The notes under the pieces were generated by a model that saw only the letters and a list, made by a program, of their open reading frames with translations, was not told the origin of the DNA and did no database searches. From assembly GCF_037892605.1 (NCBI RefSeq), contig NZ_JBBKTU010000001.1, positions 496,001-560,000 on the forward strand: a stretch of DNA of 64,000 nucleotides, written 5' to 3'. The DNA comes from Lacibacter sp. H407. Lineage in GTDB: Bacteria; Bacteroidota; Bacteroidia; Chitinophagales; Chitinophagaceae. Made by a program: the position numbers and the translations under genes. Below, one piece after another: positions 1-64,000 of the stretch (positions within the stretch are counted from its first letter, which is position 1; the number at the start of each line of letters is the position of its first letter).

Positions 1-577
1 TTGTTATAACAATATCCTTTTTCATCAACTCGTAAGCGGGCTCTCCAAATTTTCCAACGTTGTAAATATGAATACGAACAGGATTTGCTTCATTAAAACC
101 AATCCCTTTTATAGAAATACGCTTTAGCTGAAATTGCCCAACGTTATCCGGGACATTGACTCTTGTAGCCATTTCAAATCGCACACAATCATCGGAGTTC
201 ATGTCAAACCTCTTCTTGCCTTTCGTTAAACCTATGGTCATTGATTGCTTTTTGCCAACAAAAACTTCAGATAACTGAACAGGCAAAGGTTGAAGAAAAA
301 CAGTAGGCTCCTTTTTTAAATCACTGGTAGCAATTTTCTGATCCCTGTATCCGATACTTGTTATTAATAGCGTATCATCGCCAATAATATCTATTTCAAA
401 AAAACCGCTACTATCAGCATCGGTAATCAGCTTTGTGTTTTGAAGAAGAATGCTGGCGAATGGAATACCTTTTTTTGAATCAGCATCAACACAAAAACCT
501 TGTATTCTTTCCAAAGCTTGTACTGCTTTGCTATTAGCAACTAAACTTACAAGTACAAAGCAAAGAAGGTGTTTCAT
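1..577 (-). CDS. Secreted protein with CarboxypepD_reg-like domain, C-terminus cut by window edge
   Basis: The reading frame opens at an ATG (575-577) and runs without a stop to the left edge, so only about 192 N-terminal residues are visible. Residues 1-20 look like a signal peptide. Residues 24-100 resemble the carboxypeptidase-regulatory-like beta-sandwich that begins many Bacteroidota surface proteins: GFCVDADSKKGIPFASI, then a segment with D-SGFFEI and TLLITSIGYRDQ. The remainder (FEMATRVNVPDNVGQFQLKRISIKG) resembles the jelly-roll part of similar exported proteins of unknown role. It is not a full TonB receptor as far as can be seen, because no plug domain follows. Function is unknown; the domain call is by pattern only. 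Confidence 0.7.
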   Translation of the reverse strand, partial: MKHLLCFVLVSLVANSKAVQALERIQGFCVDADSKKGIPFASILLQNTKLITDADSSGFFEIDIIGDDTLLITSIGYRDQKIATSDLKKEPTVFLQPLPVQLSEVFVGKKQSMTIGLTKGKKRFDMNSDDCVRFEMATRVNVPDNVGQFQLKRISIKGIGFNEANPVRIHIYNVGKFGEPAYELMKKDIVIT

Positions 578-647
578 GCAGCCAAAATAATACCTGGATT
601 GTTAACAAAAACGGAAATGATTTTTCGGCTTACAACAGCAATAAAAA

Positions 648-673
648 AAGCCTCACCATATCTGATGAGGCTT
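648..673 (-). terminator. Intrinsic terminator after scpA
   Basis: An 8-bp stem AAGCCTCA/TGAGGCTT is followed on the minus strand by a run of seven T. It lies 22 bases past the scpA stop. Confidence 0.8.
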
Positions 674-694
674 CCGTAATACGTTTTGTAAAAA

Positions 695-1498
695 TCAATT
701 TCCTTCTTCGGGATTCTGTGGATACACAAATGAATCTTCTGCATCTTCTTCCCGGCTCTCGTTCCACTCAACAATGAAATTATTTTTTCCTTCACCAACC
801 AACAAAGTCATATAACGTTGTTGCGAAAGTTCCAGCAGCGACAGGAATAAGAAAATAGCATGAATGCGATTCTCCACTACATCAAATAATTTTTCGAAGG
901 CCATTGTTTTTTCCTTCTTCACCACATCGAGCATGTACTCACGGCTGCCTTCCATGGTGTAGTTGTATTGCACCACCGTATGCACCGGTTTATTGAAACG
1001 ATCGTGGTGTTTTTTCATTACCCGTTCAAAGGTCTTCATGAGTTTGAACATGGTAATGGTTTGTATCTCGGTTCCTTCACCTGCTTCTTCGCCAATGCCG
1101 GCGAGCTCGCTGGCAATATTGCCACGCTTCACCATCAACATCCGCATTGCTTCCATCTCCGCCATCTGCACACTCGCTTCTTTGAAACGTTTGTATTCAA
1201 GTATTTTATCGATCAACTCCTGACGTGGGTCAATTTCATTTCCCTGCTCATCAATTTCTTTGCGGGGCAACAGCATTTTTGCTTTGATCCGCATCAACGT
1301 TGAAATGAACAAAATGAATTCACTCGACAATTCAATATTCAGCTTTTCGGTTTGATGGATAAAATCCATGAAGTCTTTTATGATGCGGGTAATGGGGATA
1401 TTGTAAATATCCAGTTCATCACGCTCAATAAAAAACAACAGCAGATCGAAAGGACCTTCAAACTGGGGTAGCTTTATCTGGTATGATTCTGTTTGCAA
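695..1498 (-). CDS. scpA: Segregation and condensation protein A
   Basis: ScpA is the kleisin subunit of the SMC-ScpA-ScpB condensin, which compacts and segregates the chromosome. The diagnostic N-terminal motif FEGPFDLLLFFIERDELDIYN is at residues 12-32 and is followed by the family's helical pattern and an acidic C-terminus. The frame stays open to a TTG at 1552, but the TAnnTTTG promoter element (1550-1557) and a strong hairpin (1521-1548) occupy that extension, so I take the TTG at 1498 (267 residues). No ScpB partner is in the window. The gene is followed by its own terminator. The start codon is inferred; the family call is firm. Confidence 0.9.
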   Translation of the reverse strand: MQTESYQIKLPQFEGPFDLLLFFIERDELDIYNIPITRIIKDFMDFIHQTEKLNIELSSEFILFISTLMRIKAKMLLPRKEIDEQGNEIDPRQELIDKILEYKRFKEASVQMAEMEAMRMLMVKRGNIASELAGIGEEAGEGTEIQTITMFKLMKTFERVMKKHHDRFNKPVHTVVQYNYTMEGSREYMLDVVKKEKTMAFEKLFDVVENRIHAIFLFLSLLELSQQRYMTLLVGEGKNNFIVEWNESREEDAEDSFVYPQNPEEGN

Positions 1499-1520
1499 AG
1501 TATTTCTGTTTTTAACGAAC

Positions 1521-1548
1521 AAGTCCCGGCCAATCTGTGCCGGGACTT
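1521..1548 (-). terminator. Perfect hairpin between the DUF3078 gene and scpA
   Basis: Stem AAGTCCCGGC/GCCGGGACTT, 10 bp with an 8-base loop. It could end the DUF3078 transcript, although no T-run follows directly. It also lies where the scpA transcript should start, so it may instead be a 5' structure of scpA mRNA. Confidence 0.5.
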
Positions 1549-1549
1549 G

Positions 1550-1557
1550 CAAATGTA
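1550..1557 (-). promoter_or_regulatory. TAnnTTTG -7 element of scpA
   Basis: TACATTTG followed by C on the minus strand, a full match to the Bacteroidota housekeeping -7 consensus. It lies 51 bases before the TTG start chosen for scpA. No convincing -33 TTG is seen. Confidence 0.5.
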
Positions 1558-1572
1558 GGGAACTAAACCTTA

Positions 1573-2511
1573 TTAAAAGTTGGCGGTAAAACCAATGCCC
1601 ATGAGGGATTTGAGCTGCGTACCCATGAGTCCGCCGGTTTCCACATTTTTTGTATCGTGGTCGTAAATGAGGTCGAAATTGTAGCTGATGCCGATGTATT
1701 TATTCACCTTGAAACCCAAGGTGTTGGTCCAGAACACATCGATATTCTGGGGGTTGTTTTTGTAATTGCTGAACAGATCGAGCCGACTGGCCAGGCTGAT
1801 GTTCTTTGCCAGATCTTTTTTGAGATTGGCGGTTAAAAATGCACCGATCTCGTTGATAGATGATTGGGTGGTATCTGTAAAATTAAACAGTCTTCGTATG
1901 TCCTTATTAGCTTCGTTTACGATAACCCAACGGGAAGTGACCGGCGACAGAAATACATCGAAGGTTGCATTGGGCTTGTACATGATACCCGGCGAAACGA
2001 GCACATAAGCCGGAGCAAAAAAACCGGAGTTCTTTTGTTTGGGATCAACACTATAATTGTATCCGAGCGTCATTTGTGTGCGCAGGTTGGCTAATGCCGA
2101 CAAGTACCATTTGCTGGTTGCCGTATCGCCTAACTGATATCCATATCTCGAAAGCAAATCAATACGGTCATCATTTTTTCGTGTACCGATACTGGTTGCA
2201 TTTACAATACCGTATTGTGCATTGAGCGTATTATCCCAAACGTTGCGCTCTTTTTTATAATAGGCAAAGCTGTTAATGAGTGCATTGATGGAGAACGAAA
2301 ATTTTTCAGCACCTGATGCCCAGTTGCGGCTGGCACCCTGGCTGAGATTGAGATTGAATACGCCCCCTTTGGTCCAGCCTTCTTTTTGCTCAGGTTCTTT
2401 TTTTACAGTCTTATTTGATTCGTCCTTTAATCGCTTTACTTCTACGTCCTGTGCCTGTGCTTCTGCAACTGTTATTGAAAACAGCACTGCTGCGAAAATC
2501 TGTTTTATCAT
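1573..2511 (-). CDS. DUF3078 outer-membrane beta-barrel protein
   Basis: A 312-residue exported protein. Residues 1-20 (MIKQIFAAVLFSITVAEAQA) are a signal peptide, which fixes the start at 2511 rather than the upstream in-frame GTG. After a charged linker comes GWTKGGVFNLNLSQ and NWASGAEKFSFS, the typical opening of DUF3078, then alternating amphipathic strands ending in an aromatic residue (GIGFTANF), as in outer-membrane barrels. DUF3078 proteins are widespread in Bacteroidota and have no assigned function. The gene may share a transcript with scpA downstream, although a strong hairpin separates them. The domain call is by recognition of the N-terminal pattern. Confidence 0.75.
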   Translation of the reverse strand: MIKQIFAAVLFSITVAEAQAQDVEVKRLKDESNKTVKKEPEQKEGWTKGGVFNLNLSQGASRNWASGAEKFSFSINALINSFAYYKKERNVWDNTLNAQYGIVNATSIGTRKNDDRIDLLSRYGYQLGDTATSKWYLSALANLRTQMTLGYNYSVDPKQKNSGFFAPAYVLVSPGIMYKPNATFDVFLSPVTSRWVIVNEANKDIRRLFNFTDTTQSSINEIGAFLTANLKKDLAKNISLASRLDLFSNYKNNPQNIDVFWTNTLGFKVNKYIGISYNFDLIYDHDTKNVETGGLMGTQLKSLMGIGFTANF

Positions 2512-2580
2512 AAGCGTTGTTTTATTTTTAATTAGAAAAGTCGACAAATAAAATGCCACACTGAAATTTAGAAACTAAAA

Positions 2581-2609
2581 AGCGGTAATAACAGGTTGTT
2601 ATTACCGCT
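2581..2609 (-). terminator. Intrinsic terminator after mscL
   Basis: A 13-bp perfect stem AGCGGTAATAACA with a 3-base loop, followed on the minus strand by TTTTAGTTTC. It lies 17 bases past the mscL stop. Confidence 0.85.
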
Positions 2610-2626
2610 GATACAAACTGGGTCAA

Positions 2627-2998
2627 TTATTTTTTCAATGCATCTCTGATCTCACGCAGCAACACAATGTCTTCGGGTGTGGCTGCAGGAGGAGCAGGTG
2701 GTTCTGCTTTTTTCATTTTATTGATTGCCTTAATTACAAGGAAAAGAAAGAATGCAATTATGATGAATTTAACTGCGGCAGATATTGCCATCCCATACTT
2801 CAACTCTGCTTCACCTACTTTGATCGATAAGGTGTCGAAATTAACACCACCTGTAATAATTCCCACAATCGGCATCAGGATGTGATCCACAACAGCGCCA
2901 ACAATGGCACCAAATGCACCGCCGATGATTACACCAACAGCAAGATCAACTACGTTGCCTTTCATTGCAAAATCTTTAAATTCTTTCAGCATTCCCAT
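2627..2998 (-). CDS. mscL: Large-conductance mechanosensitive channel
   Basis: MscL forms a homopentameric inner-membrane pore that opens under membrane tension to release solutes during osmotic downshock. The 123-residue length is normal. The N-terminal amphipathic helix is followed by TM1 (NVVDLAVGVIIGGAFGAIVG, residues 15-34) with the family's glycine-rich gate, a periplasmic loop, TM2 (about 75-95) and a charged C-terminal helix after a PPAPPAA linker. It is a single-gene unit with its own terminator. Annotation is firm. Confidence 0.97.
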   Translation of the reverse strand: MGMLKEFKDFAMKGNVVDLAVGVIIGGAFGAIVGAVVDHILMPIVGIITGGVNFDTLSIKVGEAELKYGMAISAAVKFIIIAFFLFLVIKAINKMKKAEPPAPPAATPEDIVLLREIRDALKK

Positions 2999-3085
2999 AA
3001 TTGTTGATTTTAATAATTAAATAATAGTGTAGGTTTTTTATGGAGGGCAATACAAATCTTACAAAATAATCTGAGTAATCAAAGC

Positions 3086-3832
3086 CTATTTTTTCAGGCC
3101 CGGGTATTGCATATTCAATTTCTTCAACGTATCGTACACCGTTTTTGCAATCAAATATTCTTTGTACCAATTCTGATCGCTGGGAATAATTTGCCACGGC
3201 ACTTTGTTACAATAGTGAAAACAATCTTCGTAATACTTCATATACTTTTTCCAAAGCTTTGCTTCGGCAAAATCTTTTTCATTGTACTTCCACATTTTAC
3301 GTGGATCATGTGTACGTTCCTGTAAGCGTTCCTGCTGTTCAGCAGGGGAAACATGCAGATAGAATTTAAGCACCTTCGTGTTGTTATGATTCACCAGTAA
3401 CTCTTCAAAATCATTAATGGCTTTCATTCGTTTTACAGCCGTTGCATCATCGCACCAGCCATGCACACGTGTTACAAGAATATCTTCGTATTGGCTGCGG
3501 TTGAAAATTTTGATCATCCCTTTTGCAGGAGCAGCTTTATGTACACGCCATAAAAAATCATGGCTAAACTCTTCTTCGGTGGGTGCTTTGAATGATGTGA
3601 CCGATACGCCAAGCGGATTAAGCGATCCAAATACATCACGCAGTATGCCATCCTTCCCACTGGCATCCATTCCCTGGATGATCACCAGCAATGAATGTTT
3701 GCTTTCAGCGATCAGGCGGTTCTGCAGTTCATCTAATTCAACAAGTATCTTTTCTGTTTCTGCTTTCAGTTTTTCTTTGTCAGCCTTTTTTGGCGCACGA
3801 GTACTGATTGCACTGAGTTTAATTTTTGCCAT
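3086..3832 (-). CDS. PPK2-family polyphosphate kinase
   Basis: PPK2 enzymes move phosphate between polyphosphate and nucleotides, generally making NTPs or NDPs from polyphosphate in the cytoplasm. The 248-residue protein has Walker A GMDASGKDG at residues 54-62, the Walker B-like FNRSQYED at 110-117 and the lid segment with RTHDPRKMWK. The short length, with no duplicated domain, fits the single-domain classes. Substrate class (AMP, ADP or both) cannot be read with confidence. No ppk1 or ppx gene is nearby. A near-consensus -7 element (TATATTCG, 3848-3855) precedes it. Confidence 0.9.
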   Translation of the reverse strand: MAKIKLSAISTRAPKKADKEKLKAETEKILVELDELQNRLIAESKHSLLVIIQGMDASGKDGILRDVFGSLNPLGVSVTSFKAPTEEEFSHDFLWRVHKAAPAKGMIKIFNRSQYEDILVTRVHGWCDDATAVKRMKAINDFEELLVNHNNTKVLKFYLHVSPAEQQERLQERTHDPRKMWKYNEKDFAEAKLWKKYMKYYEDCFHYCNKVPWQIIPSDQNWYKEYLIAKTVYDTLKKLNMQYPGLKK

Positions 3833-3906
3833 AGATCTGCATTTCTACGAATATAAAACATGCTGCCTGTAATACGCAATTTTCCTACACCTTTGCAGCT
3901 TCCATT

Positions 3907-4776
3907 ATGAATTCAAAACTGTTTAACTGGCTGCTTTTTTTTATTCTTTGCCTTGTATGGGGCAGTTCGTTTATTTTGATGAAAGAAGGATTAAAGGAAC
4001 TATCTGCTTATGAAGTAGCGGCCATGCGTATGTTAAGTGGTGGTGTAGTTTTATTACCCTTTGCGCTTAACAGTTTTAAACGTATGCAACGAAAGGATCT
4101 CGGCTTGTTGATCATATCCGGTTTACTTGGCAGTTTTATACCTGCGATTTTATTTTGCGTAGCGGAAACAAAGATCGACAGTGCATTGGCCGGTATGTTG
4201 AATGCGTTAACGCCGTTGTTTGTGATCATTATTGGTGCACTCTTATTTCGAACATCTGTTCCCTGGAAAAAAATAGTAGGTGTATTGATCGGTTTTGGCG
4301 GCATGTTGTTACTCTTCCTCGCACAAAAAAAAGGAAGTGCTAACAGCGATCTTTTTCTTGCATCGCTGATTGTAATTGCTACATTTTCGTATGGGTTGAA
4401 TGTAAACCTCATCAATCGCTATTTAAAACATGTGGCATCACTTGATATTGCTGCCATTGCATTTGTAGCATTGATCATCCCTGCTACGATCGTTTTATTT
4501 GTGGCAGGTTTTGCTAATCACAATTTTTCAGAACCATCTGTAATAAGAGCCATTAGTGCATCGGCTGTATTAGGAATTTTCGGAACGGCCATTGCATCGA
4601 TCTTATTTTATATGCTGATGAAACGGGCTGGTCCATTATTTTCTTCAATGGTAACGTATGGAATTCCATTTGTGGCTATTGGCTGGGGATTGTTGGCGGG
4701 TGAAACAATCGGGCAACTGGAAATTGTCGGGTTGTTGATCATTTTGTCAGGCGTATATCTTGCCAACCGGCAATAA
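3907..4776 (+). CDS. EamA/DMT-family membrane transporter
   Basis: A 289-residue inner-membrane protein with about ten hydrophobic helices in two EamA repeats (residues 5-140 and 150-287). The first repeat carries the typical opening FILCLVWGSSFILMKEGL and the second ends GETIGQLEIVGLLIILSGVYLANR. Members of this superfamily export amino acids, nucleotides or other metabolites; the substrate here is unknown. The gene stands alone between the divergent PPK2 gene and the convergent frr. Only 74 bp separate it from the PPK2 start, so the two promoters share that gap. Confidence 0.88.
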   Translation: MNSKLFNWLLFFILCLVWGSSFILMKEGLKELSAYEVAAMRMLSGGVVLLPFALNSFKRMQRKDLGLLIISGLLGSFIPAILFCVAETKIDSALAGMLNALTPLFVIIIGALLFRTSVPWKKIVGVLIGFGGMLLLFLAQKKGSANSDLFLASLIVIATFSYGLNVNLINRYLKHVASLDIAAIAFVALIIPATIVLFVAGFANHNFSEPSVIRAISASAVLGIFGTAIASILFYMLMKRAGPLFSSMVTYGIPFVAIGWGLLAGETIGQLEIVGLLIILSGVYLANRQ

Positions 4777-4778
4777 AA

Positions 4779-4802
4779 AAGGGATGCAGTAATGCACCCC
4801 TT
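4779..4802. terminator. Shared terminator between EamA gene and frr
   Basis: Hairpin AAGGG-A-TGCA / TGCA-C-CCCTT with one A-C mismatch and a GTAA loop, flanked by an A-run on the left. It lies between convergent genes and could serve both strands. Confidence 0.65.
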
Positions 4803-4822
4803 CCATTTATTTGCAAACGATC

Positions 4823-5386
4823 TTACACCGACATAATCTCTTTATCTTTTGCTTCGAGGTGTTTATCGATCTGTGAACTGTATTTGTCTGTAAGCACCTG
4901 CACATCTTTCTCAGCATCTTTCGCTGCATCTTCACTCAATCCATCTTTTTGCAGTTTCTTGATCTGTTCAATTGCATCTCTGCGAATATTACGAACAGCA
5001 ACCTTTGTGTGTTCACCTTCCGCATTTACCCGCTTCACCAATTCTCTTCTCCGTTCTTCTGTTAACGGTGGTAAAAACAAACGGATAATACTCCCGTCGT
5101 TTTGCGGTGTTAAGCCAATATTGGAATTGATGATGGCACGCTCAATGGGTTGCAACATATTTTTTTCCCAAGGCTGAATGGTAATTGTTCTTGCATCGGC
5201 TGCAATAATATTTCCTACCTGTCCAATTGGTGTGGGCGAGCCATAATAATCCACCACAATACTATCGAGCATATTGGGGTTGGCACGGCCTGCACGAATT
5301 TTCACCAATTCAATTTCCAGGTGCTGAATAGCTTTACCCATGTGCTCTTCAGCATCACTCAGTATCAACGATAGATCTTCTGACAT
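4823..5386 (-). CDS. frr: Ribosome recycling factor
   Basis: RRF works with EF-G to split ribosomes after termination. The 187-residue length matches the family (185 in E. coli). Visible signatures are HLEIELVKIRAGRANP near residues 22-37, the IQPWEKNMLQPIERAI block, and PPLTEERRRELVKRV near 106-120. The usual neighbour pyrH is not beside it; the gene follows a WecA/MraY-like transferase instead. It has its own full -7 element (5409-5416). Confidence 0.97.
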   Translation of the reverse strand: MSEDLSLILSDAEEHMGKAIQHLEIELVKIRAGRANPNMLDSIVVDYYGSPTPIGQVGNIIAADARTITIQPWEKNMLQPIERAIINSNIGLTPQNDGSIIRLFLPPLTEERRRELVKRVNAEGEHTKVAVRNIRRDAIEQIKKLQKDGLSEDAAKDAEKDVQVLTDKYSSQIDKHLEAKDKEIMSV

Positions 5387-5408
5387 ACGTGTAAAAATTA
5401 ATGAGCTG

Positions 5409-5416
5409 CAAACCTA
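5409..5416 (-). promoter_or_regulatory. TAnnTTTG -7 element of frr
   Basis: TAGGTTTG followed by C on the minus strand, 22 bases before the frr ATG. It means frr can be transcribed separately from the upstream transferase gene. Confidence 0.6.
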
Positions 5417-5462
5417 ATAAATTGTTGCTGATTGCTGCGATGCAAAGAAAAGTTTCAAACGA

Positions 5463-6617
5463 TTATTTTGCGATTTCGCCTTTCTCGGTGGCAGCAGTTG
5501 AGGCGTTTACATTGGTAGGAAGAGGAATCACCTTTGTTTTGCCATTCACATCGATGTGCTGATCAGGTGCAAACAGTTTCTGACGATTGCTGCGATTGGA
5601 GTAGATCAACAGACTGATTACCGAGAACCCTACACTGATAAGCCCTAACAAAAGAAAGGTGATGTTGAGTTCACGTGCCAATACGGTTGCGCCGGCAATA
5701 ACGATGTTAAACGATACGGCCAGGAAGGTAACCATCCGATGACTAAAACCTTTTGCCAATAACAAATGATGCACGTGATTCCGGTCGGGGCTGAATGGAG
5801 AACGGCGTGATAAAATGCGATAGGCAAAAATGCGCAGCGTATCAAACAACGGAACAAACAAAATTGCAAACCCAATGGCCGGTGCTGCCGGCAAATAAAT
5901 TTTAGCAGTAGGAACGGTGGCTATTTGAATAAACTTAATAACAAGAATAGAGTTGATGATACCGAGTAACAACGAACCGGTATCGCCCATAAATATTTTT
6001 GCTGGCGATGAATTAAAGATTAGGAAACCAGCCAGGCTGCCCGTCATAGCAAAAGCCATCATGGCATAGAAAGGCTGATCGGCCATAAAGAAATAAACAC
6101 CAAATGCCGCCGATGTAAATAAGCCCAGCGAACCAGCTAATCCATCTACCCCATCGATCAAATTAAATGAATTGGTAATTACAATAATGGTGAGATAAGT
6201 AAATGCAAGACTTAAAATAAAAGGCATTTTCTCAAAGCCCATAAATCCAAACATTCCATCAATGAGAATTCCTCCTTTGTACACGATGATAAACGCTGCC
6301 AATAACTGACCGAGGAATTTTTTGAGTGGTGTAAGTACCACAATATCATCTTTCAATCCAAGAAAAAAGATCACTAAAAATGCGGCGGCAAAATATTGAA
6401 CTTCTATCCAACCGGCAGGAACAGCAATGAGAAAACCTAAAATGAACCCGGCAAAAATTCCAATACCTCCGAGTGAAGGGATCGGTGTTTTGTGCAGCTT
6501 ACGATCATCATCAGGAACATCAAACAGATGCTTTGCTTCCGCTACCCGAATAATGATCGGAATAGCTGAATATGTGATTAAAAAAGCAATGACTGATCCT
6601 ATTAACAGGTGATCCAT
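5463..6617 (-). CDS. MraY/WecA-like polyprenyl-phosphate sugar-1-phosphate transferase
   Basis: This enzyme family moves an N-acetylhexosamine-1-phosphate from a UDP-sugar to undecaprenyl phosphate at the inner membrane, starting O-antigen, teichoic acid or capsule synthesis. The 384-residue protein has about eleven membrane helices. Family motifs are present: DDDRKLHKTPIPSLGG (residues 36-51), FLGLKDD, NSFNLIDGVDGLAG, FMGDTGS and the C-terminal cytoplasmic RRSPFSPDRNHVHH histidine motif, which places it with WecA/TagO rather than true MraY. The exact sugar is unknown. A charged Ala/Thr tail follows the last helix. Confidence 0.88.
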   Translation of the reverse strand: MDHLLIGSVIAFLITYSAIPIIIRVAEAKHLFDVPDDDRKLHKTPIPSLGGIGIFAGFILGFLIAVPAGWIEVQYFAAAFLVIFFLGLKDDIVVLTPLKKFLGQLLAAFIIVYKGGILIDGMFGFMGFEKMPFILSLAFTYLTIIVITNSFNLIDGVDGLAGSLGLFTSAAFGVYFFMADQPFYAMMAFAMTGSLAGFLIFNSSPAKIFMGDTGSLLLGIINSILVIKFIQIATVPTAKIYLPAAPAIGFAILFVPLFDTLRIFAYRILSRRSPFSPDRNHVHHLLLAKGFSHRMVTFLAVSFNIVIAGATVLARELNITFLLLGLISVGFSVISLLIYSNRSNRQKLFAPDQHIDVNGKTKVIPLPTNVNASTAATEKGEIAK

Positions 6618-6641
6618 GCAGTTGATTATTCAAGTGTGTTG

Positions 6642-6649
6642 CAAATCTA
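6642..6649 (-). promoter_or_regulatory. TAnnTTTG -7 element of the WecA-like gene
   Basis: TAGATTTG followed by C on the minus strand, 24 bases before the ATG at 6617. Confidence 0.6.
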
Positions 6650-6785
6650 TACTATCTGAGCCGAAAGCGGAAACAGATAACAATAAAATTAAATGCCATC
6701 GTAGTTTTCCTATTTTTCAACAAACAGCTCAGTAATCGACTCGAATTTGGGCAAAAAGTTTAGTCGGTTGAACTATTTTTTCTGT

Positions 6786-6793
6786 TAGCTTTG
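6786..6793 (+). promoter_or_regulatory. TAnnTTTG -7 element of the transketolase gene
   Basis: TAGCTTTG followed by C, 18 bases before the ATG at 6812. A TTG lies at 6768-6770, but with only 15 bases between, shorter than usual. Confidence 0.6.
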
Positions 6794-6811
6794 CCCGCAA
6801 CTCTAAAAATC

Positions 6812-7651
6812 ATGGCAGAACTGAAAGAAATCGCAACGCAAATCAGGAGAGATATCGTACGTATGGTACACGGATGTCAAAGCGGCCACCCGGGTGGTTC
6901 TTTGGGCTGTACCGAATATTTTACCGCTCTGTATTTCAAGTTACTGAAACACGATCCATCGTTTAATATGGATGGAACAGGTGAGGATCTGTTCTTTCTT
7001 TCTAACGGGCACATATCACCGGTGTTTTATGCAACATTGGCCCGCAGCGGTTATTTTCCGGCAGAAGAGTTGAATACCTTCCGCAAACTGAATACAAGAT
7101 TGCAAGGGCACCCTACTACGCATGAGCATTTACCGGGCGTACGTATTGCATCCGGATCGCTTGGTCAAGGGTTGAGTGTTGCCATTGGTGCAGCTTATAC
7201 TAAAAAACTGAACAAAGAAAATACAGTTGTTTATTCATTACATGGCGATGGTGAATTGCAGGAAGGCCAGAACTGGGAAGCGATCATGTTTGCTGCGCAT
7301 AACAAAATGGACAACCTGATTGCTACCGTTGACTGGAATGGCCAGCAAATTGATGGTCCAACTAAAAAAGTATTGAGCCTAGGCGATCTTAAAGGAAAGT
7401 TTGAAGCTTTTGGTTGGGAAACCCTCATTATTGAAGATGGAAATGATATGGACCAGATGGTTGCCGGTTTAGAAAAAGCAAAAACCTTTGTTGGCAAAGG
7501 CAAGCCAATTGTAAACCTCATGAAAACTGAGATGGGCAAAGGCATTGATTTTATGGAAGGAAGTCACGAGTGGCATGGTATTGCTCCAAACGATGAGCAA
7601 TTAGAAAAAGCCCTTACCCAACTTGGCGAAACAAGCTTAGGCGATTATTAA
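6812..7651 (+). CDS. Transketolase, N-terminal (thiamine-diphosphate) subunit
   Basis: Transketolase moves two-carbon units in the pentose phosphate pathway. This 279-residue protein corresponds only to the N-terminal domain that binds the thiamine diphosphate pyrophosphate: GHPGGSLGC near residues 24-32, ASGSLGQGLSVAIGAA and the metal-binding GDGELQEGQNWEA. Split transketolases need a separate C-terminal subunit, normally the next gene; here the next gene is a convergent permease, so the partner is elsewhere. The ATG at 6812 is chosen because the open frame's earlier TTG (6791) overlaps the -7 element. Confidence 0.9.
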   Translation: MAELKEIATQIRRDIVRMVHGCQSGHPGGSLGCTEYFTALYFKLLKHDPSFNMDGTGEDLFFLSNGHISPVFYATLARSGYFPAEELNTFRKLNTRLQGHPTTHEHLPGVRIASGSLGQGLSVAIGAAYTKKLNKENTVVYSLHGDGELQEGQNWEAIMFAAHNKMDNLIATVDWNGQQIDGPTKKVLSLGDLKGKFEAFGWETLIIEDGNDMDQMVAGLEKAKTFVGKGKPIVNLMKTEMGKGIDFMEGSHEWHGIAPNDEQLEKALTQLGETSLGDY

Positions 7652-7675
7652 TTGCAACGATTTACTTTTAGATAG

Positions 7676-7701
7676 AAGCAGAGGATGAAAGTTCTCTGCT
7701 T
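7676..7701. terminator. Shared terminator between transketolase and permease genes
   Basis: Stem AAGCAGAG/CTCTGCTT with a 10-base loop, followed on the plus strand by TTTTTATTTG. It lies between convergent genes. Confidence 0.8.
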
Positions 7702-7726
7702 TTTTATTTGTCCGTGATTCAGTTCA

Positions 7727-8944
7727 TCATTGTGCACGTAACGACACTTTCTGCCGTGCTGCTTTAACCGAAGGCACCCACGATGCCAGTAAGGCGATCA
7801 CAAAAACAGTGAACATCACAAGTAAAATATCGGTGAGAAAAATATCGACCGGATAATAATCAATTACAAACGAACCCTGTAACGGAATGAGTTTAAATGT
7901 TACCTGTAAATAAGCAAACAACATTGCCAATAAAATACCAATGACGCTACCTACAAATGCAAGTAATACTCCCTCAGTTAAAAAGATACGTTGAATAAAT
8001 TTCTTTTCGGCGCCCATGGCCTGAAGTATCTGTATATCCTGTTCTTTTTCCAGAACCAGCATGGTGAGTGCGCCGATCATATTGAAAGATGCGATCACCA
8101 ATATCAATGAAAGGATCCCATAAATGGCCCATTTTTCCAATTGCATAACGGCGAAGAGTGAACGATTTTGCTGATACCTGTTCTCCACCAAATAACCATT
8201 ACCCATGATTTGCTGCAATGCTGCAATGGTCTCTTTTTCAGCAGATGGATCAGTGAGTTTTATTTCTGCCGCACTGTATTCATTGCTCTTCATACCCAGC
8301 ATTTCTTTCAAGATCGCCAGATTGGTGATCACATATTTATTATCAAAATCCTGTTGAATGGAAAACGATCCTGTTGGTTGCAGATTTACTGTACTGATCG
8401 ATTCCAACGGATTACTGGAGCTAACACCACGTTTCGGGAGGTATGCTGTTACCGGAGTAACCGAACGGTCGCTTAATAAGTTCAATGCATTTTCTATTCC
8501 AACTCCTAATACCAATGCAGGGGTTTCAATGCTTCCCGTTTCAAATTTTCCATTCACCATCATGGATGAAACACCGCTGCTTTTGTTGTACGATTCATCT
8601 ACTGCTTTGATCACCGCATTGGTTCTGTAATCCCCGTTTTGCAAGTGAACATTTTCTTCTACAACCATACTTACGGCAGCAATATTTTTCAGCACTTTTA
8701 TTTTTGCAAGAGTAGCATCATCCAGCAACATGATTTTTTGTTGCGATGCTGTAATGCGTACGTCGGGATAAAACGAAGAGTACAATGTTTTCACCAATCC
8801 TTCAAACCCATTAAAAATACTCAACACCACCACAATCGCAGCGGTACCAACTGCCATAGCAGAAACGGTTACCCACGCAATGATGTTGATGGCATTGGTT
8901 GATTTTTTTGATTTGAAATAACGCCAGGCGAACAGGAAATTCAA
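7727..8944 (-). CDS. LolE/FtsX-family ABC transporter permease
   Basis: A 405-residue permease of the lipoprotein-release/MacB-like group. It has the typical N-terminus (AWRYFKSKKSTNAINIIAWV), one membrane helix at about 20-45, a long periplasmic domain and three C-terminal helices in the FtsX domain (about 270-400), with MGAEKKFIQRIFLTEG as the coupling helix. These permeases work with a LolD-like ATPase to lift lipoproteins from the inner membrane; no ATPase gene is adjacent. The start is a TTG (8942-8944): the upstream sequence is a stutter repeat with no ATG in frame. It lies just after rbfA, probably in one transcript. Confidence 0.85.
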   Translation of the reverse strand: MNFLFAWRYFKSKKSTNAINIIAWVTVSAMAVGTAAIVVVLSIFNGFEGLVKTLYSSFYPDVRITASQQKIMLLDDATLAKIKVLKNIAAVSMVVEENVHLQNGDYRTNAVIKAVDESYNKSSGVSSMMVNGKFETGSIETPALVLGVGIENALNLLSDRSVTPVTAYLPKRGVSSSNPLESISTVNLQPTGSFSIQQDFDNKYVITNLAILKEMLGMKSNEYSAAEIKLTDPSAEKETIAALQQIMGNGYLVENRYQQNRSLFAVMQLEKWAIYGILSLILVIASFNMIGALTMLVLEKEQDIQILQAMGAEKKFIQRIFLTEGVLLAFVGSVIGILLAMLFAYLQVTFKLIPLQGSFVIDYYPVDIFLTDILLVMFTVFVIALLASWVPSVKAARQKVSLRAQ

Positions 8945-8954
8945 TGGAGTCTTT

Positions 8955-9016
8955 TTGTGAATGGTGAATGGTCAATTGTGAATAGTCAAAGCCGACTTTA
9001 CTAACGACTATCAACT
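8955..9016. repeat. Stutter-type intergenic repeat between rbfA and the permease
   Basis: The gap is filled by near-repeats of a 7-base word: GTGAATGGTGAATGGTCAAT, then TGTGAATAGTCAAA, followed by a looser inverted part (GACTTTACTAACGACTATC). TGGTCAATTGTGAAT (8969-8983) matches 14 of 15 bases inside hemC (22029-22043). The words resemble other gaps in this window. Confidence 0.6.
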
Positions 9017-9025
9017 ATGGGCTAC

Positions 9026-9394
9026 CTACTCTTCCTCTTTCTTCTCTCCCTCGATCTTTTTAAACAATTCTTCCATCTTAAACACCTGTTCCAATGTATC
9101 ATCAAGGAAGTATTTGATCTCGGGAATACGGCGCAATTGGTGTTTGATGCTGGATGCCAGTTCACGTTTGATCTCATGAGCTTTGTCTTCCACTTTTTTC
9201 AGAACAGCCGCATTATCCTTTGCCTGGAACACACTCAGGTAGATCCTCGCTTCCAGCAGATCAGGTGTTACTTTCACAGATGAAATGGACACCAGTCCCC
9301 CATCGATCATGCTCAATCCCAGCTTTCTGAAAATACCCGTTATTTCCTCATGAATAACGCCGGCAACCTGTTTCTGTCTTTTTCCTTCTAACAT
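9026..9394 (-). CDS. rbfA: Ribosome-binding factor A
   Basis: RbfA binds the 30S subunit and helps mature the 5' end of 16S rRNA, notably in the cold. The protein has 122 residues, normal for the family. It begins RQKQVAGVIHEEITGIF, contains the KH-like core VSISSVKVTPDLLEARIYLSVF (about 35-56) and ends in RRIPEIKYFLDDTLEQ and an acidic/lysine-rich tail. It lies upstream of the LolE-like permease on the same strand, with a repeat-filled 81-bp gap. Confidence 0.93.
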   Translation of the reverse strand: MLEGKRQKQVAGVIHEEITGIFRKLGLSMIDGGLVSISSVKVTPDLLEARIYLSVFQAKDNAAVLKKVEDKAHEIKRELASSIKHQLRRIPEIKYFLDDTLEQVFKMEELFKKIEGEKKEEE

Positions 9395-9445
9395 ATCTTC
9401 AACATTTAAACGCTGTAAAAGTAGTTACTTTGCGGCGTTTAACGC

Positions 9446-11269
9446 ATGAAACAGTTTCAACGCATTTTCAAATACCTCAGTGAGTATAAAGGCAAGATCG
9501 CTTTATACTTTCTTTTCATCCTGTTATCAATCTTATTTTCGATGGTATCGCTGGCCATGCTGGCACCATTTCTGAAATTACTATTTAACCAGGAAGATCT
9601 GCTGTTAACAGAGCCCGTGTTTTCTTTATCAGCCAAAGGAATACTTGATTACATGATGTACAACATCAGCATGCTTATCAAGGAAAAAGGTACGCAAGCT
9701 GCATTGGCATTTATCTGTGGCATTATTATTTCCTCTGTGTTGCTGAAGAATGTATTTCTCTATCTCTCTTACCGCACATTGGCACCCATGCGCAACGGCG
9801 TACTTACACGATTACGTGGTGATCTTTATGATAAAGTATTGCAACTGCCCATTGGTTTTTTTACAGAACAACGCAAAGGTGACCTGATCTCCCGTATGAG
9901 CAACGATGCTAATGAAGTTGAATGGAGTGTGATGATGGCGTTGGAAGCATTGATCAAAGAACCACTGACCATTTTGTTTTATTTGGTGATGATGGTGCTC
10001 ATCAGTCCGCAGCTATCACTTTTTCTTTTGGTGTTTTTACCAATTACTGCCTTTATCATTGGTAGGGTAAGTCGTTCGTTAAAAAAGCAATCTACTGAAG
10101 CCGGCGAAAAAAACGGAATGGTGATTTCGATACTGGATGAAACATTAACGGGCATCCGGGTCATCAAAGCATTTACTGCTGAAAAGCTGTTGGGGCAACG
10201 GTTTCATCAAATGAACCGTGAGTTGAATCATATCCGCAACAAAATGAATTTCAGGAAAGACATGGCCTCACCGCTATCTGAATTTATGGGAGTAATGGTG
10301 TTAAGTGGTGTGCTATGGTTTGGCGGTCGATTGGTACTAGGTGATAATGCCGGTGGACTTACACCTGATGGATTTATTACCTACATTTTATTTTTTACGC
10401 AGATCATCAACCCATCCAAATCATTATCATCTGCATTTTATAATACACGAAGAGGTAGTGCTGCCATTGAGCGGATCGAAGAAATTTTAAATGCACCGGT
10501 GGTGGTTGAAGAAAAAACAAATGCAATTGTTATCCCAACATTTGAACACAGTATCGAATTTAGAAATGTATCGTTTGGTTATTTTGATGTAACCATTTTA
10601 AAAAATATCAACCTCACATTAACGAAAGGAAAAACCATTGCATTAGTTGGTTCAAGCGGTTCCGGTAAATCAACACTGGCCGATCTTGTTCCACGTTTTC
10701 ATGATGTAAGCAGTGGTGAAATAATTGTTGATGGTATTAACATCAAAGATTATTCGATCAACAGTCTTCGACAATTGATGGGCATTGTAACACAAGAACC
10801 CATTCTGTTCAATGACAGTATTGCCAATAACATTGCGTTAAGTAAACCGGAAGCAACCAGAGCTGAAATTGAAGCAGCAGCAAAAATTGCAAATGCCCAC
10901 GACTTTATTATCAAAAAAGAAAATGGCTACGATGAAAATATTGGCGACCGCGGCAGTAAACTCAGTGGTGGTGAACGCCAGCGTGTTACCATTGCCCGTG
11001 CAGTATTAAAAAACCCACCCATTTTAATCTTGGATGAAGCCACTTCATCACTTGATACTGAAAGTGAACGACTTGTACAAGACGCCATCAACCACCTGAT
11101 GCAAGAGCGAACCAGTTTGGTGATTGCTCACCGTTTATCGACCGTACGGCATGCCGATGAAATACTGGTACTCCAAAAAGGTGAAATTGTAGAACGGGGC
11201 ACACATGATGAATTGGTTGCCCAGCAAGGCTTTTACCGCAAGTTGGTAGACATGCAGGAAGTGCGTTAA
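9446..11269 (+). CDS. MsbA-like ABC exporter (membrane domain fused to ATPase)
   Basis: A half-size ABC exporter of 607 residues that would act as a homodimer in the inner membrane, probably flipping lipid A or another lipid, or exporting a drug. The six-helix membrane domain spans about residues 15-310; the ATPase domain has Walker A GSSGSGKST near 401, signature LSGGERQR near 507, Walker B ILILDEATSSLD near 527 and the switch histidine in IAHRLSTV near 560. It begins 51 bp from the divergent rbfA start. A near-consensus -7 (TTACTTTG, 9426-9433) lies just ahead. Substrate assignment is inference from family resemblance. Confidence 0.88.
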   Translation: MKQFQRIFKYLSEYKGKIALYFLFILLSILFSMVSLAMLAPFLKLLFNQEDLLLTEPVFSLSAKGILDYMMYNISMLIKEKGTQAALAFICGIIISSVLLKNVFLYLSYRTLAPMRNGVLTRLRGDLYDKVLQLPIGFFTEQRKGDLISRMSNDANEVEWSVMMALEALIKEPLTILFYLVMMVLISPQLSLFLLVFLPITAFIIGRVSRSLKKQSTEAGEKNGMVISILDETLTGIRVIKAFTAEKLLGQRFHQMNRELNHIRNKMNFRKDMASPLSEFMGVMVLSGVLWFGGRLVLGDNAGGLTPDGFITYILFFTQIINPSKSLSSAFYNTRRGSAAIERIEEILNAPVVVEEKTNAIVIPTFEHSIEFRNVSFGYFDVTILKNINLTLTKGKTIALVGSSGSGKSTLADLVPRFHDVSSGEIIVDGINIKDYSINSLRQLMGIVTQEPILFNDSIANNIALSKPEATRAEIEAAAKIANAHDFIIKKENGYDENIGDRGSKLSGGERQRVTIARAVLKNPPILILDEATSSLDTESERLVQDAINHLMQERTSLVIAHRLSTVRHADEILVLQKGEIVERGTHDELVAQQGFYRKLVDMQEVR

Positions 11270-11438
11270 GTTTTTGTTTTGGCCCATTCGCTTTTCTCAA
11301 TAATTCCCCTATCTTTATAGAGTTAATGTGAATTCAGTCCATGCTTTCTGACCTGCAAGGTGCTTTTCGCTCGATCAGTTTCCCCGGTTTCAGTTGCTAT
11401 CTCTGGTTCATGATTTTTGTTTTTTTAATTTATTTTTT

Positions 11439-11855
11439 GTGAACATTTACGTAGGAAACCTGGCTTGGTCCATGACGAACGAAGACCTCGCTGCCCTGTT
11501 TGAGCAATTTGGCGCAGTAACCTCTGCCAAAATTTTAACCGACAAATTTTCTGGCCGTAGCAAGGGTTTTGCATTTGTTGAAATGGACAATGCAGAAGAA
11601 GCGCAAGCTGCAATCAGCCAACTGAACGACACAGATGTTCAGGGACGCAAGATCGTAGTGAACGAAGCTCAGCCTAAGAAAGATGATGGCGGATTTAAAA
11701 AGCGCAGCTTCGGCGGCGGTGGAGGCGGTGGCTTCCGCGGCGGTAGTGGCGGTGGCGGCGGCTACAAAGGTGGCGGCGGCGGTGGCGGCTACAAAGGTGG
11801 CGGCGGTGGCGGCTACAAAGGTGGCGGCGGCGGCGGTTATAACAGAGATTATTAA
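11439..11855 (+). CDS. RRM-type RNA-binding protein with glycine-rich tail
   Basis: A 138-residue single-RRM protein. The RRM occupies residues 1-80: RNP2 IYVGNLAW at 3-10 and RNP1 KGFAFVEM near 42-49. The tail (about 90-138) is nearly all glycine with three YKGGGGG-type repeats ending YNRDY. Such proteins resemble the cold-induced Rbp proteins of cyanobacteria and plant glycine-rich RNA-binding proteins, suggesting an RNA chaperone role. The start is a GTG (11439-11441), since the RRM begins there; the open frame upstream is T-rich leader. A perfect terminator follows. Confidence 0.88.
   Translation: MNIYVGNLAWSMTNEDLAALFEQFGAVTSAKILTDKFSGRSKGFAFVEMDNAEEAQAAISQLNDTDVQGRKIVVNEAQPKKDDGGFKKRSFGGGGGGGFRGGSGGGGGYKGGGGGGGYKGGGGGGYKGGGGGGYNRDY
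11751..11849 (+). repeat. Tandem coding repeat for the Gly-Tyr-Lys tail
   Basis: GCTACAAAG recurs at 11761, 11788 and 11812 within GGTGGCGGC-type triplets, giving units of 27 and 24 bases. The unequal units suggest slippage and probable length variation between strains. Confidence 0.75.
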
Positions 11856-11880
11856 TCAGCTCTATTCGTCCAAATATTTG

Positions 11881-11905
11881 AAATCCCTTCAACTTGGAGG
11901 GATTT
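11881..11905 (+). terminator. Intrinsic terminator after the RRM gene
   Basis: Ten-base stem AAATCCCTTC/GGAGGGATTT with one G-T pair and a 5-base loop, followed by TTTT. Confidence 0.88.
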
Positions 11906-11915
11906 TTTTATTGGG

Positions 11916-11994
11916 GTAAAGTGTATCCAGGGTTGCCAACCTTTTTGCATAATGATCAACAGATGCAAATTGCAGAAGGTTGGCAACCCTTTAC
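11916..11994. repeat. REP-like inverted pair (GGTTGCCAACC)
   Basis: Two copies face each other: GGGTTGCCAACCTT (11930-11943) and AAGGTTGGCAACCC (11976-11989). Each is itself a 5-bp hairpin around one base. TTTGCAT/ATGCAAA lies inside and GTAAA/TTTAC outside, giving an extended cruciform-capable element. The layout resembles REP pairs mobilised by RAYT transposases; no such transposase is in the window. Confidence 0.65.
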
Positions 11995-12002
11995 GCACAA
12001 AA

Positions 12003-12028
12003 AAATCCTCCCGGTAATGGGAGGATTT
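12003..12028 (-). terminator. Intrinsic terminator after the DksA-like gene
   Basis: Ten-base perfect stem AAATCCTCCC/GGGAGGATTT with a 6-base loop, followed on the minus strand by TTTTTGTG. Confidence 0.85.
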
Positions 12029-12053
12029 ATATTTCAAGTAACTTGAATACGAT

Positions 12054-12938
12054 TTATTCGCCAGCCGGTTGAGGGCCTTTTACAATTCCCATCTTTGCTT
12101 CAATACTCAATGTAGCATGCGGAACGGCACGTAAACGGGCTTTGTCGATCAGCTTACCGGTTACACGGCACACACCATAAGTTTTATTTTCGATCCGCAT
12201 CAACGCTTTTTCAAGGTGATCGATATAAGTGATCTGGCGACTTGCCATTTGACTCAGTTGCTCACGTTCCATACTTACACTTCCATCTTCCATGGTCATG
12301 TAGCGGCCATCATCACCATCGCCACCCATATCATCTTTACGGGTAATTAATCCCTGCAGATAACCAAGTTCTTTTTTCGCCGCTTCGTGTTTCCGTTGGA
12401 TCAGTTCTTTAAACTCAACCAGGTCAGCATCACTGTAACGAACCATTGGACCTTGCGGTGTTTCCACTACATTTTTATCAAGTACCGACTTTGTAAAATC
12501 AGGTTGATAACGCACAGAAGTAGATACGGAGGTTTTTATCGGCTTTACTTCTTTCGGCGGAGCCGGCTTTTTTGCTTCTTTTTTCAAATCTTTAATCGCT
12601 TGTTTAACGGTGGGTTTAATAGCGCTGTCTGGTTTTACAACCGGTGCAGGCGTTTTTACTTCTGGCTTAGCAACCGCCTTTGGCGCAACTGGCTTTACTG
12701 CCGGTTTCGCTACAGGCTTAGGAGCTGGTTTGGCCGCTTTGGCGGGCGCTTTAGGAGCTGCCTTCGGTGCTGCTTTTTTAGGAGCTGCCTTCTTTACTGC
12801 TGGCTTAGCAACCGCTTTTTTAGGAGCTGGCTTTTTTGCAGCCGGGGCAGGTTTCGCCGTTTTTTTAGCGGCGGGTTTTGCAGCCGGTTTTGCCGCTTTC
12901 TTTGGAGCAGGCTTTGCTGCTTTCTTTTTGATTGCCAT
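12054..12938 (-). CDS. DksA/TraR-like protein with Lys/Ala/Pro-rich histone-H1-like N-tail
   Basis: A 294-residue fusion. Residues 1-115 are almost only Lys, Ala, Pro and Val (AKPAPKKAAKPAAKP-type repeats), like bacterial histone H1-like DNA-binding tails. Residues 165-290 match the DksA/TraR fold: a coiled coil (DADLVEFKELIQRKHEAAKKEL), an acidic DGRYMTMEDGS segment and the C-terminal YGVCRVTGKLIDKARLRAVP. The four zinc-binding cysteines of classic DksA are reduced to one. DksA proteins enter the RNA polymerase secondary channel; here the tail suggests added DNA or RNA binding (inference). It follows ileS with a Shine-Dalgarno site inside the ileS end. The antisense open frames are shadows of the biased composition. 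Confidence 0.85.
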   Translation of the reverse strand: MAIKKKAAKPAPKKAAKPAAKPAAKKTAKPAPAAKKPAPKKAVAKPAVKKAAPKKAAPKAAPKAPAKAAKPAPKPVAKPAVKPVAPKAVAKPEVKTPAPVVKPDSAIKPTVKQAIKDLKKEAKKPAPPKEVKPIKTSVSTSVRYQPDFTKSVLDKNVVETPQGPMVRYSDADLVEFKELIQRKHEAAKKELGYLQGLITRKDDMGGDGDDGRYMTMEDGSVSMEREQLSQMASRQITYIDHLEKALMRIENKTYGVCRVTGKLIDKARLRAVPHATLSIEAKMGIVKGPQPAGE

Positions 12939-12939
12939 T

Positions 12940-15900
12940 CTATCCTCCTTTTTTGAGTACTTGTACTTTTATGGGAATATCGTTTATCTCAACTTCAGTG
13001 CCATCCAGTAAAGCTGGCGAAAAGTCAAGATCGTCTGCCAAAATTTCGGCGCAAATATAGGATTTAAATTGCGTGAATGACGGCCGGAGATTTTCGTTGT
13101 CGGAAACCAGCACGGTGATCCTGTCTGTCAGCTCAAAACCACTCTCTTTGCGGATTTTCTGAATGCGGTTCACCAGTTCCCGGGCATTGCCTTCGTTGAG
13201 CAATTCAGGACTGATGGTTACATCCAGCGCCACGGTTACGGCTCCCTTGTTGGTAACCATCCAGCCGGGCACATCCTCGCTTACAATTTCAACATCCGTC
13301 AAATATAGGGTAACCGTTTCATTATCAATTAACAGATTATAAACAGTTTCACGCTCAAATTGACTGATATTTTCCTGGCTGAATTGACCCAGTGCAGCCG
13401 ATACAGCTTTCATTTTTGCACCCATTTTTTTACCCAAAGCGATAAAGTTGGGCTTGATCTTCTTTTTGATGAAGGTATTATCTGCTGTGAGGTATTCGAT
13501 CTCTTTCACATTCACCTCGCTCATGATAATATCCTCCACTTTGCTGAATTGCTCCTTCATCCCATTGCTCAGCACTGGAATCAGGATTTTCTGCAAAGGC
13601 TGACGCACCTTGATGTTTACTTTTTTACGGAGCGACAACACCAGCGAAGAGGCATCTTGCGCCAATTGCATGCGTTCTTCCAGTGCAGCATCGATCACTG
13701 ATTCGTTGGCAACGGGGAAATCAACATGATGAACAGAAGCTGCATTGAACCTGCCGCTTACTTTGTTCAGCTCGCTGAAAATTGCATCGCTGAAGAATGG
13801 AGAAACCGGTGCCATTAAACGAAGCACAGTTTCAACACACTTATACAAAGTTTGGTAAGCACTGATCTTATCCTGCTCATACTCTCCTTTCCAGAAGCGT
13901 CGGCGGCACAAACGCACATACCAGTTGCTTAAATGTTCATCAACAAATTCTTCGATCAATCGACCAGCTTGTGTTGGTTCGTAATCATCCATTGCCTCAG
14001 TCACTTTTTTAATGAGTGTGTGAAGCGATGATAAGATCCATTGATCGATCTCTGGTCGTTCTTTTACGGGAATAGCTGCTTCTTTAAACGCAAAGCCATC
14101 CACATTTGCATACAGTGCGAAGAACTGATACGTATTATAAAGCGTACCAAAGAATTTGCGTTGCACTTCTTTGATGCCTTCAATATCAAATTTCAAATTA
14201 TCCCAAGGCGATGCATTGGTGATGAGATACCAGCGTGTAGCATCAGCACCAAACTTTTCAATAGTTTCAAACGGGTTCACCACGTTGCCGAGGCGTTTAC
14301 TCATTTTGTTACCATTCTTATCTAACACCAAGCCATTACTTACAACAGTTTTGTAAGCAACACTATCATATACAAGTGATGCAATTGCATGCAGTGTATA
14401 GAACCAACCACGTGTTTGATCCACACCTTCCGCAATAAAACTTGCAGGATAGAGATCTTCAAATTTGTTTACACCTGCAGGAAGTTTAAACGGATACTTG
14501 TCTCCGTTTTTTACTTTCTCATGATCGAGTCCCCATTGGGCATAAGGCATGGCACCACTATCGAACCAAACATCAATTAAGTCTGGTACACGTTTCATGG
14601 GTTTGCCGCTTGCGCTGATAAGAACAATCTCATCCACATACGGTTTATGTAAATCGATATCGTTGCCTAAATATTTTGCGTTTTTGGTGCCAAGTGTTGC
14701 ATCTGCTTTTGCTGCATTTTCTTTTAACTCTTCAACAGTACCAATACAGATTTCTTCTTCACCATCTTCTGTTTTCCAGATGGGCAATGCAGTTCCCCAG
14801 AAACGTGAACGACTCAAGTTCCAATCAACCATGTTCTCTAACCAGTTGCCAAAGCGACCTTCGCCTGTTGACTTTGGTTTCCAGTTGATGGTTTTATTCA
14901 ACTCCACCATCCTGTCTTTGATAGCAGTGGTTTTGATAAACCATGCATCTAACGGATAGTACAAAATTGGTTTATCAGTTCGCCAGCAATGCGGATAACT
15001 GTGTTCGTATTTTTCAACTTTAAATGCTCTGTTCTCTTTCTTTAGTTTTACACAGATGTCAACATTCACATCTACATAATCTTTCTCGTCTTTGTAATTT
15101 TTTACATAACGGTTGCTGAATTCACCCAAGCCATCAAGGAACTTTCCTTCACGATCAACCATGGTTAAGATACCAATATTGTATTTCTTACCTACACGAT
15201 AATCGTCTGCACCAAATGCAGGTGCAGTATGAACGATACCGGTACCATCTTCTGTTGTAACAAAATCACCGATCAATACACGGAATGGATCAGCATCAGG
15301 TGTAATGCGTTTAACTTCTTCAATGCTGTTTGCTTCATAAGGCAGGAGTTGCTCGTAATGCAATCCTTCCAGTTGTAAACCTTTAAATGAAGTGATGATC
15401 TTCCATGGAAGAATTTTCTGTTCACCATTGTAGCCTTCAAAGTCTCCATTCTCTCCTTCTGCTTTCAAATATTTATGAACGAGATCTTTCGCCAACACAA
15501 TGTTCACCGGCAAGTGTGTGTAGGGGTTGAAGGTTTGTACCAACACATATTCAATGTGTGGCCCAACTGTTAAGCCGAGGTTACTTGGCAATGTCCATGG
15601 CGTGGTAGTCCATGCCATAAAGAACACTTCTGCACCATGTACTGCATCATGCAAAATTTTACTTTGCTCATCTTGCCTTGCACGGAACATCACGGTTGCA
15701 CTGGTATCTTTTACATCTTTATAAGTGCCGGGCTGGTTCAATTCATGACTACTTAAACCTGTACCTGCTGCAGGTGAGTATGGTTGAATGCTTACGCTTT
15801 CGTACAACAATCCTTTTTTGTACAATTGCTGCAACAACCACCACAATGTTTCAATGTAACTATTTTCGAAGGTGATGTATGGATCATTCAGATCAACCCA

Positions 15901-16326
15901 GTAACCCATCTTCTTCGTGATCTCATCCCATTTGTCTTTATAACGCAACACCGCTTCACGGCATTTCTTATTGTATTCTTCAACGGTGATCTTAACACCA
16001 ATATCTTCTTTGGTAATACCCAATTCTTTCTCCACACCCAACTCGATCGGCAAACCATGGGTATCCCAACCGCCTTTGCGTTTTACCTGGAAACCTTTCA
16101 TGGTTTTGTAGCGACAAACCAGATCCTTCAAGGTTCTTGAAATAACGTGGTGGATGCCGGGCATACCATTGGCGCTGGGCGGACCTTCGTAAAACACAAA
16201 GGGTACAGCGCCATTGCGTACTTCAATGCTCTTTTCAAATGCCTGTTCAGCATCCCATTTCGCCAATATTTCCTGCTCGATGGAAGGTAAATTCAGCTGC
16301 GAAAATTCTCTGTATTTAACGCTCAT
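12940..16326 (-). CDS. ileS: Isoleucine-tRNA ligase, type 2 (long form)
   Basis: IleRS attaches isoleucine to its tRNA and edits valine. The 1128-residue length and lack of a C-terminal zinc-binding tail fit the long, eukaryote-like type 2 group. The signature normally written HxGH reads GIHH here (residues 57-60, in PSANGMPGIHHVISR). The second signature KMSKR is intact in NGNKMSKRLGNVVNPFE near residue 690. The class I core GWDTHGLPIE and the editing domain (WTTTPWTLPSN) are present. Type 2 enzymes are generally mupirocin-resistant. The ATG at 16326 is preceded by a full -7 element. Confidence 0.97.
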   Translation of the reverse strand: MSVKYREFSQLNLPSIEQEILAKWDAEQAFEKSIEVRNGAVPFVFYEGPPSANGMPGIHHVISRTLKDLVCRYKTMKGFQVKRKGGWDTHGLPIELGVEKELGITKEDIGVKITVEEYNKKCREAVLRYKDKWDEITKKMGYWVDLNDPYITFENSYIETLWWLLQQLYKKGLLYESVSIQPYSPAAGTGLSSHELNQPGTYKDVKDTSATVMFRARQDEQSKILHDAVHGAEVFFMAWTTTPWTLPSNLGLTVGPHIEYVLVQTFNPYTHLPVNIVLAKDLVHKYLKAEGENGDFEGYNGEQKILPWKIITSFKGLQLEGLHYEQLLPYEANSIEEVKRITPDADPFRVLIGDFVTTEDGTGIVHTAPAFGADDYRVGKKYNIGILTMVDREGKFLDGLGEFSNRYVKNYKDEKDYVDVNVDICVKLKKENRAFKVEKYEHSYPHCWRTDKPILYYPLDAWFIKTTAIKDRMVELNKTINWKPKSTGEGRFGNWLENMVDWNLSRSRFWGTALPIWKTEDGEEEICIGTVEELKENAAKADATLGTKNAKYLGNDIDLHKPYVDEIVLISASGKPMKRVPDLIDVWFDSGAMPYAQWGLDHEKVKNGDKYPFKLPAGVNKFEDLYPASFIAEGVDQTRGWFYTLHAIASLVYDSVAYKTVVSNGLVLDKNGNKMSKRLGNVVNPFETIEKFGADATRWYLITNASPWDNLKFDIEGIKEVQRKFFGTLYNTYQFFALYANVDGFAFKEAAIPVKERPEIDQWILSSLHTLIKKVTEAMDDYEPTQAGRLIEEFVDEHLSNWYVRLCRRRFWKGEYEQDKISAYQTLYKCVETVLRLMAPVSPFFSDAIFSELNKVSGRFNAASVHHVDFPVANESVIDAALEERMQLAQDASSLVLSLRKKVNIKVRQPLQKILIPVLSNGMKEQFSKVEDIIMSEVNVKEIEYLTADNTFIKKKIKPNFIALGKKMGAKMKAVSAALGQFSQENISQFERETVYNLLIDNETVTLYLTDVEIVSEDVPGWMVTNKGAVTVALDVTISPELLNEGNARELVNRIQKIRKESGFELTDRITVLVSDNENLRPSFTQFKSYICAEILADDLDFSPALLDGTEVEINDIPIKVQVLKKGG
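12944..12949 (-). promoter_or_regulatory. Strong Shine-Dalgarno site for the DksA-like gene
   Basis: AGGAGG on the minus strand, 5 bases before the ATG at 12938. It is formed by the last Gly-Gly codons of ileS, whose TAG stop (12940-12942) ends one base before this ATG. Such sites are rare in this window, and the layout suggests translational coupling to ileS. Confidence 0.75.
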
Positions 16327-16357
16327 AAGTCAATCCCTGTCTAATTTTTAAAGTGGC

Positions 16358-16365
16358 CAAAGGTA
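16358..16365 (-). promoter_or_regulatory. TAnnTTTG -7 element of ileS
   Basis: TACCTTTG on the minus strand, 31 bases before the ileS ATG. Confidence 0.55.
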
Positions 16366-16480
16366 AGAAAGTTCAGGGGTGAATGAACACGTAAAAATGG
16401 CTTTGACAAACTGACCGCAATCATCATTTCACCCAATTTTCATCAGTCCCGCTTGCTCCCAGAACGGGGAATTTTGCGCC

Positions 16481-17854
16481 ATGCAATCCCAAATCGAAAA
16501 AACACAGGTTGAAAAATACAACCTGCCCGTACCCCGTTATACCAGTTACCCGACCGTTCCGGTTTGGAAGGAAGCCATTGATCTGGAGCAATGGAAACAA
16601 CAACTGCAACAACAATTCAACCTGCACAACAGCAAAAAAGGCATCAGCCTGTACATTCATCTCCCGTTTTGCGAATCGCTATGTACTTATTGCGGTTGCA
16701 ATAAAAAGATCACCACAAATCACAGCGTTGAAGAAGAATATCTCGATATGATCGAGAAAGAATTTGCATTATACCTTTCGCTGTTCATTGAAAAACCAGT
16801 GATACGTGAATTGCATTTAGGCGGCGGCACGCCAACATTCTTTTCGCCGGAAAACCTCAAACGACTGATCAATTTTATTACGGAACGCTCAACTGTTCAT
16901 CCCGATCATGAATTCAGCATTGAAGGTCACCCCAACAATACAACATTCGCACACCTTGAAACTTTGTGCAATCTTGGTTTCCGTCGCATCAGCTATGGTG
17001 TACAGGATAATGATCCTGAAGTACAGCGCATCATCAACCGCATTCAACCGATAGAAAATGTTCGCAGAGCAACGGCCGATGCAAGGGAAATCGGTTTTGA
17101 ATCGGTGAATTATGATCTGATCTACGGATTACCAAAACAGAGCTTGGAAAGTATTACACGCACCATTCAACAGGTTGTTGAGCTGCGACCCGACCGCATT
17201 GCGTTTTACAGCTATGCACATGTACCGTGGACCAGCAGAGGCCAGCGTTTGTTTGATGAAAATGATTTGCCAACGGCCGAAGAAAAATTACAACTGTATT
17301 TGAAAGGAAAAGAATTACTCACGGCGGCAGGTTATACCGACATTGGTATGGATCATTTTGCACTGCCGGATGATGCTTTGTTTAAAGCATGGAGTGATGG
17401 AAGTTTGCATCGCAACTTTATGGGTTATACCACACAACATACTTCGTTGCTGTTAGGATTGGGTGTATCCAGTATCAGTGATATTGGAACAGCCTTTGCG
17501 CAAAACAAGAAAACAATTCATGATTATTATGAATCGATTCAAAAAAATGAATTGCCTGTTTTCAAAGGTTATTTTTTGAACAAAGAAGATATCAGCTTTC
17601 GACGCTACATTCTTGCTATCAGTTGTAACGGGAAAACTAGTTTCCGGAAAGAAGACACCGAAGTGCTTACGGAATATACATTCCCGTTGTTGGAGCAATT
17701 AGCAGCAGATGGATTGGTTGAATGGGATGAACAAGGCTTAACCGTAACAACAAGTGGCCGGCAGTTTATCCGGAATATCTGCAGTGCATTTGATTTGTAC
17801 ATGCAGCGGAACAAACAGCGGAATGGAAAACAATTGTATAGTAAGGCGATCTGA
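16481..17854 (+). CDS. hemN: Oxygen-independent coproporphyrinogen III oxidase
   Basis: HemN is a radical SAM enzyme that decarboxylates coproporphyrinogen III to protoporphyrinogen IX without oxygen. The 457-residue protein begins with the HemN-specific VPRYTSYPTVPVW (residues 17-29). The 4Fe-4S motif CESLCTYCGC lies near residues 64-73 (CX3CX2C plus the extra HemN cysteine), followed by LHLGGGTPTFF, the SAM-binding glycine motif. The length and N-terminus mark a true HemN rather than a HemW. It lies 4 kb ahead of the main hem operon and complements hemF there. A near-consensus -7 (GAATTTTG, 16469-16476) lies 4 bases before the ATG. Confidence 0.95.
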   Translation: MQSQIEKTQVEKYNLPVPRYTSYPTVPVWKEAIDLEQWKQQLQQQFNLHNSKKGISLYIHLPFCESLCTYCGCNKKITTNHSVEEEYLDMIEKEFALYLSLFIEKPVIRELHLGGGTPTFFSPENLKRLINFITERSTVHPDHEFSIEGHPNNTTFAHLETLCNLGFRRISYGVQDNDPEVQRIINRIQPIENVRRATADAREIGFESVNYDLIYGLPKQSLESITRTIQQVVELRPDRIAFYSYAHVPWTSRGQRLFDENDLPTAEEKLQLYLKGKELLTAAGYTDIGMDHFALPDDALFKAWSDGSLHRNFMGYTTQHTSLLLGLGVSSISDIGTAFAQNKKTIHDYYESIQKNELPVFKGYFLNKEDISFRRYILAISCNGKTSFRKEDTEVLTEYTFPLLEQLAADGLVEWDEQGLTVTTSGRQFIRNICSAFDLYMQRNKQRNGKQLYSKAI

Positions 17855-17941
17855 TGATGAGTGATGAGTTTCTCGAACGAATCATTTTTATAGTTGACAG
17901 CGTTCAAATGATTTCATTAAATTAAACAAAATCCGGTAAGA

Positions 17942-18289
17942 TTATTTTGCACAATAACATCCATATCCCTGACTCTTCAGGTCATTAGCATCATTACAGG
18001 TTAAACCTTTTAGTTGTTTCGTTTCATAAATTGAATCCCGAATTGAAATTGTAACATTCGAATTCAGATATCTTTCCCTGAATTTGATAACAGAATCGTT
18101 GACAGCCTTATCTGTATCATAGTTAGTTAGGGAACAATATAGCTGCCTCTCAACAATCACACCGGACGCTGATTTTGCTTCTGCAATAGCACACCCCATG
18201 TTTCTATCACACAGACAAGAACAGTTACATGAATACATAAACAGACCGGTTATAACAGCAATTAGAGTCTTTGAAAAGTGATTATTCAT
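17942..18289 (-). CDS. Small cysteine-rich exported protein, probable lipoprotein
   Basis: I do not recognise this 115-residue protein. It starts with a basic and hydrophobic segment (MNNHFSKTLIAVITGLFMYSC), consistent with a lipoprotein signal whose lipid-bearing cysteine is at 21. Cysteines cluster at the N-terminus (CNCSCLCDRNMGC) and C-terminus (CNDANDLKSQGYGCYC), with one in the middle. This spacing suggests disulfides or metal binding after export, but neither can be shown. It faces hemN tail to tail and precedes hemJ on neither strand as an operon. Composition is close to its neighbours. Confidence 0.6.
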   Translation of the reverse strand: MNNHFSKTLIAVITGLFMYSCNCSCLCDRNMGCAIAEAKSASGVIVERQLYCSLTNYDTDKAVNDSVIKFRERYLNSNVTISIRDSIYETKQLKGLTCNDANDLKSQGYGCYCAK

Positions 18290-18448
18290 GTTAGCTACTT
18301 TCGTTTAAAGATAAGAATTGTTGCAAAAAAGTGATGGTGCTCAATTCTTAGAACTCTCTATACATATTCGAAATTACTTAATCGTTAATCTTTCTTGACA
18401 CCCAACTATTCCTTTGATTTTAAACTGCCCTAGTTGTTACAAATCGTA

Positions 18449-18991
18449 TTATTTTCGGATCAGTTTGTAAATCTTAATTGCACTCATCAGTAGCAATACA
18501 AACAACACAAGCCCAAGTATTCCCCACAATGCACTGAGGTTTTGTTTCACAACTACCAACATCACCACTGCAACTAAAAAGATCGTTGCTACTTCATTCC
18601 AGATACGGAGTTGCTGTGATGAATAATTGAATACACCTGCAGTTTGCTGTTTAAAGATTCTATGTAAGGAGAAATGATAGAGATATAAGAAAAGAACAAA
18701 GATGAGTTTGATGAGCATCCACCTTCCTGCCGGTTGAAACACAATTTCTGAGTAACCGCTTTCAAACAAAACCCATATTCCAAAGACCAATGTCAACACT
18801 GCTGATGGCCAGGTAATGCCATACCACAAACGTTTCATCATAATGCCAAACTGCTCCTGCAATACTTTGCGGCTCGTTTCATCTTTTGTATTTGCTTCAA
18901 CATTGTAAATAAAAAGCCGAGGCATGTAGAATAAACCCGCAAACCAAGTAACGATAAAGATGATATGGATGGCCTTAATGTATAAATACAT
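18449..18991 (-). CDS. hemJ: Protoporphyrinogen IX oxidase, HemJ type
   Basis: HemJ is a small membrane enzyme that oxidises protoporphyrinogen IX to protoporphyrin IX, the step before ferrochelatase. The 180-residue protein has four to five helices and begins with the family's YLYIKAIHIIFIVTWFAGLFYMPRLFIY (residues 2-29), including the conserved His in helix 1. Position next to hemH and the lack of any hemG or hemY in the window support the call. A CopD-like copper protein is the alternative label these sequences sometimes receive. It lies downstream of hemH on the same strand, across a repeat-filled 164-bp gap. Confidence 0.8.
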   Translation of the reverse strand: MYLYIKAIHIIFIVTWFAGLFYMPRLFIYNVEANTKDETSRKVLQEQFGIMMKRLWYGITWPSAVLTLVFGIWVLFESGYSEIVFQPAGRWMLIKLIFVLFLYLYHFSLHRIFKQQTAGVFNYSSQQLRIWNEVATIFLVAVVMLVVVKQNLSALWGILGLVLFVLLLMSAIKIYKLIRK

Positions 18992-18993
18992 GT

Positions 18994-19018
18994 GATGAGT
19001 GATGAATAATCAGTGATA
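18994..19018. repeat. Stutter repeat upstream of hemJ (TGATGAGT family)
   Basis: GTGATGAGTGATGAATAATC followed by AGTGAT. It uses the same words as the hemE-hemF gap (24421-24480) and the bases after hemN (17853-17868). Confidence 0.5.
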
Positions 19019-19020
19019 TT

Positions 19021-19111
19021 CTTCGTGTACTTTGTGTAGCCCTCTGTGTTCTTAGTGTTAACCATTTCAACCACAAAGTGCACAAAGAAATACCCCACAA
19101 AGTTCACAAAG
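19021..19111. repeat. Inverted array of CTTNGTG / CACAAAG heptamers
   Basis: Four CTTNGTG-like words at 19021, 19030, 19042 (CTCTGTG) and 19051 face four exact CACAAAG words at 19072, 19081, 19096 and 19105. Each set is two pairs with 9-base spacing, so the RNA or single-stranded DNA could fold into a long imperfect hairpin. It lies between hemH and hemJ. Confidence 0.75.
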
Positions 19112-19155
19112 TCAAAAACCAACTATATTCAGAATTACTTACAATAATAACCGTA

Positions 19156-20211
19156 TTAAGAAAGCACCATCTCTCTCTCCCCCTTCGCCACTCCTTCCAC
19201 ATAGTTTGCAATTGCTTCCACCCATAACGGATGCACATTCATACAAGGGATCATGGTATAAGTTTCACCGCCTGCTTCTTCAAACGTTTCTTTTCCACGT
19301 TCTGCAATTTCTTCCAATGTTTCCAGGCAATCACTTACAAATGCCGGACAAAGGATCAATAATTTTTTAATGCCTTCTTTTGGCATATCACGCAAACGAT
19401 AATCGGTATACGGTGTTAACCATTGTTCACCTGCCAATCTCGATTGGAACGATAAACTGTATTTATCTTTTGTTAAACCAAGTTTTGCAGCAATCAGTTC
19501 TGTTGTTACAAAACATTGATGACGGTAACAGGTTGCATGCGCTGTTGAAGACACATTGCAACAATCGCCTGTTTTTAAACAATGACTTTTTGTAGGATCT
19601 GATTTCTTTAAATGACTTTCTGGAATACCATGATAACTGAACAGAATGTGATCGTACTCCTGTTCAAGGTAAGGGCGAATATTTTCGGCCATCGCCGTGA
19701 TATAATGCTCTTCATTATAATAAGGCTTAATAAAACTCAGCTTAAACGGGTAGTTATTTTTTGCATGGATCTCTTTTGCACTCTCCACCGCCGTTTCGTA
19801 ACTACTCATGGCATAATGCGGATACAACGGTACAGCAATCACTTCATCCAATTCAGGGTTTTGTTCCAGCAAACGATCCAATGCGTATTTCACAGTGGGG
19901 TTGCCGTAACGCATCGCTATTTCGACTGGCATATCAACTTCTTTATCCAATGCATCACGGAGTTGCTTTGTGAGCACAATTAAAGGTGAACCTTCTTTAG
20001 TCCAAATAGTGCTGTACGCTTCTGCCGATTTTGGTGCACGAAAACGTGTAATAATTCCCTTCACCAGTAACAATCGCAACAGATATGGATAATCGATCAC
20101 ACGCTCATCCATCAAAAATTCGTTGAGGTAACGACGAACATCTTTTACTTCGGTTGAATCAGGTGAACCAAGATTCATTAACAGGATTCCTTTGCGTGTT
20201 GCTTTTTCCAT
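19156..20211 (-). CDS. hemH: Ferrochelatase
   Basis: HemH inserts ferrous iron into protoporphyrin IX. The protein of 351 residues opens GILLMNLGSPDS and carries the catalytic-histidine motif LFSYHGIPESHLKKSDP, the GDCCN cysteine segment and YSLSFQSRLAGEQWLTPYT. The frame extends upstream to 20250, but a full TAnnTTTG element at 20231-20238 would lie inside that extension, so I chose the ATG at 20211 (an ATG two codons earlier, 20217, is also possible). It is divergent from hemA and followed by hemJ. Annotation of function is firm. Confidence 0.96.
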   Translation of the reverse strand: MEKATRKGILLMNLGSPDSTEVKDVRRYLNEFLMDERVIDYPYLLRLLLVKGIITRFRAPKSAEAYSTIWTKEGSPLIVLTKQLRDALDKEVDMPVEIAMRYGNPTVKYALDRLLEQNPELDEVIAVPLYPHYAMSSYETAVESAKEIHAKNNYPFKLSFIKPYYNEEHYITAMAENIRPYLEQEYDHILFSYHGIPESHLKKSDPTKSHCLKTGDCCNVSSTAHATCYRHQCFVTTELIAAKLGLTKDKYSLSFQSRLAGEQWLTPYTDYRLRDMPKEGIKKLLILCPAFVSDCLETLEEIAERGKETFEEAGGETYTMIPCMNVHPLWVEAIANYVEGVAKGEREMVLS

Positions 20212-20230
20212 GTGCATTTTTACTGGTTTG

Positions 20231-20238
20231 CAAAAGTA
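20231..20238 (-). promoter_or_regulatory. TAnnTTTG -7 element of hemH
   Basis: TACTTTTG followed by C on the minus strand, 19 bases before the ATG at 20211. It sets the start of hemH and shares the 250-bp gap with the hemA promoter. Confidence 0.6.
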
Positions 20239-20426
20239 ACGGCAATACAAAACAAAAGTTCATTTTCCAAAGAAATCTGTATTAACTGTCGTTTTTTAAA
20301 GATGAACTGTAGTGCTTTTGCTACAAAGATTTCGTTGACAGCAAACAGTTGTTATCATGATAAAAATCAATGGGTAATATGACATTGCAATGACAGATTT
20401 TTTAGGTTCATAGTGCTGTCTGCAAC

Positions 20427-20434
20427 TACATTTG
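20427..20434 (+). promoter_or_regulatory. TAnnTTTG -7 element of the hemA operon
   Basis: TACATTTG followed by C, 27 bases before the hemA ATG. It is probably the main promoter for hemACDEFBL. Confidence 0.65.
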
Positions 20435-20461
20435 CGCTGTAGAATTTCTTACGATTAACAC

Positions 20462-21697
20462 ATGCACAGAACAGGCGCAAAAGACATATCAAAATTTTTT
20501 ATTGCGGGTATCAACTACCGCAAAACAGATGCATTGATCCGGGGTCAGTTTGCCGTAAATCCGGAACAATACAATACCATCCTGCAACTCGCACCTGATT
20601 TTGCTGTGCATGAATTCTTTTTGATCTCAACCTGTAACCGTACCGAGATCTATGGTTTTGCTGACAATGCCGATCAACTTATTCGCTTGCTTTGTACACA
20701 AACCGAAGGAACAGTTGAGCAATTCAGACAACTTTCTTATATCAAACAAGGCCAGGAAGCGATAAACCATCTTTTTACCGTAGGCGGTGGATTGGATTCG
20801 CAGATCCTCGGCGATTACGAAATTGTTGGACAGATCAAACAAGCTGCCAAGCTTGCCAAACAGCATGATCGTATCGATGCATTTACAGAGCGTTTGGTGA
20901 ATTGCATGTTACAATCTTCAAAAGCTATCAAGAACAATACAGCATTGAGCGATGGAACCGTTTCTGTTTCATTTGCTGCTGTGCAATATATCCGCAGACA
21001 TATCAAGGCAATTAAAAGCAAAAAGATATTGTTGCTGGGTACCGGTAAGTTTGGACGCAACACCTGCAAAAACTTAGTGGATTATCTCGGTACAAAAAAT
21101 ATAACGCTTATCAACCGCACGGAAGAGAAAGCAACAACGTTGGCTGAAGAATTAGGTTTGCAATCGGCTCCGTTAGAAGATTTGCAACAACATATTACAA
21201 CAGCCGATATCATCCTGGTAGCCACCAATGCGACAGAGCCTACCATTTTAAAATCGCACTTGGAAGGATTGAATCATAAACTCATTATTGATCTTTCTAT
21301 TCCGTACAATGTGGAGCAGTCGGCAAAGGAACTAGCCAACATCACACTTGTGAATGTGGATGAACTATCGAAGTTGAAAGACGAGACGTTGGCAATGCGT
21401 GAAGCTGAAGTGCCGAAAGCAAAAGCCATCATTGCCGAGCATATAGCTGAATTTATCGACTGGTACCAGATGCGTAAACATGTACCGGTATTAAAAGCGG
21501 TAAAAACAAAGCTGAAAGAAATACATACTTCCCCATTATACATAACTTTGCAACCGCATCATACAGCCTGCACCAAGACCGATGAAAAAATTCAACGGGT
21601 GATCAATGGCATGGCGTCAAAAATGAAGGAGCAAAACCAGCGTGGCTGTTATTATATTGAAGCCATCAATGAGTTTATTGCTACGGGCACAGACTAA
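20462..21697 (+). CDS. hemA: Glutamyl-tRNA reductase
   Basis: HemA reduces glutamyl-tRNA to glutamate-1-semialdehyde, the first committed step of C5-route heme synthesis. In its 411 residues are the nucleophile-cysteine motif STCNRTEIYGF (about 58-68), GGLDSQILGDYEIVGQ, and the NADPH-binding glycine motif KKILLLGTGKFG near 187. The C-terminal dimerisation helix follows MRKHVPVLKAVKTKL. It is first of seven colinear hem genes; hemC starts one base after its stop. Presence of hemA and hemL shows the C5 pathway rather than the Shemin route. Confidence 0.97.
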   Translation: MHRTGAKDISKFFIAGINYRKTDALIRGQFAVNPEQYNTILQLAPDFAVHEFFLISTCNRTEIYGFADNADQLIRLLCTQTEGTVEQFRQLSYIKQGQEAINHLFTVGGGLDSQILGDYEIVGQIKQAAKLAKQHDRIDAFTERLVNCMLQSSKAIKNNTALSDGTVSVSFAAVQYIRRHIKAIKSKKILLLGTGKFGRNTCKNLVDYLGTKNITLINRTEEKATTLAEELGLQSAPLEDLQQHITTADIILVATNATEPTILKSHLEGLNHKLIIDLSIPYNVEQSAKELANITLVNVDELSKLKDETLAMREAEVPKAKAIIAEHIAEFIDWYQMRKHVPVLKAVKTKLKEIHTSPLYITLQPHHTACTKTDEKIQRVINGMASKMKEQNQRGCYYIEAINEFIATGTD

Positions 21698-21698
21698 A

Positions 21699-22637
21699 AT
21701 GGGACAAATCATCCGCATTGGAACAAGAGAAAGTCAATTAGCAGTATGGCAGGCAACACAAGTAAAAGAATTGCTTGCCCAACATGGTTATACTGCTGAA
21801 TTAGTTTACATCAAAAGTGAAGGCGATATCGATTTAAAAACACCCTTATACGAAATGGGTGTGCAGGGCATTTTTACTCGTAGTCTTGATCTTGCTTTAC
21901 TCAACAATACAATTGATATTGCCGTGCATTCTATGAAAGATGTGCCAACACAATTACCAAAAGGAATTATACAAGCTGCGGTGTTACCACGAGGACCGGT
22001 GAAAGATCTGTTGGTGTGGAAAGGTGATTGGTCAATGGTGAATGGCGAATGGATCATGCCTGGAAAAGCAGAACAACAAATAGCAACAAGCAGCATTCGC
22101 AGAAAAGCGCAATGGTTAAATAAATTTCCATCATCACAAATTCATAACCTGCGTGGTAATGTAAATACACGTTTACGTAAGTTGAAAGAAGAAGATTGGG
22201 ATGGAGCTATTTTTGCTGCTGCAGGATTGGAACGCATTAACCTTCGTCCGGAAAATTCGATTGAATTAGATTGGATGTTACCAGCACCTGCACAAGGAGC
22301 CATCATGGTTGTTTGTCGGGAAGAAGATAGTTATGCATTGGATGCATGTGTTCATTTTAATGATGCGGATACTGACTTCTGCACAAAGATCGAACGTGAT
22401 TTTCTTCGTGCTTTAATGGGCGGTTGTTCTACTCCCATCAGCGCTTATGCAGAAATGAAAGATGATGAAATTCATTTTAAAGGAAATATTTTATCGCTCG
22501 ATGGAAAACAAAAAGCAGAATTTGAAATTACCATGCCGGTGTGGGAAGCAACAGACATGGGTTCTTATGCAGCCGAACAAATTTTGAATCATGGCGGACA
22601 AGCCATCGCAGACAGTATTCAACATGCAGCAAAATAA
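21699..22637 (+). CDS. hemC: Hydroxymethylbilane synthase
   Basis: HemC joins four porphobilinogens into hydroxymethylbilane. The 312-residue protein begins IIRIGTRESQLAVWQA and has HSMKDVPTQLP, IATSSIRRKAQ, HNLRGNVNTRL and the dipyrromethane-cofactor cysteine in MGGCSTPISAYAE. The start is the ATG one base after the hemA stop; the longer open frame inside hemA is ignored. Between LLV and IATSS lies a Trp-rich stretch (WKGDWSMVNGEWIMPG) with no counterpart in typical HemC, whose DNA resembles an intergenic stutter repeat. The active-site parts are intact, so the enzyme should work. Confidence 0.96.
   Translation: MGQIIRIGTRESQLAVWQATQVKELLAQHGYTAELVYIKSEGDIDLKTPLYEMGVQGIFTRSLDLALLNNTIDIAVHSMKDVPTQLPKGIIQAAVLPRGPVKDLLVWKGDWSMVNGEWIMPGKAEQQIATSSIRRKAQWLNKFPSSQIHNLRGNVNTRLRKLKEEDWDGAIFAAAGLERINLRPENSIELDWMLPAPAQGAIMVVCREEDSYALDACVHFNDADTDFCTKIERDFLRALMGGCSTPISAYAEMKDDEIHFKGNILSLDGKQKAEFEITMPVWEATDMGSYAAEQILNHGGQAIADSIQHAAK
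22021..22053 (+). repeat. Stutter-type repeat inside hemC
   Basis: Heptamer-like units GGTCAAT, GGTGAAT, GGCGAAT run in tandem. TGGTCAATGGTGAAT (22029-22043) differs by one base from 8969-8983 in the rbfA-permease gap. The stretch is in frame and encodes part of the GDWSMVNGEW segment. Confidence 0.6.
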
Positions 22638-23325
22638 AATCAACATACTATCTACACGGCCACTGAATAAATCATTGGTACACGAAGCGAAGGCTGTGGG
22701 CATTTCGATCGATGAATTATCATTCATTGACACAGAACCGATACAAGACATCGCCACACAACAGGAAATTGAACAGGCCTATCTGCAATCGTCCACTGTT
22801 GTATTCACCAGCATGAACGCAGTGGATGCCGTACTTGCCTGGCAAGACGGACAACAACCTGATTGGGTAATTTATTGCATGGGCAATACCACCAAACTAT
22901 TGTTGAAGGAAAATTTTGGAGAACACAGTGTTGCCGGAACTGCCGGCTATGCTGCAGAATTAGCTGAACTGATTGCAGAAGAAAGTGATATCGATGAAGT
23001 GGTTTTCTTTTGCGGCGAACAACGCAGAGATGAATTGCCAGCTATTCTACGGAGTAAAGGAATTGAAGTACATGAAATTTTTGTGTACGAAACCATCCAC
23101 ACACCACACAAGGTCAGCAAAGACTATCATGCTATTTTATTCTACAGTCCAAGTGCGGTGAGCAGTTTTTTCAGCAACAATAAAGTACCTGCGCAAACAA
23201 TTTTGTTTGCCATTGGTAATACTACAGCAAAAACGATTCAACAATATTGTAACAATACCATCATCATTGGCAAAGAACCGGGGAAAGAAGAACTGGTAAG
23301 GCAGGCGATGGAGTATTTCAGCTAG
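22624..23325 (+). CDS. hemD: Uroporphyrinogen-III synthase
   Basis: HemD closes hydroxymethylbilane with inversion of ring D to give uroporphyrinogen III. HemD proteins are poorly conserved; the call rests on NKINILSTRPLNKSLVHEA at the start, VVFTSMNAVDAV near 55-66, a FFCGEQRRDELPAIL segment, ILFYSPSAVSSFF in the second half and AIGNTTAKTIQQ near the end, in the expected order, plus position between hemC and hemE. The protein is 233 residues. The ATG overlaps the end of hemC by 14 bases, which implies coupled translation. Confidence 0.9.
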   Translation: MQQNKINILSTRPLNKSLVHEAKAVGISIDELSFIDTEPIQDIATQQEIEQAYLQSSTVVFTSMNAVDAVLAWQDGQQPDWVIYCMGNTTKLLLKENFGEHSVAGTAGYAAELAELIAEESDIDEVVFFCGEQRRDELPAILRSKGIEVHEIFVYETIHTPHKVSKDYHAILFYSPSAVSSFFSNNKVPAQTILFAIGNTTAKTIQQYCNNTIIIGKEPGKEELVRQAMEYFS

Positions 23326-23391
23326 TGGAAAGTAGTAATTGGCAAGTAGTATCACTCGCTACTCACCACTAACCACTCACAACTATTTATT
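23326..23391. repeat. Stutter-type repeat filling the hemD-hemE gap
   Basis: The gap has two AAGTAGT words (23330-23336, 23344-23350) followed by CTACTCACCACTAACCACTC, whose reverse strand reads as tandem GTGAGT/GTTAGT-like units. No terminator or promoter is seen. Confidence 0.5.
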
Positions 23392-24420
23392 ATGACTCAA
23401 CTAAAGAACGATTTATTATTAAAAGCACTCAGAGGAGAAGCCGTAGAACGCCCACCGGTATGGATGATGCGACAGGCAGGAAGATATTTACCTGATTATA
23501 TTAAGCTCCGGCAGAAATATGATTTCTTCACCCGTTGTCAAACACCGGAGCTTGCAACTGAAATTACCTTGCAACCGGTTGACCAGGTTGGTGTAGATGC
23601 AGCCATTATCTTCAGTGATATTCTCGTGATACCACAAGCAATGGGTGTTGAAGTATTGATGGAAGAAGGTAAAGGACCGTCATTACCAAAAACAATTGCC
23701 ACGCAAAAAGATATTGATGCATTGATCACAACAGGTGCTGAAGAAAGTTTGAAGTATGTGTATGATGCGTTGGCATTAACCAAAAGAGAATTGAATGGTC
23801 GTGTACCATTGATCGGTTTTGCAGGTGCACCTTGGACCATTCTTTGTTATATGGTGGAAGGGAAAGGAAGCAAAACATGGGATAAAGCAAAACAGTTTGC
23901 ATACACACAACCTGCAATGGCACATCAACTTTTGCAAAAGATCACTGACATTACAATTGTTTATTTAAAGCACCAGGTGAAAGCAGGTGCAGACACCGTA
24001 CAGGTATTTGATAGCTGGGCAGGTTCATTATCGCCAGCTGATTTCAAATTATTTGCACAACCTTATTTATTCCAGATCGCTGAAGCGTTGAAAGACGACG
24101 CACCTGTGATCTTATTTCCGAAAGGAACATGGCATGCGTTGAAAGAGATCAGCGAAAGTGCTGCAAGTGGTGTGGGTATCGATTGGTGCATTACACCACA
24201 AATGGCAAGAGAGTTTACACAGAATAAGATCACCATTCAGGGTAACTTTGATCCGGCGAAATTATTAGCTCCTATTCCTGAGATCAGGAAAGCAGTGAAG
24301 GAAATGATCGATGCATTTGGAACCCAACGATACATTGCCAACTTAGGTCATGGTATTACACCCAATGTACCGGTTGATCATGCAAGAGCATTTGTTGATG
24401 CTGTGAAGGAATACAAATAA
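23392..24420 (+). CDS. hemE: Uroporphyrinogen decarboxylase
   Basis: HemE removes four carboxyl groups from uroporphyrinogen III to give coproporphyrinogen III. The 342-residue protein carries [16 protein letters not shown] (residues 21-36), [15 protein letters not shown] with the catalytic aspartate, [27 protein letters not shown] and the C-terminal [14 protein letters not shown]. All hallmark motifs are intact. It is flanked on both sides by stutter-type repeats, yet in the same direction as the rest of the operon. Confidence 0.97.
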
Positions 24421-24480
24421 TGAATGATGACTGATGAGTAATCAGTAGTTAACTCATCATTCATCACTGATTACTCATCA
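24421..24480. repeat. Two interleaved inverted repeats between hemE and hemF
   Basis: TGAATGATGA (24421-24430) pairs with TCATCATTCA (24454-24463). TGATGAGTAATCAGT (24432-24446) pairs perfectly with ACTGATTACTCATCA (24466-24480). The order A-B-A'-B' allows either hairpin or a pseudoknot. The element ends one base before the hemF ATG. Confidence 0.75.
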
Positions 24481-24481
24481 T

Positions 24482-25447
24482 ATGAACGTTAAAGAAACCT
24501 GGATATCATTCATTCACGATTTGCAAAACCGCATCTGTGCTGCTTTGGAGCAAAGTGATGGCAAAGCAACTTTTGTGGAAGATGCATGGGAACGCCCCGA
24601 AGGTGGTGGCGGTAAAACACGTGTGATTGCTAATGGCAACGTGATTGAAAAGGGCGGCGTAAATACTTCGATCGTATTTGGTGATGTTACTGATGCAATG
24701 CGTACACAACTCAAGATCAACGGAGCCAAATGGTTTGCCTGTGGTTTGAGTTTGGTGATTCATCCGCAGAATCCGTTTGTGCCGACAGTCCATTGCAATT
24801 ACCGCATGTTTGAGTTGTACAATGAAAACGATGAAGTGATCGACAGATGGTTTGGCGGCGGCACTGATCTTACTCCCTATTATTTGTTCGAAGAAGACGC
24901 AAAACATTTTCATCAGACCTACAAAAATGCATGCGATGCATTTGATGCGTCGTTCTATCCTAAGTTCAAAAAAGAATGTGATAACTATTTTGTGAACTGG
25001 CATCGCAATGCTGAACGCAGAGGTATTGGTGGTATCTTCTACGATTACCAAAGAGTAACTGAACAACAAGATGTAACTTTCTGGATTGAGTTTGCGAAGA
25101 AATGCGGCAATGCATTTATTGAGGCGTACATCCCCATTGTAGAAAAAAGAAAACACACAACCTACACTGCAGAAAACAAACACTGGCAGGAGATACGCAG
25201 AGGACGATATGTTGAGTTTAACTTAGTGCACGACAGAGGAACGATCTTCGGTTTAAAAACCAACGGCCGTATTGAAAGTATTTTGATGAGCTTACCTCCT
25301 ACTGTTCGGTTCGAATACAACTATCATTCTGCTTTCGGCAGTGAAGAATACAAATTGCAGGAAGCCTGTCTGCATCCAAGAGAATGGCTGAATGAAATAA
25401 GTGAAGAAGAAAAGATTGCGTGGGCCAAACGATCGAATTCATGTTAA
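24482..25447 (+). CDS. hemF: Oxygen-dependent coproporphyrinogen III oxidase
   Basis: HemF uses oxygen to turn coproporphyrinogen III into protoporphyrinogen IX. The 321-residue protein shows GGGGKTRVI near residue 40, the family's VHCNYRMFEL, WFGGGTDLTPYY (about 120-131), RRGIGGIFYDY (near 180) and GRYVEFNLVHDRGT followed by LMSLPPTVRFEY. The presence of both hemF here and hemN at 16.5 kb suggests growth at changing oxygen levels. The mRNA just before the ATG can fold strongly, which may lower or regulate translation (inference). Confidence 0.97.
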   Translation: MNVKETWISFIHDLQNRICAALEQSDGKATFVEDAWERPEGGGGKTRVIANGNVIEKGGVNTSIVFGDVTDAMRTQLKINGAKWFACGLSLVIHPQNPFVPTVHCNYRMFELYNENDEVIDRWFGGGTDLTPYYLFEEDAKHFHQTYKNACDAFDASFYPKFKKECDNYFVNWHRNAERRGIGGIFYDYQRVTEQQDVTFWIEFAKKCGNAFIEAYIPIVEKRKHTTYTAENKHWQEIRRGRYVEFNLVHDRGTIFGLKTNGRIESILMSLPPTVRFEYNYHSAFGSEEYKLQEACLHPREWLNEISEEEKIAWAKRSNSC

Positions 25448-25464
25448 CAGATTAAACTCTTTCT

Positions 25465-26442
25465 ATGTATTTACAAAGAAGAAACAGAATCACCCGTCAA
25501 TCATCTGCTATCAGAAGCATGGTGAGTGAAACGATTCTTACAGCAAATGACTTTATTGTTCCGCTTTTCATTGATGAAGGCGAGAATGTAAGAACAGAGA
25601 TCGCTTCCATGCCCGGCTACTACCGTAACAGTTTAGATGTAACTGTGAAGGAAGTAAAAGAACTCTGGAGCATGGGTTTGAAAAGTGTATTGCTCTTTGT
25701 AAAATCAAAAGACGAATTAAAAGATAACACAGGTAAAGAAGCATGGAATAAAGATGGACTGATGCAACGCAGCATCAAAGCCATTAAAGATGCTGTGCCG
25801 GAAATTTATGTGATAACAGATGTAGCATTAGATCCTTATTCTTCCTATGGACATGATGGTATTGTTAAAGATGGACAGATCGTCAATGATGAAACAGTAG
25901 AAGCACTGGTGAAGATGAGTATCAGTCATGCAGAAGCAGGTGCAGATATGGTTGCCCCAAGTGATATGATGGATGGACGCATCGGTGCTATCCGTAAAGG
26001 ACTTGAAGAAAATAATTTCATCAACACAGGCATCATGAGCTACAGTGCAAAATATGCTTCCTGTTTTTATGGCCCCTTCCGTGATGCACTCGATAGTGCA
26101 CCCGGCTTTGGTGATAAGAAAACATACCAGATGGATTATTCCAATCGAATTGAAGCCATCAAAGAAACGTTGATGGATGTGGAAGAAGGTGCTGATATTG
26201 TAATGGTAAAACCTGCATTGAGTTATTTAGATATCATTCGTGAGGTGAAGAACGCAGTGAATGTTCCGGTGAGTGCATATAATATCAGCGGTGAATATGC
26301 CATGATCAAAGCAGCTGCAGAAAAAGGCTGGATCAACGAAGACAAAGCAATCATGGAAGTATTGACTTCGATCAAACGTGCAGGTGCAGATCTGATCGCT
26401 ACCTATTTTGCGAAAGATTTTATTAGAATTACAGGCCAGTAA
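25465..26442 (+). CDS. hemB: Porphobilinogen synthase (delta-aminolevulinate dehydratase)
   Basis: HemB condenses two 5-aminolevulinates to porphobilinogen. The 325-residue protein has the substrate-binding lysine regions [15 protein letters not shown] and [12 protein letters not shown]. The metal-site segment reads [14 protein letters not shown], with aspartates where zinc-type enzymes have cysteines, so this looks like the magnesium/zinc-independent class. It lies 17 bp after hemF and 16 bp before hemL. All catalytic lysines are retained. Confidence 0.97.
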
Positions 26443-26458
26443 GGCAAAACATAAAGAG

Positions 26459-27742
26459 ATGTACGAAAAAAGCAAAGAACTATTCGAACGGGCACAAAAA
26501 AGTATTCCAGGCGGAGTTAACTCACCGGTACGTGCATTTAAAAGTGTAGGCGGTACGCCCTTGTTTATGCAAAAAGCAAAAGGTGCTTACATGTATGATG
26601 CAGATGGTAATCAATACATCGATTACATTGCTTCGTGGGGACCAATGATCCTTGGTCATGCACATGAACCAATTGTAAAAGCCATCCAGGAAAAAGCGCT
26701 TGATTCAACTTCGTTCGGTGCACCAACAGAATTGGAAATTGAAATGGCCGAACTCATTTTGAGTATGGTACCAAACGTCGATATGATCCGTATGGTTAGC
26801 AGCGGTACCGAAGCTTGTATGAGTGCAGTTCGTTTGGCCAGAGGTTATACCGGAAGAAATAAGATCATCAAGTTCGAAGGACATTATCACGGTCATGCTG
26901 ATTCATTTTTGGTGAAAGCAGGAAGTGGCGTTGCAACGTTTAACATTCAAACAGTGCCTGGTGTAACGGCAGGTGTAGCGAACGATACATTAACGGCAGC
27001 ATATAATGACCTTGATGCAGTAAAAAAATTAGCAGCAGAACACAAAGGAGAAATTGCAGCGATCATAGTTGAACCTGTTGCAGGGAACATGGGTTGCATT
27101 TTACCAAAGGCTGGTTTTCATGAAGGATTAAGAAAGTTGTGTGATGAAGAAGGAATCGTTTTCATTTTTGATGAAGTGATGACAGGTTTCCGCTTAGCGC
27201 CCGGTGGTGCGCAGGAACGTCTCGGTATTAAAGCTGATCTTGTTACTTATGGAAAAGTAATCGGCGGCGGTATGCCTGTAGGTGCATTTGGTGGTAAGAA
27301 AGAAATTATGCAGCATATTGCTCCATTGGGAAATGTGTACCAGGCAGGAACATTGAGTGGTAATCCTATTGCTATGATTGCCGGCTTCACGTTACTGACT
27401 GAACTAAAGAACAATCCTTCTATTTTTATAGAACTTGAAGAGAAAACGATCTATTTACGTGATGGGTTGAACGAAGTATTAAAAGCATGGGGACAACCAT
27501 ACATCATTAATCAACTCGGTTCAATGATCAGCATTCACTTCAGCGATCATGCTGTGGTTGATTTTGCTACAGCAGCATCAGCCAACAACGAGTTATTCAA
27601 AAAGTATTTTCATGCGATGCTGAAGCGTGGTGTGTACTTACCACCATCTGCTTTTGAAAGCTGGTTCCTCAACAATGCATTAACGTATGAAGATTTAGAT
27701 AAGACCATTGCAGCAACAAAAGAAAGTTTACAGGAGCTATAA
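26459..27742 (+). CDS. hemL: Glutamate-1-semialdehyde 2,1-aminomutase
   Basis: HemL is a PLP enzyme that converts glutamate-1-semialdehyde to 5-aminolevulinate. The 427-residue protein begins [26 protein letters not shown], has [30 protein letters not shown], the FDEVMTGFR motif and the PLP lysine in [17 protein letters not shown]. The ATG at 26459 matches the family start; the upstream frame inside hemB is not used. It is the last gene of the operon and ends at a strong shared terminator. Confidence 0.97.
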
Positions 27743-27744
27743 AT

Positions 27745-27773
27745 AAAAAGGGGCTGAAATTCAGCCCCTTTTT
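27745..27773. terminator. Shared terminator between hemL and the PepSY gene
   Basis: Fourteen-base perfect stem AAAAAGGGGCTGAA/TTCAGCCCCTTTTT with a single-base centre. The flanking A and T runs make it work in both directions; it starts 2 bases after the hemL stop. Confidence 0.92.
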
Positions 27774-27774
27774 G

Positions 27775-29055
27775 TTATGCTACTTTTTCATCGCCTGTTA
27801 ATGCAACAACAGGTTCTTCTTTTTTACTTTTCGTTTTCTTCTTCATTTTATTCAACCAGATCATTGTTCCTGTGATCGGCAAACTTGTTGCGATCAAACA
27901 AGCGAGGAAATAAAGGATCTTGGTAAACGTACCATATACGTTACCAACATGAATCGCTTTAATTGAACCGGCCACACGTTCATTAAATGGCTTCTTTTTA
28001 AAGATATCCAGCTTCACCACTTTCCCATTCTTGGGATCCATGGTGATTCTGTCACCAGCAGCAGGAGCAAAAAAGCCAAGCTTTGTTTTGCTGATCATTG
28101 TTTTTGCATCTGCATCTGCAGGCAAAGTGATCACATAATTTCCATTATACGCTAATAACTTATCTGCTTCTTTCACATAATCAGCAACAGATAATTGAAC
28201 AGTTGCCAATGCAGTTGTATCTGCTGCGGCTTCTTTCTTTCCTTCACCTTCTTTACGTTCTCCTCCTTTTCCTCCTTCAGCCGGCTTATATGTACCCAAT
28301 GTTTTTTGCAACCCAGTTCTGTACCATTCAAACGACCATTGCGGACCGGTCAATCCCATCAGCAATAAAAAGATCAATGAATAAAATGCAAGACTGTTGT
28401 GCAAGTCATGATTCACACGTTTCCATCCTGCATTCCATTTTATTTTTAATCCTTGTCGCCAATGTCTTACTTTTTGCGGGAACCAGATGATCAAACCTGT
28501 GATACAACCCAATGTAAAAATGATGGTTGCCCAACCGGTGATCATACTACCCAGCTTCCTGTTTTCTACGCCATCGATAATGGGCTTCTTCACTTTATCC
28601 AACAACAACCAACGATGTAAACTGAACATCGTTCCCATAAATTCTTTTGTACCATTTTTCTCTTTGGAGTTACCAACAATTGCACCTGTGTATGGATTTA
28701 CCATATAGGTTGTACCACCTCTTGCTGTGCTATCCTCTTTCTTCTTTACATTGAATTGATAAGTACGGTTTAACTCTGCGGGAATCGTTACACTTGCTAT
28801 AGTGCCACCTGTTTCCTGTTTTACTTTCTCTACTAACGAATCAACAGGAATACGTTCTTTACCTGCTACAGGTTGTACTTTGTATAAATGCGGCGCTGCT
28901 TTTTCAGTAAGCTCTGTATTGAACACATAAACGGTTCCGCTGAAACAAACAGCAATTACAATTAATGCACTGCTGAGTCCCAACCAGAGATGTATGTCAT
29001 TGAAGAACTTTCTTATTCGTTGCCAACTGGTTTTTTGTGTGGTTATTTTGGCCAT
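27775..29055 (-). CDS. PepSY-associated membrane protein
   Basis: A 426-residue protein with four membrane helices (about 23-45, 165-190, 220-240, 375-400) and two periplasmic PepSY-like regions. Membrane histidines lie in NDIHLWLGL, HRWLLLD and NHDLHNSLAFYS. Proteins of this type are commonly encoded next to siderophore receptors and are thought to reduce ferric siderophores in the inner membrane; that role is inferred here from context. It follows a TonB-dependent receptor on the same strand, with a strong hairpin in the gap. A charged Lys/Glu tail ends the protein. Confidence 0.85.
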   Translation of the reverse strand: MAKITTQKTSWQRIRKFFNDIHLWLGLSSALIVIAVCFSGTVYVFNTELTEKAAPHLYKVQPVAGKERIPVDSLVEKVKQETGGTIASVTIPAELNRTYQFNVKKKEDSTARGGTTYMVNPYTGAIVGNSKEKNGTKEFMGTMFSLHRWLLLDKVKKPIIDGVENRKLGSMITGWATIIFTLGCITGLIIWFPQKVRHWRQGLKIKWNAGWKRVNHDLHNSLAFYSLIFLLLMGLTGPQWSFEWYRTGLQKTLGTYKPAEGGKGGERKEGEGKKEAAADTTALATVQLSVADYVKEADKLLAYNGNYVITLPADADAKTMISKTKLGFFAPAAGDRITMDPKNGKVVKLDIFKKKPFNERVAGSIKAIHVGNVYGTFTKILYFLACLIATSLPITGTMIWLNKMKKKTKSKKEEPVVALTGDEKVA

Positions 29056-29095
29056 TTTTTTTCTCGATTATCTTCTTTTACGATTTGTTTAGTAT

Positions 29096-29134
29096 GTCAA
29101 AAAGGGATCGCATTGCTACGAGTCCCTTTTTGAC
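29096..29134 (-). terminator. Hairpin between receptor and PepSY gene
   Basis: Twelve-base stem GTCAAAAAGGGA/TCCCTTTTTGAC, extended inside by TCG/CGA. It may end most receptor transcripts or protect their 3' end while letting some reading continue into the PepSY gene. Confidence 0.7.
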
Positions 29135-29156
29135 GTTGTTTAGTTATTTTTCTTGC

Positions 29157-31604
29157 TTAAAATTTATAGGCAACCGTAGCCACAAACTGACGTGGGGCAA
29201 TTGGGTTGATGCTATAATTTTCATGCACGTAGTAATTTAAAACGTTTGTAAGGTTTGAAACTTTTGCAAGTAAAGAAAAACGCTTGATACTGTAGCCCGC
29301 AGTTATATCAACGGTTGTAAACGCTTCTACAGGAATCATACGGGAATAGTTCTGCGCCTGACCTTGGGTATTATTCCATCCACCAATACGATCGCCGATG
29401 TAAAATACTCCAATACCCAGCTTCAGCCGCTTCAAGGCTCCTTCGCTAAATGTGTAGAATGCACTTGCATTTGCAGTATGCGCCGGAATATTTACCAGTC
29501 GATCGCCTTCAATATAACTTCCTGTTTTGTCAGGCGTGTTGGTGTAACGCATATCGTTGTAGCTGTATCCTGCCATCATTGACAACCCTTTTATGAAATG
29601 CCCTGTAACATCCAGCTCAATACCATTGCTGGTTGTTTGTCCTGTAAGTTCTTTCAGATTGCTGTTGTTGTTCGGATTACCATTCTGATCGAACTGTGCT
29701 GTTTGTGCAAGATTATTATTGATGATCTTATAAGCTGTGAGGTTAACCGTTAATTTGCCTTTGAAGAATATATTCTTCACGCCTACTTCATATTGATCAA
29801 TAATTGAAGCCGGCAAAACATTGTTGAATACATCGAGGCCGGTATTGATCGCAAATGAATTCGAATAACTTCCAAAGAGTGATACATTTGGTTTTACCCG
29901 ATATACCAACCCGAAGCGGGGAGAAAATGCTCTGTCAACTTTACGCTTCCCTTTAGTAATTGCATCTGTTACAAGATTTGTGGTTGTTGACGGCACAGAT
30001 TCCTGAAGCGACCAACGGATACCTGCCAATAATTTAAGTTTTTCTGTAATACTGATAAGATCCTGCACATAAGCACCTCCTCTGATTACCGGTGTTTGTA
30101 CAAATGTTGTTCTTGTTGCCACAGGAATATCGGTACGACGAACAAATTTACTTTGATCAAGGATATTAATGCTATCGTAGATCTTTCCTTGTATATCGTA
30201 ATTGTAAGTTTCAGTCACGTAGCTGTCGGCATCCACACCAGCTAAAAAGGTATGTTCAATTGAACCTGTTTTAAATTTTCCATTGAGGTTGACCTGACCT
30301 GTAAAATAATTTTCTTTTGTATCAATACGCCCCAGCGGACGTCCCCAGTCGCCATTTGCTTTTGCCTGAATCCGTTCTACTGAATAATAATCACGATCAA
30401 AGTTTTGATAAGAAACAACACTACTCAATTGCCAGTTGTTATTGAAGGCATGTTTGATGGTTGCAGATGCGGTGCTTTGCTGTGTAATATTATACTGCCA
30501 ATCAGTTCCCATGAAACGTGAGCGTGGCACATCGGGAATTACAGTATTGCCTAATGAGCCAATACCAAAATCAGGTGTAAAATCATGCTTTAAATAATCG
30601 CCTTCCACAATCAGCTCCGTTTTTTTACCAAGCTTGAAAAGGAAAGAAGGATTAATATAATAACGTGCAGATGATACATTATCCCGGTAGCTATCAGTTG
30701 ATTCAAACGTTCCGTTTATACGATACGCTACTTTTTTACTGATGGGTCCGTACACATCAAATGTTGGTTTCCACAAGTTGAAACTTCCTGCACGAACACT
30801 TACTTCGCCGCCAAATTCAAACTTTGGTTTTTTGGTAACCATATTCAATACGCCACCGGGTGATACATTACCATATAAAATAGCAGCGCCTCCTTTTAAG
30901 ATTTCCACGCTTTCTAATGAACTGATCTCGGGCATTGCACCGCTGTTAACCCTTGAACCATTACGAAACATATTGGTTGATGAAAAGCCATAACCTCTTG
31001 CCGAAAAACTTTCCTGTGTGCTGGCTCTTGTTGTGCTGAGGTACACACCGTTTACGTTTCTCACCACGTCACTCAAACGTTGCGCCTGCTGATCTTTCAT
31101 CACCACTTCACTTACGGATGCAATCGCTTGAGGCAGGTCCATTGGTTTAATAGCCGATTTGCCAAACACGGTTGCCCTATCATTCACGCCTCTGAAATAG
31201 GCGATCACGATCTCATTCAGTTCCTTCGCATTTTCCTTTAGGATAAAATTGCTTGTGAGCACTTCGTTTTCAGTTACCTGTATTTTCTTTTCAATTGTTT
31301 GAAGGCCTGTGAAAGACACGATCATGGTGTATTCGCCAACCGGTACATTACCTATTCTGTAAGAGCCGTCTTCAAGTGTAATGGTTCCTTTATTGATCTC
31401 CTTCAATACAATACTCACATGTTCTGCAGCCTTCCCATCAACAGTTGTAACAATGCCTTTGATCGTTTGCTGTGCAACCCCCGGAGTCACCTGGCTGTTT
31501 TGCTGACTTGTAGTTAATCCGGTGTTGATAATCTGCTGTGCACATATAGTTGATGTAAAAAGTGTAAAGAGAATAATTAGTTTGGTCCTTAATTTCCGTT
31601 CCAT
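29157..31604 (-). CDS. TonB-dependent siderophore receptor
   Basis: An 815-residue outer-membrane receptor. Residues 1-22 are a signal peptide; 45-130 form a CarboxypepD_reg-like domain (IKGIVTTVDGKAAEHVSIVL); the plug spans about 150-265 with SVSEVVMKDQQAQRLSDVVRNVNGVY and VEILKGGAAILYGNVSPGGVLNMVTKKP; the barrel ends in RQFVATVAYKF with a C-terminal Phe. The plug is of the siderophore-receptor subclass, without a SusC-type start. With the AraC regulator upstream and the PepSY protein downstream it forms an iron-uptake cassette. The siderophore is unknown. A near-consensus -7 (CAAATTTGC) lies about 25 bases ahead of the ATG. Confidence 0.93.
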   Translation of the reverse strand: MERKLRTKLIILFTLFTSTICAQQIINTGLTTSQQNSQVTPGVAQQTIKGIVTTVDGKAAEHVSIVLKEINKGTITLEDGSYRIGNVPVGEYTMIVSFTGLQTIEKKIQVTENEVLTSNFILKENAKELNEIVIAYFRGVNDRATVFGKSAIKPMDLPQAIASVSEVVMKDQQAQRLSDVVRNVNGVYLSTTRASTQESFSARGYGFSSTNMFRNGSRVNSGAMPEISSLESVEILKGGAAILYGNVSPGGVLNMVTKKPKFEFGGEVSVRAGSFNLWKPTFDVYGPISKKVAYRINGTFESTDSYRDNVSSARYYINPSFLFKLGKKTELIVEGDYLKHDFTPDFGIGSLGNTVIPDVPRSRFMGTDWQYNITQQSTASATIKHAFNNNWQLSSVVSYQNFDRDYYSVERIQAKANGDWGRPLGRIDTKENYFTGQVNLNGKFKTGSIEHTFLAGVDADSYVTETYNYDIQGKIYDSINILDQSKFVRRTDIPVATRTTFVQTPVIRGGAYVQDLISITEKLKLLAGIRWSLQESVPSTTTNLVTDAITKGKRKVDRAFSPRFGLVYRVKPNVSLFGSYSNSFAINTGLDVFNNVLPASIIDQYEVGVKNIFFKGKLTVNLTAYKIINNNLAQTAQFDQNGNPNNNSNLKELTGQTTSNGIELDVTGHFIKGLSMMAGYSYNDMRYTNTPDKTGSYIEGDRLVNIPAHTANASAFYTFSEGALKRLKLGIGVFYIGDRIGGWNNTQGQAQNYSRMIPVEAFTTVDITAGYSIKRFSLLAKVSNLTNVLNYYVHENYSINPIAPRQFVATVAYKF

Positions 31605-31737
31605 TGATCTTATGTATTATGTGTTTTTATAAGATGCAAATTTGGATCATGCCATTCCAAATCATTTACAGAATGAGGAAAAGCATTTACGCAAAACGGA
31701 AAGAGAATAAAAGAAAGGAAAATACTTACGAGTGTTA

Positions 31738-32673
31738 TTAGCGGAACAACAACTCACAAGGCTTTAAGCCGGTATGCTTTTTAAACGCAGTAGAGAAATG
31801 TGAAATAGAAGAGTAACCAAGCATTGCACTTACATCTGTTACGCTTAGTCCTTTATCGTACAAAAGATATTTGGCATGTTCCATCCGTTGGCTTTGATAA
31901 AAATCAAACACAGTTGTACCAAACATTTCCTTGAACCCTTTCTTTAAATAACATTCATTGGTACCAACTTTACGGCTTAGTTCTTTAATAGTGATGGGAT
32001 CGCCAATGCGTTGCAACAGTACTTCACGGGCCATGTTGATCTTTTCCCGGTCAGCTTCATTCGCCAAAAATTTACAAGAGAAGGTCTCTTCCTGCTTTTC
32101 TTCTACCAAACATTCAAGACCATAAAGAAGTAATGTTTGTAACTGACTGTTGACAAATATATTTTCGAGTGTATCGCTGTAATTATGCTGTAACAGATTC
32201 TCCAGAATTCCTTTTGTACGGTTGCAAAGATTTACAACGGTATAAAACGATTGTTTTTGTTTGAATGCAAGGATCTGATCGCTTTTTGTCTGGATGGTCT
32301 TTCCTTTTACAAACTGGCTGAGATAAGCTGCTGAATAACGAAAACTGAATACATCAAACGTAGCAACGGGTTCTTTACATACAGCCGATTGTTTTTTGCA
32401 AATACCGTTTGTGCATTGCTCGTTTGTACAATACCGGTTGCCTGAGATACAAAACCGCAGCTCAATACTTTTGTCTTTGGCAAGCTTTGGTTCATAATTA
32501 TACGCCAGCATGCCCACATCTTCCATATTCCATTGCTGTTGTAATTGATACCGTTGAATACTATACTGCACCGAGCCGGGAATCTGTTTTTCCTGCTCAA
32601 ACAACAATTCCAGCTCATGTGTCATGAGCGGGTGCTTGTGTGCCAATGTTAGTAAATCGTTCAACTGCTGCAT
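31738..32673 (-). CDS. AraC-family transcriptional regulator with cysteine cluster
   Basis: A 311-residue regulator. The C-terminal AraC domain (about 215-311) has two helix-turn-helix units: ITIKELSRKVGTNECYLKKGFKEMFG and LSVTDVSAMLGYSSISHFSTAFKKHTGLKP. The N-terminal part has five cysteines in CISGNRYCTNEQCTNGIC and KKQSAVC (DNA around 32390-32465), which could bind metal. This resembles PchR-like regulators beside siderophore receptors, so it probably controls the receptor downstream (inference). The frame extends to 32868, but the -7 element at 32680-32687 places the start at ATG 32673, giving an almost leaderless transcript. Confidence 0.88.
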   Translation of the reverse strand: MQQLNDLLTLAHKHPLMTHELELLFEQEKQIPGSVQYSIQRYQLQQQWNMEDVGMLAYNYEPKLAKDKSIELRFCISGNRYCTNEQCTNGICKKQSAVCKEPVATFDVFSFRYSAAYLSQFVKGKTIQTKSDQILAFKQKQSFYTVVNLCNRTKGILENLLQHNYSDTLENIFVNSQLQTLLLYGLECLVEEKQEETFSCKFLANEADREKINMAREVLLQRIGDPITIKELSRKVGTNECYLKKGFKEMFGTTVFDFYQSQRMEHAKYLLYDKGLSVTDVSAMLGYSSISHFSTAFKKHTGLKPCELLFR

Positions 32674-32679
32674 CAGCGG

Positions 32680-32687
32680 CAAAGTTA
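32680..32687 (-). promoter_or_regulatory. TAnnTTTG -7 element of the AraC gene
   Basis: TAACTTTG followed by C on the minus strand, only 6 bases before the ATG at 32673, so the mRNA may be leaderless. Confidence 0.5.
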
Positions 32688-32710
32688 AGTGCTGTAACGT
32701 CCTGAAATGC

Positions 32711-32724
32711 CTGTCATTTGACAG
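32711..32724. promoter_or_regulatory. Palindrome CTGTCA-TT-TGACAG upstream of the AraC gene
   Basis: Perfect 6-bp arms around two bases, centred about 35 bases upstream of the AraC -7 element on the minus strand. A possible operator for autoregulation; the binding protein is unknown. Confidence 0.4.
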
Positions 32725-32844
32725 AGTTTTGTCATGTTTTGATCGGCTCTTTAAGCCATGCAAAAACAACCAATTGTGAGTTATTCCCAAATGCGGTTTA
32801 ACCACTTCATTTTCAGGCTGGAAATTGTGGATTTCTTGGGCTAA

Positions 32845-34938
<2,094 letters not shown>

Positions 34939-34985
34939 GTTTCAGGCTGTTTCAGGGGGAAATGAATCTGATTATTTTGAGATAG

Positions 34986-35005
34986 AAGCGGCCTTTGGGC
35001 CGCTT
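34986..35005 (+). terminator. Intrinsic terminator after gyrB
   Basis: Eight-base GC-rich stem AAGCGGCC/GGCCGCTT with a TTTG loop, followed by TTTC. Confidence 0.85.
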
Positions 35006-35127
35006 TTTCGTTGATTTTCAATGACTAATATCTTGTGGAAAGCATTTTGGCCCGTTTTTGGCGAAAATCTGTACTTTAGCCTGAACCGGAGGCCGGATTT
35101 TTAACTAACCCCCAAAAAAATTAAACT

Positions 35128-35325
35128 ATGCAATTAACAGCGTATAATGTAAAAACGAAAGAAAAAAATGTTCCTATCCAGAATGCAGTTGTTGAGCGTA
35201 CTGCAAAAGGCGGATACATTGCTAAAGGTGATGATGGAAAAGGTAACAAGCTTACTGCTTTGTTAGGTGAAGCAAAAGCACTTGCTGCTATCGCTGCCGG
35301 AACTGCAAAGAAAGGTTGGGATTAA
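35128..35325 (+). CDS. Conserved small cytoplasmic protein (65 residues)
   Basis: I do not recognise a named family. The 65-residue protein has no signal or membrane segment. The first half is beta-rich with lysines (MQLTAYNVKTKEKNVPIQNA), the middle has GGYIAKGDDGKGNK, and the end is an Ala-rich helix finishing in TAKKGWD. A purine-rich leader precedes the ATG, a weak -7 (TACTTTAG, 35072-35079) lies upstream and a very strong terminator follows, suggesting a discrete and abundant transcript. The codon pattern and flanking signals make it a real gene; the function is unknown. Confidence 0.75.
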   Translation: MQLTAYNVKTKEKNVPIQNAVVERTAKGGYIAKGDDGKGNKLTALLGEAKALAAIAAGTAKKGWD

Positions 35326-35341
35326 TCTGATTCTATCCATA

Positions 35342-35380
35342 AAAAAAGTCGCCCTGTTTTGAAAGCAGGGCGACTTTTTT
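35342..35380. terminator. Strong shared terminator after the 65-residue gene
   Basis: Fifteen-base perfect stem made of A6-GTCGCCCTG and CAGGGCGAC-T6 around a 9-base loop. It serves the plus-strand small gene and, read the other way, the lipoprotein gene ending at 35410. Confidence 0.92.
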
Positions 35381-35409
35381 ATTGTCGTAATTTTTATTAA
35401 CAGCTAAAC

Positions 35410-36066
35410 TTACAGCGGAAATCTTCTTGCTATCGCTCTTGTTACACTTTGAATGGATTGTTGAAACGGATAGTTCCAATCGGTTTGATTGGTAAAGCGT
35501 GTGCTCCATACCGTATACCCATCACGTACCAATGCGCTGCTCACAAACATATCGCTTGTGCGGGCCATACCAGTAGGAACACCAATGCCGGGAATGGTGC
35601 GATTAAGGATTCCGCCTACCACATCAACACCTAACGCTACTTCATCACTGAGAATATGATTTTGTGTTACTTTGGTTGATACCACTGCATCAACACCCAG
35701 TATTTTTGAAAGCTCCATTGGATCCATTTGCCAGGAAGCAGAATCAGTAATCCCTTTTTCTTCCAAAAGTTTTTTTGTACGCTCTGAACTTTGGAATTGT
35801 ACCTGCGAATAACGACGAAGGCGGGTATCAACATACTGCACCAGATCAATGTATAATGCACGGTTCAGAAAAACAGTGTTTCTGTTGATGATCTCCTGCA
35901 CCTGTTCAGGTGTTAATTTCTTTGGAATGTTACCTGTTACTTCGAGTTGTGCCGGGAGAATAGCGATGGTGCGGATGTTGTATTGCTGTACCCTTTCCAT
36001 CATTTTTTTCCTTGCACAGGAATTGATCAGTAGTGAGAGAGAAATCAAGAGTAGAACTTGTTTCAT
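35410..36066 (-). CDS. Putative lipoprotein, CsgG/GNA1162-like
   Basis: A 218-residue exported protein with a lipobox near residue 17 (LLINSCAR), so it is likely anchored to a membrane. The rest has the pattern of CsgG-related lipoproteins: an IRTIAILPAQLEVTG opening strand, a helix with NRALYIDLVQYVDTRLRRY, the LGVDAVVSTKVTQ strand-turn and a C-terminal ALVRDGYTVWSTRF segment. Function is unknown; the fold assignment is by pattern and moderate. It stands between a strong terminator and a gene-free leader. Confidence 0.6.
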   Translation of the reverse strand: MKQVLLLISLSLLINSCARKKMMERVQQYNIRTIAILPAQLEVTGNIPKKLTPEQVQEIINRNTVFLNRALYIDLVQYVDTRLRRYSQVQFQSSERTKKLLEEKGITDSASWQMDPMELSKILGVDAVVSTKVTQNHILSDEVALGVDVVGGILNRTIPGIGVPTGMARTSDMFVSSALVRDGYTVWSTRFTNQTDWNYPFQQSIQSVTRAIARRFPL

Positions 36067-36133
36067 AAAGTTTCGGTTTTTATTGAATAATACAATGTGT
36101 CATAGAATTGGAACAATTGGAATACCAAAATTA

Positions 36134-36163
36134 ATAAAGGCTTTCGTTTATGAAAGCCTTTAT
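36134..36163 (-). terminator. Intrinsic terminator after the DUF4870 gene
   Basis: Twelve-base perfect stem ATAAAGGCTTTC/GAAAGCCTTTAT with a 6-base loop; TAATTTTGGT follows on the minus strand. Confidence 0.8.
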
Positions 36164-36190
36164 CAATGAATTAACTTAAAAAAAGTAAAA

Positions 36191-36556
36191 CTACTTGATG
36201 AAACGGATGGTAAAAGGATAGCGATACAACACATCGTCGGCCGCTTTTACCGCTGCAATAATATAGAGGATGAGCGAACCTATCCCGATAGCGATCAACA
36301 GGAAAATACCAATAATTAAAAAGATCAATGGTATGCAGATGATGCAGTAAATGAACATGCTGATCCCGAAATTCAATGCTTCTTTCGCATGTTCACCCAC
36401 ATAACGTGATTCATCTTTTTTTACGAGATAAATAATTAAAGCGGGGATGATGGAAAAGAAGATCGATAATACATGTGTAAGAATAGCGATGGATCGTTCG
36501 TCGCTGCTTACCTGTGCGTACCTGATCTCGCCTGAATTTGCAAAGTTTTGTTCCAT
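36191..36556 (-). CDS. DUF4870 membrane protein
   Basis: A 121-residue inner-membrane protein with three hydrophobic segments. The DUF4870 pattern is clear: DERSIAILTHVLSIF (about 18-32), IIYLVKKDESRYVGEHAKEALNF and a last helix before the RYPFTIRFIK end. DUF4870 has no known function; it resembles Tic20-like small proteins. The ATG at 36556 (MEQNFANSG) is chosen because the earlier frame is not hydrophobic or conserved-looking. Confidence 0.8.
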   Translation of the reverse strand: MEQNFANSGEIRYAQVSSDERSIAILTHVLSIFFSIIPALIIYLVKKDESRYVGEHAKEALNFGISMFIYCIICIPLIFLIIGIFLLIAIGIGSLILYIIAAVKAADDVLYRYPFTIRFIK

Positions 36557-36659
36557 GAATGAAGGTTTAATGTTTGAAAATGATCGGTTAAAGATGGAAG
36601 AAACAACGACTTTGTACACTTAAAAATAAGATTAAAATTTCGTTTTACATATAAAAAAG

Positions 36660-36686
36660 AACCCTGCGCAACAAGTACACAGGGTT
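36660..36686 (-). terminator. Intrinsic terminator after the outer-membrane receptor gene
   Basis: Seven-base stem AACCCTG/CAGGGTT with a 13-base loop, followed on the minus strand by CTTTTTTA. Confidence 0.7.
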
Positions 36687-36709
36687 GAACATCTCATCAA
36701 TCTATCATC

Positions 36710-39346
36710 TTACTGCATTCCCTGCATAGCGCCTTGCGAACCTTCGCTTTCGGCTTTCATATTTTTACGCTTGAAGAGCGACATATCCATTTGCCCGAAC
36801 TTGTAAGCAAGGTTGATACGGAACATCGGCACATCGTTTAACCGGTAGCTGTTCTGGATGTAGAATGAACTTGCCGAATACTGATCGAACTTTCTTGTTC
36901 CGAAAATATCGTTTACGTTAAAGGTTACTGTTGCTGCTTTGTTCTTGAGGAAGCTTTTTGAAATAGCAGCATCAATACCATAGTTCGCTTTAATATAACC
37001 TTGCGCTGCACTTTGTGCACCACCACCCATCGGCGGACCACCCATACCACTATTCTGGTTCACCGGTAAATTTGTTTTTGATTGATACGTAGCTGATAAC
37101 TGCAGTTTAAAATCAGCAGGTAGCTTAAAGTTATTGTTCAGCTTTGCAAACCAGCTCCACATAGCAGCTTGTGATGTACCTGTAATATTGTCTGTATTGA
37201 TCTTTGAATTATAAATGTTGAGGTTTGAATTCAGATCCCACCATTTTGTAACGGTGTTCTGTGTGGTGAATTCAATACCATAGGATTGGCTTGATTGTGC
37301 ATTCTGATATGTACTCAATGGACGTTTTTCTCCGGATGCCAATGTAACTGTATCGAGGAAACGTGTAATTAAATTAGTGCTGTATTTGTAGTATGCTGAA
37401 ACCAAAAGCATATTCCCTCCTTTGAAACTTTTTGAGTAAGATACTTCTGCTGAATTCGTAAACTCAGGCTTCAATGCTGCATTACCTCTGCTCCAGTTCA
37501 ATTGATCAGTTGAATCAATAAATGGAATCACCTGCATAAAGAACGGACGGTTTACTCGCCGTGTTACACTGAATTGCAACTCTTGTTTATCACTCAACTT
37601 CTGACTTAAGAACAACGAAGGAAATAAACTCAACGGGTACTTATTGCTGAAAGTTTGTTTGGTATCAGTTAACTCACCAGTGTAGTCAGAACTTTCTGCA
37701 CGTAAACCGACCTTATAACCGAAGTTATTTATCTGATTACCTACCGAAAGATAAGCAGCATACACATTGTCTTTGTTTTTGTAATTACTTGTTGCGTTTG
37801 GGATCACTACATACTCGTTTGTAGAGTTATTTAACATGTAATTTTCCTGGTTATTCGTCATTGTTCGCAACTGCACCCTTGCACCAGTTTCGATTTTACC
37901 AGCTTTACCAAACGGTTTTACATAATCTGTTTGAATGGTAATAAAGTTGTTAGTGCCGTTACCAAGGATCTGCTGCAACAACGTTCCTGTTTTTGTACCT
38001 CCATCTGACGTATAGATACCAGTATTGTAATTAAGACTGTTAGTGTTTGTTCCACTAAAAATATTGAAATCGCCTGTCAACTCTTCTCCTTCTTTCGGAA
38101 ATAAATATTTGAAGCCGCCTTGCACACCTGTTGCATTAAACTCTCTCTTCGTTGCAGTTGAACGATTGCTGTAACTGATATAAGATCCATTGCTGTAAGT
38201 ACTATCTGTTTTCAATACAGAGCCCGGGTTAAATTCGCCATGTACTCGTACGCCCGATAACGAAAGCGTTAAACGATTGGTTGCAAAATAATCGACACCT
38301 GCACGGCCAAACAGAAAACCACCATTCATTGTAGTATTGCCCGTTTGATTCACAAGGATATTAGGAGTTGTAAGCAAACTGGTGATATCAGTAGAACTTG
38401 TTGTACGGTTTTTCATTTGGTTACTGAATGCGCTGAGCGAAAGATTAAACTTTTGCTGACGCAGATTTAAACTTGCGCCACCGTTAATAGCACCACGTTT
38501 ATCTACACCCACATTCACATTACCATTGTACCCATTCTTTTTATTCTTCTTTAAAACGATGTTGAGGATACCGGCATTACCACCTGACGCATCAAACTTT
38601 GCAGAAGGATTGGTAATGATCTCTACACTTTCAATTGCATCTGCAGGGATTTGATCAAGCGTTAACGTAGTTGGACGACCATCAATATAAATTTGTGGCG
38701 ATGCATTACGCAAGGTTACATTTCCATCTATATCAACATTTACAGAAGGGACGTTCTTCATCACATCCACCGCTGTACCACCTGCACTTACAATATTCTG
38801 ATCAACACTAAATACTTTTTTATCAATATCCATTTTCAATCGACCCTTTGTTGCTGTTACAACAACCTCTGATAATTCTTTCACTGATTTCATTAAACTC
38901 ACTTTACCGAGATCTTTTTCAAAGGCAGAAGCCATTGCACTCATATCCGGCATTTGTCCCGGTTTTGCTTGTGCGCCAGCTGCCGGCATCTTTGGTTGAA
39001 ATGCTACAGTTTGTGTATATGCTTCAAACCCGCTTGCCGATATCGTTATTTTCAACGGTCCCATGATGGGCAACTGTTCAATATTAAAATCACCATTCGC
39101 TGAACTGATGGTTCCTTTTAACAAAACATCTTTTCTTTTCTTTGTTGTGCTATCGTATTTGCTTTGAAGCACCATTACAGAAGCCCCGTCAATTGCCTTA
39201 CCGGTACTATCGACCAGTTTGCCATAGATACGACCAATACTTGGAGGTGCTTGCTTAACTCCGCCAGCCATTGTGCCACCGGGCATTTGTGCATTTACCA
39301 AATTCACTGTAACAATTGCCACAAACGCCAGAATAAACTTTTTCAT
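36710..39346 (-). CDS. TonB-dependent-receptor-like outer-membrane beta-barrel protein
   Basis: An 878-residue protein starting with the signal MKKFILAFVAIVTVNLVNAQ, which selects the ATG at 39346. A CarboxypepD_reg-like domain follows (GRIYGKLVDSTGKAIDGASVMVL), then a plug with VDVMKNVPSVNVDIDGNVTLR, IYIDGRPTTLTLDQIPADAIE and VEIITNPSAKFDASGGNAGILNI. The remainder is a barrel of the outer-membrane beta-barrel family 3 type common in Bacteroidota, ending in a methionine/glutamine-rich tail. The ligand is unknown. It lies just downstream of a LytTR sensor-regulator pair and shares an 11-base promoter motif with it. Confidence 0.9.
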   Translation of the reverse strand: MKKFILAFVAIVTVNLVNAQMPGGTMAGGVKQAPPSIGRIYGKLVDSTGKAIDGASVMVLQSKYDSTTKKRKDVLLKGTISSANGDFNIEQLPIMGPLKITISASGFEAYTQTVAFQPKMPAAGAQAKPGQMPDMSAMASAFEKDLGKVSLMKSVKELSEVVVTATKGRLKMDIDKKVFSVDQNIVSAGGTAVDVMKNVPSVNVDIDGNVTLRNASPQIYIDGRPTTLTLDQIPADAIESVEIITNPSAKFDASGGNAGILNIVLKKNKKNGYNGNVNVGVDKRGAINGGASLNLRQQKFNLSLSAFSNQMKNRTTSSTDITSLLTTPNILVNQTGNTTMNGGFLFGRAGVDYFATNRLTLSLSGVRVHGEFNPGSVLKTDSTYSNGSYISYSNRSTATKREFNATGVQGGFKYLFPKEGEELTGDFNIFSGTNTNSLNYNTGIYTSDGGTKTGTLLQQILGNGTNNFITIQTDYVKPFGKAGKIETGARVQLRTMTNNQENYMLNNSTNEYVVIPNATSNYKNKDNVYAAYLSVGNQINNFGYKVGLRAESSDYTGELTDTKQTFSNKYPLSLFPSLFLSQKLSDKQELQFSVTRRVNRPFFMQVIPFIDSTDQLNWSRGNAALKPEFTNSAEVSYSKSFKGGNMLLVSAYYKYSTNLITRFLDTVTLASGEKRPLSTYQNAQSSQSYGIEFTTQNTVTKWWDLNSNLNIYNSKINTDNITGTSQAAMWSWFAKLNNNFKLPADFKLQLSATYQSKTNLPVNQNSGMGGPPMGGGAQSAAQGYIKANYGIDAAISKSFLKNKAATVTFNVNDIFGTRKFDQYSASSFYIQNSYRLNDVPMFRINLAYKFGQMDMSLFKRKNMKAESEGSQGAMQGMQ

Positions 39347-39364
39347 TTTTGATAATTTATGCAG

Positions 39365-39372
39365 CAAAAGTA
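39365..39372 (-). promoter_or_regulatory. TAnnTTTG -7 element of the outer-membrane receptor gene
   Basis: TACTTTTG followed by C on the minus strand, 18 bases before the ATG at 39346. Confidence 0.6.
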
Positions 39373-39399
39373 ATTTGGTGGAAAGCCTTGACTAGGGCA

Positions 39400-39433
39400 A
39401 ATGAGACAACAGCGGGAAATGATGCGACGAAAT
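39400..39433 (-). promoter_or_regulatory. Putative LytTR operator upstream of the receptor gene
   Basis: TGCGACGAAAT (39423-39433) is identical to 41248-41258 in front of the sensor kinase gene. AATGAGACAAC (39400-39410) and AATGATGCGAC (39418-39428) form an imperfect direct repeat (8 of 11) spaced 18 bases. The lower copy is about 40 to 50 bases upstream of the expected transcript start, a typical activator position. Confidence 0.5.
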
Positions 39434-39451
39434 CTGAAAGAGAGAAAGAAT

Positions 39452-40159
39452 CTATTCAGCACGACCGATCAGGGCAAAGAGTTTATCCCTGAAATTATCG
39501 CTGATGGGGAGTTCTGCATCCTGAATAAATACACTGCTTTTGCGAATAGAAGTAATAGCCGGAACAGCCACAATAAATGATTTATGGATACGTACAAATT
39601 GATTGGCTGGCAGTTGCTCTTCAACTGCTTTTAAACTCATACGGGTAATAACAGGCTTCGGCGAGCTTTTGAGATGGATCTTGATATAATCCTTCAGGCT
39701 TTCGATCCAGGTGATGTCGGTCTTTTCAACTTTGTGCAGACTGTACTCCACATTCACAAAGAAATAATCCTGCTGCACCGATTCCTGTTTCGGCTTTTGC
39801 TTTAACTGATGCAGTTCATTGGCTTTGTTACAAGCTTGTATAAAACGATTGAGTTCAACTGGTTTTAATAAGTAATCAACCACGTTAAGGTTATATCCTT
39901 CCAACGCATACTTTTCATACGCTGTTATTAAGATGAACATGCATTGCTGCGGACTGCTCTGAATAAACTGCAACCCATTAAGACCGGGCATTTGTATATC
40001 GATGAATACAAGATCAACCTGCTCCTGCTGCATAATGCGCAAAGCTTCCAACGGATTGTTGCAGGCTGCTACCAATTGCAGAAAAGGAACTTTGCTGATA
40101 TTATCTACCAACAGTTCAAGCGCCAATTCTTCATCATCTATTGCAATACAACGGAGCAT
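39452..40159 (-). CDS. LytTR-family response regulator
   Basis: A 235-residue regulator. Residues 1-115 are a receiver: acidic pair IDDEE, phosphorylation site DLVFIDIQMPGLNG with Asp near 54, and the conserved Lys in VDYLLKPV. Residues 135-235 form a LytTR DNA-binding domain (ITWIESLKDYIKIHL, RIHKSFIVAVPAI). The ATG overlaps the kinase stop as TAATG, so the two are translationally coupled. It likely binds the shared 11-base motif in front of the kinase and receptor genes (inference). The open frame extends 12 codons into the kinase gene, but the family start is MLRCIAIDDEE. Confidence 0.95.
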   Translation of the reverse strand: MLRCIAIDDEELALELLVDNISKVPFLQLVAACNNPLEALRIMQQEQVDLVFIDIQMPGLNGLQFIQSSPQQCMFILITAYEKYALEGYNLNVVDYLLKPVELNRFIQACNKANELHQLKQKPKQESVQQDYFFVNVEYSLHKVEKTDITWIESLKDYIKIHLKSSPKPVITRMSLKAVEEQLPANQFVRIHKSFIVAVPAITSIRKSSVFIQDAELPISDNFRDKLFALIGRAE

Positions 40160-41205
40160 TAATGCAGTTTTAATTGAAGTGAAACAGTGAACCAACCATC
40201 TTGTTTATCAATACTCAAGACATGATCCTGATGGTATAATAAATTTAAACGTCTTTTCACATTTGCCAATCCAATACCCGAAGTTTTATCTTTCGGTTCA
40301 TCTATGTTTGTATCATTGTACTTATTCCGCACAGAAAAATACAATTGATCTTTCTCTACTTTCAGATCAATATCAATTTGTGCATCTTCAATTAAACCAA
40401 CACCATGCTTGAATGCATTTTCTACAAAAGGGATCAACAACATTGGCTCAATCGTATAGGCAAAAGATGCTTGTTGTAATTGTGTATTGATCTGCATATT
40501 CTTACCAAAACGTAAACGTTGCAGATCGATATAACTTTGCAGGTATTCCACTTCTTTATCAAGTAATACTTTGTCTTCATCTGTTTCGTATAACATATAC
40601 CGAAGCAACGATGAGAGTTTAATGAGTGATGGTTCGAGTATATCCGACTTCTTTCTTGCTAACGCCACCATGTTATTTAAAATATTAAACATGAAGTGCG
40701 GGCTTATCTGCGAACGTAAAAAAGACAATTCTGTTTTAAGGTTTTCGTTTTGCGTTTCCTGCTTCTCCTGGTCCTCAATAACCCGGTCACGTATAATACG
40801 AAAAGCTGAACTTGATAAAAAGATGAAGACAAAAACAGGAAGATTAAACACAATAAAATTCCTGGGTTTATAAGCGATCCCTTTAATAAAAAGATCAAAC
40901 ATCAACCTGTCGGCCAAGCCGATCAATAAAAAAGCAGAAAGCATAATAAGCGTATAGCGCTTGTACTTTTTTTGATAAAAAATTGATGGGATCAGAAAAT
41001 AAGCATTCACATAAAACAGGGCAATCCAAAGGATATTCTTCAGAAAATGCAGATAGTACATGCCGTAAAGCTGCTCTTCAGAATGTGGTGATTTATTTAC
41101 ATCTCCAACCGGGCGCAATAAAAAAGGAGCGGCAAGGAACAATGCCCAAAATAAAATATGTAATCCAATGACCACCCATTTACGTGTACTCCATTTACTG
41201 CTCAT
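40159..41205 (-). CDS. LytS/YehU-type sensor histidine kinase
   Basis: A 348-residue membrane kinase. Four helices lie at about 10-30, 50-72, 83-100 and 118-135. The histidine-kinase motif SQISPHFMFNILNN places the phosphorylated His at 170, and PFVENAFKHGVG plus GIGLANVKRRL form the ATP-binding N and G boxes. There is no periplasmic sensor domain, so the signal is probably sensed in the membrane. It is followed by its LytTR partner. A TACTTTG element (41211-41217) ends only 5 bases before the ATG, hinting at a leaderless mRNA. Confidence 0.93.
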   Translation of the reverse strand: MSSKWSTRKWVVIGLHILFWALFLAAPFLLRPVGDVNKSPHSEEQLYGMYYLHFLKNILWIALFYVNAYFLIPSIFYQKKYKRYTLIMLSAFLLIGLADRLMFDLFIKGIAYKPRNFIVFNLPVFVFIFLSSSAFRIIRDRVIEDQEKQETQNENLKTELSFLRSQISPHFMFNILNNMVALARKKSDILEPSLIKLSSLLRYMLYETDEDKVLLDKEVEYLQSYIDLQRLRFGKNMQINTQLQQASFAYTIEPMLLIPFVENAFKHGVGLIEDAQIDIDLKVEKDQLYFSVRNKYNDTNIDEPKDKTSGIGLANVKRRLNLLYHQDHVLSIDKQDGWFTVSLQLKLH

Positions 41206-41247
41206 ACTTACAAAGTACTTATTTATTCAGTTGAAAGTTTTCCATTT

Positions 41248-41258
41248 TGCGACGAAAT
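41248..41258 (-). promoter_or_regulatory. Shared 11-base motif upstream of the kinase gene
   Basis: TGCGACGAAAT, identical to 39423-39433. It lies about 42-52 bases upstream of the expected start of transcription, inside the longer inverted pair CCATTT/AAATGG (41242-41260). Confidence 0.5.
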
Positions 41259-41266
41259 GGATAATT

Positions 41267-41279
41267 CTGTCGATGACAG
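41267..41279. promoter_or_regulatory. Palindrome CTGTC-GAT-GACAG after mfd
   Basis: Five-base perfect arms in the mfd-kinase gap. It may be a weak mfd terminator or an operator; no T-run follows. Confidence 0.3.
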
Positions 41280-41284
41280 CGTGT

Positions 41285-44200
41285 TTAGGCGGTAACCGGT
41301 TTTTCAATTACGGCTGCATGCATACGGGTTAACAGGCGAAGTAATGCTTCCATACCTTCCATATCACGAACAACCAAGAGGAACAGTTTGCCGGTTTGTT
41401 TCAGTTGTGCTTTGTTGAGTGAGGTTTGCACAAACTGCATGATACCCTGGAACACGGTTGATTCAAAATAAGGTGAATCAGGGTTATTGATAAAGTAGCA
41501 GCGAAGGGTTTGTTCTTTCAAGGTCATTTTTTCAAAGCCCAGCTCTACAGCCAACCTACGGCAACGGACAGTCGTAAACAGATCTTCCACTTGTGGAGGT
41601 ATAGGACCAAAACGATCAATGAGTTCTTTATGAAACTCCACAAGATCGGCTTCTGTTTCACAGTTATCTAACCTTGTATATAAACTCAAACGTTCAGCAA
41701 TGCTTTCAACATAAGCATCAGGGATCAAAATTTCAAGATCAGTATCAATTACACAATCCTTCACATAGTTTTCCTGTTGCTGAATTTCGTCTTTAAACAA
41801 TTCACGGAACTTGGTGCGTTTCAATTCACGGATGGCTTCGTCCAATACTTTCTGATACATTTCAAACCCGATCTCTGCCATGAAACCACTTTGCTCACCA
41901 CCCAGCATATTACCTGCACCACGAATATCCAAATCACGCATGGCAATCTGAAAACCGCTGCCCAACTCACTATGTTGTTCGAGAGTTTGTAAACGTTTTC
42001 GAGAGTCGTTCGGCAATGTACTCATTGGTGGAGCCAGCAAATAACAAAATGCTTTTTTGTTACTACGTCCTACCCTTCCTCTCAACTGGTGCAAATCACT
42101 TAAACCAAACTGATGCGCATTGTTGATCATGATGGTGTTCACATTGGGAATATCAACTCCGCTCTCAACAATGTTGGTACAAACCAATACATCATATTTC
42201 TTCCCGATAAAATCAAAGATTCGTTCTTCAAGATCATGACCTTCCATTTGTCCGTGTGCAAAACCAATGCTGAGGTCAGGACACAAGCGTTGAATGATAG
42301 CCGCCATTTCAGCCAAACCTGCAATTCGATTATGAATAAAGAAGACTTGTCCGCCACGTTCTGTTTCATAATAAACCGCATCACGGATAAAATCTTCCTG
42401 GAACACCTGCACTTCGGTTTGTATGGGCTGACGGTTTGGTGGCGGCGTATTCATAATACTCAGATCTCTTGCACCCATCAAACTAAACTGCAACGTACGT
42501 GGAATAGGAGTTGCCGTTAGTGTAAGAGAATCAACATTCGTCTTTAACGTTTTGATTTTCTCTTTATGCCCCACACCAAACTTTTGTTCTTCATCTACCA
42601 CCAACAAACCAAGTTCTTTAAACTTTACATCTTTGGCTAACAATGCATGTGTACCTATGATAATATCAACTTTGCCTTCCTGCAATTTTTGATAGGTTTC
42701 CTTTTTCTCCTTCGCTGATTTGAAACGATTCACATAATCAACCGTAACAGGAAAATCTTTCAATCGCTCCTGGAATGTTTTGTAGTGTTGGTATGCAAGA
42801 ATGGTAGTAGGAACCATGATAGCTGCCTGCTTACCATCGCACACTGTTTTAAAAGCAGCACGCACAGCAATTTCCGTTTTACCAAAGCCTACATCACCGC
42901 ACACCAAACGATCCATGGGCGATGGCGCTTCCATATCTTTCTTCACATCGGCTGTTGCTTTACTTTGATCAGGCGTGTCTTCGTACATAAACGATGCTTC
43001 CAGTTCTGTTTGCAGATAACTGTCCGGTGTGTGTTGAAATCCTTGTTGTGCCTTACGCTGAGCATATAGCTGAATAAGATCAAAAGCAATCTCTTTTACT
43101 TTCGTCTTGGTCTTTTCTTTTAATCGCTGCCATGCATCACTGCCAAGCTTGTTGATCTTCGGCACACTTCCTTCCTTGCCCGTGTATTTTGAAATTTTAT
43201 GCAGTGAATTAATGTTCACATACAAAATATCACTGTCTTTGTAGATCAAACGCACCGCTTCCTGCATTACACCATTCACTTCTATCTTCTGCAACCCACT
43301 GTAGGTTCCCACACCATGATCGATATGCGTTACATAATCGCCGGGTTGTAATTCTTTTAATGCACGGATTGTAAGTGCCTTGCTTTTATTATATGCCTGC
43401 TTGACTTTGTATTTATGATAACGCTGAAAAATTTCATGATCAGTATAGCAGATCACTTTCAAATCCTCATCAATAAATCCTTCATGAATTGCCAATGCAA
43501 TTGGCGTGAAAGGAATCTCTGCTTTCAGATCTGCAAAGATGCTGTGCAGGCGTTCGAGCTGCTTTGGGTTCTCAGCAAAAATGAATGTTTCAAATTTTTT
43601 CGCACCCCAACTCTTCAGATCACTAATGAGTAATTCAAACTGACGATTGAAAGCAGGTTGATGTTTGGTGTTATAAGCAAGTTCAAACCTGTTCCTTTCC
43701 TCAACTGTATTTAACAAGTGTGGCTCGTAGCCAAACTCAATGGTATGATGTTGCTGTATCTGTTCTTCAACAATTGCAGCAGTAATAAAATCCTGTTCAT
43801 TCAGATCGATCTTTTCCAATCGCTCATCATCGTCACGCTCCTGTTTTGAAACCGGTAATTTCAAAAACTGCTCCATGTCTTCTTCCATAGTGAGCAATCG
43901 TTCTTTCATCACATCAAAATCTTTCACCCACACAATGGTGTTCTCCGGTAAAAATTCAAACAACGAAACCTTCTCGCCGCTTTCAAATTGAGTTTCCACA
44001 TTCGGGATAATACTCACCTGCGCCAAACGTCGTTCACTCAATTGCGTTTCAGGATCAAAAATGCGGATGCTGTCCACATCATTGCCAAACAATTCAAGAC
44101 GATAAGGCTTTTCATTACCAAACGAATAAATATCGAGGATGCCGCCTCGTACTGCAAATTGTCCGGGCTGATAAACAAAATCTGTACGTTCAAACCCAAG

Positions 44201-44704
44201 ATCAACCAAAAAGCCCATCATGTTCTCAACGTCCAATGTGTCGTTGGTTTTAATGAGCAGCATATTGCCCTGCAGTTTTTTGGGCAACACCACTTTTTCA
44301 AACAATGCATCTGGGTAAGTAACGATGGCCCCAACACGTTGGCCCGTAGGCATAGAAAATTTCGTCAACGTTTCTGTACGCAACATTACATGCGACGAAT
44401 TAAGCAGCCGAAAATTCTTTTGATGTTTGAAGGAAGAAGGAAAATAAAACAGGTTGAGTTCCTTCGTGATGCTCTCAAGTGAATTGTGGAAGTATGCGGC
44501 CTCTTCGGCATCGTTTACGATAAACACATGATTGAATTGCTCCAGCGAAGAATGATTGAAAACCGAAGCAGCTACGAACTGTGATGAGCTTCCCAACAGG
44601 TTTTTGAGATAGATCCGTTGAGTTTGGGAAAAAGAAAGCCTGTCCGCCAGTTGAAAAAGGCGGGGATCATCATTAAATTTCTTCTGCAACAACTCAAAAT
44701 TCAC
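41285..44704 (-). CDS. mfd: Transcription-repair coupling factor
   Basis: Mfd removes RNA polymerase stalled at DNA damage and recruits UvrA. The 1139-residue protein has UvrB-like N-domains, the RNA-polymerase-interaction domain LQPGDYVTHIDHGVGTYSGL, and superfamily 2 helicase motifs: GDVGFGKTEIAVRAAF, VVDEEQKFGV, LTATPIPRTLQFSL and the TRG-type QLRGRVGRSNKKAFCYLL. The open frame starts at a TTG (44734), but the -7 element TATATTTG (44711-44718) lies inside it, so the GTG at 44704 is preferred; the start is inferred. It heads the same strand as the sensor kinase genes. Confidence 0.95.
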   Translation of the reverse strand: MNFELLQKKFNDDPRLFQLADRLSFSQTQRIYLKNLLGSSSQFVAASVFNHSSLEQFNHVFIVNDAEEAAYFHNSLESITKELNLFYFPSSFKHQKNFRLLNSSHVMLRTETLTKFSMPTGQRVGAIVTYPDALFEKVVLPKKLQGNMLLIKTNDTLDVENMMGFLVDLGFERTDFVYQPGQFAVRGGILDIYSFGNEKPYRLELFGNDVDSIRIFDPETQLSERRLAQVSIIPNVETQFESGEKVSLFEFLPENTIVWVKDFDVMKERLLTMEEDMEQFLKLPVSKQERDDDERLEKIDLNEQDFITAAIVEEQIQQHHTIEFGYEPHLLNTVEERNRFELAYNTKHQPAFNRQFELLISDLKSWGAKKFETFIFAENPKQLERLHSIFADLKAEIPFTPIALAIHEGFIDEDLKVICYTDHEIFQRYHKYKVKQAYNKSKALTIRALKELQPGDYVTHIDHGVGTYSGLQKIEVNGVMQEAVRLIYKDSDILYVNINSLHKISKYTGKEGSVPKINKLGSDAWQRLKEKTKTKVKEIAFDLIQLYAQRKAQQGFQHTPDSYLQTELEASFMYEDTPDQSKATADVKKDMEAPSPMDRLVCGDVGFGKTEIAVRAAFKTVCDGKQAAIMVPTTILAYQHYKTFQERLKDFPVTVDYVNRFKSAKEKKETYQKLQEGKVDIIIGTHALLAKDVKFKELGLLVVDEEQKFGVGHKEKIKTLKTNVDSLTLTATPIPRTLQFSLMGARDLSIMNTPPPNRQPIQTEVQVFQEDFIRDAVYYETERGGQVFFIHNRIAGLAEMAAIIQRLCPDLSIGFAHGQMEGHDLEERIFDFIGKKYDVLVCTNIVESGVDIPNVNTIMINNAHQFGLSDLHQLRGRVGRSNKKAFCYLLAPPMSTLPNDSRKRLQTLEQHSELGSGFQIAMRDLDIRGAGNMLGGEQSGFMAEIGFEMYQKVLDEAIRELKRTKFRELFKDEIQQQENYVKDCVIDTDLEILIPDAYVESIAERLSLYTRLDNCETEADLVEFHKELIDRFGPIPPQVEDLFTTVRCRRLAVELGFEKMTLKEQTLRCYFINNPDSPYFESTVFQGIMQFVQTSLNKAQLKQTGKLFLLVVRDMEGMEALLRLLTRMHAAVIEKPVTA

Positions 44705-44710
44705 AGGCGG

Positions 44711-44718
44711 CAAATATA
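44711..44718 (-). promoter_or_regulatory. TAnnTTTG -7 element of mfd
   Basis: TATATTTG followed by C on the minus strand, 6 bases before the GTG chosen as the mfd start. Confidence 0.45.
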
Positions 44719-44799
44719 CAACAGGAACAGGCAATTAAACGAGTCCGTCAAAATGAAACGAAAACCCTGCATAAGCTTTCATTTTCGGGAAAGAAAGCC

Positions 44800-44807
44800 T
44801 ATTTTTG
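44800..44807 (+). promoter_or_regulatory. TAnnTTTG -7 element of the subtilase gene
   Basis: TATTTTTG, 112 bases before the ATG at 44920 and 31 bases before an in-frame ATG at 44839. Confidence 0.45.
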
Positions 44808-44919
44808 AAGTCAATCCAAATCTGTTAAAACCAAGTCCATGAAGCACTGCCAACCATCTTTTCAGCTACATCGTAGTTGTTTCACTCCAGCTTCCCATTC
44901 CATCGATCGAAAATCTGTT

Positions 44920-47900
44920 ATGATCAAATCATTTCTGTTTAGTTTATTGTTGCTATGTGCACAGTTTGTTGTTGCCCAAAAAACTGTTACCACACTTCAT
45001 TTAAAAAGTGGCGACCTGTTGATCAAAGACAACATGAAGGCCGAAACGCTTTCTGCTGAATTAAGAAAGGGGAAGATTGGTCAATGGACGTATACTTTGC
45101 TTTCTTTTGAGAAACCGGTAACAGCCGGTCAACAACAGGCATTGCGTTCAATGGGTATTGAACTGCTCACCTATTTGCCGGATAATACATACCAGGTGCG
45201 GATGAAAACAACACCACAGTTTTCGCAGTTATACCAGGTGGGCGTAAGAGCCATGATGCATTTGCCGGGTGCCTCCAAATTAGGAAGTGAATTACACACC
45301 CAACTTGCTGTAGAAAAGCCAGATGGAATCGTATCACTCAATCTGCAATTACATCCAGGTGTACAATGGAACGAGGTCTTTGCCATTCTATCATCTTACG
45401 GAGTTTCGTTAACTAAATCGGATTACCTGAATCAAGGGTTAGCGCAAGTGAATATTGCATCAAAGAATATTGCAGCGATAAGTGAGTTGCCTTTTGTTGC
45501 GTATTTGAATTTATCGTTCTTGCAACCAACAACACTAAATCAGCGTGAAAGAGGGTTGTTTGGTTTAACCAATCTTACGAGTTCGGAAGTTGCCGGCCGG
45601 AGTTTAACAGGTAACGGTACCGTTATTGGTATTGGAGATGATTCCAATCCTCTTCATCTTGACAATACAAACAAAGTAATCAACCGAAACCCTTCCTATA
45701 TTTCAAAAAACCACGGGCGTTTAGTTACAGGAGTTGTTGGAGGTGACGGTTTAATTGAAGAACGGTTTAAAGGAGCGGCTCCAAACAGTTTATTGATTGT
45801 TGATTTTTTTGATTATGTCCTAACTAAATCAGCCACTTATTTTACCGATCATGGTATGACTGTTACAAACAATTCATACTTTACCGGATTAGTTGGATGC
45901 CCAGGAAATGCAGTTTACAATGAGTTAAGTTCATATGTAGACCGACAAATCAATTCAAACCCCTTTTTACAACACATTTTTGCAGCAGGTAATGATGGAC
46001 AACGTACATGTTCGCCTTACCCACTTTCGTTTGCAACAATTAAAAGTGGTTATCAGGTGAGCAAGAACGTACTTGATGTAGCAGATTATGCAAATTCGAC
46101 TGATAACTTGAACACAAGTTCCAGTCGAGGACCTGTGGAAGATGGACGCATTAAACCAGAAATAACCGCTAGCGGTGGCAGCATTTTGACTACCAGCTCA
46201 AATAATACTTATACAAATGGATTCGGCACCAGCTTCTCATCACCCTTTGTAACAGGTGTTTGGGCTTTGCTTACTGAACGGTACAAACAACTTCATGCAA
46301 ATGCACTTCCTAAATCCGGATTACTAAAAGCAATTATCTGCAACACGGGGGATGACCGTGGAAACGCAGGACCCGATTACAGCTATGGCTTTGGTTTTAT
46401 TAATCCCCGCAAAGCTGTGGAGGCTATTGAAAACAACCGTTACTTCACAGGCTCGCTTTCTACATCTGGAACATCAACACAAATCATTGCCATTCCAGCA
46501 GGTACTCGACAAGTAAAAGTAATGTTATACTGGCACGATAAAGAAGGCTCTCCCTTAGCAGCAACGGCATTAGTAAACGATCTTGATCTTACCGTTACTG
46601 ACGGAGCAACTACGTATGAGCCCTGGATTTTAAATCCAGCTCCTGGTTCTGTAAATACTCCTGCAACGAGAGGTGTTGACCGTATCAATAATATTGAACA
46701 GGTAACGATCGATAATCCTGGTATCAGCGTTACAATTAACCTGAGTGGTTTTAATATACCTAATGGTCCGCAAGAATATTTTGTTACATATGAATATTTA
46801 CTGGATGAAATAAAATTGGAACATCCTTATGGCGGCGAACGTTTTGCTCCTGACCTGGAAGAAATTATTAAGTGGAACGCAACCGATAACAGTACTAACA
46901 CTTTTACACTTGAATATTCTATCGACGATGGAGCAAACTGGATCGTAATTAATAATAACATTGCAGCGAACCAGCATCGTTACAGATGGATTGGTGTACC
47001 AAATAACCCCACCAATAAAGGTAAAGTAAGAATCTCAAGAAACGGTGGCGGCGCATCCGCAACATCTCCCGGCAACTTTACCATTCTTGCACAACCAGTT
47101 TTAACTGCAACCGTTCCTTGCGAAGGATATGTAAATCTTAGTTGGCCGGCAGTAACCAGTGCAACTGATTATGAAGTGCTGCAACTGGTAAATAGTGAGT
47201 TTATATCGCTTGGCACAACTAATTTATTGAACCATCGGGTAAGTGGACTGGATAAAACGCAAACATATTGGTTCACTGTAAGAGCACGTATGACTGATTC
47301 ATTAGGGATGCGTGCTGTTGCCAGAAGCGTAACGCCTATACTGGCAACAGCTTGTTCAGCAGCAGAGTTTGATAATGATCTGAAAATAGATTCATTGCTT
47401 TCACCTGTACATGGTCGCCAAAATACCAGTACAGCATTAAGCGTTGCCAATCCAATTACAGTTCGAATCAAAAATTTAGACAATATTACTACCAGTGGCA
47501 GTTACGATATTTCATACCAAGTAAACGGTGGTACAATTGTTACAGAATCATCAGCCGTTTCTATTCCCGCCGGAGGAACTGTGAATTACACATTTGCTGC
47601 AACAGCTAATTTAGCAGCAACAGGAAATTATACCATCCGGATTTTTGTAAAGCAAACCGGTGATACACAAACAGCTAATGACGAACTTACTTACACAGTA
47701 AAGCATGTTGCAAATCCCGCTGTTGTACTACCCTTTGCAGAAACGTTTGAAGCAACCGGATCGGATGAATACAAAACCAATTTCTTTTCACTCAGTAATG
47801 CTGATCGGTTTGATTATACTAATACGATCAATGGACGGTTACGAACTTTTGTAAATTCCGGTGTTGCTATTTCAGGAAACAAAGCCATTACTTTAGACGC

Positions 47901-49950
47901 TATAAATTATAATGGTGTGCTTGCAAATAACAGCATTACAGCAACCATCAATTTGAGCAGTTATACGGCTGCACAAGGTTTACGTTTTGATTTCAAATTC
48001 AAAAATCATGGTCAGTTAAAGCAACCTGCATCAGGTGTGTGGATGAGAGGAACAGATACCGACCCATGGGTTCAGGTATATGATCTCATCAACAACCAGG
48101 GAAATCGGGGCGAAACAAAACAAGTGAGCATTAACATCAATGAATTGGGGCAACCGGTTGGTACAAGCTTCCAGGTGAGGTTTGATCAGCAGAGCACCAC
48201 ATCTGCCAACAATGGCGCTTATAACATTGACGGATATGACATGGACGATGGTTTTACATTCGACGACATCCGTATTCTTCAAACAAATAATGATTTACTG
48301 CTTACCCGGTTAGTTGCGCCTGATACATTTAACTGTACACCCGGTAATGCCAACATTACGGTTCGTGTTAAAAACACAACTTCAACTACCTACACAAATG
48401 TGCCGGTGTATTACCGCATTAACAACGGAACTGCGGTCGCTGGATCTGTCCCATCATTGGCAGGAAATACTGAACTTGATTTTACATTTCCAACTCAAGC
48501 CAATCTGTCTGCCAGCCAAGCTTATGAAATTGATGCGTGGGTACAATTGAGTGGTGATGATTATCCTGTGAACGACAGCATCAACAACCGTTATGTATAC
48601 AGCAGTCCGTCAATCAGCTCCTTTCCTTATTTAGAACGTTTCAATACAAGTAATGGAAACTGGTTTACAGATACACTCAGCTACAGCAGTTGGCGTTGGG
48701 GTACACCTGAAAAATCAGTGATGAACCGATCGGCAAGTGAAGGCAAAGGCTGGTTTACAACACTCAACAGTGTGTACAAACAAAATGAAAATTCATACCT
48801 CTATTCGCCGTGCTTTAATTTAAGTATGTTGACTCAACCAGTGTTGAGTTTCAGCCATATTTCACAACAGGAAGATAATTGCAACTGCGATTTTCATACT
48901 CTTGAATACAGTGTTGACAATGGTAATACATGGCAACGACTTACAGCAACCAATGGCACAAACTGGTTCGACTCATCAGCCAATCAATCTTGGCGAAAAA
49001 ATATTCAACGCTGGCATGTATCTAGTACAGAAGTGCCCAATGCTGCCAATGTACGTTTCCGTTTCTTCCTTTCAAGTGATGAATTAACACAAGGTGAAGG
49101 AATTGGTATTGATGACATTCACATTTTTGACAAAGCAACCATTTATACAGGTGTTGATGTACTCAACATCAACCAAACCGTAAGTGGTAATAACTGGGTG
49201 CACTTCAGTAACGGAGGAAATCTAGTTGCCTCTATTCACCCTATGGGACAAAATCTGGGAAGCACCGATGTAAGTGCTTACATCAATACCGGTGCGGTAA
49301 GGATCATGAATAATCAATATTATCTCGACCGAAACCTTGTGATCCGATCAACCAATACTCCAACCGATAGTGTGCTGGTTCGTTTCTACTTTACTGAACA
49401 GGAAGCAAAAGCTTTAATTTCTGTCACAGGTTGCGGCACTTGTATAAAGTTCAGCGATGCATACCTGGCTGCGGTTACTAAATACAATGGAAGTCCTTCG
49501 TTTGAAAATGGTGTATTGAACGATGGAGCAGATGGAACATTCCAGTTTATTGATTCAGGCAAGGTAGATATTGTGCCATTTAACAACGGTTACTACGCCG
49601 AATTCAAAGTGAAGAGTTTTTCAGAATTCTGGATCAATGCGGTCGATATGAATCTTACACAAACTGTAACAAGTGTTGATGACATCAATACGCAAGGCAT
49701 CTTTATTAAAAATGTTTTTGCTGATGAAGCAGGCAGTCTTGTAATACTTGCAGGAAATAAACCGCAGGTTCGTGAAATGAGTATCCGTATCGTAAACAGT
49801 GTGGGACAGGAAGTAGTAAATAAACAAACTTCGTATTCAGATACAAGGATCAACATCAACAACCTGTCAACCGGAATTTACTTCGTGGAGATCAAGGATA
49901 AAAAAGGCAAAGAACAATTCGTGAAAAAAATCGTCAAGGCGGGGAAATAA
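44920..49950 (+). CDS. Large secreted S8 (subtilisin-like) peptidase with T9SS sorting tail
   Basis: A 1676-residue protein. A signal peptide (MIKSFLFSLLLLCAQFVVAQ) selects this start over the in-frame ATG at 44839. The S8 domain has the triad in GIGDDSNPLHLDN (Asp near 239), NHGRLVTGVVGG (His near 264) and GTSFSSPFVTG (Ser near 441), with the oxyanion Asn in FAAGNDGQ. A beta-sandwich, a fibronectin-like module, CARDB-like repeats and two jelly-roll modules follow. The C-terminus (GIYFVEIKDKKGKEQFVKKI) is a type A T9SS sorting signal, so the enzyme is exported by the type 9 system and may be surface-bound. It probably degrades extracellular protein. Confidence 0.9.
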   Translation: MIKSFLFSLLLLCAQFVVAQKTVTTLHLKSGDLLIKDNMKAETLSAELRKGKIGQWTYTLLSFEKPVTAGQQQALRSMGIELLTYLPDNTYQVRMKTTPQFSQLYQVGVRAMMHLPGASKLGSELHTQLAVEKPDGIVSLNLQLHPGVQWNEVFAILSSYGVSLTKSDYLNQGLAQVNIASKNIAAISELPFVAYLNLSFLQPTTLNQRERGLFGLTNLTSSEVAGRSLTGNGTVIGIGDDSNPLHLDNTNKVINRNPSYISKNHGRLVTGVVGGDGLIEERFKGAAPNSLLIVDFFDYVLTKSATYFTDHGMTVTNNSYFTGLVGCPGNAVYNELSSYVDRQINSNPFLQHIFAAGNDGQRTCSPYPLSFATIKSGYQVSKNVLDVADYANSTDNLNTSSSRGPVEDGRIKPEITASGGSILTTSSNNTYTNGFGTSFSSPFVTGVWALLTERYKQLHANALPKSGLLKAIICNTGDDRGNAGPDYSYGFGFINPRKAVEAIENNRYFTGSLSTSGTSTQIIAIPAGTRQVKVMLYWHDKEGSPLAATALVNDLDLTVTDGATTYEPWILNPAPGSVNTPATRGVDRINNIEQVTIDNPGISVTINLSGFNIPNGPQEYFVTYEYLLDEIKLEHPYGGERFAPDLEEIIKWNATDNSTNTFTLEYSIDDGANWIVINNNIAANQHRYRWIGVPNNPTNKGKVRISRNGGGASATSPGNFTILAQPVLTATVPCEGYVNLSWPAVTSATDYEVLQLVNSEFISLGTTNLLNHRVSGLDKTQTYWFTVRARMTDSLGMRAVARSVTPILATACSAAEFDNDLKIDSLLSPVHGRQNTSTALSVANPITVRIKNLDNITTSGSYDISYQVNGGTIVTESSAVSIPAGGTVNYTFAATANLAATGNYTIRIFVKQTGDTQTANDELTYTVKHVANPAVVLPFAETFEATGSDEYKTNFFSLSNADRFDYTNTINGRLRTFVNSGVAISGNKAITLDAINYNGVLANNSITATINLSSYTAAQGLRFDFKFKNHGQLKQPASGVWMRGTDTDPWVQVYDLINNQGNRGETKQVSININELGQPVGTSFQVRFDQQSTTSANNGAYNIDGYDMDDGFTFDDIRILQTNNDLLLTRLVAPDTFNCTPGNANITVRVKNTTSTTYTNVPVYYRINNGTAVAGSVPSLAGNTELDFTFPTQANLSASQAYEIDAWVQLSGDDYPVNDSINNRYVYSSPSISSFPYLERFNTSNGNWFTDTLSYSSWRWGTPEKSVMNRSASEGKGWFTTLNSVYKQNENSYLYSPCFNLSMLTQPVLSFSHISQQEDNCNCDFHTLEYSVDNGNTWQRLTATNGTNWFDSSANQSWRKNIQRWHVSSTEVPNAANVRFRFFLSSDELTQGEGIGIDDIHIFDKATIYTGVDVLNINQTVSGNNWVHFSNGGNLVASIHPMGQNLGSTDVSAYINTGAVRIMNNQYYLDRNLVIRSTNTPTDSVLVRFYFTEQEAKALISVTGCGTCIKFSDAYLAAVTKYNGSPSFENGVLNDGADGTFQFIDSGKVDIVPFNNGYYAEFKVKSFSEFWINAVDMNLTQTVTSVDDINTQGIFIKNVFADEAGSLVILAGNKPQVREMSIRIVNSVGQEVVNKQTSYSDTRININNLSTGIYFVEIKDKKGKEQFVKKIVKAGK

Positions 49951-49976
49951 ATCCCTGATCAACAAATCATATACAA

Positions 49977-50010
49977 AGAAAATGCCCCTGATAATTCAGG
50001 GGCATTTTCT
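49977..50010. terminator. Shared terminator between the subtilase and the small membrane gene
   Basis: Fourteen-base perfect stem AGAAAATGCCCCTG/CAGGGGCATTTTCT with a 6-base loop, between convergent genes. Confidence 0.88.
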
Positions 50011-50027
50011 TTATCAATTCAATAAGA

Positions 50028-50324
50028 TCATCCGATTTTACCGAGAGGGATTTTACGAACCTTTTCATCCTCTTCTTCCTCAATACGTGTAACGGGGTAA
50101 GGAATTTTTGCTTTTTCAAGTGTTTCGGCCAACTGCTTGTTGTTTTTTGCAAAATGCAGAATTTCTTTATGAGCAGCCAGCATTTCGTCTTCCAACTCAA
50201 GTATTCTCTTTTCCTTAGCTTTTACTTGTTTCTTACCAAATAAGTATCCAACAAATACAACGAAAAGCATAATGCCTGCAAAGATGAGTACATGGATTTC
50301 AAGGGTTAATTGAGTAAGGTTCAT
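50028..50324 (-). CDS. Small membrane-anchored coiled-coil protein
   Basis: I do not recognise a named family. The 98-residue protein has one helix at about 10-30 (VLIFAGIMLFVVFVGYLFG), then a Lys/Glu-rich coiled coil (about 33-75) and a polar tail with EEEEDEKVRKIP. The N-terminus is short, so the coiled coil should face the cytoplasm. Its orientation relative to glyQS is the same, but it ends that strand's run. The function is unknown. Confidence 0.65.
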   Translation of the reverse strand: MNLTQLTLEIHVLIFAGIMLFVVFVGYLFGKKQVKAKEKRILELEDEMLAAHKEILHFAKNNKQLAETLEKAKIPYPVTRIEEEEDEKVRKIPLGKIG

Positions 50325-50436
50325 TTCTTCCTTTTGTTTAAGCTCAACTTCATCGATTTTAAGCGATTAACATTGATGGGTAATCAATTTTTAAAATTTG
50401 TCAACTTACGGGGGCAAATTAGTTCACTTCAGCCAA

Positions 50437-51894
50437 TTATGCAATATAATTCAGTACAAATTGTTTAACGGCAGTGGCTGGGATGCGTTCCTGCACCAAA
50501 GTATCCCTGTTTCGGATGGTTACCGTACCGTCTTCCTTCGTTTGATGATCGACCGTTACACAAAAAGGTGTACCAATGGCATCCTGGCGGCGGTAACGCT
50601 TACCGATCGCATCTTTTTCCTCATAAAAACAATGAAAATGAGGCATACAACCCTTCACAATTTCCTCTGCCAGCTCAGGCAAACCGTCCTTTTTGGTGAG
50701 CGGAAATACCGCCAACTTGATCGGAGCTATTTTGGCAGGCAGCCTTAGCACCGTTCGCAAGTCCGTTTTTCCCTCTTCCGCAGTCGGCACTTCCTCTTCA
50801 TGATAGGAATTGCTGAGAATGGTGAGGAATAAACGATCGAGCCCTACCGAGGTTTCTACTACATACGGTATATAATTACCATATGGTTTTCCATCGGCAT
50901 TGAGATCATTGTCGAAATACTGCATTTTCTTTTTGCTGAATTCCTGGTGGCGGCGCAGATCGTAATCTGTTCTTGAGTGAATCCCTTCCAGCTCTTTCCA
51001 GCCAAACGGAAATTCGTATTCAATATCTACGGCTGCATTGGCGTAATGTGCCAACTTGATATGATCGTGAAAACGTAGTTTGTCAGCGGGTAAACCCAGG
51101 TCTTTATGCCATTGCATACGGGTTTCCTTCCACTTTGCATACCAGTCAAGTTCTGTACCGGGACGAACGAAGAACTGCATTTCCATTTGCTCAAACTCAC
51201 GCATACGGAAAATGAACTGTCGGGCAACGATCTCATTACGGAACGACTTACCAGTTTGGGCAATACCAAACGGGATCTTCATTCGTCCGCTTTTTTGTAC
51301 GTTGAGGAAGTTTACAAAAATACCCTGTGCCGTTTCCGGACGCAGGTACACAATATTATCGTCGGGGTTATCGCTCGACACAGCACCAAACTCAGTTGAG
51401 AACATGAGGTTGAACTGGCGCACATCGGTCCAGTTGGCCGTGCCGCTTACCGAACATTTGATCTTATTTTCTTCAATGAGCTGTTTGATGCCGGCGAAAT
51501 TATCCGCCGCCAGCAATTGTTCCATTTGAACAATCAGGGCAGCGCCTTCCGATGCAGGTAATGATTCAGCAAATCCTTCGATCAGGTGATCCACACGATA
51601 ACGCTTTTGACTGTCTTTATTATCGATCATCGGATCGCTGAAATTATCAACGTGTCCACTTGCCTTCCAGGTGGTAGGATGCATAAAGATGGCAGCATCG
51701 ATCCCCACAATATTGTCGTGAAGTTGGGTCATACTTTTCCACCACTGGTCACGGATATTCTTTTTGAGTTGGGCACCCATTTGACCATAATCGTACACTG
51801 CACTTAAGCCGTCGTAAATTTCAGATGATTGAAAAATGTAGCCATACTCTTTGGCATGTGAGATGATATTTGCAAAAAGCTTTTCGTTCGCCAT
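50437..51894 (-). CDS. glyQS: Glycine-tRNA ligase, homodimeric type
   Basis: GlyRS charges glycine tRNA. The 485-residue protein is the single-chain dimeric class II type, not the alpha2beta2 form. Signatures are YGQMGAQLKKNIRDQWW (about 35-51), LRPETAQGIFVNFLN (motif 2 region), FGIAQTGKSFRNEI, FEQMEMQFFV and the C-terminal anticodon-binding LPAKIAPIKLAVFPL. The open frame extends 16 codons further, but those overlap the -7 element TATCTTTG (51918-51925), so the ATG at 51894 is chosen. dtd and a MazG-like gene lie just upstream. Confidence 0.96.
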   Translation of the reverse strand: MANEKLFANIISHAKEYGYIFQSSEIYDGLSAVYDYGQMGAQLKKNIRDQWWKSMTQLHDNIVGIDAAIFMHPTTWKASGHVDNFSDPMIDNKDSQKRYRVDHLIEGFAESLPASEGAALIVQMEQLLAADNFAGIKQLIEENKIKCSVSGTANWTDVRQFNLMFSTEFGAVSSDNPDDNIVYLRPETAQGIFVNFLNVQKSGRMKIPFGIAQTGKSFRNEIVARQFIFRMREFEQMEMQFFVRPGTELDWYAKWKETRMQWHKDLGLPADKLRFHDHIKLAHYANAAVDIEYEFPFGWKELEGIHSRTDYDLRRHQEFSKKKMQYFDNDLNADGKPYGNYIPYVVETSVGLDRLFLTILSNSYHEEEVPTAEEGKTDLRTVLRLPAKIAPIKLAVFPLTKKDGLPELAEEIVKGCMPHFHCFYEEKDAIGKRYRRQDAIGTPFCVTVDHQTKEDGTVTIRNRDTLVQERIPATAVKQFVLNYIA

Positions 51895-51917
51895 ATTCAC
51901 ATTTGTTTGAAGGTTGG

Positions 51918-51925
51918 CAAAGATA
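51918..51925 (-). promoter_or_regulatory. TAnnTTTG -7 element of glyQS
   Basis: TATCTTTG followed by C on the minus strand, 23 bases before the ATG at 51894. It gives glyQS its own promoter. Confidence 0.6.
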
Positions 51926-52001
51926 AGTGTTTGAAGGCGCAAGACGAAAGGAACACAGAACTAGAGACAAAATCAAAATTTCAAAGACCGGTAATAAGAT
52001 G

Positions 52002-52340
52002 TTACTTCAACTTTTCATTTTCCTGATGCCTGTTTGCATCCCGGATATTTTTCTTTTCAAAATTCTTTTGTAAGGCTTCGGTTAGATCAACACCTGTTTG
52101 GTTCGCCAAACAAATGAGTACCCATAACACATCAGCCATCTCATCACTGATCTCTTTGCCTTTATCACTTTCTTTAAAAGATTGTTCACCATATTTCCGC
52201 ACCATCAATCTCGACAGCTCTCCTACTTCTTCCATTAAAATACCCAGGTTGGTAAGCTCGTTAAAATAACGAACACCTACGGTTTTGATCCATTGATCAA
52301 CATCGGCTTGTGCCTGCTTTATTGTTAAGTCTGCGCTCAT
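52002..52340 (-). CDS. MazG-like nucleotide pyrophosphohydrolase
   Basis: A 112-residue all-helical protein. The MazG signature is present: EEVGELSR near residues 37-44 and DEMADVLW near 67-74, the paired acidic motifs that bind magnesium. Such small enzymes hydrolyse NTPs or modified nucleotides to NMP and pyrophosphate. The length fits a single MazG domain. It lies 26 bp downstream of dtd and 107 bp upstream of glyQS. Confidence 0.85.
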   Translation of the reverse strand: MSADLTIKQAQADVDQWIKTVGVRYFNELTNLGILMEEVGELSRLMVRKYGEQSFKESDKGKEISDEMADVLWVLICLANQTGVDLTEALQKNFEKKNIRDANRHQENEKLK

Positions 52341-52366
52341 TGCATTTTCAATTATTCATTATCAAA

Positions 52367-52819
52367 TTATTCTTTATTCTTACTGTCGATCACAATCGTA
52401 ACCGGACCATCATTCAGCAATTCCACTTTCATATCGGCTCCAAAAACACCGGTCTGGATTTTTTTTCCCAGATCCAATTCCAGTTGAGCGATCATTTTCT
52501 GATACATCGGGATGGCGACATCAGGTTTACTGGCTTTAATATACGAAGGCCGGTTGCCTTTTTTAGTTGATGCATGCAATGTAAACTGGCTTACCAACAA
52601 AACATCACCCGCCACATCTTTCACACTCAAATTCATCACGCCGCTTTCATCATCAAAAATGCGCAGGTTTACAATTTTGTTGCTCAGCCACTCGATATCT
52701 TCAGAAGTATCTGCATCTTCAACACCCATCAGCACCAGCAACCCTTTCTGAATAGAACCGGTGATAGTTCCATCAACTTTAACACTGGCATTTGCTGTTC
52801 GTTGTAATACCACTCTCAT
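52367..52819 (-). CDS. dtd: D-aminoacyl-tRNA deacylase
   Basis: DTD removes D-amino acids (and glycine) wrongly attached to tRNA. The 150-residue protein has the active-site motif SQFTL in VLLVSQFTLHAS, the cis-Gly-Pro motif NDGPVT near the C-terminus and the start MRVVLQRTANASVKV. The much longer open frame upstream is not part of the protein. It is divergent from arfB, with 59 bp between their starts. Pairing with glycyl-tRNA synthetase two genes away is functionally suggestive, since DTD clears Gly-tRNA(Ala). Confidence 0.96.
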   Translation of the reverse strand: MRVVLQRTANASVKVDGTITGSIQKGLLVLMGVEDADTSEDIEWLSNKIVNLRIFDDESGVMNLSVKDVAGDVLLVSQFTLHASTKKGNRPSYIKASKPDVAIPMYQKMIAQLELDLGKKIQTGVFGADMKVELLNDGPVTIVIDSKNKE

Positions 52820-52878
52820 AATCTGTTCAATTGGTTGTAAATTCGAATCCCGAAAATACAACGCATCGGGTAAGAGAA

Positions 52879-53286
52879 ATGATAAAAGATGTAAGCAGTG
52901 AATTACAATTCCAAACGGCACGCAGTGGTGGTGCCGGCGGACAAAATGTAAACAAGGTGGAAACCATGGTGATGGGTTATTGGCATATTGCTTCATCTGC
53001 ACTTGTAACCGATCAGCAAAAAACAATATTGCTGGAAAAACTAAGCAACCGCATTAATAAAGAAGGAACGCTGATTGTGAAAAGTCAGGTGCACCGGAGT
53101 CAGCAGGCCAATAAACAGGAAGTAATTGAAAAGATCAACCAGCTGATCTCTGTTGCCCTTACTCCTAAAAAAGCAAGGATCGCCAGTAAACCTTCAAGAG
53201 CTGCCAAAGAAAAACGCATCGAAGCAAAAAAGAAACAAGGCGAACACAAACAAACTCGCAGAAAAATACGTTTATCTGATTATTAA
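52879..53286 (+). CDS. arfB: Alternative ribosome-rescue factor B (peptidyl-tRNA hydrolase)
   Basis: ArfB hydrolyses peptidyl-tRNA on ribosomes stalled at the end of broken mRNA. The 135-residue protein carries the GGQ motif in FQTARSGGAGGQNVNKVET (about residues 10-28) and a lysine/arginine-rich C-terminal tail (KEKRIEAKKKQGEHKQTRRK) that enters the mRNA channel. The short length separates it from RF1 and RF2. The ATG at 52879 is chosen; the frame upstream is not conserved-looking. It is divergent from dtd. Confidence 0.93.
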   Translation: MIKDVSSELQFQTARSGGAGGQNVNKVETMVMGYWHIASSALVTDQQKTILLEKLSNRINKEGTLIVKSQVHRSQQANKQEVIEKINQLISVALTPKKARIASKPSRAAKEKRIEAKKKQGEHKQTRRKIRLSDY

Positions 53287-53291
53287 GCTGC

Positions 53292-54323
53292 ATGCAAAAA
53301 CGAAACAGCATCATAACCATCCTTGCAACACTGCTGTTAAGTCTGTGGCTGATGGAGAGCTGCCGTAAAAATAAAGTGGAACTCACGGCATATCCTGTTT
53401 CATTACCTGCACATTTCCCTCCTACTTCTTTTTACCAAAATAATCCTATTACGAAAGAAGGATTTGAATTGGGCCGACGCTTATTTTATGATCAACGTTT
53501 TTCAAAAGATGGAACCATTTCCTGCGGCTCTTGTCATGAACAACGATCTGCTTTTGGAACATATGATCATGATCTGAGTCATGGAGTGGATGGTGCACAT
53601 GGCATCCGCAATGCAATGAGCTTGTATAATCTTGCATGGCAAACTTCGTTTGGTTGGGATGGAAAGTATAGTTCGATGGAAGCCGTTTATGCGGCGCACA
53701 TTACAAGCCCCATCGAAATGGGCGAAACAGTGAGTAACGTTATCAACAAATTAAAAGCCGACAGTCGCTACCCGCAGCAATTCAAAACGGTGTTTGGCTC
53801 AACGGATATCAATCAGCAACGCATCTCCAATGCTCTTACACAATTTGTGGGAGCACTCATCAGCATTGCTACCAAATACGATTCAGTAAAACAAAATCTC
53901 GCCACTTTTACCGCAAGCGAGCAAGCCGGTTATACAATTTTTCAAAACAAGTGCAACAGTTGCCATACCGAACCATTGTTCACCGATTTTTCGTATCGTA
54001 ATAACGGTTTACCACAAACGATGCTAAATGATAAAGGACGAATGATGGTGACAGGAAATAATGCAGATGCATTCAAATTCAAAGTGCCTTCGTTACGAAA
54101 TCTATTCAAGAGTTATCCGTTTATGCACGATGGTCGCTTTATTGGTTTTGAGCAGATCTTTGATCATTATCAATCGGGCGTTGTGCAAAGTGCAACGCTT
54201 AATCCATTGCTGACTAATGGAATTCCACTTTCAGCACAGGAACGAATAGCCTTGGTTGACTTTCTGCGAACATTAACGGATAATAAATTCACCAGCAACA
54301 TAAGTTTTAATGCACCGCAATAA
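53292..54323 (+). CDS. Di-heme cytochrome c peroxidase (MauG/CcpA family)
   Basis: A 343-residue exported peroxidase. The N-terminus (ILATLLLSLWLMESC) is a lipoprotein signal with Cys near residue 24. Two c-type heme sites are present: CGSCH near 78 and CNSCH near 220. The order LGRRLFYDQRFSKDGTISCGSCH, NAMSLYNLAW, FKFKVPSLRNLFKSYPFMHDGRF matches bacterial di-heme peroxidases, which reduce hydrogen peroxide with periplasmic electrons. The gene begins 5 bp after arfB. It is a heme consumer near the heme biosynthesis genes. Confidence 0.93.
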   Translation: MQKRNSIITILATLLLSLWLMESCRKNKVELTAYPVSLPAHFPPTSFYQNNPITKEGFELGRRLFYDQRFSKDGTISCGSCHEQRSAFGTYDHDLSHGVDGAHGIRNAMSLYNLAWQTSFGWDGKYSSMEAVYAAHITSPIEMGETVSNVINKLKADSRYPQQFKTVFGSTDINQQRISNALTQFVGALISIATKYDSVKQNLATFTASEQAGYTIFQNKCNSCHTEPLFTDFSYRNNGLPQTMLNDKGRMMVTGNNADAFKFKVPSLRNLFKSYPFMHDGRFIGFEQIFDHYQSGVVQSATLNPLLTNGIPLSAQERIALVDFLRTLTDNKFTSNISFNAPQ

Positions 54324-54325
54324 AA

Positions 54326-54350
54326 AATCCCCCGTTAAAAACGAGGGATT
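54326..54350. terminator. Shared terminator between the peroxidase and coiled-coil genes
   Basis: Stem AATCCC-C-CGTT/AACG-A-GGGATT with one C-A mismatch, flanked by an A-run and by CTATTTTT. Confidence 0.75.
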
Positions 54351-54356
54351 CTATTT

Positions 54357-54995
54357 TTAGATTTTGCGTTTGGCCCGCAACACATCCAATGCTTTTTTCT
54401 GGTTCTCTACTTCGCTTTTCTGCTTTTCGATGTTCTTTTTGTTCTCCTCAATATCGTCCTGCAATTTTTTCAACCGCTTTTCAAGGCTGCCACTTTCATC
54501 TTCGTAGTCTTTCAATTTCTTTTCGTTCGACTTTACTTTGTCTTCCTGGCCTTTGATCTCCACTTCCAATGCTTGTGCTTCAGCCATCGGAATAAAATTG
54601 AGACAATACTGTCTGATCTTTGTAATAAACGCTACATCTTCTGTTCCTTTTACATAGTTGTCATTTCCTCTTGACAACACGAAGTACACATTGCTTTCAT
54701 CTTTTTCTTTTCTGCTTTTGCGATCTACTTTCAGCATCACATCAAATGTTTCATCGCTGATTTCCGGAATGCGTATGCCTTTGTATGTGTACACACCTTT
54801 ACTTTCTTTGGCACTGTAACCCATTTGGCTGAATTTTTGCCGTATGGCATCTTCGGTTACAGAAGCCGGGTAAGGCACTTCGGTTACCATGGCAGGAATC
54901 TTTTTCTTTTGCCAGTCCATTTCACCAAAAGCCTGCGCATGAGCATAGAAACTAACCAGTAAAAATGCAACGAACGAGTAGATTTGTTTTTTCAT
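54357..54995 (-). CDS. Exported coiled-coil protein of unknown function
   Basis: A 212-residue protein with signal peptide MKKQIYSFVAFLLVSFYAHAQ, which selects the ATG at 54995 over the longer frame. Residues 25-125 form a compact domain with PYPASVTEDAIRQKFSQMGYSAKESKGVYTYKGI, and 140-210 are a heptad-rich coiled coil dominated by Lys and Glu. I do not recognise a named family. It is divergent from the flippase gene, from which it is 101 bp away. Confidence 0.65.
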   Translation of the reverse strand: MKKQIYSFVAFLLVSFYAHAQAFGEMDWQKKKIPAMVTEVPYPASVTEDAIRQKFSQMGYSAKESKGVYTYKGIRIPEISDETFDVMLKVDRKSRKEKDESNVYFVLSRGNDNYVKGTEDVAFITKIRQYCLNFIPMAEAQALEVEIKGQEDKVKSNEKKLKDYEDESGSLEKRLKKLQDDIEENKKNIEKQKSEVENQKKALDVLRAKRKI

Positions 54996-55067
54996 GCCAT
55001 TTAATTTTGTGCTACTAAGATAAAAAACAACACTAATGTGTTGCATTCAAGTGGAAATATGTTTATT

Positions 55068-55075
55068 TATTTTTG
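55068..55075 (+). promoter_or_regulatory. TAnnTTTG -7 element of the flippase gene
   Basis: TATTTTTG, 21 bases before the TTG at 55097. Confidence 0.5.
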
Positions 55076-55096
55076 AAGAATCTTAATTTCGTTTTC

Positions 55097-56587
55097 TTGA
55101 GCAGCGTTAAAAAATTAGCCGGGCAGACAATTTGGTATGGATTCAGCAGCATTTTCGGACGATTTCTGAATTACCTGCTCACGCCTGTGTTGGCGACCAT
55201 TTTTGCATCGGCCGACTATGGTAAGATCAGCACCCTGTTTGCAATTGCTGCATTTCTCAACATTCTTTATACCTACGGACTTGAAACGGCGTATTTCCGT
55301 TTTGCATCCAAAGAGCCCGAAGGCAAAGTGTACAACACTTCATTAAGTTCACTCTTCATCACTACAACATTACTCACCGTTTTATTTTTATTCTTCAGTA
55401 ATTCCATTGCTGGTTTTCTCGAAATACCCAAAAACCCGGAATATGTGCGTTGGGTGATGATGATTGTTGCGCTGGACACACTGGCCGTTCTTCCCTTTTC
55501 CAAACTTCGTTTTGAAGGACGACCACGAAAATTTGCATCTATTAAAGTGCTAAACATTCTCATCAATGTTGGGCTGGTATTGTTTTTCCTGGTGCTTTGT
55601 AAAAATGCACAAAAAGGAACCTTCTTCTCTGTATTGTACAGTCCAAAGATCGGATTAGGTTATGTGATATTGGCCAACCTCGCTGCCAGTGCCGTTACGT
55701 TATTGTTATTATCAAAAGAGCTTTTTCGTTTTCGATTTACGATCGACAAACAATTCTGGAAAGAATTGATGAACTATAGCTGGCCGCTGATCATTGTAGG
55801 ATTGGGCGGCATGGTAAACGAACTTATTGATCGGTTCATGCTGTTGAAACTAATACCCGGCACAACGGAAGAAGCGTATTCGCAAAGCGGTATTTATGGT
55901 GCTAATTATAAACTGGCAGTACTGATCGTTCTATTCATACAGGCTTTTCGGTTAGGTGCCGAGCCGTTTTTCTTTAAACAATCAACACAGGAAAATGCGC
56001 AACGTACCTATGCACGGGTGATGAAGTTTTTCGTGATCGCCTGTTGTTTTTGTTTTCTTGGTGTGGTGCTGTTTTTAGATATCTGGAAATATTTTATGGG
56101 CAGCGCTCACCCTGAGTATTGGACGGGGTTGAAAGTTGTTCCTATTCTGATGTTGGCAAAATTATTTCTCGGTGTTTACTACAATCTATCTGTGTGGTAT
56201 AAACTAACCAATCAAAATTTGATCGGGGCCTGGATCACATTGGGCGGAGCTGCCATTACCATTCTGATCAATTTTATGTTGATCCCGTATTTGGGTTACA
56301 TGGCTTGCGCTATCGCCACCATTTGCTGTTATGCCTTTATGATGGTTACGTCGTATAAACTTGGACAGAAGTATTATCCGATTCCGTACGCATGGAAAAA
56401 ACTCACGGCTTATGTAGTGATTTGTGTGCTGCTGTTCGGCATACACCGGCTGGGCGTTTATTTCATTGAATCAATATGGTTCAGCCATGGGCTTGGCCTT
56501 GCGTTGATCATTGCCTTCGCATTGTTCATTCTGCGCATTGAGAAAAAAGAATTGCAACGATTGCCGGTAGTGGGCAAGTATATTTAA
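55097..56587 (+). CDS. Oligosaccharide flippase / polysaccharide biosynthesis protein
   Basis: A 496-residue protein with about fourteen membrane helices of the Wzx/MATE-like polysaccharide synthesis type. It begins SSVKKLAGQTIWYGFSSIFGRFLNYLLTPVLA, the family's usual amphipathic entry helix and TM1, and has later helices matched to ILVLFIQAFRLGAEPFFFKQS. It would flip lipid-linked sugars across the inner membrane. The start is inferred as TTG 55097, because the earlier TTG (55073) overlaps the -7 element; the substrate is unknown. The stop overlaps the stop of the next convergent gene within TTAA. Confidence 0.85.
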   Translation: MSSVKKLAGQTIWYGFSSIFGRFLNYLLTPVLATIFASADYGKISTLFAIAAFLNILYTYGLETAYFRFASKEPEGKVYNTSLSSLFITTTLLTVLFLFFSNSIAGFLEIPKNPEYVRWVMMIVALDTLAVLPFSKLRFEGRPRKFASIKVLNILINVGLVLFFLVLCKNAQKGTFFSVLYSPKIGLGYVILANLAASAVTLLLLSKELFRFRFTIDKQFWKELMNYSWPLIIVGLGGMVNELIDRFMLLKLIPGTTEEAYSQSGIYGANYKLAVLIVLFIQAFRLGAEPFFFKQSTQENAQRTYARVMKFFVIACCFCFLGVVLFLDIWKYFMGSAHPEYWTGLKVVPILMLAKLFLGVYYNLSVWYKLTNQNLIGAWITLGGAAITILINFMLIPYLGYMACAIATICCYAFMMVTSYKLGQKYYPIPYAWKKLTAYVVICVLLFGIHRLGVYFIESIWFSHGLGLALIIAFALFILRIEKKELQRLPVVGKYI

Positions 56588-56910
56588 TCAGCTTTGTAAA
56601 AGCCTTCTTTTTCCAGATCGGCCACTGCTGCTTTTGAAATCGTTATTATAAATGAGCGACCGGTGGGACAGGTACAGGCCATGCAATAAACCCGGTCAAC
56701 AGGAGCATCTGTAAGTACAGCATTTGCAACAACAATACCTTTTGAAGAGAGATAAGAAAGCATATTCGCTATTGTTTTAGCATCTGTATCTCCGTTCGCC
56801 CACTTATCAGAACATTGGGTTTGACTGTAAACGTAAACATCTCCGTTAGCAGATTCTTTTTTACAACTCAACAAAAGCGTCAACAACAAAATAATAAAAC
56901 CCGTCTTCAT
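56584..56910 (-). CDS. Small lipoprotein of unknown function
   Basis: A 108-residue protein with lipobox LLLSC near residue 16, so it is likely lipid-anchored. The mature part has a ...TQCSDKW segment and CMACTCPTGRSFIITI, the latter with three clustered cysteines. I do not recognise a family. It overlaps the flippase stop by 4 bases (TTAA), tail to tail. Confidence 0.65.
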   Translation of the reverse strand: MKTGFIILLLTLLLSCKKESANGDVYVYSQTQCSDKWANGDTDAKTIANMLSYLSSKGIVVANAVLTDAPVDRVYCMACTCPTGRSFIITISKAAVADLEKEGFYKAD

Positions 56911-56953
56911 AACTCTTTTTCAATTTGAGTTTGCAGCAATCCAAAACGTTGCA

Positions 56954-57592
56954 TTACCGTAAAAAAGGGTTGTGTTTCTTTTCATAGCCAATCGTGGTGA
57001 TTGGTCCATGCCCGCTGTACACGATCGTTTCATCCGGGAGCGTAAAAAGTTGTGTACGGATACTGTTGAGCAATGTTTCATGGTTACCGCCCGGCAGATC
57101 CGTTCGGCCGATACTTTCACGAAACAACACATCTCCGCCAATTACAAAACCCTGCACTTTACAATAAAAACAAACATGGCCCGGCGAATGACCTGGTGCA
57201 AACAGCACCGTTAGTTGATCGCCATCCAGCAATAATTCATCCCCGGCATTTAAAAAATGAAACGGTCCATTGTAATTATCAAACGGCAGGTTCCACATCA
57301 GCCCGCTGGTAGGGGCAAAAGCAAGCACCTGTTGTTCTGTTGTGTGTAGATGGAGTTCCAAACCATAGGTTTCGTAGATCCACTTGTTTCCAAATACGTG
57401 ATCGAGGTGGCAGTGGGTATTGAGCAATTTTACCGGCTGCAACTTGTTTTGTTGAAGAAATTGTGCCAGTGTATCCCGTTCTTCTTCAAAATAACAGCCG
57501 GGGTCTATAATGAACGCATTGCCCTTGTCGTTATAGAGTACATATGTGTTTTCCTGAACAGGGCTGAATGTAAAAGCTTTAACAGTGAACAT
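56954..57592 (-). CDS. MBL-fold metallo-hydrolase (glyoxalase II-like)
   Basis: A 212-residue cytoplasmic hydrolase. The metal motif THCHLDH is at residues 59-65, followed by the other ligands in APGHSPGHVCFY, IGGDVLF and YSGHGPITTIGYEK. The size and motif spacing match the short glyoxalase II-like group, which hydrolyse thioesters or similar bonds; the substrate cannot be read. It is divergent from the 1144-residue gene with 70 bp between starts. Confidence 0.88.
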   Translation of the reverse strand: MFTVKAFTFSPVQENTYVLYNDKGNAFIIDPGCYFEEERDTLAQFLQQNKLQPVKLLNTHCHLDHVFGNKWIYETYGLELHLHTTEQQVLAFAPTSGLMWNLPFDNYNGPFHFLNAGDELLLDGDQLTVLFAPGHSPGHVCFYCKVQGFVIGGDVLFRESIGRTDLPGGNHETLLNSIRTQLFTLPDETIVYSGHGPITTIGYEKKHNPFLR

Positions 57593-57662
57593 GGATTGAT
57601 TTTTGTACTTTTAAATGCTGGTTTTCACTAACCAAATTCTCAAAAAGATATAACACGAAAAT

Positions 57663-60600
57663 ATGCGAATTCAAGTGAACGGTTTTTCAAGGCTAACAGC
57701 AACGGCAACTATTCTTTTTCTTTTTTTCTGCAGTCAATCGTCTGCACAAATAAACATGGTAGAATTTGGCAAAAACCGTGTGCAACATACCAAGTTCAAA
57801 TGGAGTTTTTACCAGAGCCCGAATTTCAATGTACACTATAATCTCAACGGACTTGAGCTCGCTAAATTTACCACTCAGGTAGCTGAAGAGGAATTGCCAT
57901 CGCTGGAAGAGTTTATTGAGTTTGGAATTCAACGCCGTCTAAATATTGTGTTGTATAACAACTTCAACGATTATAAGCAATCGAATATTGGTATTGGTTT
58001 AGATATTCCCAATGCTGGCGGCCTTACCAAATTGGTGAATAATAAAATGGTGGTGTACTACAACGGCGATCATAACGATTTGCGCCGCCAAATCCGTGAA
58101 GGTATTGCCAAGGTATTGGTTGAATCGTTATTGTTTGGTGATGATCTTGGTGAGTTCGCACAAAACCAAGCCTTACTTGATCTACCCAAATGGATGACTG
58201 ATGGATACATTTCTTATGCGGCCGAAAACTGGAGTACGAAGTTGGATAATGAATTGAAGAGTGCCATGATCGGCGCCGATTATAAAAACTTCTATCACTT
58301 TGCATACGAGCAGCCACGTTTGGCTGGCCATGCGTTCTGGTATTATATTGAAGAACGTTACCGTAAAGAAAACGTAACCTATCTGTTATATCTCAGCCGC
58401 ATTTACAAAAACGTAAACAGGGCTACTAATACCATTGCTAAAAAGAAACTGAAGGATGTACTGAAAGATTTTATGCTGTACAACCGTGATAAATATTACA
58501 AAGACATTCGTGCACGCAGAAACGTACCGAGTGGCCGTTTAACTGTTCCAAAAGAAATCGGCAAGAACGACTACTTCCGTTTTCAGGCAAACCCAAACCC
58601 TAAGAGCTTTACGTTTGCCGTAGTTGAATATCGCAAAGGGCAAACCCGTGTGATCCTGAATGAAAATTTCATTTCAGAAAAAGTATTATGGAAAAGCGGT
58701 GTACGTAACCTGGAAGAAAAACCAAACCCCAATTATCCGTTACTGGCATGGGATCCGAAAGGAACAAGAATTGCCATGGTAGTTTGGGAGAAAGGAAAAG
58801 TGTTATTGAATGTGTACGATGCATTCCGCCGTATTAAAACAGTAAAGAATGTTGAGCTTCCGTTTGAACAGGTGAATGATATGCAGTACATGCTCGATCC
58901 AAATACATTGGTGATGAGTGCAGTTAAAGGCGGACAAAGTGATGTGTTTGTTTATAAAATTGACAACAACAAACTGGAACAGGTTACCAACGATGTGTAC
59001 GATGATCTGGATGCGAGTTTTGTAGCCTTCCCCAATAAAACAGGTATTCTTTTCTCGAGTAACCGCCCATCGCCAAACGCAGCAACCGGCGATACCGTTT
59101 TACCGAAAGAGCGTTACAATGTATTCCTGATCGACAACTGGAATAAATCTGAGTTCAAACAAATTTCGCAGCTCAGTAATATTAAATACGGCAATGCCCG
59201 TTTCCCAACGCAATACAATACCAATCACTTTACATTTATCAGTGATGAAAATGGTATCGGTAACCGCTGGGCAGGTTTCTTCAGCACACAAGCTGCCGGG
59301 CTTGATACTATTTTCCAGATCGGCGATGAAATACTTCGTAATCCTGAACCTAAAGAACTTGACTCAACATTACAGGCTTGGAACAAACAGGAACCTGATT
59401 CTGTATTTACATTCCGAGTTACTGATGACAGTTCTTACACTTTCCCGATGAGCAACTATCAAAGTAGTGTGTTGGAAACACGTATTGCGGGAGAAAACGG
59501 TCAAGTGACTGAAGTAAACCGTCAGGGTGAATTTAAATTCCTGTATAAACTGAAAGTAGATGAAAATACTCTCCGGAAACGGAATGTAAATGCACGACCA
59601 ACTGAATATATCAAACGCATGACGAGGCTTGATAAAGTGGCGGGTGAAAACACACAAGACAGAACCGATATACAGGACACAGTTACTACTGCAGCTCCTC
59701 CAACTGATTTCTTTGAAACAGAGTTTAAAACCGATTCAATCAATCCCACAGAAAAACTGATGGGTGCAAAAAAACAAAGTCGTGAAGAAGTATTGAGCCG
59801 GATGCGTTTATTCCCGTATTCAAAAAAATACTTTGTTGATAATGTAACCACCAACTTTGCTTCCAATGGCGCTTTACTCGTCAACCGCTTTCAACCCTAT
59901 TCAGGAGCCAATGGTCCTGTTAATCTTGGCAACTATAATGCATTAAATGCAATGACAAGAGTTGGTGCAATGGAATTTCTGGAAGATTATAAATTCAGTG
60001 GTGCATTCCGTGTAAACTATGGATTTGAAGACAATGAGATCTACATGCGTTTCGATAATCTCAAACGCCGGATCGATTGGGGACTTACTTATTACCGTTC
60101 TTCTGTATCAACAGGCATTATTACATCAAGAGGCACGTTTCCTATACAACTCATCAGCAGTATTTACCAAGGCAATTTATCGTACCCGTTAAATGAAGTA
60201 CAAAGCATCCGTTTCATTGGCGGTATTCGCAGAGATGTGTACAATGTAAAAGCAGATGAACAGTTTCCCGGCTCATTACAGGAGCCGAATTATGATGAAA
60301 ACTTTGCGATGGCAAGAGCTGAATTTGTACATGACAACAGTATTAACCCGGTAAGTAATATCTGGAATGGCTTCCGTGCAAAAGGTTGGGTGGAAATGTT
60401 CAACCGCCTTGGTGGAAACTTCTCTGAACGTCCCGGTGATCTTACATTCAATTTCGGTTTTGATGCACGGCATTATCTGCGCATTTACCGCAATTTTATA
60501 TGGGCCGTTCGTGGTGCAGCCGATGTATCATGGGGTGATAATAAATTCATTTATTACCTCGGTGGAACAGATGGATGGCTGATGCTTGGCAACAATGATG

Positions 60601-61097
60601 TAGTGCGGAATGGTGTGCCAAAGCAACGTTATTTCAATACAGCCAACCGCCCTGCACCCGATCAAAGTTATGTGTATGAATCATTAGCTGTGAACCTGCG
60701 TGGCTTTACACAAAATGCAGCGAATGGAAACAATGCAGTAGTGATCAATAGTGAATTACGTTTACCTGTGTTTACAACGTTTTTCAACCGACCTGTAAAC
60801 AACGCCTTCCTTCGCAATTTTCAGTTAGTACAATTTATTGATCTTGGCACAGCTTGGAACGGACGTTATGATAAGATCGGTCGTCCTGAAATAACTTATT
60901 CTGATGCCAGCGATCCGAACAATCCGGTTTCAGTTGTTATTAAAGCACCGGGTATTGGACCATTCCTTGGCAGTTATGGATTTGGTGCAAGAAGCACCTT
61001 GCTCGGATATTTTTTACGATTTGATGCCGGCTGGCAAATGAATGGATTTTTCAGAGGAACGCCGGTGATGCATGTATCGTTAGGATTTGATTTTTAA
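57663..61097 (+). CDS. 1144-residue outer-membrane protein: dead peptidase-like domain, beta-propeller, barrel
   Basis: A very large exported protein (signal at about 1-28, ILFLFFCSQSSAQ). Residues 40-290 resemble a gluzincin (peptidase MA) domain: REGIAKVLVESLL sits where HExxH should be, followed by LPKWMTDGYISYAAENW and AGHAFWYYIEERY. The two zinc histidines are missing. Residues 300-560 look like TolB-type propeller repeats (PLLAWDPKGTRIAMVVWEKGK, ILFSSNRPSP). The last third (740-1144) is a barrel ending in FDF, like BamA or surface-antigen barrels. The function is unknown. A perfect plus-strand terminator lies within the next gene. Confidence 0.75.
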   Translation: MRIQVNGFSRLTATATILFLFFCSQSSAQINMVEFGKNRVQHTKFKWSFYQSPNFNVHYNLNGLELAKFTTQVAEEELPSLEEFIEFGIQRRLNIVLYNNFNDYKQSNIGIGLDIPNAGGLTKLVNNKMVVYYNGDHNDLRRQIREGIAKVLVESLLFGDDLGEFAQNQALLDLPKWMTDGYISYAAENWSTKLDNELKSAMIGADYKNFYHFAYEQPRLAGHAFWYYIEERYRKENVTYLLYLSRIYKNVNRATNTIAKKKLKDVLKDFMLYNRDKYYKDIRARRNVPSGRLTVPKEIGKNDYFRFQANPNPKSFTFAVVEYRKGQTRVILNENFISEKVLWKSGVRNLEEKPNPNYPLLAWDPKGTRIAMVVWEKGKVLLNVYDAFRRIKTVKNVELPFEQVNDMQYMLDPNTLVMSAVKGGQSDVFVYKIDNNKLEQVTNDVYDDLDASFVAFPNKTGILFSSNRPSPNAATGDTVLPKERYNVFLIDNWNKSEFKQISQLSNIKYGNARFPTQYNTNHFTFISDENGIGNRWAGFFSTQAAGLDTIFQIGDEILRNPEPKELDSTLQAWNKQEPDSVFTFRVTDDSSYTFPMSNYQSSVLETRIAGENGQVTEVNRQGEFKFLYKLKVDENTLRKRNVNARPTEYIKRMTRLDKVAGENTQDRTDIQDTVTTAAPPTDFFETEFKTDSINPTEKLMGAKKQSREEVLSRMRLFPYSKKYFVDNVTTNFASNGALLVNRFQPYSGANGPVNLGNYNALNAMTRVGAMEFLEDYKFSGAFRVNYGFEDNEIYMRFDNLKRRIDWGLTYYRSSVSTGIITSRGTFPIQLISSIYQGNLSYPLNEVQSIRFIGGIRRDVYNVKADEQFPGSLQEPNYDENFAMARAEFVHDNSINPVSNIWNGFRAKGWVEMFNRLGGNFSERPGDLTFNFGFDARHYLRIYRNFIWAVRGAADVSWGDNKFIYYLGGTDGWLMLGNNDVVRNGVPKQRYFNTANRPAPDQSYVYESLAVNLRGFTQNAANGNNAVVINSELRLPVFTTFFNRPVNNAFLRNFQLVQFIDLGTAWNGRYDKIGRPEITYSDASDPNNPVSVVIKAPGIGPFLGSYGFGARSTLLGYFLRFDAGWQMNGFFRGTPVMHVSLGFDF

Positions 61098-61747
61098 TCC
61101 GATTGATTCGGTGACGATATAGATACCTGCTCAGTAAAATGAGCAGGTATTTTTTTGAGTGTTTCATAGATCAGCAACAGCACAACTGCAAAAAGAATTG
61201 TTACAGCCCAGACACGTGGATGTGATGCCGGTGAAATAACCTTCGATAAAATTCCCTGCGCCAGATCAAATGGCTGTGTTATCAAATGCCAGCTGTTATA
61301 ACGATCGTAGCGGCCGAGATAAATACCAAAACCGCAGAGTACAAAAAAGATTAAGATCATCGGCCGCACCTGCGTAACTGAAAAACGTTTCAACAGCAGT
61401 TGTTCAATATTCCGCAATGAATACAAACCCATGAGTAAACCATTCCATGCAGCCATGAATAATAACACCAGATCATAATACAAAGGAACACCTGCTCTTT
61501 CCTGCAAATGAAAAAGATCAGTGATGAGATAAGGTGAATTGGGAAAGAACAGTAACCATAAACTGAACAGCGATACATTCCGCATTGAAAGTTTTGAATC
61601 TTTGATCATACTACTAAACAGCAATGGCAACCATGCAAGAAAAAGATTCCATGGAATAAACAGGAAAAGAAAACTCCCTGTGTACCACACTCGAAATACA
61701 TACAATAAAAACGAAAAGCCAACCGAGTAGATCAAGATATTCCTCAT
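61094..61747 (-). CDS. DUF1361 membrane protein
   Basis: A 217-residue inner-membrane protein with six or seven helices. The DUF1361 signature LFFPNSPYLITDLFHL is near residues 67-82 and the central loop GRYDRYNSWHLI near 145-156. DUF1361 has no known function. It ends the creD operon; its ATG overlaps the dgkA stop by 4 bases (61744-61747). Its last 20 codons lie over the terminator of the convergent gene, and its stop overlaps that gene's stop in TTAA. Confidence 0.85.
   Translation of the reverse strand: MRNILIYSVGFSFLLYVFRVWYTGSFLFLFIPWNLFLAWLPLLFSSMIKDSKLSMRNVSLFSLWLLFFPNSPYLITDLFHLQERAGVPLYYDLVLLFMAAWNGLLMGLYSLRNIEQLLLKRFSVTQVRPMILIFFVLCGFGIYLGRYDRYNSWHLITQPFDLAQGILSKVISPASHPRVWAVTILFAVVLLLIYETLKKIPAHFTEQVSISSPNQSD
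61123..61156 (+). terminator. Plus-strand terminator of the 1144-residue gene, inside DUF1361 coding sequence
   Basis: Eleven-base perfect stem ATACCTGCTCA/TGAGCAGGTAT with a 6-base loop and a TTTTTT tail. It lies 26 bases past the stop of the plus-strand gene, within the 3' coding end of the opposite gene. Confidence 0.88.
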
Positions 61748-62106
61748 GTGCTAAAAATGAGAATGAGTTTAGGAAGGAAAATGATAAGCGCCACCACAAA
61801 ACCGCCTACAGCTGTAACCAAAACCGCAGCCGCAGCAATATCTTTTATTTGCTTTATGGCGGGATGTTGTTCCGCTGTAACATGATTGCATAATTGTTCA
61901 AGAGCTGTATTGATCAGTTCCATTGCAATTACCGAGCAAATACAAAATACGATCATTACCCATTCTGCCGGAGATACTCTGAAGTAAAACCCCACAATAG
62001 TAACAAGCACTGCAGCAAGAACATGTATACGCATGTTGAACTCACTCCTGAAAGCACTTGCTATTCCTTTAAAAGCGTAATAAAATGATCGCATAAACAA
62101 TTTCAT
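61744..62106 (-). CDS. dgkA: Diacylglycerol kinase family (undecaprenol kinase-like)
   Basis: A 120-residue three-helix membrane kinase. It has SFYYAFKGIASAFRSEFNMRIHV at the start and AMELINTALEQL... KQIKDIAAAAVLV, the active-site helices of the DgkA family. The usual aspartate two residues after the last E...NTA-E helix appears as Asn here. The family phosphorylates diacylglycerol or undecaprenol at the membrane; in Bacteroidota the undecaprenol role is plausible, and inferred. It overlaps its neighbours by ATGA on both sides. Confidence 0.9.
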   Translation of the reverse strand: MKLFMRSFYYAFKGIASAFRSEFNMRIHVLAAVLVTIVGFYFRVSPAEWVMIVFCICSVIAMELINTALEQLCNHVTAEQHPAIKQIKDIAAAAVLVTAVGGFVVALIIFLPKLILIFST

Positions 62107-62582
62107 TTAGCTAATGAAAACTGATACCTTACGTCAGCAAGTGGTTCTTGCATAATCGCAAACCAATCAAGTGAAGAAAGATCGTTCGCTTCTTTACCCC
62201 GCTGATATGCCTTTCGGAACGATGAATAATACTCCGGCATTGTAATTAGTCCGTAAATAGCTGTTGCCAGTACAGGAAATGAAACCCTTCCGTTTGCCAG
62301 CATAAAAAACTGCAGACTCACTTCGCCTTCATCTGTAAAGGGATAATCAAGTACCACATGTTTAATATCATGCCGCTCATAGTAAGGAAGCAACCGTAGG
62401 TTTTCTGCATTTAATGATTGCCACAATTCATTCCCCACGGTTTCAAAAGGCAAGGCACTGAGTTGTTCCATACTGTAAGGAAACTTTTTCTTTCTTCTTA
62501 TGATCTTTAATATCGGCAATGCAATTGTATGCGTCAGCATGACCAATATATTACTACGGAGTTTTTTCAATAAGTGTTTCAT
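62103..62582 (-). CDS. Coq4-like protein
   Basis: A 159-residue protein. The COQ4 metal signature HD-x2-H-x11-E is seen exactly: HDIKHVVLDYPFTDEGE (residues about 72-88). The N-terminus (LVMLTHTIALPILKIIRR) is hydrophobic. COQ4 supports ubiquinone synthesis, but Bacteroidota normally use menaquinone, so the role here must differ or is unknown. The ATG at 62582 overlaps the creD stop as ATGA, and the stop overlaps dgkA in the same way. Confidence 0.75.
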   Translation of the reverse strand: MKHLLKKLRSNILVMLTHTIALPILKIIRRKKKFPYSMEQLSALPFETVGNELWQSLNAENLRLLPYYERHDIKHVVLDYPFTDEGEVSLQFFMLANGRVSFPVLATAIYGLITMPEYYSSFRKAYQRGKEANDLSSLDWFAIMQEPLADVRYQFSLAK

Positions 62583-63928
62583 GATATGGTTGTATTGTCG
62601 GTAATTGTTTCTTTTTTTGCTTCGCCATACCAATCGATCTTACGGGAGTAATACATCACAATTGCAAGCAGGATGAACAAACCAATACTTCCAAACAATA
62701 ACGCTCCATCCTGTAATTGGATAAGAATATAAATAAAGCCGTACAATGATGACAGGAATACCAGCAACGCAATGGCAACAGTTGATTGTTTAAAGATGCT
62801 GTAAGTGTATGATGTGATCAGTCCAATCGTAGCAACTGATGCAATCAGGTATGCAATATTAAATCCTGTGTATTCAGAAACAGATAACAACAACGTATAA
62901 AATATACAAAGAGCTAATCCCACCAACACATATTGCAAAGGATGTACACTTCGTTTCTTTAGCGTTTCAATAAAAAAGTAAAGGAAGAATGTAAGTGCAA
63001 TAAAAAGCAACGCATATTTTACTGTACGCATGGTTTTACTGTACGAATCAACACCCTGTAACAATTCTACACCAAATGCAAATCCATCAATATTCTGTTT
63101 GCCTTCTTTCCATAGCTGCGGAATATCACGTGTGAAATGAAGGATGTTCCAACTCGCAGTAAATCCTTTATCAGTAATGCTGTGTTGAGTTGGTAAAAAT
63201 TTACCGTCAAACGAAGGGTCGGGCCATGTGGATCGTAATTGTACATTGGTTTGTTTACCAAGTGGTGTAAAGTAAAGCCGCTCCGATCCCTTGAGTTTCA
63301 ATTTGACCTCATATGATGGTCCTGAATCTTTTAATGCCAACGCATTTTTTAATAAACTACTTACACCTGAACCTGCAATATCTGTTGGCGGAAAACCGGG
63401 ATCCATTTCTGATGATGCCCCATTCCAGTTTAATGACAATGCTTCTGCAATACCCCTGTTGTCGGATATACCAAGACAAAGCCTCACTTCATTCCACAAA
63501 ACATCTGCAGGATCAATACCAAGCTGCGAAAGTTGTACCGGCAAAAATTTTCCGCTGATCGTCAGGTCTGATTTATAAAGAATGATCTTGAAAATACTTC
63601 TGCTACGCTCTTCCGGAATCAGTTCGCCATTGATATTTTCTGATTCAGGTAAATAATGCATCATGCGTTTCACCATCATCACTTTTCCTTTATCGTCAAC
63701 AAACTTTTCCTGGTAGGGAATCATTAAAAAGGGACCGCTTACCGTTTGGGCTGATGCCCATTTAGAACTTACTTCGGCTATTACTTCACGTTGCCTGTCT
63801 TGTCGTTCACGAACCAATTCAGTTATAAAAGCAGTTGGTATCAATAATACCAGGATGAGAAAACCAACAAGAATGGATTTGATAAAGATGCCATACCGTT
63901 GCCAGAAAGAAGGTTGTTGTGTGTCCAT
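62579..63928 (-). CDS. creD: CreD-family inner-membrane protein
   Basis: CreD proteins are inner-membrane proteins of envelope stress; in E. coli creD is induced by the CreBC system. The 449-residue protein has one N-terminal helix (about 13-33), the CreD motif SSKWASAQTVSGPFLMIPY, a large periplasmic domain and four to five C-terminal helices starting near residue 310. The ATG at 63928 (MDTQQPSFWQRYGI) is the family start. It heads an operon with Coq4-like, dgkA and DUF1361 genes. A palindrome (63947-63963) lies at the promoter. Confidence 0.88.
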   Translation of the reverse strand: MDTQQPSFWQRYGIFIKSILVGFLILVLLIPTAFITELVRERQDRQREVIAEVSSKWASAQTVSGPFLMIPYQEKFVDDKGKVMMVKRMMHYLPESENINGELIPEERSRSIFKIILYKSDLTISGKFLPVQLSQLGIDPADVLWNEVRLCLGISDNRGIAEALSLNWNGASSEMDPGFPPTDIAGSGVSSLLKNALALKDSGPSYEVKLKLKGSERLYFTPLGKQTNVQLRSTWPDPSFDGKFLPTQHSITDKGFTASWNILHFTRDIPQLWKEGKQNIDGFAFGVELLQGVDSYSKTMRTVKYALLFIALTFFLYFFIETLKKRSVHPLQYVLVGLALCIFYTLLLSVSEYTGFNIAYLIASVATIGLITSYTYSIFKQSTVAIALLVFLSSLYGFIYILIQLQDGALLFGSIGLFILLAIVMYYSRKIDWYGEAKKETITDNTTIS

Positions 63929-63939
63929 TATGTTTATTT

Positions 63940-63963
63940 TAAAAGTACTTTGAATTTCAAAGT
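63940..63963 (-). promoter_or_regulatory. creD promoter region with palindrome
   Basis: ACTTTGAA-T-TTCAAAGT (63947-63963) is a perfect 8-bp palindrome about the central T. On the minus strand it runs straight into TACTTTTA (63940-63947), a near-consensus -7. The palindrome thus lies between -33 and -7, as a repressor operator would. Confidence 0.5.
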
Positions 63964-63979
63964 TTATGTACAAAAAAAT

Positions 63980-64000
63980 TTACTTGCCCATTTGCTTGAT
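63980..64000 (-). CDS. Possible 3' end of an upstream gene (regulator?)
   Basis: On the minus strand, the last bases of the window read in one frame as IKQMGK and a TAA stop (63980-63982). In many Bacteroidota a winged-helix regulator precedes creD, and this could be its C-terminus. Seven codons prove nothing on their own. Confidence 0.25.
   Translation of the reverse strand: MKQMGK

What the first reader, a model, noticed from the sequence alone, without database searches (positions are those of the whole stretch)
16147..16158. IleRS with swapped class I signature, GIHH instead of HxGH
In the sequence, residues 57-60 of this 1128-residue IleRS read G-I-H-H at the position where class I synthetases have H-x-G-H (neighbouring PSANGMP and GWDTHGLP fix the register). 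A GXHH variant is known in a subset of type 2 IleRS and has been linked to very strong resistance to mupirocin. If so, this organism should be highly resistant, and the enzyme uses an altered active site while KMSKR is intact.
Basis: partly seen in the sequence, partly recalled or inferred. Interest (0 to 1): 0.7.

Follow-up and report, generated by a model that had tools for sequence, protein, structure and literature searches.

The report
Ordinary Bacteroidota isoleucyl-tRNA synthetase, swapped motif
The sequence really does encode an isoleucine-charging enzyme whose class-defining active-site motif has two residues swapped, but this swap is already published, was found in every relative from the same phylum whose motif was read, and probably makes the enzyme hard to inhibit with the antibiotic mupirocin.

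Summary
Residues 57-60 (window 16147-16158, minus strand) of the 1128-residue IleRS read GIHH, exactly in the HxGH columns; the protein holds no HxGH. It is a type 2 IleRS and the only IleRS found in its genome; four other class I synthetases examined there (named by motif context as ValRS, LeuRS, MetRS, CysRS) keep HxGH. The swap is not new: Brkic et al. 2023 (PMC10485003) described G/AXHH in 86 type 2 IleRSs, showed by motif exchange that it raises the mupirocin Ki up to about 1000-fold, and gave a structural mechanism. This survey adds distribution. The likely reading is an old, fixed trait of the phylum's housekeeping enzyme, not a peculiarity of this organism. High mupirocin resistance of the enzyme is likely but unmeasured. 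Interest is low; the open points are why the swap is not seen to revert and whether it also removes tRNA-dependent pre-transfer editing.

The parts
12940..16326 (-). ileS, type 2 isoleucyl-tRNA synthetase, 1128 aa, the only IleRS found in the genome
   Evidence: TIGR00392 1011.6 bits (cut-off 621.4); single match above cut-off in G000; best solved relatives are PmIleRS2
16147..16158 (-). GIHH, residues 57-60, at the class I HxGH position (first and third residues swapped)
   Evidence: G57, H59, H60 invariant in 41 aligned sequences
14293..14307 (-). KMSKR, residues 674-678 (second class I signature, KMSKS)
   Evidence: (K674, M675, K677 invariant; fifth position R 18, S 19, T 3, K 1 of 41)
14329..14337 (-). 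N-G-L, residues 664-666, at the presumed place of the HGF segment whose Phe stacks on mupirocin in S. aureus IleRS1 (correspondence inferred from spacing to KMSKS, not aligned here)
   Evidence: (L666 in 37 of 41); role of HGF read in PMC4861432 passages
15580..15606 (-). TTPWTLPSN, residues 241-249, editing-domain threonine-rich segment (name recalled)
   Evidence: (T241, T242, P243, W244, T245, N249 invariant in 41)
15202..15246 (-). GTGIVHTAPAFGADD, residues 361-375, editing-domain segment with Asp375
   Evidence: (D375 invariant in 41); equivalence to the Asp333/334 of PMC4861432 is inferred

Best explanation
This is the ordinary housekeeping isoleucyl-tRNA synthetase of a Chitinophagaceae bacterium, a type 2 IleRS of the published G/AXHH subgroup. 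[quoted passage not shown] isoleucine activation still works, and Gly57 takes the vacated place. The same His would clash with mupirocin, giving an expected Ki in the range from tens of micromolar to millimolar. Shown here: the sequence, its register, type 2 identity, single copy, and conservation in the sampled phylum. Inferred from published work on other enzymes: the role of His59 and the hyper-resistance. Inferred from conservation: the swap is old and fixed in the phylum.
For: Ungapped alignment with PmIleRS2 and its GVHH mutant. Type 2: phmmer 793-781 bits to the four PmIleRS2 entries and 710 to 1ile (T. thermophilus, organism recalled), against 323 (1ffy, S. aureus IleRS1) and 317 (8c9f, P. 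megaterium IleRS1 mutant); Foldseek ranks the four PmIleRS2 entries first (E 2.2e-100 to 1.2e-95) and IleRS1 entries from rank 13. Only one IleRS over the cut-off in a genome rated 100% complete. Four other class I synthetases of the genome keep the canonical motif: HMGH, HVGH, HVGH, HLGH. Published exchanges: DrIleRS2 ALHH Ki 6600 uM, 8.1 uM as HVGH; PmIleRS2 1.08 to 460 uM and TtIleRS2 0.20 to 35 uM on gaining GVHH (PMC10485003 Table 1).
Against: I found no Ki, kinetics or MIC for this enzyme or host. The size of the effect depends on background: the GVHH mutant of TtIleRS2 has a Ki of only 35 uM. Side-chain geometry at His59 was not inspected (no coordinates were returned). In four of six genomes of the class sample that I followed up for lacking a match, no IleRS was identified.
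Confidence: 0.93

Rival explanations
1. The swap is a specific, recent mupirocin-resistance adaptation of this organism or genus, selected by contact with mupirocin-producing Pseudomonas.
For: The authors of PMC10485003 and PMC4861432 propose antibiotic selection for such enzymes.
Against: It therefore appears far older than this genus.
Confidence: 0.03
2. GIHH marks a catalytically crippled or repurposed IleRS, with the real housekeeping enzyme elsewhere.
For: The first His of HxGH is catalytically important in canonical class I enzymes, and IleRS1 given GXHH is inactive (PMC10485003).
Against: No second IleRS in the genome; 197 of 198 phylum genomes have exactly one match at E<=1e-120, and the last has its gene cut by a contig end; the natural ALHH enzyme of D. 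radiodurans is active; the other active-site and editing segments that I checked are conserved.
Confidence: 0.02
3. Sequencing or assembly error, or a register mistake with an intact HxGH elsewhere.
For: None found.
Against: No HxGH in the protein; ungapped flanks; the same residues in independent genomes.
Confidence: 0.01

Closest known systems
G/AXHH subgroup of bacterial type 2 IleRS (Brkic et al. 2023, PMC10485003; natural examples Deinococcus radiodurans ALHH and Streptomyces griseus)
   Same: Type 2 enzyme, first and third motif residues swapped, KMSK retained; type 2 may be the sole IleRS of a genome.
   Different: Second residue Ile; fifth residue of KMSKS is Arg; enzyme uncharacterised; from Bacteroidota, a name not in the main text of that paper (find for 'Bacteroid' gave 0; its supplements were not available to me).
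Priestia megaterium IleRS2, wild type (8c8v, 8c8u) and laboratory GVHH mutant (8c8w)
   Same: Top matches in sequence and structure over nearly the full length, 36-37% identity; the mutant has the same swap.
   Different: The natural P. megaterium enzyme is canonical HVGH; the swap there is man-made.
Acquired MupA/MupB IleRS of staphylococci (host and type recalled)
   Same: IleRS linked to mupirocin resistance; same general family.
   Different: The window protein scores 778.6 and 760.7 bits, far under the curated cut-off of 1900, and is the chromosome's only IleRS.

Membership tests
Isoleucyl-tRNA synthetase (TIGR00392) | Profile score over the curated cut-off | tested here: met
   1011.6 bits against 621.4
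Type 2 IleRS | Closer to known type 2 than type 1 enzymes in sequence and fold | tested here: met
   phmmer about 790 against about 320 bits; Foldseek ranks 1-4 PmIleRS2, IleRS1 from rank 13. No tree was built.
Type 2 IleRS | Type 2 C-terminal domain without the C-terminal Cys4 cluster of type 1 | tested here: met
   Alignment to PmIleRS2 runs to query residue 1125, chain residue 1030; after residue 830 the only Cys is 1092; the Cys4 rule was read in a PMC4861432 passage
G/AXHH type 2 IleRS | Gly or Ala at position 1 and His at position 3 of the HxGH columns, no HxGH elsewhere | tested here: met
G/AXHH type 2 IleRS | Isoleucine activation retained | not testable with these tools
   Inferred only: sole IleRS found in a genome rated 100% complete
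G/AXHH type 2 IleRS | Mupirocin Ki about two to three orders above canonical type 2 enzymes | not testable with these tools
   Published for other enzymes only
MupA / MupB acquired IleRS | Score over the NF000257 or NF000258 cut-off | tested here: not met
   778.6 and 760.7 against 1900

The most novel reading that the evidence does not exclude
[quoted passage not shown] griseus enzyme, so that the phylum relies on post-transfer editing alone.
Probability: 0.3. Interest if true: 0.45.

Novelty: new member of a known kind. Interest (0 to 1): 0.18.

Why it matters
The motif and its effect on mupirocin are published, so this case mainly widens the record: an essential enzyme of a large phylum carries the altered signature in every sequence read here. 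If that holds, it predicts target-level mupirocin resistance across Bacteroidota, suggests that drug exposure alone does not explain why the swap is kept, and offers many natural enzymes in which to test whether the swap and the loss of pre-transfer editing go together. It would also mean that resistome surveys that count such ileS genes as resistance genes may be counting ordinary housekeeping genes (inference; no such survey was examined).

Tried and rejected
Considered and rejected: register error (ungapped flanks, no other HxGH); a second IleRS in the genome; a genome-wide oddity of class I synthetases (the four others that the IleRS profile brought in are canonical; GluRS, ArgRS, TyrRS and TrpRS were not looked at); an acquired MupA/MupB gene.

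Led nowhere: looking for more reduced genomes near G219, whose family and order hold only that genome here. Literature on mupirocin MICs of Bacteroidota: five searches, of which I saw only the listings, showed no measurement; the two mupirocin passages of one listed paper, PMC6994654, give no MIC. No phylogenetic tree was built, and no co-variation test against canonical type 2 enzymes was run, too few HxGH type 2 sequences being at hand.

Results against a clean story: in the class sample 29 of 395 genomes had no match at E<=1e-120. I followed up 6 of those 29: G288 and G357 carry IleRS fragments with GIHH (L237, L234); for G236, G267, G278 and G385 no IleRS was identified, perhaps assembly gaps, unresolved. 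The other 23 were not looked at. Of 308 loci held, 42 showed no motif; they appear to be other synthetases or IleRS pieces without the N-terminus, but were not each checked. The genomes read were mostly those whose places the tool listed, that is the higher-scoring ones; about 368 of about 549 sampled genomes were not read.

Full report
What is there. The window lies in contig 1 of a 4.87 Mb genome in four contigs, rated 100% complete. The minus-strand ORF 12940-16326 encodes 1128 residues and matches the IleRS model TIGR00392 with 1011.6 bits against a cut-off of 621.4. Residues 57-60, window 16147-16158, are GIHH. The flanks align without gaps to P. megaterium IleRS2, so that GIHH stands in the columns of HVGH in entries 8c8v and 8c8u and of GVHH in the mutant entry 8c8w. 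There is no HxGH anywhere in the protein. KMSKR is at residues 674-678.

What kind of enzyme. The closest solved relatives are the four P. megaterium IleRS2 entries (793-781 bits), then 1ile (710; T. thermophilus, organism recalled) and eukaryotic cytosolic IleRS (628-534); S. aureus IleRS1 (1ffy) scores 323 and P. megaterium IleRS1 (8c9f) 317 (60 of 71 matches shown). An AlphaFold2 model from 41 sequences (mean pLDDT 89.6, pTM 0.79) has the PmIleRS2 entries as its best four Foldseek matches, with IleRS1 entries from rank 13 on. In the model GIHH is at the start of helix 58-76, as expected for the HIGH motif. The enzyme is therefore type 2. I did not inspect side chains and built no tree.

Copy number and specificity of the swap. 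The profile search found one IleRS over the cut-off in the whole genome; the seven other matches are under it. Four other class I synthetases among those matches keep the canonical motif: HMGH, HVGH, HVGH and HLGH. I name them ValRS, LeuRS, MetRS and CysRS from their length and recalled motif context, not from a profile. The remaining class I synthetases were not examined.

Relatives. All 80 read GIHH; in one, L063, the letters before the motif are altered (EGPSSAYG). I read the motif in 181 of them, own genome included: 170 GIHH, 11 GVHH, none HxGH (recounted by genome). In one search, 197 of 198 genomes have one match at E<=1e-120; in the remaining one, G176, the gene is cut by a contig end and its visible part reads GIHH. 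In one search, 366 of 395 have a match; the two with two matches (G261, G409) show complementary pieces on different contigs, consistent with one split gene. Of the 29 without a match I followed up six; two hold GIHH fragments and four gave no IleRS. At the motif, Gly57 uses four codons and the two His both of theirs, among 191 distinct stretches, so the amino acids are held while the codons drift. A 0.5 Mb genome, G219, rated 93% complete, also keeps GIHH (L223).

What is known. Brkic et al. 2023 (PMC10485003; I saw the abstract, sections 6, 7, 8 and 11 and found passages) analysed 379 IleRSs, counted 86 type 2 enzymes with G/AXHH and none among type 1, and exchanged the motif in both directions. 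DrIleRS2 (ALHH) has Ki 6.6 mM, and 8.1 uM when made canonical; PmIleRS2 and TtIleRS2 rose about 430-fold and 175-fold on the swap (from their Table 1). They propose that the third His takes over from the first and that it clashes with mupirocin. Cvetesic et al. 2016 (PMC4861432; passages only, parts of its abstract among them) measured Ki 10 mM for S. [quoted passage not shown] In two searches for other work on GXHH, only the 2023 paper held that term among the papers listed (20 of 244; all 5, which asked for two of four terms). The main text of neither paper contains 'Bacteroid'; their supplements were not available to me, so I do not claim that the phylum's place in the G/AXHH group is unpublished.

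Mechanism. By analogy, His59 serves the activation step in place of the usual first His, Gly57 fills the vacant place, and His59 blocks mupirocin. Position 666, which from its spacing to KMSKS should correspond to the Phe of the type 1 HGF segment, is Leu in 37 of 41 aligned sequences, a further expected loss of a mupirocin contact; the correspondence is inferred. The editing-domain segments that I checked are intact.

Reading of the distribution. If the swap served only against mupirocin, some reversion might be expected in lineages without exposure, as reported for Deinococcus-Thermus (PMC10485003). None was seen here, even in one strongly reduced genome. This fits fixation in or near the phylum's ancestor followed by entrenchment, but does not prove it: 261 sequences were read, the named and unnamed sets may overlap, the unnamed ones read are mostly the higher-scoring, and exposure histories are unknown.

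Verdict. Real, correctly read and correctly interpreted in outline; ordinary for its phylum; a new member of a known kind.

Noticed in passing
window 12054-12938 (-): Next to ileS, a 294-residue protein whose first 140 residues hold 108 Ala, Lys or Pro, a histone H1-like tail, ahead of a DksA/TraR-like domain that scores below the family cut-offs (41.3 bits against 115.5 for dksA) and has only one Cys, so the usual zinc cysteines (recalled) are mostly missing.
   Followed up: partly
window 11394-11855 (+): RRM-type RNA-binding protein (NF058537, 116.7 bits) with a Gly-rich tail of repeated GGGGYKGG-like units.
   Followed up: no
window 16481-24420: Heme biosynthesis genes follow on both strands: hemN, a hemJ-like gene (112.5 bits, under its cut-off of 138.05), hemH, hemA, hemC, a hemD-like gene (under its cut-offs), hemE.
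   Followed up: partly
L140 (genome G115, contig 10): A 205-residue open frame joins about the first 77 residues of a second IleRS, GIHH included, to a different sequence that I did not search; the same genome has a full-length ileS elsewhere. Rearrangement or assembly artefact.
   Followed up: partly
L063 (Chitinophaga sp. GbtcB8): EGPP.xNG before the motif, otherwise kept in the sequences read, is EGPSSAYG in this genome, with GIHH kept; sequencing error or real.
   Followed up: no
alignment A1, column of window residue 678: The fifth residue of KMSKS differs by lineage: R mainly in the window's class, S or T mainly in the other genomes of the phylum sample.
   Followed up: partly
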